A stretch of DNA of 33,246 bases. Origin: Alkalinema sp. RU_4_3 (GTDB lineage: Bacteria; Cyanobacteriota; Cyanobacteriia; Leptolyngbyales; Leptolyngbyaceae). The notes under the pieces are model-generated. The model was not told the DNA's origin, did no database searches, and saw only the letters and a program-made list of their open reading frames with translations. The translations under genes and the position numbers were made by a program. The stretch spans positions 1 to 33,246 of the forward strand of contig JAAUSA010000030.1 of the NCBI GenBank assembly GCA_012031975.1. Direction: 5' to 3'. This document shows, in pieces, positions 1 through 33,246 of the stretch (positions are counted from its first letter, which is position 1; the number at the start of each line of letters is the position of its first letter).

Positions 1-1
1 G

Positions 2-105
2 TTGGGGGATACACCGGATAAGCAGCCTCCAAGCTCCAGTCCTGAAGGGACTTCTAGGTGCTAGCCCGCACTTCCAGTCGCGGGTGGGCTGGGAGCTCAG
101 TGACA
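2..105 (+). other. Hairpin-rich sequence, possible right end of an IS200/IS605-type (tnpB) element
   Basis: Several nested stems are visible. AGCTCC near 33 pairs with GGGAGCT near 91. AGTCC/GGACT closes a short loop near 37-51. GCCCGC near 64 pairs with GCGGGT near 80. The block ends with GGGAGCTCAGTGAC. From position 2 an open frame runs 20 codons to a TAG at 62-64, which could be the C-terminus of a protein entering from the left. A short C-terminal coding tail followed by compact hairpins is what the right end and guide-RNA region of IS605-family tnpB elements look like. The tnpB gene itself is outside the window, so this is inference; a free-standing structured RNA is an alternative. No gene is supported between 105 and 336. 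Confidence 0.3.
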
Positions 106-335
106 AATTTTCTGTGGGAGGATTGTTGAATTTGGAATTGCTGTTCTGATACCCGTAAAGGCTTCTGACAGGATTTCGTCCTTGCCCAAACCCCGTTCCG
201 GCAACTCTCGTACCATGCGCCTTATAGCGCTCACAGAACCTTCGATAGACCTCAGCACAAGCCGCCAAGCTAGCCGCCAAGTTCCCCAAGGACGATCGAC
301 TATCATGAAAGCTAGACAACAGACCGATCACCCCA

Positions 336-821
336 ATGAAACCCGGCAGCAAATACTATCGCCTCTTCCAACACCTCCAGACGATCGCCCAGCCCGAGAT
401 CACCCTCACGATCGAAGCGATCGCCCAACTCATCGACGGCGATCTCTCCCCAAAAGCCTACGAAACCCGTGCCTGGTGGAGTAACCGCGACAGTAAAAGC
501 GCCGTCCAAGCCGCTGCCTGGATACAAGCGGGCTACCACATCACAAAGATCGATCTCCCTGCCCAAACCATTACCTTCCAGAAATTCCAAACCCAATACA
601 ACATCAAAGAGCAAAACGGCACCATCCTCTGGGACCAAACCGCCATCAAGGCCCTCCGCAAGCATATGGACCTGACCCAAGCCGACTTCAGCCAGGAACT
701 CGGCGTCCGCCGCCAAACCGTCAGTGAATGGGAAAGTGGCGTCTACCTTCCCGATCGCGCCACCTCTAAACACTTCGATCGCCTCGCGAAGCAGGTCCAG
801 TTTCCCAAAGATCAGCCCTAG
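336..821 (+). CDS. DUF7662-like N-terminal domain fused to a C-terminal XRE-type helix-turn-helix
   Basis: 161 residues. Residues about 4-85 resemble the DUF7662 family: an EITLT strand near residue 21, a RAWWSN motif near 45, an AAAWIQAGY segment and a final ITF strand. Residues about 103-150 form a helix-turn-helix of the Cro/CI type, with LTQADFSQELGV then RRQTVSEWESG. The protein is probably a cytoplasmic DNA-binding regulator; its target and ligand are unknown. DUF7662 is often found in small stand-alone proteins, so the fusion to an HTH is notable. The ATG at 336 has no clear Shine-Dalgarno sequence, but it begins exactly where the conserved domain begins. A long reverse-strand frame covers the same DNA and is rejected because only this strand shows domain signatures. 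Confidence 0.8.
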   Translation: MKPGSKYYRLFQHLQTIAQPEITLTIEAIAQLIDGDLSPKAYETRAWWSNRDSKSAVQAAAWIQAGYHITKIDLPAQTITFQKFQTQYNIKEQNGTILWDQTAIKALRKHMDLTQADFSQELGVRRQTVSEWESGVYLPDRATSKHFDRLAKQVQFPKDQP

Positions 822-1249
822 GATAGATCGACATTTGTCCGGCAAGCGTTCAGTATTGATGTATTCATCTCTAGCGCGATCTTTTCCCATGCAAGCACCT
901 AGAGCCCTATTCCTGTTCCCCGACGGCAATATTTACCCCGACAACCTCGTCTGCTCTGGCGTCCTCTCCCCCGATGGGCTACCCTGCCCCTACTCCGATC
1001 ATGGGCGCTTTCCGGAACTGATTACCGTCAATGTCAATGCCCCCGGCTATGAGCCTGGCCGGGGACGATCGGGCGATCGATCGCCCCCCTGCGCCAAATA
1101 CCACCTCGGTCACCTCGGCCATTGGCAAAATTACAATGACCAAACCTTCCCAGAGGACCTGCTGCCCCTGCGACTGTTCAAATGCAAAATGTGGTTTTGG
1201 GTGGTGGTGTTGGGATTGTATGAGAGCGATCCCACCCAAGTTAAATGAC
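822..1249. other. Intergenic stretch without a recognisable gene
   Basis: Open frames exist on both strands, but none has a recognisable domain, a convincing ribosome-binding site or protein-like periodicity. The only clear structure is a perfect 16-bp palindrome at 1071-1086 (GGGCGATCGATCGCCC), an extended HIP1-type word. No tRNA-like or terminator structure was seen. Confidence 0.5.
1071..1086. repeat. Extended HIP1-type palindrome
   Basis: GGGCGATCGATCGCCC is a perfect self-complementary 16-mer built around the CGATCG core. HIP1 words are over-represented throughout the window, as known for many cyanobacteria; this one is longer than usual and lies outside any gene I can support. Confidence 0.5.
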
Positions 1250-2611
1250 CTATAGAGCGTTCTCCTTCAATTGCTCTATGGCCAGACCATTCAACCAGCC
1301 AGTCCGATCCAAACGATCGCGTTTCCCCCGTTCCTGGGACGCCAAAATATGGGTGGCGATTGCCTGTTGGTACAGCACTGTCATGCGATCGACCTTAGCT
1401 TCCCAATCGAAATGCTCCCGCGCCCGTTGCTGAGCCGCCTGACCCATGGAGATGCGCAACTCCGGCGACTGAGCCAGCTTCACCATTGCAGCACTAAGGC
1501 CCTCAATAAAGCCCTCATGACAGGTTGGCTCTACCAAAATGCCACAGTCGTCATTGAGATAATCCGTCGGACCACCCCAGTTTGTTGCAATAGCAGGCAG
1601 CCCCGCCGTCATCGCTTCAAGCACCACCGAACCCCCACATTCAAGCAAACTCGGTAACACCAGGGCATCTGCCTGCTCTAGGAGCGCTGAACAGTCTGGC
1701 TGCGATCGCCAACCCGCAAACCAAATCTTACCTGCCTGTTCTGGTTGGTCACTGAGAATGCCCAGGGCCTCAGCCTGCTGCTGGAGCGCCGCACGATCTT
1801 CCCCATCGCCAATAATCGTCAAGGTGATTGGAGCCTGGGCTGCTGCTGTGGTGAACGCCTCTAGGAGCAAATCCACGGCCTTCCAATGGACCAAGCGGCC
1901 CATAAAGGCATAGCGTGTCACTGCTGAATCAGGTTTAGCGACACGATCCGCCGATTCCCAGACCGACAAATCGACTCCATTTTCGACCATTTCCACCACA
2001 TTCTGGCAAACCCCTTGGGGCAGTGCTTGGCGGGTTCGTTGATTGGCCACCAGCAGGAGCGCTGCTTTCTTTTTACCGGGCATTAGGGTATTCATCAAGC
2101 CAGAGGCCTTGCGGCCTAGGGCCAAGGTTTTATCCACCAAGGGGCTTTGCATTTTCCGGAAGGCCGGGGGATAATTCATGCCACCATTCATTGGGCCGAT
2201 CACCACAGGTGCGCCCAGGTCATAGAGCATCGAAGGCTCCTTGGGCGACACAGGCATCGGCTGGTGGATCACATTAATCTGCTCCTGCTGCACCAACTGC
2301 CGTACTTTCCGGCGCTGGGCCATCTGGGTCAGCAACCGCATCATAAAGCCCGTCGTAAAGTAGGCCAGCCGTCCGGGCAGCATACAGGTCATGCGCCACA
2401 GCATAGGATTCCAGATCGAATCTTCGATGTATATAATGTTCGGATCGCCTGGGAACATTGCATCCAGTTCCGCCCTTGTCCGCATGTGAACCACCAGCCA
2501 GACTGGGGTTCCGCGATCGCGCAGCACACGGTAATAATGGAGGGGCAAAGCGGCCTCACCGCCAAACGCCGCAGACGCATGTTCAGCTACAATCAATACT
2601 CGAAGACCCAT
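1250..2611 (-). CDS. Glycosyltransferase family 4 (GT-B fold)
   Basis: 453 residues from the ATG at 2611. It probably transfers a sugar from a nucleotide-sugar donor to a polysaccharide or lipid acceptor on the cytoplasmic side. The N-terminal Rossmann half starts LRVLIVAEHASAAFGGEA, where the glycine-rich loop is typical of GT4 enzymes. The C-terminal half has FMGRLVHWKAVDLLLEAF, then IIGDGEDRAAL, LPSLLECGGSVVLEAM (the E-x7-E-type donor-site region) and a GLPAIATNWGG loop. The start at 2611 has GAGG about 8 bases upstream and begins right at the fold. An in-frame ATG at 2716, with GGAG upstream, would add 35 residues including a short hydrophobic stretch; I consider it less likely but possible. 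The gene is last in a minus-strand run after the porin. Donor and acceptor are not predictable. Confidence 0.85.
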   Translation of the reverse strand: MGLRVLIVAEHASAAFGGEAALPLHYYRVLRDRGTPVWLVVHMRTRAELDAMFPGDPNIIYIEDSIWNPMLWRMTCMLPGRLAYFTTGFMMRLLTQMAQRRKVRQLVQQEQINVIHQPMPVSPKEPSMLYDLGAPVVIGPMNGGMNYPPAFRKMQSPLVDKTLALGRKASGLMNTLMPGKKKAALLLVANQRTRQALPQGVCQNVVEMVENGVDLSVWESADRVAKPDSAVTRYAFMGRLVHWKAVDLLLEAFTTAAAQAPITLTIIGDGEDRAALQQQAEALGILSDQPEQAGKIWFAGWRSQPDCSALLEQADALVLPSLLECGGSVVLEAMTAGLPAIATNWGGPTDYLNDDCGILVEPTCHEGFIEGLSAAMVKLAQSPELRISMGQAAQQRAREHFDWEAKVDRMTVLYQQAIATHILASQERGKRDRLDRTGWLNGLAIEQLKENAL

Positions 2612-2780
2612 GGAGCTAGCCTCAATTTCAGGAAGGATTTCACGAAAATTGGTAGTCTCTTTCTTAATAATTAAAAGAAGAATCATCCCTGCGCCGAATA
2701 CAGACAGCTTAGCCATTCTGTATCTCCGTATGCCTCAGCGATCGCCCAGCGGACCTATCTCCTTCTGACGGTAAATCCAC

Positions 2781-4274
2781 TCAAAACGAAAACACCCCTC
2801 GCAGCGTTCCGGTGACGATCGTCCCATTACTGCGCTGATTGCCCGCATTGCTGATCACCTGGACGATCGGGGTGAGGCGAAAATTCTTGCTGACAGGAAT
2901 ATTATAGAATCCCTCAAAATTAGTCTGAGTTGCATTGCCGATCGAGCTGAGAATAAAGGGCCGAGCGATGCCAATCCCGGCCAAATCACCGTTGCGCAAT
3001 AGATCTTGGAAGGCAATTCCAGCAGACCAATATTGAGGTTTGATATCCCCAAGAATTGTATTGGGGTAGGAACCATTACCATAGCGGGCAAACAACCCCA
3101 CTTTACGGCTCAAGGCCAAATCCGCATTGGCCCCAAACACCTTGTATTGACTACTGAGCAATTCCCCACCGCTGTATTGCAATCGTAAACTGAACGCCTT
3201 GCCCGGTGCATATTCCAGTTCGACAATCCCCGTATAGGGATCGCCAAACAATCCACCCTTGGCCCCGCCGCCGATCGCTGGGAACAGTCGAATATCCTGG
3301 GGCCGTCCGCCGCCAAAGAACTGCTGATTTTCCGGCAGACTGGTGGAGCCGCTGCTAGCAATATAGATGCCTCGTAGGGAGAAGGGGCCTTGGTTGGGAT
3401 TCCAGGCGATCGCCGCACCCGCCCCACCGGGCCTTGGCAGCAGAATGAAGTTATTCACCAAGGCCGAGGTGGAAAAATCACGAAAACTTGTATTGGCATA
3501 GCGGTTTTTGTCAATAAAGTCCGGGGCAACCATCTGTGGTCCTAGGGTAACACTCAAGTCGCGAGCGGGTGAAAACGTATAGTAGGCACGGGCTAGGCTC
3601 ACTTCCTGCCGTCCGGGGATTGTAAAATCAAGTACACTGCCGAGGTTGGGTTCTAGATAGCCTGCGGCATTATCCCCGATGCCGGGACTAGCGGACAGGA
3701 GGCGGAGTTTGAGTAGATCCTTGTCTGTGAAACTGGTGTTGAGATCCAAACTCACACGGTACAGGCTTGTTGCCTTGGGCTGATCCTGGGTTACTGTTGC
3801 CCCTCGGGGAGCCAAAACTCGATCGCCCCCAAACCCCCCAGCATTCACCGCAAATATCGCTTGCCCAGTTAGTTTCGTCGTGGTCGAAAACTGCTGTTTC
3901 TCGATTGTCCCTGTCGCCGTTTCCAGCTGATCCACTCGACCTTTAAGTGCGGTTAGTTCTGCCGCGAAATCTGTCTGTAATCGCTGTAAAACTTGGAGGT
4001 CTTCCTTTTTGACGGCATCGATCGCACCAATCTGCTCGTTGATCTGATGACCTCCGGTCGATCGTAGACCATCGAGACAGGCATTCAACCCGGTGGCAAA
4101 CTCCGATCGCGTCAAGGCCCGATTGACTCGGAAGGTGCGGTCTGGGTAACCCGCAATACAGCCATAGCGCTCTACCAAACTTTGCAGGGATTGAAAGGCC
4201 CAATCCGTGGGTTTCACATCAGTAAGTTGGCTGACGGAGGTGACTTGGGCGATGGGTAGAATGAACGGAAACAT
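2781..4274 (-). CDS. SLH-domain OprB-type outer-membrane porin (iron uptake porin family)
   Basis: 497 residues. An S-layer-homology domain occupies about residues 14-70 (VKPTDWAFQSLQSLVERYG, then an AGYPD segment and LTRSEFATGLNAC). A short coiled coil follows at about 85-120, then a carbohydrate-selective OprB-like beta-barrel to a C-terminal phenylalanine, typical of outer-membrane proteins. In this cyanobacterial family the SLH part faces the peptidoglycan and the barrel forms the channel for small solutes or inorganic ions. The ATG at 4274 lies 2 bases after the MFS stop (TAA at 4279-4277), so the two genes are probably co-transcribed and translationally coupled. Oddly, only about 8 residues precede the sequence that normally follows signal-peptide cleavage, and an in-frame stop lies about 27 bases upstream with no ATG, GTG or TTG between, so a full signal peptide is missing. 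Confidence 0.85.
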   Translation of the reverse strand: MFPFILPIAQVTSVSQLTDVKPTDWAFQSLQSLVERYGCIAGYPDRTFRVNRALTRSEFATGLNACLDGLRSTGGHQINEQIGAIDAVKKEDLQVLQRLQTDFAAELTALKGRVDQLETATGTIEKQQFSTTTKLTGQAIFAVNAGGFGGDRVLAPRGATVTQDQPKATSLYRVSLDLNTSFTDKDLLKLRLLSASPGIGDNAAGYLEPNLGSVLDFTIPGRQEVSLARAYYTFSPARDLSVTLGPQMVAPDFIDKNRYANTSFRDFSTSALVNNFILLPRPGGAGAAIAWNPNQGPFSLRGIYIASSGSTSLPENQQFFGGGRPQDIRLFPAIGGGAKGGLFGDPYTGIVELEYAPGKAFSLRLQYSGGELLSSQYKVFGANADLALSRKVGLFARYGNGSYPNTILGDIKPQYWSAGIAFQDLLRNGDLAGIGIARPFILSSIGNATQTNFEGFYNIPVSKNFRLTPIVQVISNAGNQRSNGTIVTGTLRGVFSF

Positions 4275-4276
4275 GA

Positions 4277-5473
4277 TTAGGTGCGTGAACTTGTGAGATT
4301 ACGAACTTGGGATTTCAAGATGGCAAATCCGAGGCCAAGGAGCGTTAAAATGCCGCCCGTCAAGGCATAGGTGCCGCCGAGGCCAAAGGCTTTGGTCAAG
4401 GGCTGGGTGACAATGGGCGATAAAAACTGGCCTAAAAACATCGAAGTCGAGAGCCAGCCTAGGGCCTTACCCCGGACCGTATCCGGCACCGCACCACTGA
4501 GCCAAACCGTCATGTTCGGCATCAAAATGCCCAGTCCCATGCCCGCGATCGCCAATCCCACCAAAGCCTGTGCCCAGTTTGACGACTGTCCAATCAGGAG
4601 ATAACCAATGCCCATGAAGCCAAAAATGATCGGCAAAAAGGTGACGAACTCCATCCGCTGTTTGAGTTTGCCATAGGTGAGCGAAGCCGCCGCACTGAAA
4701 AGGGTACAGAGGGCGATCGCCAGCCCACTTTGGGACGGAGCGGCTTTGAGCAACCCATCTAGGAAGAATGGCAACTGCACCGGAATCAGGTAAAACGCAA
4801 TCTGACTGAGGGTGGTGAGGCCATAGATAATGGCGAGGACGGCGATCGGAGTGGTTTGAGTTGGTGTATTAGAGACCGTAGCAGTGTTTCTTTCGCGGTT
4901 GGGTTCTAAAATGAATAGGACAATCAGCGGCATAATCAGCCAAGCAAATAGATAAATCCCAAACGGGAAATGCCAGTTCTGCTGGGCCAAGGCTCCACCG
5001 AGGGTGAGAAATAAAACGCCACCTAAGCCCATTGATCCCGCTTGCAAACCCATGAAGGCAGCTCTGGCTGGGCCTGCGTAGTAGTCAGCGATCAGCGTCG
5101 TGGCACTGACCATCACCCCGGACACGGCTAAACCCAAAATTGCTCGGCCCGCTAAAATCGCAGTCAGGTTCTCCAGATATAGCCCTGAACTTCCGGCTAG
5201 GCCATACAAAATCGCGCTGATCAGAAGCAAGGATTTTCGACCAAAGCGATCGACGATCATCCCCGCTACCGGAGAGCCGATCACAATGAACAAGGCTGGC
5301 AGCGTAATCACCAGTTTGACCAGAGTGGTGCGCAGGTCAGGATCAGCGATCGCCCCTTCAAACTGATGTTTCATGGCAGGCAGCGCTGGCGCAACCGTTG
5401 CCCCTGCCATCACGGTCAAACTACTCGCCAATAGTAGCGTTAGTTTTGTGGTCCAGGAATTGGGGTTTGGCAT
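4277..5473 (-). CDS. Major facilitator superfamily transporter
   Basis: 398 residues from the ATG at 5473, which has GGTGAG about 5 bases upstream; a TTG at 5485 would add four residues. The sequence is almost entirely hydrophobic and can be divided into 12 membrane segments. The MFS loop 2-3 signature is present as GMIVDRFGRKSLLL at about residues 75-90, and a related loop follows segment 8. The length is typical of drug:proton antiporter-type MFS exporters, but the substrate cannot be read from the sequence. It is probably an inner-membrane efflux pump. It follows the flavodoxin gene by 36 bases and abuts the porin gene, so the three may form a stress-response or efflux operon. Confidence 0.85.
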   Translation of the reverse strand: MPNPNSWTTKLTLLLASSLTVMAGATVAPALPAMKHQFEGAIADPDLRTTLVKLVITLPALFIVIGSPVAGMIVDRFGRKSLLLISAILYGLAGSSGLYLENLTAILAGRAILGLAVSGVMVSATTLIADYYAGPARAAFMGLQAGSMGLGGVLFLTLGGALAQQNWHFPFGIYLFAWLIMPLIVLFILEPNRERNTATVSNTPTQTTPIAVLAIIYGLTTLSQIAFYLIPVQLPFFLDGLLKAAPSQSGLAIALCTLFSAAASLTYGKLKQRMEFVTFLPIIFGFMGIGYLLIGQSSNWAQALVGLAIAGMGLGILMPNMTVWLSGAVPDTVRGKALGWLSTSMFLGQFLSPIVTQPLTKAFGLGGTYALTGGILTLLGLGFAILKSQVRNLTSSRT

Positions 5474-5509
5474 TAAGCTCACCAATGCAACAGGGATTCT
5501 GTCGTTATA

Positions 5510-6088
5510 TTAACGATTCCAACGTTTTGTGGCAGCGGCGATTCGCTCACCGTAGAGGACAGAGGAGAGGCGATCGCCTGGGTCGAGTTCGACAGGTGTG
5601 GCCCCAGTAAAGTCAGGGGTGGCTTGCCCCATTACGCCCATGTAGGATCCTAAACGGTTGACGCCATTGGGCTGTGTCATTTCCCCAGCGCCCACCCAGA
5701 CCATCGAATGCTGGGCCGCATTAATGGCTAAGTAAAGCAATGTGCCTTGTTTGTCACCACTGAGCCCGCCGGAATGGGTAAAACCACCTGCAATCTTATC
5801 CTTCCAAAGCTGCTGTGCCCAGGCGCTGCTGACGCCATCGACAAAGGCTTTGAACTGGGCAGCAACACCACCCATGTACGTAGGCGTACCAAAGACGATC
5901 GCATCGGCCTGATTGAGTTGGGTGGCGATCGCTTCATCTTTCCAGCGTCCGTTTGTGATCTGTTCGCCGGTGATGCGCAGCAGTTGAACCGTGGTATCTG
6001 GCGTCTTCTGTGCGCCCTCGGCGATCGCTTCCGCCATCAAGTGAGCATGGCCTGTGCCGGAAAAATAGACAATTGCGATGGTTGCCAT
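5510..6088 (-). CDS. Flavodoxin-family protein (WrbA/NAD(P)H:quinone oxidoreductase-like)
   Basis: 192 residues. The FMN phosphate-binding loop is at the N-terminus (YFSGTGHAHLMAEAI, about residues 8-22). The second flavin loop is FGTPTYMGGVAAQFKAFVD at about 66-85, followed by KIAGGFTHSGG, as in WrbA-like flavodoxins. It is likely a soluble FMN protein reducing quinones or related electrophiles. The ATG at 6088 is preceded by GGAAG at a good distance. It is the first gene of the minus-strand run with the MFS transporter and porin. A frameshifted HxlR-family regulator is divergent from it; HxlR proteins often control quinone-detoxifying flavoproteins, so control by that regulator is plausible but inferred. 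Confidence 0.8.
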   Translation of the reverse strand: MATIAIVYFSGTGHAHLMAEAIAEGAQKTPDTTVQLLRITGEQITNGRWKDEAIATQLNQADAIVFGTPTYMGGVAAQFKAFVDGVSSAWAQQLWKDKIAGGFTHSGGLSGDKQGTLLYLAINAAQHSMVWVGAGEMTQPNGVNRLGSYMGVMGQATPDFTGATPVELDPGDRLSSVLYGERIAAATKRWNR

Positions 6089-6370
6089 GAGCTTCCTTCT
6101 AGAGTTATGAATGGGTTGTCGGTGGGACTATGCATAGTCTTGTGCCCAACCAGATCGCGCCAGAGGCAACATGAGCAGATACGAGCCAATTTCTTTGTTT
6201 GACGTTGAGCTTAAACGATGATTTGGCAGCAGTTTCGGCGGCTTGAGTCATGGGCGTCATTCCGTTGATTAATTGACTAATAACTGAGGGACGGAGATCG
6301 CCATCAGCTCACCTCCAATTATATGCTGAGCGATTGCTTCCCCGAAAGTACTTACTTTTTGGTAAGTGTC

Positions 6371-6460
6371 TTGTTGGCCAGCATTTTGTTAGCCAGCGTC
6401 TTGTTAGCCAGCGTCTTGTTGACCAGCATTTTGTCGGCTATTCTATTGTTGGCCAGCGTA
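6371..6460. repeat. Minisatellite: six degenerate 15-bp tandem units
   Basis: Six consecutive units of exactly 15 bp begin at 6371, 6386, 6401, 6416, 6431 and 6446. The consensus is TTGTTAGCCAGCGTC; units two and three are identical, and the fifth is the most diverged. A related partial unit may precede 6371. The array lies in the intergenic region between the divergent flavodoxin and HxlR genes and ends 19 bases before the HxlR ATG. The rest of 6089-6370 shows no gene. Confidence 0.85.
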
Positions 6461-6479
6461 CTGCGATCGAGGATGAGTT

Positions 6480-6826
6480 ATGGGCTCAGCACCAGAAGAT
6501 AGAACCTACCTTGTCCAAACAACATTGGGGGTTTTGGATGGGAAGTGGAAGATTTTGATTCTGTGGAACATTCGCGATCGACCTCAGCGGTTGAGTGAAT
6601 TAAAACGATTAATTCCGGAAATTAGTGAAAAATGCTGATTCAGCAATTGCGCGATCTAGAAAAAGACGGCATTGTGTATCGCCATGACTACGGCGAAATG
6701 CCTCCGCATGTAGAATATTCGTTTACCGCCCATGGTGAAACGCTCAAGCCAATTTTTCCTGTCCTGTGCAGTTGGGGCAGACTTCACCTTAAGCATCTTG
6801 AGGAGAGAGGTCGAGCGATCGAGTAA
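6480..6826 (+). pseudogene. HxlR-family winged-helix regulator, broken by a one-base deletion
   Basis: Reading from the ATG at 6480 gives TLGVLDGKWKILILWNI, then RLSELKRLIPEISEK, and then a stop at 6636. Continuing in the next frame from the A-run at 6628-6632 gives MLIQQLRDLEKDGIVYRH, then VEYSFTAHGETL and VLCSWG, the rest of an HxlR winged helix. Adding one A gives an intact 115-residue protein, the usual family length. HxlR/DUF24 regulators bind DNA as dimers and often sense quinones or reactive electrophiles through a cysteine before the first helix. Here that position appears to be tyrosine. It is divergent from the flavodoxin/MFS/porin genes and probably regulates them if functional. 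The frameshift may be a sequencing error or true loss. Confidence 0.8.
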
Positions 6827-6904
6827 TTACATCTCAGATGCTGTCTATCGATTAGAATATTACTAGCGTTTTACTGGAGCGATCGATCATCGAACATAGA
6901 AGCT

Positions 6905-7057
6905 ATGGATATTACAACAACGTTTAAACCTCAGGATCGCTATGAGTGGTGCGAGCGGTTGGGTTGTATTGTCCTGATTGATATTCGGATACCAGAGATG
7001 GATGGGGTGGTGGCCACGCGGGAAATTTGCCAAGGACCCAAGCCGCGATTTTTGTGA
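6905..7057 (+). pseudogene. Fragment of a response-regulator receiver domain
   Basis: An ATG frame of 50 codons contains IVLIDIRIPEMDGVVATREI, the phosphoacceptor aspartate strand and following loop of a NarL/CheY-type receiver domain. Only the middle of the domain is present: no N-terminal acidic pair precedes it, and the frame stops after PRFL. A second frame after the stop (IFVNSVLDAWDDEQW, about 7048-7094) may continue the domain with another frameshift. It is therefore a remnant. It lies antisense to the 3' end of the haemagglutinin-CHAT gene, whose last residues are read through its complement. Confidence 0.6.
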
Positions 7058-9501
7058 ATTCGGTGCTGGATGCTTGGGATGATGAACAATGGCCATAGCC
7101 TCAATACCAATTAGGGTAAAAGCGGCCCAATATTCCGGAGAAGGAAACAGCTGCTTGGTCTTGAGCATCGCCTGTCGGAGCGCCATGGCTTTGTCGGGCT
7201 GGGTGGAAAGGGATCGATAGAAATCCACCATCAAGCTAGATGTCGCCCGATCATTCACCTGCCAAAGAGACACCACCACATTGGCAGCCCCCACGGCTAA
7301 CCACGATCGCGATAGCCCTAACACGCCATCCCCTGTAATTTTCCCTCGCCCCGTATCGCAGGCACTTAGCACCACCAAATCGGCATTTAGTGATAATTTA
7401 AGCATTTCCTCTGCGTTAATAGTCCATCCTCTTGAGCGGAGGGGGCGAGGGCGATCGCCCCTAAAAGCGGATTCTGCTCATCAAAGGCCCCATGGGTTGC
7501 GAGGTGAATAATATTGGCCTGGGCAAGCTGGGGTTTAATCGTGGATTCTGTGGCAGCCTGGGCGAGTAAGGGTTGGACCTTGAGGAACTGGGCGATCGCC
7601 GTCGCTCTGGCCTCAGCACCGGGCAGGGGCGGTATGAACCTTCGGGCATGGGACTGGGATTGCCCACAATTAGCGTTTTATTGGATTGGGGCAACCGAGG
7701 TTTTGTCGGATTAATCCCTAAAAGCTGAATGGCTGGTACTGTGGTGATCGTATGTTTATCCACCATAAATTCGCCATTGGGATTCTGTAATGCCGCAAAG
7801 GGCACCAAAAAGAGCGAATCCTGGGGGACGAACACAATTTTTCCATTGGGATCGCTCGGGAGTAAATCCGCAATGGGGGCAATTAATAGTTGATGTAACT
7901 GCTGGAGCTGGTAGAACTGAGCTGTCTGGGGTTCTGCAATGTAAAGCTCAGCCATAGGCACAGGTTTTGAAAGTTTGATTTCGGGGTGGCTGAGCTTCGC
8001 CGTGCGATCGGCTAAATTGACCGAAACCACTTTGTAGGGTGCCCAACTGAGGGGGTCCCCCTGGCGGCGCACGGAACTACCAGGTTGCAAGGTGACTTCG
8101 GGCTTGCCGATCGTCAGCTTTCCTCGGGTGCCAATGGCGTTACGAGAACCTGTCACCATCTGAGCGAGGGACTCCGGGAGATTCGCAAGGGAGACCTGCC
8201 GAAACGCCACATTTCCTGTGGGCTGGACCACCCAAATAAACAGCATAGAATCTTTTGCCTCAGCGGTAAATTGCACCGAACCCCCATGGGTCGTTTCGAC
8301 GAATTGATCGCGCATGATCGAATATTGCACAATCGTCTGGTTTTGAGATTTGGCAATTTGACGGATTTGGTCGATCGTGGGGGGCAATATCGTCGGGACC
8401 GCCAGTGGGTTGCGGTGACGGGCGAGGAGTTCAATAAAGGCACGGGCACGGCTGCGTTCGGAGACTTCTAGGGCTGGGGCAAGTTTCTTTTGGGCAATGA
8501 GCGTTTCTTGGAGGTTACGATAGGTATTGAGTTGGGTTTCAAAGATCGAAACTTTGAAGGCATCATTGTTGCCGAGGCCCGCCCGGAGGGTTTCCCAAAC
8601 GGTAATGCCCTCCGTTAAAGTCGTCTCCGATTCCCCGAACCGGGACAACCGAAATAGCGAATCCCCCAGGTTGGTTAAGGTAATCCCTTCTCCCAAACGC
8701 GCCTGAAGTTCTCGCATCAGCGTTAGGCTTTGCTGGTGATAGCCTAATGCCGCACTGAAGTTGCGCTGGTAGCTAGAAGTCGTCCCAAGGCCGAGGAAAG
8801 CTTGGGCCTGCTGTAACTGATCGCCCAGGGTTTGGGCAATTTTCAAACTCTTCTGATAGTATTCTAGGGACTTAGGAAAATCCGCCCCATCGGCATAGGC
8901 ATTGCCTAAATTGCCGTAGGCCTGGGCTTCACCGTAGGCATCGCCAATGGTATTCGAGATGGCTAAACTTTGGTTTTGGTAGGCGATCGCCCCCGGAATT
9001 TTATGCTGGATCAAACTCGCATTGCCGAGATTGCGCAGAACGAGGGCACGCCATTGGGGCGCAATATTTTCCGGTAGGCGGGCTAGGGCTTGCTCGTAGA
9101 AATCGATCGCCTTAGTATAGTCACCCAAGGCACCATAGTTTGCCCCAATCCCGGCATAGGCCATGCCCAAGGTGACGGTATTGTGATCTGCCTTAGCAAT
9201 TTTGACCTGTTGCTGGTGGTATTCGATCGCCTGAAGGTAGTCCCCCAGCACGTAGGCAGTGGTGGCCAGATTGTTTAAGGCATAGGTTTGCAGCGTGGTT
9301 TGTTTGGCTTGTTGCAGGATATTTAATTGCTGGGCATAACATTCGCGGAGGGTTTGATATACTTTGCCGACGCGATCGGCGACTTTCCGCCTAGCAATCT
9401 GTTCGACTTGACCTTGGCAATTCGGCAGGCTAATCGACTGGCCATTGGCACCGGGGAGTTGGATGGTGCCAAAATCTGGGGTGGGATTGGAGCCGATGGG
9501 C

Positions 9502-9528
9502 CCAGGATTGCCAGGATTGCCAGGATTG
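9502..9528. repeat. Three 9-bp tandem repeats coding Pro-Gly-Asn
   Basis: CCAGGATTG occurs three times in a row. On the minus strand it encodes a (Gly-Asn-Pro) linker between the beta-helix part and the TPR part of the haemagglutinin-CHAT protein. Units of this type can vary in number by slippage without changing the frame. Confidence 0.75.
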
Positions 9529-12435
9529 CCGGGTAGATCCGTTGGATTCGGTACTGTTGGGTTAAAGGCGACCGGGGCGGGATTAGGTGTGTTAGGTGGC
9601 AGAATTAGCATGGCCGCTACGGTGGAGTTTCCAGGCCAAGGAAAGGGGGATGCGCCAAAATTGTTCCAGCTTAGACCGGGGTTAAAGGATCCAGACATGA
9701 CGGTACAACGACTCGCCCCGCAGCCCAGATTGAGCGGATTGAAAATAGGCAAATGCTCAGGCATGATCCGCCGCAAAATGCTGAGTTCACTAATCCGAGT
9801 GGTGGCCGGGAGGTAACTGGCCAGAATCCTATCCGTCCGATCGAGCTTTACCACCACTGGTAACGGATGGCTACGAAAATGACCGGGAATTAAATTATCG
9901 GGAATCTTAGGAATTGTAATATTGACTGGAATATTAACCACATTAGAAACAGCAATGCCATCGCTGGCCGTGAGCCTCAAGGCAGTCAAATTCCCCGTGG
10001 CATTTACGGGGGGCGTATAGGTGACGAGATCGCCGGGATTAATGGCTGTGCTTGAGACGATCGCCAAGCCATTACGCGTCAAAGTGCCGCCAGCAGTGGG
10101 GGTAATTTGGAGGCTGAGGTTATCGGCATCGGTATCTTGTACCAACGCTTGTAGCTGCGCAAAGGTGAATTGAATCGGTTGATTGAGGGCGGTGGGAGGA
10201 CTGGGCGATGGGGTAGAAATTGTCGGGGCGGTATTGTTAAACGTGATGTTAATATTTGGGGCGGCGGTGACCTGAGGCTGGGCAAAGGTATTTGTGGGTA
10301 AAATGGTGTTAGTTCCTGTGGTGATCGACCCAGCGGTGCCATTGGTGCTGGCGTTGCCTACGATAAAGGGTTGATTATTGGGGCCGCCGTTGTGGGTGAT
10401 GGCGATCGAACCCGGTATGGGGGTGCCCGGAAAAGTGGATTGAATGCTGACCGCCCGACTGTCGATGGTGGGGAGGATATTCGAGCCAGCCGTGCCTTGA
10501 ATGGTCCCATTGGCGAATAGATTCACCGCACCAGCCTGGGGAGAACCGAAGCCGGAGACTTGGGTGTCAATGGTCGAAAAAAGTAAGTTATTCCCCGCGA
10601 CTAATCGCACATCCCCGCCCAGTGAATTGTTCGCCCCAATCGCCGTGGTACTAATCGTCCCTATTTGAATATTGCTTCTAGCATTAATCGCCACATCGCC
10701 ACCAATCAATTGTCCATTAAAGAACAATTGTCCACTCTGGCTGGTTGTAATATCGCCTGTGGTGATCGCACCGGAGGCTAAATTCAAATTCGGTGAAAAT
10801 AAATTGGTTAACAATACCTGGCCATTATTGCTGGTGATGGCAATATTGCCGATCGAAATATTCGATCCCGTCGCTGCTGCATTCGTGTTTGGCACTCCGA
10901 CCAATCCCAGGGTCGAACCTGTAACCCCCGTGAGTGCAAACGCTGTGGTTCCCGCTCGAATATCTAGGGTTGGACGGACTGCACCGTCAATATTTAGGGT
11001 ACTACCATCGGACAGGGTTACCGTATCTTGCAATGCCGGGGAGCCAGCTCCAGTAATCGTCACATCGCCTGCGATCGTCACATTCCCCCCCGCCAAAATA
11101 TGCAGCGAGGACCCCGTATAGCTATTAAATGCCACATCGCCACTCGCCCGAATCACCGGATCCTTCGGGCTAAACAAATTACCTAAGCTCCCATCGGGCT
11201 GCTCAATGCGAAACGCGCCGCCGCTGAAAAATCGACTATCGCCAAGCACAGGGTTGAATGATCGCAATACCAAATCGCCGCTGGAGAATAAGCCACTACT
11301 CGGATGGGTGATGGCGGCAATATCGAGGTGGCGATCGCCCCCTAACAGCAAACGCCCACCGCTCTGGAGCATTAACGGTTGAGTTGCGGTATCACGCAGG
11401 CGCAGACTATCGCCCGCCAAGAGTTGCAAACCCCCCGTCGTGCGAATTTGGCTTTCGCTGAGGAGAAGATTGCGATCGGCTCGAAACAACGCATCCCCCG
11501 CCGATGCCTGCTTTACCACACCATCCCCCGAGTTTACAACCAGTCCCGAACCCGTTAATTGAACCGTGCCATCCGCCTGGGCCACCACCCCCGTGGAATG
11601 GGTCAAATCCCCCCCGTCACCAGTTGCGCCAGCGTCAGCGGCGAAAATAATGGTGAACCTGTCCGTGGCAACAGCTCCAACCCCAATACACCCCCGGCTG
11701 GACTCAAACGCAATCGATTGCTTCCCGGCACCGCCACCACGGTCAAACGACCGCCGGGAGCCGATAGACTGCCTGTGCTAACCACGGTCCCACCGAGTAG
11801 GGTGAGATCTTGACCGGGTTTAACCGCAAGGTTGCCGCTGTTGAAGATTGCCCCCGCATTCCCACGCCAGATCCAACTATCGGGATTGCCCAACAGCCGC
11901 GCATAATCGTTACTCCCAGCGCTTTGAAATAACTGATTGCCGAATCCCACGCCTGTGGCCGTTGTGGCCGCAAAGGCTGCGGGAAGATTCAACTGGACGT
12001 TTGGCCCAAATAAGATCCCGGCTGGATTAATCAAGTAAAGATTGGCATTGCCGCCAGTCATTTGGATCAGACCATTAATGTAGGACGCATCCCCCCCCGT
12101 CACGCGGCTCAACACATTCTGCAACTCCGGCGTCACCTGAAAATTCGCCACCTGATTCCCATCGAGCCCAAACCGAATAAAACTGTGAAATAGGTTGACA
12201 CCATCTGCCGATCGACTCCCCCCACTAATGTCCAGCCGATTCCCTTGCACCGTCACCTGAGTATTGGTGCTGTTGTCAGGAGCAATGGCCTGGGCCACCA
12301 GCATTTCCGGCGCTGCAATGCTAAGCGTAGAAGGCAGCGCTTTCGCGGGGGAAACCTCAACTGTTTGAATTTGGGGGGGCAATCCGGAGGTAATCATGGG
12401 ATTTATCCAAAAGTTTGAATTGTTCTAGCGTTGCC

Positions 12436-13158
12436 CTATTGTTCGATCAGAGGTTCACTAACCCAATTATCTAGTTGAATCTCCGGATCGGTTAACAAAA
12501 TTCGCCAGTTGGCCTGCACATCAGGATCTTTGGGTTTAAGTCGGCGGAGGGTCGCCATTTCGTTCAGGACGTTATACCAGAGACCTTGCTGGGCAAAAAT
12601 GCTGGCCCGCTCCTCGGGTTTGGCGCGTTGAAGTTTGCAGTTGAGGCTGGCGCTGAGTTTTCGGCGTACGATCACGCCCTTAGCGATGTAAGCCTGCTGA
12701 CTGTTGGCATCGCAGACGAAGCTGACCTGCCAGCGATAGAGTTTGTCTACTTCTAGGGTGGGTGCGGTTTCGGGGAGCGTTAGTTTGGCAATCCCTGCGT
12801 CACCCTTCACTTTGTAGGTACTGCTAAACACCACCGACTGGGTATTTTCATCGCGCAGATCGAGCTGAACTGCTACGCCTTGGTAGGGTTGGTAGAACCA
12901 GAAGGTGGGATGGGCGTCGATGGTTTCGCCCCAATTGCTGGAAGTTGAGGCCAAGACCACCATGGGTTTTGGTCCCGACGGGCAGCTAGGACGACTGGCT
13001 CCAGAGCCATTGGTGCCGGGAGCGCCCCGCGAGGGGAGTTTGGGCAGGATGCGCCAGGGTTTTGCCGCAGCGATCGCGCCCTGGGAAGAGAGGAAAATAC
13101 TGCTGAGATAGGCGATCGAGGAGATTGCCCCAGCAACCCTGAACCGTACGCTTTTCAT
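12436..13158 (-). CDS. DUF928 family secreted protein
   Basis: 240 residues. An N-terminal signal peptide or membrane anchor is seen at about residues 5-32 (basic start, hydrophobic core, Ala-rich end). A Gly/Pro/Ser-rich segment follows, then the DUF928 body: LPSRGAPG near the start, PTFWFYQPYQGV at about 105, and YRWQVSFVCD at about 165, ending in a helical segment with AQQGLWYNVLNEMA. The family is cyanobacterial and uncharacterised; members often lie beside CHAT or haemagglutinin-domain genes, as here. The probable location is periplasmic. It precedes the haemagglutinin-CHAT gene by 38 bases on the same strand, so the two products may act together. The 214 bases upstream to the insertion sequence hold no gene and probably contain its promoter. 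Confidence 0.85.
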   Translation of the reverse strand: MKSVRFRVAGAISSIAYLSSIFLSSQGAIAAAKPWRILPKLPSRGAPGTNGSGASRPSCPSGPKPMVVLASTSSNWGETIDAHPTFWFYQPYQGVAVQLDLRDENTQSVVFSSTYKVKGDAGIAKLTLPETAPTLEVDKLYRWQVSFVCDANSQQAYIAKGVIVRRKLSASLNCKLQRAKPEERASIFAQQGLWYNVLNEMATLRRLKPKDPDVQANWRILLTDPEIQLDNWVSEPLIEQ

Positions 13159-13372
13159 AAGGGGATCTGCTAATCTGAAAGTTAGGTTAAATGTAGGTTT
13201 ACTCCAGCATAGATATGCAATCCGGAAAATTTACAAGACAGACATCCGGCACCATGGACAGGTCAAAGTGTAACTACTAGAACGTAGCTACATCAAACTA
13301 GGATCAATCGGGCGTTGCGTGAATATGTTGCACAGCAGTTAGCGATCGCACAGTAGTCGAGAAGCTAAGGAT

Positions 13373-14695
13373 CCTCGCAAAAATAAGTTGGACATCTCAA
13401 ACCCCCTCTCTGGGATGAATTCGGTAATTCCACTCGCCATGGAACTTATCTTTCTCAAGTACGATGGTGCTAAATTCGGTCTCCCCAACTTTGATCCCAG
13501 TCTTGTAGTCGTGTTTATCCAATTTGACTCGAATCTTCAATCCTTGTTTGGTTGTGGTGTGGCTAATCAGATTCACGATAATGCTGCGGCTTTTTAGCGG
13601 CCGACCGCGCCAGTTCTGTGAAATATGACAAAACATCCGGTGCTCAATTTTATTCCACTTACTGGTCCCAGGGGGGAAGTGGCACACCTGAATCCTTAGG
13701 CCCAATGTATCTGCCAGTTCTTGCAATTTCAGTTTCCACAAACGAACGCGATTGCCATTGCTCCCACCACAATCTGCCGTAATCAACAGCTCGCTGGCCT
13801 CTGGGTAAAGGGGTTTTCCCATCTCATCCCACCATCTGCGAATGGTTTCAGTGGCTAACTCTGCGGTATCGTGACTGATTCCCACACTGACCCAGCCCTG
13901 ATTCTGTTGGAGATCATATACCCCGTAGGGTAAGGCTTTGCCTTGCACCTTATCGGGAAAATCATAGACATTAACCATCTCAGGCTGTCCTTTGGCATGC
14001 CACTCCTGACCCGCATTTTTATAGTTGCCGACCAGTTCCTTTTTCTTGGCATCCACAGAAATCACGGGCTGATGCCGCTGATGAAACGCTTTCACCTGCT
14101 TCGCAATATGACGAAACTGCTGGTCTCGATCTTCATGTTGCTTGCCCTCGTGAGTTTTGCGATTGGCTTGCAGACTATAACCCATCGAGTGGAGCAGCGT
14201 GCAAACGCTACGTTCACTCACCTCATGCCCGAGTTCCCCAAGGGCCTTGGCCAGATGACTCGTGCTCTTACAAGTCCATTGCAGGGGCGATTCAGGATCG
14301 CCACGGGTACTGGCTTCGACTAAAGCTTGCAAATCTTGGCTCAGGGTCGGGTCCAGTTCGGTTAGCCGTTTACGGCCTCCACCTGGGTGACGGATTCCGT
14401 CTGATTCAACCGCAACCTCCCCAGAGCCGATGTTAAGGTCTCTCATCCCACTGTAAATGGTCGTTCGGGATATCCCAGTCGCTGCAGAGACTTGACTCAC
14501 ACCGCCTCGACCTAATGCCGTCGATTCGGCTGCAGCCAGATTCGCCGCGTTTTCTCATTCAAGTAGGGTTCAAGCAGTTTATATTTGCTTCTAATCCGCG
14601 CAATTCCTGGGAAGTTACTCATAGGTGCTCAACCTCCGAATTCCTTAGTTCCATACTAGCGCAGGATTATAAGTGTTCAACTTATTTTTTCCAGG
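13373..14695 (-). mobile_element. ISAzo13-type insertion sequence
   Basis: A transposase gene fills the element. Terminal inverted repeats are visible: AAAAATAAGTTG at 13379-13390 matches CAACTTATTTTT at 14678-14689 perfectly, with weaker matches on both sides (CCT at 13373 and AGG at 14693). That gives an element of about 1.32 kb. I could not identify a clear target-site duplication, so the exact ends are uncertain by a few bases. It sits between the DUF928 and pentapeptide-repeat genes. Confidence 0.75.
13397..14622 (-). pseudogene. ISAzo13-family DDE transposase, one-base deletion near its N-terminus
   Basis: The main frame from 14500 gives 367 residues. A helix-turn-helix lies at the start (SQVSAATGISRTTIYSGM). 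The DDE catalytic residues are in SVDAKKKELVGNYKN, TADCGGSNGNR and KWNKIEHRMF. Upstream, an ATG at 14622 opens MSNFPGIARIRSKYKLLEPY and continues to RRIW, where one G is missing at 14536-14537. Restoring it joins both parts into 408 residues, continuing as AAAESTALGRGGVSQVS, exactly the family pattern. GGAGG lies 13 bases before the ATG. The enzyme would cut and paste the element. If the deletion is real the copy is probably dead; if it is a read error the element may be active. Confidence 0.85.
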
Positions 14696-14720
14696 CGACT
14701 AAGTCTTGTCGAATATAGCT

Positions 14721-14760
14721 GAGAACCATATCTAGTGCCCGCGGTTCTCACGTTTGTGAG
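14721..14760. other. Two overlapping, mutually exclusive hairpins
   Basis: GAGAACC at 14721-14727 can pair with GGTTCTC at 14743-14749. CTCAC at 14747-14751 can pair with GTGAG at 14756-14760. The two stems share bases 14747-14749, so only one can form. They lie just downstream of the pentapeptide-repeat gene (minus strand) and may act in its 3' end formation. There is no T-run, so a plain intrinsic terminator is not supported. Confidence 0.35.
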
Positions 14761-14777
14761 GGTGCTAATGGGGAAAC

Positions 14778-16071
14778 CTATCGCCCTAACTTATTCGGGA
14801 TCCCCTCACAGCCGCCCGGCACCGTCTTCCGCGTCTTAGACCCACCCCAAGCACAAATATAATAACGCTGCTCCTCAGACATATCCTCAACATTCGTAAA
14901 ATCAGCATTCTCCACCACCGCCCCGTATGCACCCCGTCTTATAATCCGGCGGTTCCGTCCGACTACGCGGCGTCGCCGTCTCCGCCTTACCGTAAAAGAA
15001 CCGCGTCCCATTAATATCCGAATTACGCAAACTCGCACAAACCAAAATCGTCCGCGCAAAATTCGTCCGCACCAACTCACAATCATTAATCGTCGATCGA
15101 ATCAGATTCGCATCACTCAAATCCGTCCAACGCAAATCCGTATTCGACAGATCACTACTCGCCAAAATTACACCCAGATCGATCACCCTAATGCCATGCA
15201 ACCGATCCTCCGCATAGCCCCCCGCCCCATCCAAAATCGGTCTCCCCAACCGCTGATCGCGCTTCAACGGCGTCAGCAACCTTGCCCGTGAGAGAAACCG
15301 CAACACCTTCGCCTTCCCAAAGGCATCCACACTCCCCAAAATCGCCGCCGTCCGCCCCTCCGCAATCGCCCGCTCCTGGGGCCAATCCTCCAGCAATCCC
15401 TGCTCATCGATCACCAAATCCGAAATCCCCTGGAAATAGGTATCGATCGTCTGCTGCTGCGTAATCGTATTCTGCTGAATCGTCAAATCCTTCGAAATCA
15501 CATACTGACGCCAGGCCACATAGACCGCCAAAATCGCAATCAAGATCTGACCAATAGCTCCCCCCACCTCACCCAGGGCACCCACCGCATCCCAATTCGC
15601 ACTGTCAAACAACTGCCCTAAAAATCGATCGAAGCGCACCAGCTTCAACACCCCTACGCCACCCAGCAGCAGTGCCACCACCGCCACAGGCAACCCCTTC
15701 ATGGGACTAGCCAACCAATCCCGCAGATACCCCTCAACCCAGGGAAACAGCACCTTCAACGCAATCGGCAGCGCCAAACAGACCCCGATCGCCACCACCC
15801 ATTGATTATTCCAGCCCAGCCCGCCAATCAGCAACCCACTCGCCAACACCAACAGCCCCATCTCCAGCCAAGTCGCCGCCGATCGCACCGGGTTCAAGCG
15901 GAGCATCCCCTCCGCCTTCGTGGGAATCTGGACGCCCGGCTCGATCGGCGCGATCGGACCTGCGCCATTATTACTGGACAAACCATTACTCGTCAAACCA
16001 CTGTCGCGGCTCAAATTCTTAGAATCTTGGGTCATGGGGGGACGATCGCTCTTCCGCTTACTCAGCACCAT
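14778..16071 (-). pseudogene. Membrane-anchored pentapeptide-repeat protein, frame broken by two one-base deletions
   Basis: The upstream frame gives about 380 residues with a polar N-terminus and four hydrophobic segments (about residues 68-85, 88-108, 125-147 and 168-190). A helical region follows, then pentapeptide repeats of the A(D/N)LxX type (SSDLSNTDLRWTDLSDANL). It then goes out of frame. Restoring one G at each of two G4 runs (CCCC on the plus strand at 14932-14935 and 14921-14924) continues KTGVHTGAVVENADFTNVED into a Cys-containing tail ending PGGCEGIPNKLGR, for 431 residues in total. This tail is typical of related cyanobacterial proteins. Its role is unknown; it probably sits in the inner or thylakoid membrane with the repeats in the cytoplasm. 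Confidence 0.75.
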
Positions 16072-16110
16072 AGTACCCGTTTGACCCGGATCCTCTGCGT
16101 TTTCTTCAAT

Positions 16111-16293
16111 TTAATGTAGGGGCGTCCCGTAGCGGGCCTCCATGATCCCCTGAATCGGCAGCTTAAAGGGCCACCAAAGGCTGTGGTTGGGCAGGATGTT
16201 AATCCCCATCGCTGACTTCACTAGATATAGTGCATAGAGCGTTAACAGCACCAGGGTGCCTTTGTACCAGCGATTCATTGTCATAGTTGTCAT
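16111..16293 (-). CDS. Small single-pass membrane protein, unknown function
   Basis: 60 residues. One hydrophobic segment at about residues 12-30 (LVLLTLYALYLVKSAMGINI) is followed by a short polar tail with FKLPIQGIMEARYG. AGGAGG lies 12 bases before the ATG, a longer gap than ideal but convincing. The pattern of one membrane segment plus a short conserved-looking tail recalls small cyanobacterial hypothetical proteins. No function can be assigned. It lies 39 bases before the start of the pentapeptide-repeat gene on the same strand. Confidence 0.6.
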   Translation of the reverse strand: MTTMTMNRWYKGTLVLLTLYALYLVKSAMGINILPNHSLWWPFKLPIQGIMEARYGTPLH

Positions 16294-16614
16294 TTGTATT
16301 GGTTACCTCCTACTATAGCCACCGATTATGGCAACCCCCCGACAGCCCCATGACCATCCCATGACATTTTTCGGATCCGCCAGCGATCGGGCAAAACGCC
16401 ACAGGTAGTGTCTCCCTCAAAAAAAAGTTGCAAATTTAGAGTTTTACAGTATTAATAGTCCTGTCATCGTTTGGTCCGGGGACAAACCCCCTGGCAGATT
16501 GGGATCCGGCCCCACTGCTGGTCCATCAAACGTCGTTCCTGAAGCATCTACCCCGTCTTAATTGGTTTCACAGAGAGTTTCTATGGTTTTGCAGACGATC
16601 GCTATCAATCTTCT
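16294..16614. other. Divergent intergenic region before the CapA gene
   Basis: It holds the ribosome-binding site of the small membrane-protein gene at its left end and the probable promoter of the CapA gene near 16428-16455. A short stem GTTTG/CAAAC closes around a GTCCGGGGAC inner stem near 16470. No other gene was seen. Confidence 0.4.
16428..16455 (+). promoter_or_regulatory. Possible sigma-70-type promoter for the CapA-family gene
   Basis: TTGCAA at 16428-16433 and TATTAA at 16450-16455 are separated by 16 bases and lie in an AT-rich patch about 130 bases before the ATG at 16583. The match is by eye only. Confidence 0.35.
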
Positions 16615-18645
16615 GTGGTGGAGCTAGCCAAGCGTGGCAATCTCCAGGCACTCTCCTATTGGGTGAACTCGGCCCTCGCCCCCTACAAGCTCTATGCGCG
16701 GCTCAGCTTTATCCGGGCGGGCTACCTGCGGGTTCAGATAGAGTTTGCCCCCAATACGAAGCGAGATGTCCACAGCACCAGCCTACGCAACCAGCTGATT
16801 CGCTACATCTGTCACCAACTCTGGAAACTCAACTCTGAAACCCTAGACGCCGCCCATGTGGTGGCCTGCTACGCCGGACAGTCCAAGATTCTCTGGAAGC
16901 AATCCGTCCGCGTCCTCTCCCCGGCCCGGCGGGCCATGCTCGACAGGTCGCCCACCCAAATCCGCACGAAGATCCGCCAGGCTTCCACCCGTCGGACCCA
17001 GTTCCAGATGATGCGATCGATCATGATTAGCGGCTCCTCAGCGGCGGCCTTCATCCTGGGATGCTGGCTGGGCTACGCCGATTCGCCCTCGGAGCAGACC
17101 AATGCCTCGGCGATCATGACCAATGTCTCCCTACAGGGCGCCCAGGTCCAGGGCAATGCCGCCTCCGTACCCGTACTCAAACCCAAGTCCAACAACAATG
17201 ACAGCGCCCTGCATCTGATGTTTGGCGGCGATGTCTCCCTTGACGAGTCCTACAGCGCAGCGGTGGGCAACAACTATCAATGGCCCTTTGGTAACCTAGA
17301 AGAAGGGCGCTGGGCCGACATCAGCATGGTCAATCTCAACGCCCCCCTGACGACCGCCCTCCAGTCCCAACCCGGCAAGCAAAAGATCGCCAAAGGTGCC
17401 CCCACCAACGTAGAAGCCCTAAAAAACGGCGGCATCGACCTAGTCAACCTGGCCAACAACCACACCATGGACTACCAGAGTGCGGGCCTCGATGAAACCC
17501 TCAAAACCCTCGAAACCGCAGGCATCGCCGCCGTCGGGGCCGGACGCAACCAGCAGGAGGCTCGTCGCCCGGTGGTCATGGAACTCAAGGGCCAGCGGAT
17601 CGCCTACCTCGGCTACTACGACTCCGACTTCAATGCAGCGGGCGATCGCAGCGCTGGCATCAACCCCCGCCGCAACGACCGCATCGCCGCCGACATCAAG
17701 GCACTCCGGCCCCAGGTGGACTGGATCGTCGTGAATTACCACTGGGGTGAGGAACTGGCCAAGTACCCTGGGGACTGGCAGATCGATCTGGCCCGGTTTA
17801 CGGTCGATCAAGGCGCGGATCTCGTCGTGGGTCACCATGCCAAGACCCTCCAGGGCGCAGAGGTCTACAAAGGCCGCCCGATCGTCTATTCCCTCGGCAA
17901 CTTCATCTTTAGCGGCCAGTCCACGGACAAAACCGCCAGTGACTACGACACCGCCGTGCTCAAGGTGGGTCTCAAGGACAAGCAGATGAAAGTGGAGTTC
18001 CAGCCCGTGGAGGTGCGCAACTTCCAGGCCAAGGCGGTCAAAGGCGATCGCGCCCAGCAGATCCTCAACAGCATCACCAACGTCTCGGACATCTTCCAGG
18101 AGCCCCTCGGCACCTCCGTAGTACTCGACGCCCGGTCCAACCGCGTCGTCCCACCCGCCCAGCCGGAGCCCAGCCCCGAGCCCGAGGCCGTCCCTGAGCC
18201 ATCCCCAGCTCCGATCGAGGAAACCCCGGCCGCAACCCCCGATCCCACCCAACCCTGGAATCAGAAGTCCTTCACAGGCAGCGAACCGACAAAATCCACG
18301 GAAAGTCCGGAACCCAGGGCGATCGAAACTGAGACCCGTACAGACCAGGCACCAGAGGGTAAAACCATGGAAGATTCTTCCAAGGAAGCTCCTAAGGCGA
18401 TCGAAACCAAGGCCACCGAGCCCATTGCTCAGCCCAGCCCCACGGCCCCGGTTGATCCAAGCCAGCCCCTGCTAATGCGACCCATGTTGCCCAGTTTTGC
18501 CCCGGCGCCTGTCCATGGGGCCATACCCACCCCTAGCCCGCTGCCCAGCCTAGAACCCCATAAACGGTTTTTTGCGGCGATCGAGCAAGGCATCGCCCCC
18601 GACCTGTCAAACCCTGTTCCAGCGGTAACAGCCTCGGCCCAGTAG
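16615..18645 (+). CDS. CapA-family (PGA_cap metallophosphatase-like) membrane protein
   Basis: 676 residues from GTG at 16615. The N-terminal domain (about 1-110, VELAKRGNLQALSYWVNSAL) is a cyanobacterial type often fused to other modules. A membrane segment lies at about 142-156. The CapA domain covers about 197-495 with LMFGGDVSLDE, NLANNHTMDY, VNYHWGEEL, VGHHAKTLQG and YSLGNFIFSG, the metal-binding pattern of the calcineurin-like CapA fold. The rest is a Pro/Glu-rich, probably disordered tail. CapA-like proteins take part in poly-gamma-glutamate synthesis, but most cyanobacterial members have unknown substrates. The catalytic part is probably periplasmic. The GTG has no Shine-Dalgarno sequence. 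An ATG at 16583 would join this frame if one T were restored at 16611-16612, giving 687 residues, so the start may be hidden by another deletion. Confidence 0.85.
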   Translation: MVELAKRGNLQALSYWVNSALAPYKLYARLSFIRAGYLRVQIEFAPNTKRDVHSTSLRNQLIRYICHQLWKLNSETLDAAHVVACYAGQSKILWKQSVRVLSPARRAMLDRSPTQIRTKIRQASTRRTQFQMMRSIMISGSSAAAFILGCWLGYADSPSEQTNASAIMTNVSLQGAQVQGNAASVPVLKPKSNNNDSALHLMFGGDVSLDESYSAAVGNNYQWPFGNLEEGRWADISMVNLNAPLTTALQSQPGKQKIAKGAPTNVEALKNGGIDLVNLANNHTMDYQSAGLDETLKTLETAGIAAVGAGRNQQEARRPVVMELKGQRIAYLGYYDSDFNAAGDRSAGINPRRNDRIAADIKALRPQVDWIVVNYHWGEELAKYPGDWQIDLARFTVDQGADLVVGHHAKTLQGAEVYKGRPIVYSLGNFIFSGQSTDKTASDYDTAVLKVGLKDKQMKVEFQPVEVRNFQAKAVKGDRAQQILNSITNVSDIFQEPLGTSVVLDARSNRVVPPAQPEPSPEPEAVPEPSPAPIEETPAATPDPTQPWNQKSFTGSEPTKSTESPEPRAIETETRTDQAPEGKTMEDSSKEAPKAIETKATEPIAQPSPTAPVDPSQPLLMRPMLPSFAPAPVHGAIPTPSPLPSLEPHKRFFAAIEQGIAPDLSNPVPAVTASAQ

Positions 18646-18665
18646 GCGTTTGCGGCCCAATTCCC

Positions 18666-18741
18666 AACCTAGGTGCTCCACTGCCATTTTGAAACTTCAG
18701 CTTTGAAAGGTAGACTGGGATTGAGTTGCACCTAGGTTTTT
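18666..18741 (+). promoter_or_regulatory. Long inverted repeat ending in a T-run just before the M50 protease start
   Basis: AACCTAGGTGC at 18666-18676 is the exact reverse complement of GCACCTAGGTT at 18728-18738, and the right arm runs into TTTTT. The arms are 51 bases apart and the ATG of the protease gene follows at 18744. In RNA this would be an 11-bp stem followed by U residues, like a terminator or attenuator, and it could also hide the start region. Confidence 0.5.
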
Positions 18742-18743
18742 CT

Positions 18744-20198
18744 ATGATGACTGCGTTGGCATTGCTCGTGACCCTCGGAATGTTGGGTTGGGGCTTTTAT
18801 CGAGCAAAATCCTACGGTTCCCTGGGACTGCTGTCCTGGGGCCAATCTGTGTCCCTATTAGCGCCCTGGCTGACCTTTTTCGGGTTGTTTGCCGCTGGGA
18901 TCTATGTGAGTTTGGTGGGGATGCTTGCCCTTTTGGTGCTGTCTACGGTGGCCTATGTGCTACTGGGACGCAGGATCAGGGAAGTGGCACCCCAGGAAAT
19001 GGCAAAACAGGCCCAGGCCCGCGCCGATCGCGCTGCTGAAACCACAACTACCGCTCCACCACCTGAACAAAACATCGGTGAACCCGTCCCCATTCCCCCG
19101 GACGACCTAGAAATCATCAAAAGCGTCTTCGGCCTCGACAGTTTTTTCGCCACAGAAACCATTCCCTACCAAGATGGCGCCGTCTTCAACGGCAACCTGC
19201 GCGGCGAACTTCAGCCGACCTATGAAAAACTCTCGGCGGCCATGCAGGCGAAAGTGGGCGATCGCTACCGTCTATTTTTGGTCGAAAACCAAGAGGGTCG
19301 TCCAACGGTGGTAGTCCTCCCAAAAAGTTCGGATCCGGCCCAGTCCACGGTGGTGCAGAAGGTTTTGGCCGTGGTTTTATTCGTTGTGACGATCGGTACC
19401 TGCCTGGAGGCCGCTGGGTTTCTCCAGGGGTTTGACTTCTATGCGGAGCCGCAGCGGTATGCCGAGGTGGTGCCTGTCGCGGCCAGCGTAGTGGCGAGTC
19501 TCGTTGTCCATGAAGTGGGTCACCGCGTGGCGGCCCAGAACTATGGCGTCAAATTGAGCTGGCCCTTCTTTTTGCCGACTTGGCAGATCGGTGCCTTTGG
19601 GGGCCTGACCCGGTTTGAATCGCTGCTGCCCAATCGGACTGCCCTGTTTGACATTGCCTTTGCGGGGCCTGCGGCGGGGGGACTCCTGTCCCTGGGTTTA
19701 CTCCTAGTTGGGCTGCTCAATTCCCACCCAGGGAGTGTTCTGAAAGTGCCGACGCCCTATTTTGAAGGGTCGATTTTTGTCGGGACCATTGCCAGGGCAG
19801 TGCTGGGCGATCGCCTCCAGGAATCCCTCGTGGATGTGGATCCCCTAGTGATCGCAGGTTGGATTGGTCTGATCATTACGGCGATTAACTTGATGCCTGC
19901 GGGGCGCTTGGATGGGGGCCGGATGGTCCAGGCGATCTACGGACGTAAGATCGCTGGCGGTGCGACAGTCGCGACGCTGATTTTGCTGGGGATTGTGTCC
20001 CTGGTCAATCAGTTGGCGCTCTACTGGGCCGTATTGGTGCTGTTTTTGCAGCGCGGCCCCGAGCGTCCGGCCCTGGAGGATATCTCCGAACCCGACGATG
20101 CGCGGGCAGCCTTTGCCCTTTTAGCACTCTTTTTTATGGTAGTGATTTTGCTGCCCTTGACCCCGAGTTTGGCCGGAAAACTGGGAATTGGCATGTAA
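18744..20198 (+). CDS. Site-2 protease family (M50) intramembrane metalloprotease
   Basis: 484 residues from the ATG at 18744; a TTG at 18726 would add six residues but falls inside a strong inverted repeat. Two N-terminal membrane segments (about 1-70) are followed by a soluble region (about 85-205). The catalytic HEVGH starts at about residue 256, and the second zinc site is in NLMPAGRLDGG with the aspartate near residue 390. Several more membrane segments follow to the C-terminus. The layout matches the EGY1-like site-2 proteases of cyanobacteria and chloroplasts, which cleave membrane proteins such as anti-sigma factors within the bilayer. The substrate is unknown. The next gene downstream is a PP2C phosphatase with an RsbW-like kinase, but no functional link is shown. 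Confidence 0.88.
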   Translation: MMTALALLVTLGMLGWGFYRAKSYGSLGLLSWGQSVSLLAPWLTFFGLFAAGIYVSLVGMLALLVLSTVAYVLLGRRIREVAPQEMAKQAQARADRAAETTTTAPPPEQNIGEPVPIPPDDLEIIKSVFGLDSFFATETIPYQDGAVFNGNLRGELQPTYEKLSAAMQAKVGDRYRLFLVENQEGRPTVVVLPKSSDPAQSTVVQKVLAVVLFVVTIGTCLEAAGFLQGFDFYAEPQRYAEVVPVAASVVASLVVHEVGHRVAAQNYGVKLSWPFFLPTWQIGAFGGLTRFESLLPNRTALFDIAFAGPAAGGLLSLGLLLVGLLNSHPGSVLKVPTPYFEGSIFVGTIARAVLGDRLQESLVDVDPLVIAGWIGLIITAINLMPAGRLDGGRMVQAIYGRKIAGGATVATLILLGIVSLVNQLALYWAVLVLFLQRGPERPALEDISEPDDARAAFALLALFFMVVILLPLTPSLAGKLGIGM

Positions 20199-20323
20199 TA
20201 AAACCACATTTCCAACTTTGAAAATTGAGACAAAACAACGGCGATCAAGCTGATTCAGGTGTTTTCGCTGTGATAGTCTGCGTGCGGTTCTGGGCATCAT
20301 GGGTCATGAACGCTTAACACGAC

Positions 20324-20345
20324 ACCGCTTGCGTAGCGCAACGGT
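20324..20345 (+). promoter_or_regulatory. Hairpin just upstream of the response regulator-phosphatase start
   Basis: ACCG, a bulged C, then TTGCG, a TAG loop, CGCAA and CGGT form a 9-bp stem with one bulge. It ends one base before AGGGA, the likely ribosome-binding site, and the ATG follows at 20354. It could tune translation. Confidence 0.4.
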
Positions 20346-20353
20346 AGGGAACC

Positions 20354-22005
20354 ATGAACCCAGATTCCCCGCAGAAATTAAAGATGCTGATTGTGGACGA
20401 TGAGCCAGATAACTTAGATCTGCTCTATCGCACCTTTCGCTTGGACTTCCAGGTGTTGCGGGCCGAAAGTGCCCCGGCTGCCCTGGATTTGCTCGACAAG
20501 CAAGGGGAAGTCGCCATCATCATCTCCGACCAGCGGATGCCTGAAATGCTCGGTACCGAGTTTCTCAGCCGCACGGTCGATCGCTTTCCCGACACGATCC
20601 GTATTGTCCTAACGGCCTATACGGACGTTAAGGATCTCGTCGATGCGATCAACTCGGGCAAAGTCTTCAAATACATCACCAAGCCCTGGAACCAGCAGCA
20701 GCTCCAGGCCGTGATCCAGCAGGCCGCCGAGACCTATCGCATGGTCAAGCAGCGCACGGATGTGTTGCAGCGCGCCCTGCGGCGGGAATCGGTGTTTAAT
20801 GCGATCACCACGGCGATTCGGGGCTCCCTCGACTACGCCAGCATTTCCCAGACCATTGTGCAGACCCTGGGTGAAAGTTTTAAGGCCGATCGCGGCATTC
20901 TCCACCCCGTCGAGGATTTCCAAATCCTGCGCAAGTCCTTTTCCTACAATATGCCCGAGACCGAAACGCCCCTGGTGGCCTCGGAGGCGGTGACCCAGAG
21001 CGCCCTGGCCGCATCCCAGCAGGCCCCACAAATTAAGGCGGTCTACCAAACGGACAGTGACACCCACCATTGGTGGTGCCCTTCCAGGACCAGAGCCAGC
21101 TTTTGGGACTGCTGGATTTGCAGCGATCGGGCAAGGCCCGCTCCTGGGGCAATGACGAAACCCAATTCATTGGCGAAGTGGCCCAGCAGGCGGCCCTGGC
21201 CATGTCCCAGGCCAAGCTCTACCTGCGCACCCAGCAGCAGGCGGAGAAGATGCGCGCTGAGCTAGAGGTGGCCCGCCAAATTCAAAACAACCTGCTGCGC
21301 CAGAGCCTGCCCACCCTCGATCAGATGAAGGTGCAGGCCTGCTGTCAGCCCGCCCGCGAAGTCGGCGGCGACTTCTTCGAGGTCTATGCCCATCCCCAGG
21401 GCGATCTGTGGCTGGCCGTGGGCGATGTCTCCGGCAAGGGCGTCCCGGCGGCGCTGTTCATGGCCAGTGCGATTTCCGTGCTGCGCCGGGAACTGGCCCA
21501 GGAAATTTCCCCCGATCCCGACGAGGTGATGCGCAACCTCAATCGCATCCTGCTCGAAGACCTAATGAGCACCAACTGCTTCATCACCATGGTGATCGCC
21601 CGCTACAACCAGCAGACCCAAACCCTCACCTACGCCAACGCGGGACACCTCTACCCCATGGTCTGGTCCGGCTACCATCCCGCCGACCAGCAGGAACCCC
21701 AATACCTCAAAACCCGAGGCATTCCCCTGGGCATCCTGCCCCAATGGAAGGCCAAGTCCGGGGAATGTCAGGTCAAGCCTGGGGAAATCTTCCTGCTGAC
21801 TAGCGATGGCGTCACGGAAGCGACCGTCAAGTCCGGGGGCGATAGCAACATTCCCGGCTCCACCTTCTTGCAACAGGATGGCCTCTGGCAGCTCCTGCGC
21901 CAGCACCCCGAATCCTTCGACCTGCAAGACCTACTTGCCCAAGTCCGAGCGCAAACCACCGCCCAGGATGACGACCAGACCATGCTCTCCCTGGAGGTTC
22001 TGTAA
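20354..22005 (+). pseudogene. Response regulator with GAF-like and PP2C/SpoIIE phosphatase domains, one-base deletion
   Basis: Restoring one C in the CCC run at 21063-21065 gives 550 residues. A receiver domain occupies about 10-125: the acidic pair in LIVDDEPDN, phospho-Asp in IISDQRMPE, and a KYITKPW switch loop. A linker helix follows, then a GAF-like sensor domain (about 150-290) and a PP2C_SIG/SpoIIE-type phosphatase (about 315-548) with VGGDFFEV, VGDVSGKGVPAALFMA, NAGHLYPM and LTSDGVTEA. Such RsbU-like enzymes dephosphorylate an anti-sigma antagonist in response to phosphorylation of the receiver. The next gene, an RsbW-like kinase, starts 3 bases after the stop, so the two are co-expressed and probably work in one partner-switching pathway. 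All catalytic motifs are intact, which argues for a read error rather than decay. Confidence 0.85.
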
Positions 22006-22008
22006 CTC

Positions 22009-22443
22009 ATGAAAACTGAACTCCATATTCCCAGTGATTTGAAATTTCTGACCATCGCCGAGGACTGGCTTTTGGGCAGTCTAAAGCTAGAGGTCGGTGA
22101 CACCGTGGACTGGACGAAGCAATCAAGTCGCTTCCGTCTGGCCCTGGTGGAAGCCTATTCCAACGTGGTGCGCCATGCCCACCGTGCCCAGCCAGAATTG
22201 CCTGTGCTGATGCGGCTAGAGGTTCAGGACCAAGATATGGCCCTGGAAGTCTGGGATCTCGGCGTGGGGTATGACCCCGGCGACTATCGCACCCCCACCC
22301 CTGAAGACAAGCAGGAACACGGCTACGGCTGGATGATCCTCAACCGTCTGATGGATCGCGTGGAATATCAGCTCCAAATCGATGGCCGCAATTGCCTGAA
22401 ATTGGAGGCCAATCTCCCCTCTGTGCTCAAGGAAACAGCCTAG
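22009..22443 (+). CDS. RsbW/SpoIIAB-like serine kinase (HATPase_c_2), anti-sigma factor type
   Basis: 144 residues. The GHKL ATP-binding fold shows an N-box in ALVEAYSNVVRHAHR (Glu, Asn and His at the expected places), a G1 box in DLGVGYDPG and a G2 box in EHGYGWMIL. In known systems this kinase phosphorylates a STAS antagonist, binds a sigma factor or another output partner, and is opposed by a PP2C phosphatase. The phosphatase is the gene directly upstream (3-base gap). No STAS antagonist or sigma factor gene is present in the window, so the remaining partners must be elsewhere. The length is typical of the family. Confidence 0.88.
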   Translation: MKTELHIPSDLKFLTIAEDWLLGSLKLEVGDTVDWTKQSSRFRLALVEAYSNVVRHAHRAQPELPVLMRLEVQDQDMALEVWDLGVGYDPGDYRTPTPEDKQEHGYGWMILNRLMDRVEYQLQIDGRNCLKLEANLPSVLKETA

Positions 22444-22702
22444 GTATTTTGGAAAATCTTGTCCAAATCTACATAGAGTTTGCTGTAGGTGTAGGCAAGA
22501 TCTTGTTCAAGGTATTGCTAGGATTGCCCTACGTCATGCCTGGTTTTAGCCCCCTAGAACACAATTAAGTCCGGCTTTTAGATCTAGATTGCTTGTCTAA
22601 CGCGTATCTAGTCCTAGGGGTCCGGCCGTGGTTGCGATCGCCCCTCGCACCCACAGTCTTTGCGATCGGATCGTCCCTTTAATTTTTGGTGATTAGGTAT
22701 AT

Positions 22703-23065
22703 ATGGGCAGGGCTGGAACCGCACTCAAACGAGTGCTTGATAGTTATGGCATTAGCCAAAATCAGCTCGCAACCCGAATGGGCATCGATCGCTCCAACGT
22801 CAGTCGTTGGGTGAGCGGTAGTCGGGATCCTTCGGCGGAAGCGGTCGCGGAAATTCGGATTGCGTTGGCGGCGATGAAGCCGGAGGCCGGGGAGGCGTTT
22901 GTGCAGATTTATCTGTATGAACCAGCGCCCACGCCCGAGCCCGAGGCTTTGACTGGAAGTGGGGTGCAGTATCTAGGTAGTGAAGTCAATTCAATCAATG
23001 GTCACAGTTTGCCCAGCAGTTCGATCTATCCAACGGTCCAGGGATTGACTGCCTTTCGGCTCTAG
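22703..23065 (+). CDS. Small XRE-type helix-turn-helix regulator
   Basis: 120 residues. The HTH at about residues 7-60 is a clear Cro/CI match (YGISQNQLATRMGIDRSNVS, then RWVSGSRDPSAEAV). The rest is a low-complexity Pro/Glu stretch and a tail without a known domain. The ATG at 22703 is preceded by TAGG at about 6 bases. It is probably a DNA-binding regulator of unknown target. The 259-base gap upstream holds no gene I can support. A strong bidirectional terminator follows 31 bases after the stop. Confidence 0.8.
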   Translation: MGRAGTALKRVLDSYGISQNQLATRMGIDRSNVSRWVSGSRDPSAEAVAEIRIALAAMKPEAGEAFVQIYLYEPAPTPEPEALTGSGVQYLGSEVNSINGHSLPSSSIYPTVQGLTAFRL

Positions 23066-23096
23066 GGATTTGCGTTAGGTGCAGATAGGCATAGAC

Positions 23097-23140
23097 AAAA
23101 AGGGCGTAGGCGTTTGAAACAAACCTCCTACGCCCTTTTT
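23097..23140. terminator. Bidirectional intrinsic terminator between the XRE gene and petL
   Basis: AAAAAGGGCGTAGG at 23097-23110 is the exact reverse complement of CCTACGCCCTTTTT at 23127-23140, with an inner GTTTG/CAAAC stem. T-runs at both ends allow termination in either direction, which suits the convergent genes on each side. Confidence 0.9.
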
Positions 23141-23156
23141 GCCGTTGAGCCTAAGA

Positions 23157-23255
23157 TTAGATCAACTTGATAGCTCTAAGGCCAAACAGCAGCGCGATCG
23201 CCATCCCCATTGCCGCGCCCAAAAACACCACATATCCGATTAAAGAAGACGCCAT
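23157..23255 (-). CDS. petL: Cytochrome b6-f complex subunit VI (PetL)
   Basis: 32 residues: a short N-terminus MASSLIGYVVF, one membrane helix, and the C-terminal LLFGLRAIKLI. That ending closely matches known cyanobacterial PetL proteins, which end in a similar FGLRxxK motif and are 31-32 residues long. PetL is a peripheral single-helix subunit that stabilises the cytochrome b6f dimer in the thylakoid membrane, in photosynthetic and respiratory electron transport. GGAG lies about 8 bases before the ATG. The gene is divergent from aroB (about 80 bases between starts) and ends against the bidirectional terminator. Other one-helix subunits (PetN, PetM, PetG) have different sequence patterns. 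Confidence 0.8.
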   Translation of the reverse strand: MASSLIGYVVFLGAAMGMAIALLFGLRAIKLI

Positions 23256-23336
23256 AATCTACTCCAAGCAATAAGTTCGACTATCTAACACTATACAATG
23301 GAAGGCCCGTATATAGAGCCGAGTCGCCTGTCAACC

Positions 23337-24440
23337 ATGTCTTCAATCATCCCCGTCGCCCTCCCCCAAACCCCCTACAACATCTCCGTCGCCCCCCAAA
23401 ACCTCGACAAAATCGGGGACCAACTGCGCGATCTTGTCGGCAAACCCCTGGGGGAAAAGGTGCTCGTGGTGTCCAATCCCAGCATTCTCAAACAGTATGG
23501 CGATCGCCTCCAAACCTCCATCCAAGCCGCAGGCTTCACCGTCGAGACCTGTTTGCTCCCGCCAGGAGAGCGGTTTAAAACCCCCACCACCCTGCAAAAG
23601 ATCTACGATGCGGCCCTGAGGATGCGCCTAGAGCGCTCCTCCACCATGGTGGCCCTAGGCGGCGGCATCATTGGCGATATGACGGGGTTTGCGGCGGCGA
23701 CCTGGCTGCGGGGGATCAACTTCGTCCAGGTGCCGACGAGTCTGCTGGCCATGGTGGATGCTTCTATTGGCGGCAAAACAGGCGTCAACCATCCCCAGGG
23801 GAAAAACCTGATCGGCGCCTTCCACCAGCCGCGCTTGGTGGCGATCGATCCGATGGTCCTCAAAACTCTGCCGCCCCGCGAATTCCGGGCTGGTATGGCC
23901 GAGGTGATCAAGTACGGCATCATCTGGGATGACACCCTCTTCTCGGCCCTAGAAGCCAGCAAACGTCTGGACCAACAGCGCTACATCAGTGACGACCTGC
24001 TCCAGCAAATCCTGACCGCCTCCTGCCAGGCCAAGGCCCATGTCGTCACCCAGGACGAAAAGGAATCGGGCCTCCGCGAAATCCTCAACTACGGCCATAC
24101 CATCGGCCATGCGGTCGAAAGCCTCACGGGCTACCGACTGGTCAACCACGGCGAAGCCGTCGCCATCGGCATGGTGGCGGCGGGGGCGATCGCTCTTTCG
24201 ATGAACTGGTGGAAGACAACGGACTTCGATCGCCAAAACGCCCTGATCGAAAAATGCGGCCTGCCGACTAAACTCCCTGAGGGCTTGGACCATGGGGCGA
24301 TCGTCGCCGCCCTCCAAACCGACAAAAAAGTCAAAGCAGGCCAAGTGCGGTTTGTGTTGCCCAGGAAAATCGGCCAGGTCGAAGTCACCTCCGACGTCAC
24401 CCCCCAGCTAATCACCCAGGCATTGCAAACCATGGCATGA
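23337..24440 (+). CDS. aroB: 3-dehydroquinate synthase
   Basis: 367 residues from the ATG at 23337. The enzyme converts DAHP to 3-dehydroquinate, the second step of the shikimate pathway, using NAD and a divalent metal in the cytoplasm. The nucleotide loop [16 protein letters not shown], then [17 protein letters not shown], and the metal ligands in [17 protein letters not shown] and [10 protein letters not shown] are all present. An ATG at 23298 would add 13 residues that do not resemble the family and sits on a TATACA box, which is more likely a -10 element; I prefer 23337. The NurA-like gene follows after 36 bases and may be co-transcribed. Confidence 0.95.
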
Positions 24441-24476
24441 TGGTACAATCGACCTAACGAACCGTGGAACCCCGCC

Positions 24477-25649
24477 ATGCCCCTCAAGCCCTCCCAAATC
24501 CTGCAACAGCTCCAAGCCAAACGCGAGGACTTTAGCAACTTTGACGAGGAAACCTCCCGCCTGCTGGAAATGTATCGATCGGCCCTCACCAAGGCCATGA
24601 AGCTCGACGATGGCACTATCCGGCAGAAATTGCAGACCATCGGCGACTGCGGCGCCACCCCCACCGGAGCACTCACCGATAAGTCCTGGATTCTACCCTT
24701 CGGCATGACCTGGAGCACCCGCGAAGAAAGCCTCAACTGGGTCCGCCAAAAACTTCTTGGCATCTCCACCTTCGCCGTAGACGGATCGCAAATTTACCCC
24801 GGCAAGGAGCTCTCCATCCCCGTGGCCCTGGTCCAGATCGGCTGGTACGAAAACCTGCATGTCCCTGGCGGGGAATACATTAAAGACATCGCCACCGACG
24901 TCCTCACCCCCAATGACCTCAGGACCGAAAAGGGCGAGATGGCCGATCGCAAGGTCAATCTCCGACGTTTCCAAATGGAGACTGAGCGGATCATCACCTA
25001 CTTTGAAGAGCATCGCGGCTCGGACACGGCCCTGGCCTTTTTCGATGGCTCCCTGGTGGTGAGTTTTGCGGAGGTATTTGAAGAAGAGACGCGCATGGGC
25101 TATGTGAACGCCATGAATCGGCTGCTGGAGGCGAGCGAGCATTTCCAGGTGCCCGTGGTGGGCTACATTGACACCTCGGCGGCCAGGGACTTGACCACGA
25201 TGGTGCGCCATCTCTATCGTCTGCCCGAAGCACCGACAATCCATGATGCCCAGTTGTTGCAGTGGGTCGAAAAGGGGCGGATGCAGTGGGGGGACTGTCT
25301 GGAACTGTTTCAATGTCAGCGATCGGGCATTCTAGCCAAGTACAGTGCCAAGGCCCGCCCGATCGTCTTCACCTACCTCAAAACCAATCGCGAGGCTCTC
25401 CCCGCTCGGCTGGAGTTTCCCAAGTGGGTGCTAGATAAGGGCCGGATGCCCCAGGTGCTGGACTGGGTGCGCAGCGAGGTGGTGATCGGCAGTGGCTATC
25501 CCTACGTGATCGAGACCGCCGATCAGGTGGCGGTGGTCAGCAATAGCGATCGCCAGATGTTTTTCAAAATTCTCCAGGACTGGGCCGACGGGGAATCCCT
25601 CTCCATCCGCCTGGCTCGCAAAGTGGTTAGTAAGATGCGCCGCCGCTAA
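24477..25649 (+). CDS. NurA-domain nuclease-like protein
   Basis: 390 residues. The NurA fold is indicated by an acidic strand FAVDGSQIYPG at about residue 98, a second acidic strand LAFFDGSLVV at about 188, GYIDTSAARDL at about 230, and a C-terminal IETADQVAVVSNSDR segment. NurA proteins are 5'-3' nucleases that in archaea act with the HerA helicase in DNA end resection; cyanobacterial members are conserved but less studied. The key Asp residues look intact. No HerA gene is nearby. The start at 24477 lies 36 bases after aroB. The protein is probably cytoplasmic. Confidence 0.8.
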   Translation: MPLKPSQILQQLQAKREDFSNFDEETSRLLEMYRSALTKAMKLDDGTIRQKLQTIGDCGATPTGALTDKSWILPFGMTWSTREESLNWVRQKLLGISTFAVDGSQIYPGKELSIPVALVQIGWYENLHVPGGEYIKDIATDVLTPNDLRTEKGEMADRKVNLRRFQMETERIITYFEEHRGSDTALAFFDGSLVVSFAEVFEEETRMGYVNAMNRLLEASEHFQVPVVGYIDTSAARDLTTMVRHLYRLPEAPTIHDAQLLQWVEKGRMQWGDCLELFQCQRSGILAKYSAKARPIVFTYLKTNREALPARLEFPKWVLDKGRMPQVLDWVRSEVVIGSGYPYVIETADQVAVVSNSDRQMFFKILQDWADGESLSIRLARKVVSKMRRR

Positions 25650-25884
25650 AATGGGCACTTTAAAACAAGTCAATCACCCCTTAGCCAGAGAGACAAATGG
25701 CAACAATCCCCCTTGGGTGGTAGGCCCTGGACCACAGGATATGCCTTAAGGGCGATCTTTCGGCAGGGGGACGGATTTCTCTCCTAATATGTCTTCAAAT
25801 CGGGCTATGCAACGCCGATGGTCAGGGTGTGATTCGTTTCGCTCAGGGCTCTACCGTAAGCTCTAATCGTCATGGCATCATCCT

Positions 25885-26814
25885 ATGAATTATCGAACTG
25901 TGACCGCAGCCTGCGCGATCGCGGCCGGGTTTTGGGCCATGGTGGTCCCTCCTGCAATGGGCTTCTGTATTCGACAAACCCAGGACGAGCAGGACTTAAT
26001 GGCGGGGCTGCTCGGGCAGCCCGCTGGCCTCAGTAATATTGAGTTATCCCTGGGAGAAGTCTCGACCAATCTGTCTGGCATCTATCGAGGGGGAGATTTT
26101 TTGGGTCTATCTTCGGGCGTAGTGCTGAGCACGGGTCAAGTCGATCGCCTGGTAGGGCGAAATTGCGCCGATGGGCGATCGCCCCTGATTCCCGAGGACC
26201 AGCGGGCGGGCTGTAATGGCGTTGTCCAAGGCAATAGGACTGATTTGAATACGGATCTCGTGGATCTCGAAGCCAATCAGCCCCTCACCCCCGGCAATCG
26301 CTATCGGTTTCCCAAGGATATTGCGGTGCTGGATTTAGACTTTACGGCGGAGGCCGGTTTTCTGAACCTGGGCTATGTCTTTGGCTCCGAGGAATTTGTC
26401 GAGTCAACACTCAACAATGATTATCTGAATATCTGGCTCAATGGGGTGAACCTGGCCCAGCTTAATGATGGTCAATCGGTGAATGTTAATAATCTGGTTA
26501 AGCCTTTAGATGAAGGATTTCAGCTTAATCCAGACTATATTGACAATGCGATCATCGGCTCCAATCCCGCCAATCAAATCACGCCCCTCGATGGCTATAC
26601 CCAATTGCTGCACCTCCGTGGACCGCTGTTGCCTGGACGTAATAATTTACGCATTGAACTAGGGGATGGCCCCCAGGACGATGATGGCTATGATTCGGCG
26701 GTTTTTTTAGGCCAAATCCAGGTGGAGCAGGTGCCGGGGCCTTCGATGCTATGGGGTTTGCTCAGCTTGGGTGGGTGGAAATTACGGGATTGGCTGCGTC
26801 AAAAGATGCGCTAA
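25885..26814 (+). CDS. Choice-of-anchor L domain protein with a PEP-CTERM-like tail
   Basis: 309 residues. A signal peptide spans about 1-25 (AACAIAAGFWAMVVPPAMG). The choice-of-anchor L pattern follows: a strand with LSSGVVLSTGQVDRL, then FGSEEFVES with acidic residues, DYLNIWLNG and DGYDSAVFLGQI near the end. The C-terminus has VPGPS, a hydrophobic stretch and a basic end, as in PEP-CTERM sorting signals, although VPGPS departs from the usual VPEPS. It is probably exported and processed at the cell surface; the ligand is unknown. The 235-base gap upstream to the NurA gene shows no gene. A rho-independent-type hairpin follows. Confidence 0.8.
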   Translation: MNYRTVTAACAIAAGFWAMVVPPAMGFCIRQTQDEQDLMAGLLGQPAGLSNIELSLGEVSTNLSGIYRGGDFLGLSSGVVLSTGQVDRLVGRNCADGRSPLIPEDQRAGCNGVVQGNRTDLNTDLVDLEANQPLTPGNRYRFPKDIAVLDLDFTAEAGFLNLGYVFGSEEFVESTLNNDYLNIWLNGVNLAQLNDGQSVNVNNLVKPLDEGFQLNPDYIDNAIIGSNPANQITPLDGYTQLLHLRGPLLPGRNNLRIELGDGPQDDDGYDSAVFLGQIQVEQVPGPSMLWGLLSLGGWKLRDWLRQKMR

Positions 26815-26915
26815 ATGGGGAAAATTGCCAAAAATCTCTACCCTGGGACTCACAGACAAACAGTATCCCAGCGGACTAGAGTAGGATTGCTCATTTGAGT
26901 ATGTGTTGGTGTGTG

Positions 26916-26953
26916 TGCCACTGCTTCCGTTATCCGAGGTCGTGGCATTTTTT
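26916..26953 (+). terminator. Intrinsic terminator after the anchor-L gene
   Basis: TGCCAC at 26916-26921 pairs with GTGGCA at 26942-26947, followed by six T. It lies 102 bases after the stop of the plus-strand gene and just before the 3' end of the convergent glycosyltransferase gene. The loop is 20 bases, longer than ideal. Confidence 0.6.
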
Positions 26954-26957
26954 CTAG

Positions 26958-29667
26958 CTATTTTTCTTTTTGAAAGGTTTGGAAGTCCTGCCAAGCACCC
27001 ACTAAATTGCCCTGCATGAGTTTGGCGATCGCCTTAAGTCCCCTCACTTCTTTCCCCGGATTGGGCTGCTTTTCGGCGGTTTCGATCGCCTTCTGGGCCT
27101 CTCCCGGTCGAAGGTCCGCGAGGTTGACAAAGGCTAGGTAGGCGTTTGCGTTGGGGTTTTGCGGATCGAGTTGGGCGACGGTTTGGAAGGCGGCGATCGC
27201 GCCCCCCACGTTGCGACGGAGCACCTGGGTGAAGGCGTAGGCGTAGGCGTATTGTTTGTTTTTGGGGTCTTCCTTGAGGCGGTAGGCTAGGCTTTCCTGG
27301 GCCTGGATCAGGTAGTTTTGCGTCGGATCGTAGAGGTTGAGGCGGGCCACTTGGTCGAAGAGCTTTTCGAGGGCTGTGACGCCCTTGGGCAGTTCGGTGG
27401 CCATCAGACGGAGTTTTGTAATCGGATCGAGTTCGGGGGTGGGCTGGGGTTTGGCGGCGGGGCTGATTCCCTCCGGACGGTCTTTGACCATGGCGATCGT
27501 GATGTCGGGGGGAACGAGCGGATAGATGTCACCCGTGGTGCGGTTGAGGTAGAGGGCTTCGAGGCTGTAGTTGCCTGTGGCGTTGCTGGGGGGCAGCATG
27601 GCGAGGGTTTCGTTGACTTGGTAGAGGGTTTTGGGTTCTAGGTTGGTCAGTTCGCCCAGGCCCAAACCATGGTCATGGAGCCAGTGCCCCTTGCCGCTGG
27701 CGCCCACCCAGCGCAGAAGCAGGAGACCGGACTGCAAGTCTGCGCCGCTGCCTGCCCACTTGTAGGTGACGGGGATGGGTTTTCCGGGAGCGGCGGTCCC
27801 TGGCACCACCACCTGTTCGAGCCGCAGGAGTTGTTCGTCGCCCCATTGGGCTCCGACGACGGGGGTGACGGTGACGGTGGGCGTAATCCGGCGGTAGAGG
27901 TTTAGATCGCTCTGGTCGGGGAGTTTCCAGGTTTGTTCGAGGCGGAACTCCTTGCTGGTGGTGATGGCTTTGGTCAGGGATTCAAGGGCTTGGGGCTTGC
28001 GGATGGCGCCCTGTTCTCCGGTTTTGAGCAGGTACCAGGGCAGCGATCGACTGTCGGACCAGACCTGCTGATCGCGGGTGCCCACTTGGCGGCCATAGAC
28101 TTGGAAGTTGGCGAGGGTGCCGAAGTAGTTGAAATTATGCTGGTTGAGTTCGGGGATGGAGGGCAGGACCCCGACGTTTTGGCGGAGGTTGGGTTGGGTT
28201 TGGGCGATGGTGGCGATCGCATCTTGCAGGTGCCAATTCTGCGGTGGTTTTGCCATATGGGAGACGGCCTTACCGGGCAGGAGCGGGAATAGGTTTGACA
28301 CCATTAACAAACCCATTAATCCGAGTATCCCTAAACGCAGGAAGGCGAAGGGACGCGGAAACAACAGTAAACCCTGGGCCAGCAAAACTGACAATGCTGG
28401 CAATAATGGAGCGATATAGCGTGTGTCTTTGTTGGGGTTAAGACTGAACAACAGATAGCCCCCGATTAGAAATACTAAAAGCCAATTGCGCGATCGCGCC
28501 AATTTTGAAATAACTTACGTCGTTGTTCCCGACTAGAAAAATTGAGGTTTTCCAAACGATTGCCCCGTTCAAAAACACGTTTGGAATAAAGTAATAAACC
28601 AATTAAACCCGCAACTAATAGAGGAATTGAAACCTGCTGAGAAATCTCCTTTAAATAATAGGTCCAAGCCGCGATCGTATTAACTGCTGGATCGCCCTCA
28701 GCGATCGCACTTTGCACCGTCGCCCGTTCTCCGGAGGTAAGAATCAACAGCCAATTCGTCCGGTACCAAGGATAGGCAATCGCCACGCTCAAACACAAAC
28801 CCACAAATAGCTGTGCGATCCTGCCCCACTGACGTTTAAGCAATAGGGAAACAGCTGTCCACAACAGCGGCATAAACAGGAAGAAAATAATAGTTTGTTT
28901 TGTCAACAGTCCCAGTCCAAACGCTAGCCCAAACGTCATCACCTTCAACCAGGGATTACTAAAAATATTACTGAAACCCTCACCGATCGCCTCCAACCGT
29001 TTTGATATTCTCACCAGCCACCGAGGCTGTCTAAGGCGTTGGGGCGTTTCTTGCTTGGTGGGTAGGAGAGCGATCGTCTCCTGAAGCAATTGCAACTGGG
29101 TCTTCCCGGTTTCGTCTAGCGGTGGGAGTTCGGGTGTAATGGCTGTTTCGCTCCATACCGCCGCCTTCCCCTTCGGCTGATACCAAGCTGTCAATAGCGC
29201 AAAGCAGAGGGTTACCATCGTCGCCAGGGATAGTCCAGCAAAAACTGATGGCGCAGGGGATAGAGCCCCGGCGCCGCCATGGCCAGTCCCGCTGCCCAAA
29301 GCCCCACCACCGGGCTGAATAAGCTTCGCCCCAACCCATACAGCGACAGAATCATCACGGCACTAAACAGCAGGTGAATCATCATGGCCTGATCCCCCCC
29401 AGTCCCCACGAGGCCCATTACCGCTGCCGTCACGACATACACTAAGGGTGGAATTTTCGAAGACAGTTGCCAAAGACCCACCCACCAATCTTGATTGAGC
29501 CAATCGGGCTGCTTGAGGGCCTGCCAGTAGTTCATGGCTCCGGTGAGGTAGTCGGCCTGGTCCCAGTCGGGCATGCCATGGTCTAGCTGGAGCCAGATGC
29601 GATCTAGAGCGGCTCCGAGGGTCCAGAGCAGCAGCAGTATCAGGGGATGGCGGAGAGATGCAGGCAC
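26958..29667 (-). pseudogene. GT39/PMT-like membrane glycosyltransferase with helical-repeat tail, two one-base deletions
   Basis: Three frames (29667-29212, 29299-28475, 28502-26958) join into 903 residues when one base is restored at 29227-29229 (DYPLATMVTL) and one at 28501-28502 (QNLARSRNWLL). The first part has a conserved acidic loop after the first membrane helix (MPDWDQADYLTGAMNYWQ), as in lipid-linked-sugar glycosyltransferases of the PMT/ArnT type. Many membrane segments follow to about residue 480, then a soluble domain. The C-terminal 110 residues contain TPR-like helices (AYAYAFTQVLRRNVGGAIAAF, then LDPQNPNANAYLAF). The enzyme would use a polyprenyl-phosphate sugar on the periplasmic side; acceptor unknown. 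The 235-base upstream gap shows no gene. Confidence 0.8.
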
Positions 29668-29902
29668 GGGTTCTACGGGCGAGGGAAAATCATCAGCGCC
29701 TAGATTGTCCCATGAAGCGCTACGGACAGAAAGCGGGGGGCGGAAGTTTGATGGGAGGAGGGGCGATCGTAAAGGTCACATCCCATTTCGGTAGAGTCTC
29801 CGATCGTTGCCAGAATGGGAGAAACCTGGTAGCATTTTCCTCGATTATTTGCGGGCTTCAGGTGACCATACTGCCACTACTCTAGCATGACTGGTACTTT
29901 AT

Positions 29903-31231
29903 TTAACTGTCAAGCCCCAACCTCGATCGCACAATCTTCCCCTGCCCCGTCCTAGGAATTGCTTCTACAGCCACCCACCGCTTCGGCAACTTCGGCCCAC
30001 TCAAAAGCGCCGCGATCGCCCCCTGTAATTCCTCCACCGTCTGACTCGAAACATAAAATGCCACTACGATCTCTCCCCAATTCTCATCGGGCACCCCAAT
30101 GACGCAAACATCCTCGACTAAACCTGTTGATCGAATCGCCGCCTCAATTTCGGCAGGATACAGATTCTCCCCACCTGAAATAATCTTCTGACTATTGCGA
30201 CCTACAATATGTAGACTGTGCTGCTCATCAAAATAACCAATATCATCGAGTTCCAACGGCCCCGGTGGAAAATAACCCCGCATCAGCGATCGCGCCTCCA
30301 CAGTCACCAACCCCGAAACTCCCGTCGGCAATGGTTTTCCTTCCGTATCCCGAATGGTAATCACAGCATGGGGCAAAACCATTCCACAACCCGTCTGACC
30401 CCGAAGAAACGCCTCCGGCTTCAGCGTTGCCACCTGCGATGCCGTTTCCGTCATGCCGTAGGTGGGGGCGATCGCTAACCAACGCGATCGCCCTTCCGCC
30501 AGCAAGCTCTCCCAAGCCGGAGCCCCCCCTAGAAGAATGGTCCTAAACTGCGATAGTTCTGGGTAGTTCAACAACCGCTGTAATTGCGTCGGCACCAGGG
30601 ATAGGAAAAACCGATCGCGATCGATCTTAGGAAACACCCCCGCTTCCAGCGCCTTCCAATCGCAAATCGCCAACCTTCCAGAGGTCATCAGCGATCGCCA
30701 CAACTGCATCAATCCACTCACATGATAAAGCGGCAACACACAGCAGGAATTGATGCGATCGACCCCAAAATACTCCCGAAACCCCTCCACCGAAGCCGTC
30801 AACGTCTCCCAAGAATGGATCGCAAACCGAATCTGCCCAGAAGTTCCTCCCGTTGGGATTAGAATATCTCCGCCCCCCAACCCCCCAATACTGGGGGGCT
30901 TCCGAGCCAAGCTTGTTTCAAAGTCCCCCAGTATTGGGGGATTTAGGGGGCCAGCTATCCCAAACACCACATCCGGCCTCACCAACCCAGCAACCTGCTC
31001 CCACTCCTGCTGCCCCCACCGAGGATTGGTCAAAATCACCACAGCATTCTTCGACACCGCTGCAATAAATGCTGCGATAAACTTTAAGGGATCGGCTTCA
31101 GCAATTAAAACAATATCACTGGCGTTTATTCTCAAACAACAGCGATCGATCGCCCTCAGCAATTCCCGATGATCCAGACCATAGAGCCAGTCATCTTGGA
31201 AACTAGATAGGCGATCGCGCAGATTAATCAT
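29903..31231 (-). CDS. menE: 2-succinylbenzoate-CoA ligase (MenE) carrying an in-frame palindromic repeat
   Basis: 442 residues from the ATG at 31231. MenE activates o-succinylbenzoate with ATP and CoA in phylloquinone/menaquinone synthesis. The adenylate-forming motifs are present: ILIPTGGTSGQIRFAIHSW (the P-loop-like A3 motif), APTYGMTETASQ, GYFDEQHSLHIVGRNSQKII and the C-terminal Lys region in RTGQGKIVRS. The ATG overlaps the stop of the upstream gene by ATGA, a coupling signal, so I prefer it to the longer frame beginning at 31294. About 27 residues encoded by 30872-30952 (positions about 94-120) are not part of the usual family and come from a palindromic repeat that keeps the frame open. 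Confidence 0.88.
   Translation of the reverse strand: MINLRDRLSSFQDDWLYGLDHRELLRAIDRCCLRINASDIVLIAEADPLKFIAAFIAAVSKNAVVILTNPRWGQQEWEQVAGLVRPDVVFGIAGPLNPPILGDFETSLARKPPSIGGLGGGDILIPTGGTSGQIRFAIHSWETLTASVEGFREYFGVDRINSCCVLPLYHVSGLMQLWRSLMTSGRLAICDWKALEAGVFPKIDRDRFFLSLVPTQLQRLLNYPELSQFRTILLGGAPAWESLLAEGRSRWLAIAPTYGMTETASQVATLKPEAFLRGQTGCGMVLPHAVITIRDTEGKPLPTGVSGLVTVEARSLMRGYFPPGPLELDDIGYFDEQHSLHIVGRNSQKIISGGENLYPAEIEAAIRSTGLVEDVCVIGVPDENWGEIVVAFYVSSQTVEELQGAIAALLSGPKLPKRWVAVEAIPRTGQGKIVRSRLGLDS
30872..30952. repeat. 81-bp palindromic interspersed repeat (MITE-like) inside menE
   Basis: The left arm (30872-30898: G, C6, AA, C6, AATACT, G6) is the imperfect reverse complement of the right arm (30925-30952: CCCCCAGTATTGGGGG then ATTTAGGGGGCC). 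An AAGCTT palindrome lies in the middle. The unit resembles C/G-run palindromes scattered in many filamentous cyanobacterial genomes. Its length is a multiple of three and it has no stop in the menE frame. Confidence 0.85.
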
Positions 31232-31674
31232 ATCTTCTTCAAGTACTGCACCGCCGACCAGCCCGCCGTATTCCGATAGGCCACGGGCACCCACAGCACC
31301 CCATCCATCTCCACGGGCTCCCCCGTCACCTGCACCACCTGCTGGGTGGGAATAATCGCCCGTACACTGCGCATCCCCGGCGATCGACGCATATGTAACC
31401 CCACCGGATGAATCACCCGATGATTGCCGATACCGACCTGATTCTTTAACGTTTCGGCCTTCTCCTCAGCGGGCGTCATCGCCGGAGGAGTCATCCCAGA
31501 GAACTTGTAGGGATTCAGATAGGGATAGGAAATCCTGGGCACGGAGGCAATAGACCAGGCGATCGTCGAAAAGAGCGTAAAACTCAACAGCTTCTCCACA
31601 AAGTTCGGAGCCGCCAAATTCCAAGGCAAAACCGCCAGCAGCACACGCAGCGGCGTCAGTAGCAAATTAATCAT
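31228..31674 (-). CDS. Small membrane-anchored protein with an SH3-like C-terminal domain
   Basis: 148 residues. Hydrophobic segments at about 5-22 and 27-45 probably anchor the protein. A short linker follows, and residues about 90-148 resemble a bacterial SH3 domain (LHMRRSPGMRSVRAIIPTQQ, then VLWVPVAYRNTAGWSAVQYL, with the typical WV and GW positions). Bacterial SH3 domains often bind peptidoglycan or other cell-wall material; the exact target is unknown. The stop overlaps the menE start by ATGA, so the genes are translationally coupled, although no functional link to quinone synthesis is obvious. Confidence 0.7.
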   Translation of the reverse strand: MINLLLTPLRVLLAVLPWNLAAPNFVEKLLSFTLFSTIAWSIASVPRISYPYLNPYKFSGMTPPAMTPAEEKAETLKNQVGIGNHRVIHPVGLHMRRSPGMRSVRAIIPTQQVVQVTGEPVEMDGVLWVPVAYRNTAGWSAVQYLKKI

Positions 31675-31764
31675 AGGTTCCGCGAGGGCACATCATCCCT
31701 ATCTTTTTACCAGTCCTTATCCATTCCTACCATAGGTTCAGGCCCCCCAAGGACAAAAACATCC

Positions 31765-33246
31765 TTAAAATCGGTACGAAGCACTAAAGTAGAGCGATGC
31801 ATCCTGTAGATTCGACCCGCGATCGCCTGTCTTCACCAAAGGGAGACCGTAATCCAGCCGGAGATTGAGGTTTTGGACAGGCTTCCAGGTCAGGCCCAAT
31901 CCCAGTGAGGCTAAAAACTGCTCCTTCGGCAATGGCGTCGGGTTATCCGAGTCATTCCATACTTTACCCAAATCCAGGAAGGGAATCACCTGCACCAGGG
32001 ATTCCCCAGCGGCGTTTCGCTTCAGCGTGATCTGGTCTTCCAGGGAAAAACTGATGCCATTGTCCGCCGATCGCAGGTTCTGCCGATAGCCCCGCACCGT
32101 CTGCCTGCCCCCAAGGATGAACTGCTGGGCAGGCGGCAGGCTGTCGGGGGTGAGCTGCCAGTTGAGCTGGGCCGTCAGCAGGTGATTGGCACTGAGCACC
32201 TGCGATCGCTCCAATTGCCCTGTCCAGCTAACAAACTGGCGATCGGCCCCCAGCCAAGGCAGACCAATATTCACCTGACTCCGCAGACTCGTGGCCCCCT
32301 TGGGATCGCGCCGCAACCACTCCGGCCCAAGCCGCAAAACAGTGCTGGTGCTGCTGTCGGCTAGGAAGTCGGCGATCAGGGTTTCTCCGGTGCGGTGGGT
32401 GAGGCCGAGGCTTAGGGCAAATTCTGTTCGGGGGTTGCGGGTGAGGGGCTGGCGGAAGTTGATGTCATAGAGACTGGATTTGCCGCTGATGTCGAAGTCG
32501 CGGAATTTGGGGTCGGTGATGCGATAGCGGTTGGGGGCGTAGCGCAGGCTGAGGGTGCCCTGTTTGGCATTGAGGGGGATTTGGTAGCCGAAGTCGCCGA
32601 GGTTGGCACCGCCCGTGTTGGAGCGATGGTAGGAGGCGTAGAGCTGATCGCCCTTGCCCAGGGGGTTGCGATAGCCGACGACGACGCCTGCCCGTTCTGA
32701 GCCGACGGAGGGTACGGATTCGTTATCGATCGTCACGGCCCCAAAGACCTGGGGGGCTTCTTTGACGCGGACCGTTAGGATGCTTTGGCCCAGGCCTGTG
32801 CCTTCCTTGAGGGAGGCTTCGAGGGAGGTGAACAGGGGATCGAGCTTCAGGAGGCGGAGCTGGTCTTCGAGCTCGCGCTGGTTAAGGGGCTTTTTGATGC
32901 CGAGGTTGAGGCGATCGCGCAAGTAGGTCTTGAGGCGTTCTGTGCCGAGGATGTCGATGCGTTCGACTGACCCTTCGATCGCCTTGATCTGGAGCAGTCC
33001 GTCGGTGATGGTCTGGTCGACCAGGACGGCGCGGGAGGTGAGGTAGCCGAGGCTAAGGTAGGCTTGGGTGATCCGATCGGCGATGGCGCGCATTTCTTCA
33101 AGGCTGAGGGCGCGGTTTTCGGAGCCTTCGGTAAATTGTTGGAGCTGTTGGGGGGTGAAGACGGTGGTGCCCGTGATGGTGATGGTTTTGATCGGGGTCT
33201 TGAGGGGCGCTGCGGGTGGTGGTGTGGTTTCGGGGGGGGCGATGGG
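31765..33246 (-). CDS. TpsB/ShlB/FhaC-family outer-membrane transporter, 5' end outside the window
   Basis: The frame stays open from the right edge, so the N-terminus is missing. At least 493 residues are present. A Pro-rich stretch is followed by POTRA domains (IKTITITGTTVFTPQQL, then GYLTSRAVLVDQTI and IKAIEGSVERIDILGTERL), then a 16-strand-type barrel with the conserved FILGGRQTVRGYRQN motif and a C-terminal phenylalanine after SLYFSASYR. In two-partner secretion this pore exports a haemagglutinin-type partner through the outer membrane. No TpsA gene is next to it; the haemagglutinin-CHAT protein at 12397-6887 is a conceivable but distant client. It ends 90 bases before the SH3-like gene. 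Confidence 0.88.
   Translation of the reverse strand, partial: PIAPPETTPPPAAPLKTPIKTITITGTTVFTPQQLQQFTEGSENRALSLEEMRAIADRITQAYLSLGYLTSRAVLVDQTITDGLLQIKAIEGSVERIDILGTERLKTYLRDRLNLGIKKPLNQRELEDQLRLLKLDPLFTSLEASLKEGTGLGQSILTVRVKEAPQVFGAVTIDNESVPSVGSERAGVVVGYRNPLGKGDQLYASYHRSNTGGANLGDFGYQIPLNAKQGTLSLRYAPNRYRITDPKFRDFDISGKSSLYDINFRQPLTRNPRTEFALSLGLTHRTGETLIADFLADSSTSTVLRLGPEWLRRDPKGATSLRSQVNIGLPWLGADRQFVSWTGQLERSQVLSANHLLTAQLNWQLTPDSLPPAQQFILGGRQTVRGYRQNLRSADNGISFSLEDQITLKRNAAGESLVQVIPFLDLGKVWNDSDNPTPLPKEQFLASLGLGLTWKPVQNLNLRLDYGLPLVKTGDRGSNLQDASLYFSASYRF

What the first reader, a model, noticed from the sequence alone, without database searches (positions are those of the whole stretch)
30872..30952. 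Palindromic repeat inserted in frame within menE, next to the active-site motif
An 81-bp near-palindrome adds about 27 residues rich in Pro and Gly (NPPILGD ... KPPSIGG) just before ILIPTGGTSG, the nucleotide-binding motif. The frame is kept and the rest of menE is intact, so the insert seems tolerated as a surface loop. Protein-coding palindromic elements are well known in Rickettsia; a cyanobacterial case in an essential quinone gene is unusual.
Basis: partly seen in the sequence, partly recalled or inferred. Interest (0 to 1): 0.7.

Follow-up and report, generated by a model that had tools for sequence, protein, structure and literature searches.

The report
Mobile palindrome forms an enzyme loop
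In a cyanobacterium, a short DNA palindrome present in dozens of copies has become an in-frame, probably floppy loop of the vitamin K-pathway enzyme MenE; other cyanobacteria have independently put repeats into the same loop, so this is a new cyanobacterial example of a phenomenon best known from Rickettsia.

Summary
An 81-bp inverted repeat (30872-30952) lies inside an intact menE (29906-31231, minus strand), in frame, encoding residues 94-120, two codons before the A3 motif ILIPTGGTSG. It is one of about 20 full and 20 or more partial copies in the genome. The copies form REP-like doublets, and each arm fits the published definition of a G/C-rich intrastrand-triplex motif; these are the only two such sites in the window.

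Other copies sit in the same reading frame in a ThyX intein, a 5-oxoprolinase, and several signal-peptide or N-terminal regions, so in-frame residence is recurrent.

The interpretation needs correction. The palindrome nearly replaces the native linker and does not lengthen an otherwise normal protein. At least three relatives carry members of the same family in this linker, and others carry unrelated palindromes.

Best reading: a non-autonomous REP/MITE-like repeat, tolerated because the loop is disordered. It resembles Rickettsia palindromic elements but is a separate family. No RAYT-type transposase was found; the mover is unknown.

The parts
29906..31231 (-). menE, o-succinylbenzoate--CoA ligase, 442 aa (ATG start at 31231; stop at 29903-29905); only close MenE match in the genome
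   Evidence: other own-genome ANL hits are about 26-32% identical over their ligase domains
30872..30952 (+). 81-bp REP-like doublet (inverted repeat), encoding MenE aa 94-120 on the minus strand
30882..30897 (+). left inner arm CCCCCAATACTGGGGG, pairs with 30925-30940 (16 bp) and is also self-complementary
   Evidence: covariation of the long hairpin
30925..30940 (+). right inner arm CCCCCAGTATTGGGGG
30924..30950 (+). intrastrand-triplex motif TCCCCC-AGTATT-GGGGGA-TTT-AGGGGG (6-nt stems, loops 6 and 3)
   Evidence: by the stem/loop rule quoted (PMC4666352)
30873..30898 (-). intrastrand-triplex motif CCCCCC-AGTATT-GGGGGG-TT-GGGGGG (6-nt stems, loops 6 and 2)
30866..30958 (-). whole MenE linker, aa 92-122 (IAG...GGD), nearly all of it element-derived
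   Evidence: Alignments; flank comparison of copies
30836..30865 (-). A3 motif ILIPTGGTSG (aa 123-132), conserved in all compared MenE

Best explanation
A non-autonomous palindromic repeat (two REP-like stem-loops in inverted orientation, about 81 bp, part of a cyanobacterial family with core CCCCC-N6-GGGGGATTTAGGGGG) inserted into menE at the linker between the N-terminal subdomain and the A3 motif. The copy is 27 codons long and stop-free in this frame. The linker is naturally disordered and very variable in cyanobacterial MenE, so the product still folds and the insertion was kept, while the native linker was largely lost. Shown: repeat family, frame, linker variability, independent occupation of the same loop in relatives, similar in-frame copies in other genes. 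Inferred: that MenE is translated and active with the loop; that the native linker was lost at or after insertion; that the element moves as a hairpin-bearing unit through a trans-acting enzyme not identified here.
For: Multi-copy family, up to 96% identity between copies. Long hairpin supported by covariation between arms: 3 pairs with changes on both sides, score 0.059 against 0.034 shuffled (2 of 500 shuffles as high); the local hairpins show none. In-frame copies elsewhere: inside a ThyX intein, 374-aa ORF spanning intein and both flanks; 5-oxoprolinase, whose orthologs (about 69% identical) have an unrelated 22-24-aa linker at that place; n-regions of signal peptides in three secreted proteins (C86, C159, C233). 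MenE linker: median 28 aa, 5-95% range 19-68. In relative G029 the linker minus the element is 19 aa, the usual element-free length. Perfect stems of 10 bp or more are enriched in linkers over other menE segments: 6 of 85 against 2 of 255, p 0.004. Model: coil with pLDDT below 50 at aa 98-111.
Against: No close relative with an empty site is held (nearest MenE about 54-57% identical), so the insertion event is not seen directly. No target-site duplication was recognised by eye. No Y1/RAYT transposase in the genome. The assembly has many frameshifts (menB, thyX and dnaB ORFs are broken), so frames of some other copies are uncertain. The two 5-oxoprolinase halves lie on two contigs joined only by a 41-nt identical overlap at the repeat.
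Confidence: 0.78

Rival explanations
1. The repeat is an insertion that inactivated or weakened menE; the open frame is fortuitous and the gene is decaying or dispensable.
For: The element abuts the nucleotide-binding motif; menE mRNA would carry a very stable hairpin; several genes of this assembly, menB included, show stops in frame.
Against: Conserved MenE positions kept over 442 aa with no stop or frameshift; it is the only close MenE match in the genome; relatives with intact menE carry elements in the same loop; the menB and other breaks look like homopolymer indels of the draft.
Confidence: 0.1
2. The palindrome was kept because it does something: as an mRNA hairpin or DNA triplex it tunes menE expression, or the Pro/Gly loop adjusts the enzyme.
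For: Very stable RNA fold, z -6; two intrastrand-triplex motifs, one per strand, the only ones in the window.
Against: The same element sits in unrelated genes and intergenic sites; other MenE use unrelated loops of similar length, which argues against a specific function.
Confidence: 0.1
3. It is a REPIN moved by a RAYT (IS200-like Y1 transposase).
For: Doublet of inverted REP-like units plus singlets, as in REPINs (PMC3116915).
Against: No PF01797 match in a 97%-complete genome although the search rang in 5 of 14 control genomes; no GTAG tag; many copies in genes, whereas REPINs are described as extragenic.
Confidence: 0.05

Closest known systems
Rickettsia palindromic elements (RPE) and Wolbachia palindromic elements
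   Same: Dispersed palindromes found within ORFs without destroying the frame, encoding surface-exposed insertions (PMC3767692, PMC2229807); the possibility of hotspots has been raised there too.
   Different: No sequence relation known; doublet with G/C-rich triplex arms, 81 bp against 100-150 bp; cyanobacterial; in MenE the element replaces most of the native linker.
REP elements inside ORFs, GTAG and CGTC families (PMC3733652)
   Same: REP dimers encoding 20-30 aa within genes in several phyla; cyanobacterial REP families are listed there.
   Different: This family lacks the GTAG/CGTC tag and no tyrosine transposase was found.
G/C-rich intrastrand triplex motifs (TM/ITxF, PMC4666352)
   Same: Both arms satisfy stem 6 nt or more and loops 1-6 nt; the paper reports high numbers in Anabaena, Nostoc and Microcystis.
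   Different: That work examined non-coding context and genome instability in E. coli; in-frame coding copies were not found described in it.
REPINs (PMC3116915)
   Same: Inverted doublet forming a hairpin, with singlets beside it.
   Different: REPINs are extragenic and tied to RAYT; neither holds here.
Cyanobacterial small dispersed repeats (Elhai et al. 2008) and Nezha MITE
   Same: Short mobile repeats in cyanobacteria (known from citations; full text not held).
   Different: Sequence comparison could not be made.

Membership tests
Rickettsia palindromic element type (protein-coding palindrome) | dispersed multi-copy palindrome | tested here: met
Rickettsia palindromic element type (protein-coding palindrome) | copies in frame within conserved genes | tested here: met
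   menE, ThyX intein, 5-oxoprolinase
Rickettsia palindromic element type (protein-coding palindrome) | sequence homology to RPE-1 to RPE-7 | not tested
   RPE sequences were not fetched; phylum and base composition make it unlikely
Rickettsia palindromic element type (protein-coding palindrome) | host protein still made and active | not testable with these tools
   needs proteomics or assay
GTAG/CGTC-tagged REP | unpaired GTAG or CGTC next to the stem | tested here: not met
   No such tag in the copies or consensus
REPIN | inverted doublet forming a hairpin | tested here: met
REPIN | associated RAYT (PF01797) | tested here: not met
REPIN | extragenic location | tested here: not met
Intrastrand triplex motif (ITxF class) | three-block stem of 6 nt or more, loops 1-6 nt | tested here: met
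   rule
MITE of an insertion sequence | target-site duplication and cognate transposase ends | tested here: inconclusive
   No duplication seen by eye in copies; the IS-like element at 13373-14695 has unrelated ends; other IS of the genome not examined
MenE (TIGR01923/PRK07445) | match to the family with conserved ligase motifs | tested here: met
   scores lie below the curated cut-offs, but MenE models are the best matches by far

The most novel reading that the evidence does not exclude
A phylum-wide cyanobacterial palindromic family that repeatedly supplies whole interdomain linkers of housekeeping enzymes (MenE, 5-oxoprolinase, inteins) in one preferred reading frame, replacing native linker sequence and not merely adding to it, with the MenE linker as a recurrent landing site for several unrelated repeat families.
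Probability: 0.25. Interest if true: 0.65.

Novelty: new member of a known kind. Interest (0 to 1): 0.46.

Why it matters
It extends in-frame protein-coding palindromes to cyanobacteria with a named enzyme and clear homologs. It offers a natural experiment: one loop of one enzyme occupied independently by the same and by unrelated repeats across a phylum, so tolerance, fitness cost and the mobilising enzyme can be tested in culturable, often transformable organisms. It also warns that runs such as GPLNPPILGD and SKSPxIGGFRG in cyanobacterial proteins are repeat-derived, not functional motifs.

Tried and rejected
RAYT/Y1 transposase: none. The IS-like element in the window as source: ends unrelated, CCTCGCAAAAATAAGTTGGACA. 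Rfam: only sub-threshold microRNA-like matches caused by the hairpin, rejected. Local hairpins as the conserved fold: no covariation, unlike the long hairpin. DnaB intein copy: in frame on one side only, with frameshifts in the draft, so not counted as firm. C221 (79 bp) and C173 (82 bp) would join two halves of a gene only if a G-run indel is assumed, so not counted. CbiB copy (C358:2475): lies before the Pfam domain, may be mere upstream sequence. Elhai et al. 2008: not held. Empty-site comparison within the species or genus: no such genome held.

Full report
What is there. The 81 bp at 30872-30952 form a strong hairpin inside an uninterrupted menE on the minus strand. The element is exactly 27 codons long and its boundaries fall on codon boundaries (aa 94-120). 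The motif ILIPTGGTSG follows at aa 123. The rest of MenE keeps the invariant positions of 14 and 25 aligned cyanobacterial relatives.

It is a repeat family. The own genome holds 53 BLAST matches to the 81 bp, some of them the same copy matched on both strands. Reading them with flanks gives about 20 full doublets and 20 or more partial or single arms. Each arm is itself a stem-loop, and the two arms are inverted. The right arm occurs 28 times (up to 3 mismatches) against none for the reversed pattern. In 19 aligned copies the long hairpin between arms shows changes on both sides at 3 pairs and a covariation score of 0.059 against 0.034 for shuffles (2 of 500 as high); the local hairpins show none. 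Relatedness of copies limits the weight of that test. Scanned by the rule of the ITxF paper (quoted), with exact stems only, the window contains just two intrastrand triplex motifs, one on each strand, and they are the two arms of this element.

The core CCCCC-N6-GGGGGATTTAGGGGG recurs in 26 of 292 genomes sampled over the phylum, up to 74 times in one, with control counts near zero. The whole element is matched in 33 of 42 genomes of the family. So the family is widespread, though patchy.

Other in-frame copies. Reading all copies in six frames, the best supported genic copies use the same frame, GPLNPPILGDFExxLARKSPSIGGLGG. The clearest are: (a) a ThyX intein, where one 374-aa ORF runs through extein, intein, element and extein, and the element lies within the Pfam intein match; (b) a 5-oxoprolinase split between contigs C236 (Hydantoinase_A) and C75 (Hydant_A_C, Hydantoinase_B), which overlap by 41 identical bases at the repeat; orthologs about 69% identical have an unrelated 22-24-aa linker there; (c) secreted proteins in which the element lies before or within the signal-peptide n-region (C86, C159, C233). 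The preferred frame has a simple possible reason: many copies share a conserved flank (consensus ...GGGGGCCAGCCATTG), and by inspection this flank carries stops in the plus frames, so the long form is open in only one frame. That last point is inference.

The MenE linker. In 91 MenE sequences (87 distinct linkers) the stretch between xPDxxxG and (I/V)xIPTGG is highly variable: median 28 aa, 5-95% range 19-68; the window has 31; 38 of 86 others are at least as long. This does not make the palindrome unreal: it shows the loop is free to vary. Relatives G029 and G021 (one genus, possibly one ancestral insertion) and Phormidesmis priestleyi carry members of the same repeat family in this loop (90-94% identity to the right arm over 32-35 nt); the P. 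priestleyi copy is read in the opposite orientation. Atlanticothrix silvestris carries an unrelated repeat found over 40 times in its genome; Fischerella, Microcoleus and Scytonema carry other hairpins. Exact stems of 10 bp or more occur in 6 of 85 linkers against 2 of 255 equal-length segments of the same genes (p 0.004). In G029 the linker without its element is 19 aa, the usual short length, so that one is a clean insertion; in the window only about 4 non-element residues remain, and in the 5-oxoprolinase also about 4, so here the element has taken the native linker's place. Whether by loss at insertion or later deletion cannot be told.

Structure. AlphaFold2 with 26 sequences gives mean pLDDT 88.9, with a coil of pLDDT below 50 at aa 98-111, within the element, and no helix or strand of any length from 97 to 122. 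This fits a disordered loop; it does not show activity. Bacillus MenE (5x8f, 5buq) has a shorter stretch there.

How it spreads. Copies up to 96% alike suggest recent multiplication. No Y1/RAYT transposase gene was found, no GTAG/CGTC tag, no target duplication seen, and the IS-like element in the window has different ends. The mover is unknown; a trans-acting enzyme recognising the hairpin is the likeliest guess.

Comparison. In its effect it works like RPEs (PMC3767692, PMC2229807) and like REP dimers encoding 20-30 aa inside genes (PMC3733652). It is not a tagged REP or a REPIN by their definitions. Its arms belong formally to the triplex motifs already counted in cyanobacteria (PMC4666352). 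Hence a new member of a known kind; the recurrent occupation of one enzyme loop is the freshest part.

Caveats. The draft assembly has frameshifts at homopolymers (menB with stops; thyX and dnaB), so frame statements for other copies are less firm than for menE, which is intact. No close relative is held. That MenE is essential was not tested.

Noticed in passing
window 6887-11606; 20354-22005; 28475-29667: Pairs of overlapping or adjacent ORFs that read like one gene split by a frameshift (CHAT-domain protein, response regulator with phosphatase, membrane glycosyltransferase); with broken menB, thyX and dnaB elsewhere this suggests homopolymer indels in the assembly.
   Followed up: partly
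window 13373-14695: IS-like element: a transposase ORF (13397-14500, looks ISAzo13-like from its sequence, not tested) between 22-bp inverted repeats; ends unrelated to the palindrome.
   Followed up: partly
L164 (G031), 5-oxoprolinase: In another genome the linker between the Hydantoinase A and B parts holds QSPPSQGGFRGIE, which looks like a half element in a second position of the same enzyme.
   Followed up: no
L039 (C312) 1-163 and L074 (C358) end: Two contig ends share sequence and seem to belong to one secreted-protein gene with two copies of the element near its N-terminus.
   Followed up: partly
L031, L027, L110, L129 MenE linkers: Linkers built of tandem repeats (GLFEIDxSLE, ESGxG, GLGTGDW, YSLEKS), further signs that this loop accepts repeats of many kinds.
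   Followed up: partly
L061 (C223), dnaB: DnaB intein whose linker holds a diverged copy of the element; the draft has frameshifts at the Walker A region and before the element.
   Followed up: partly
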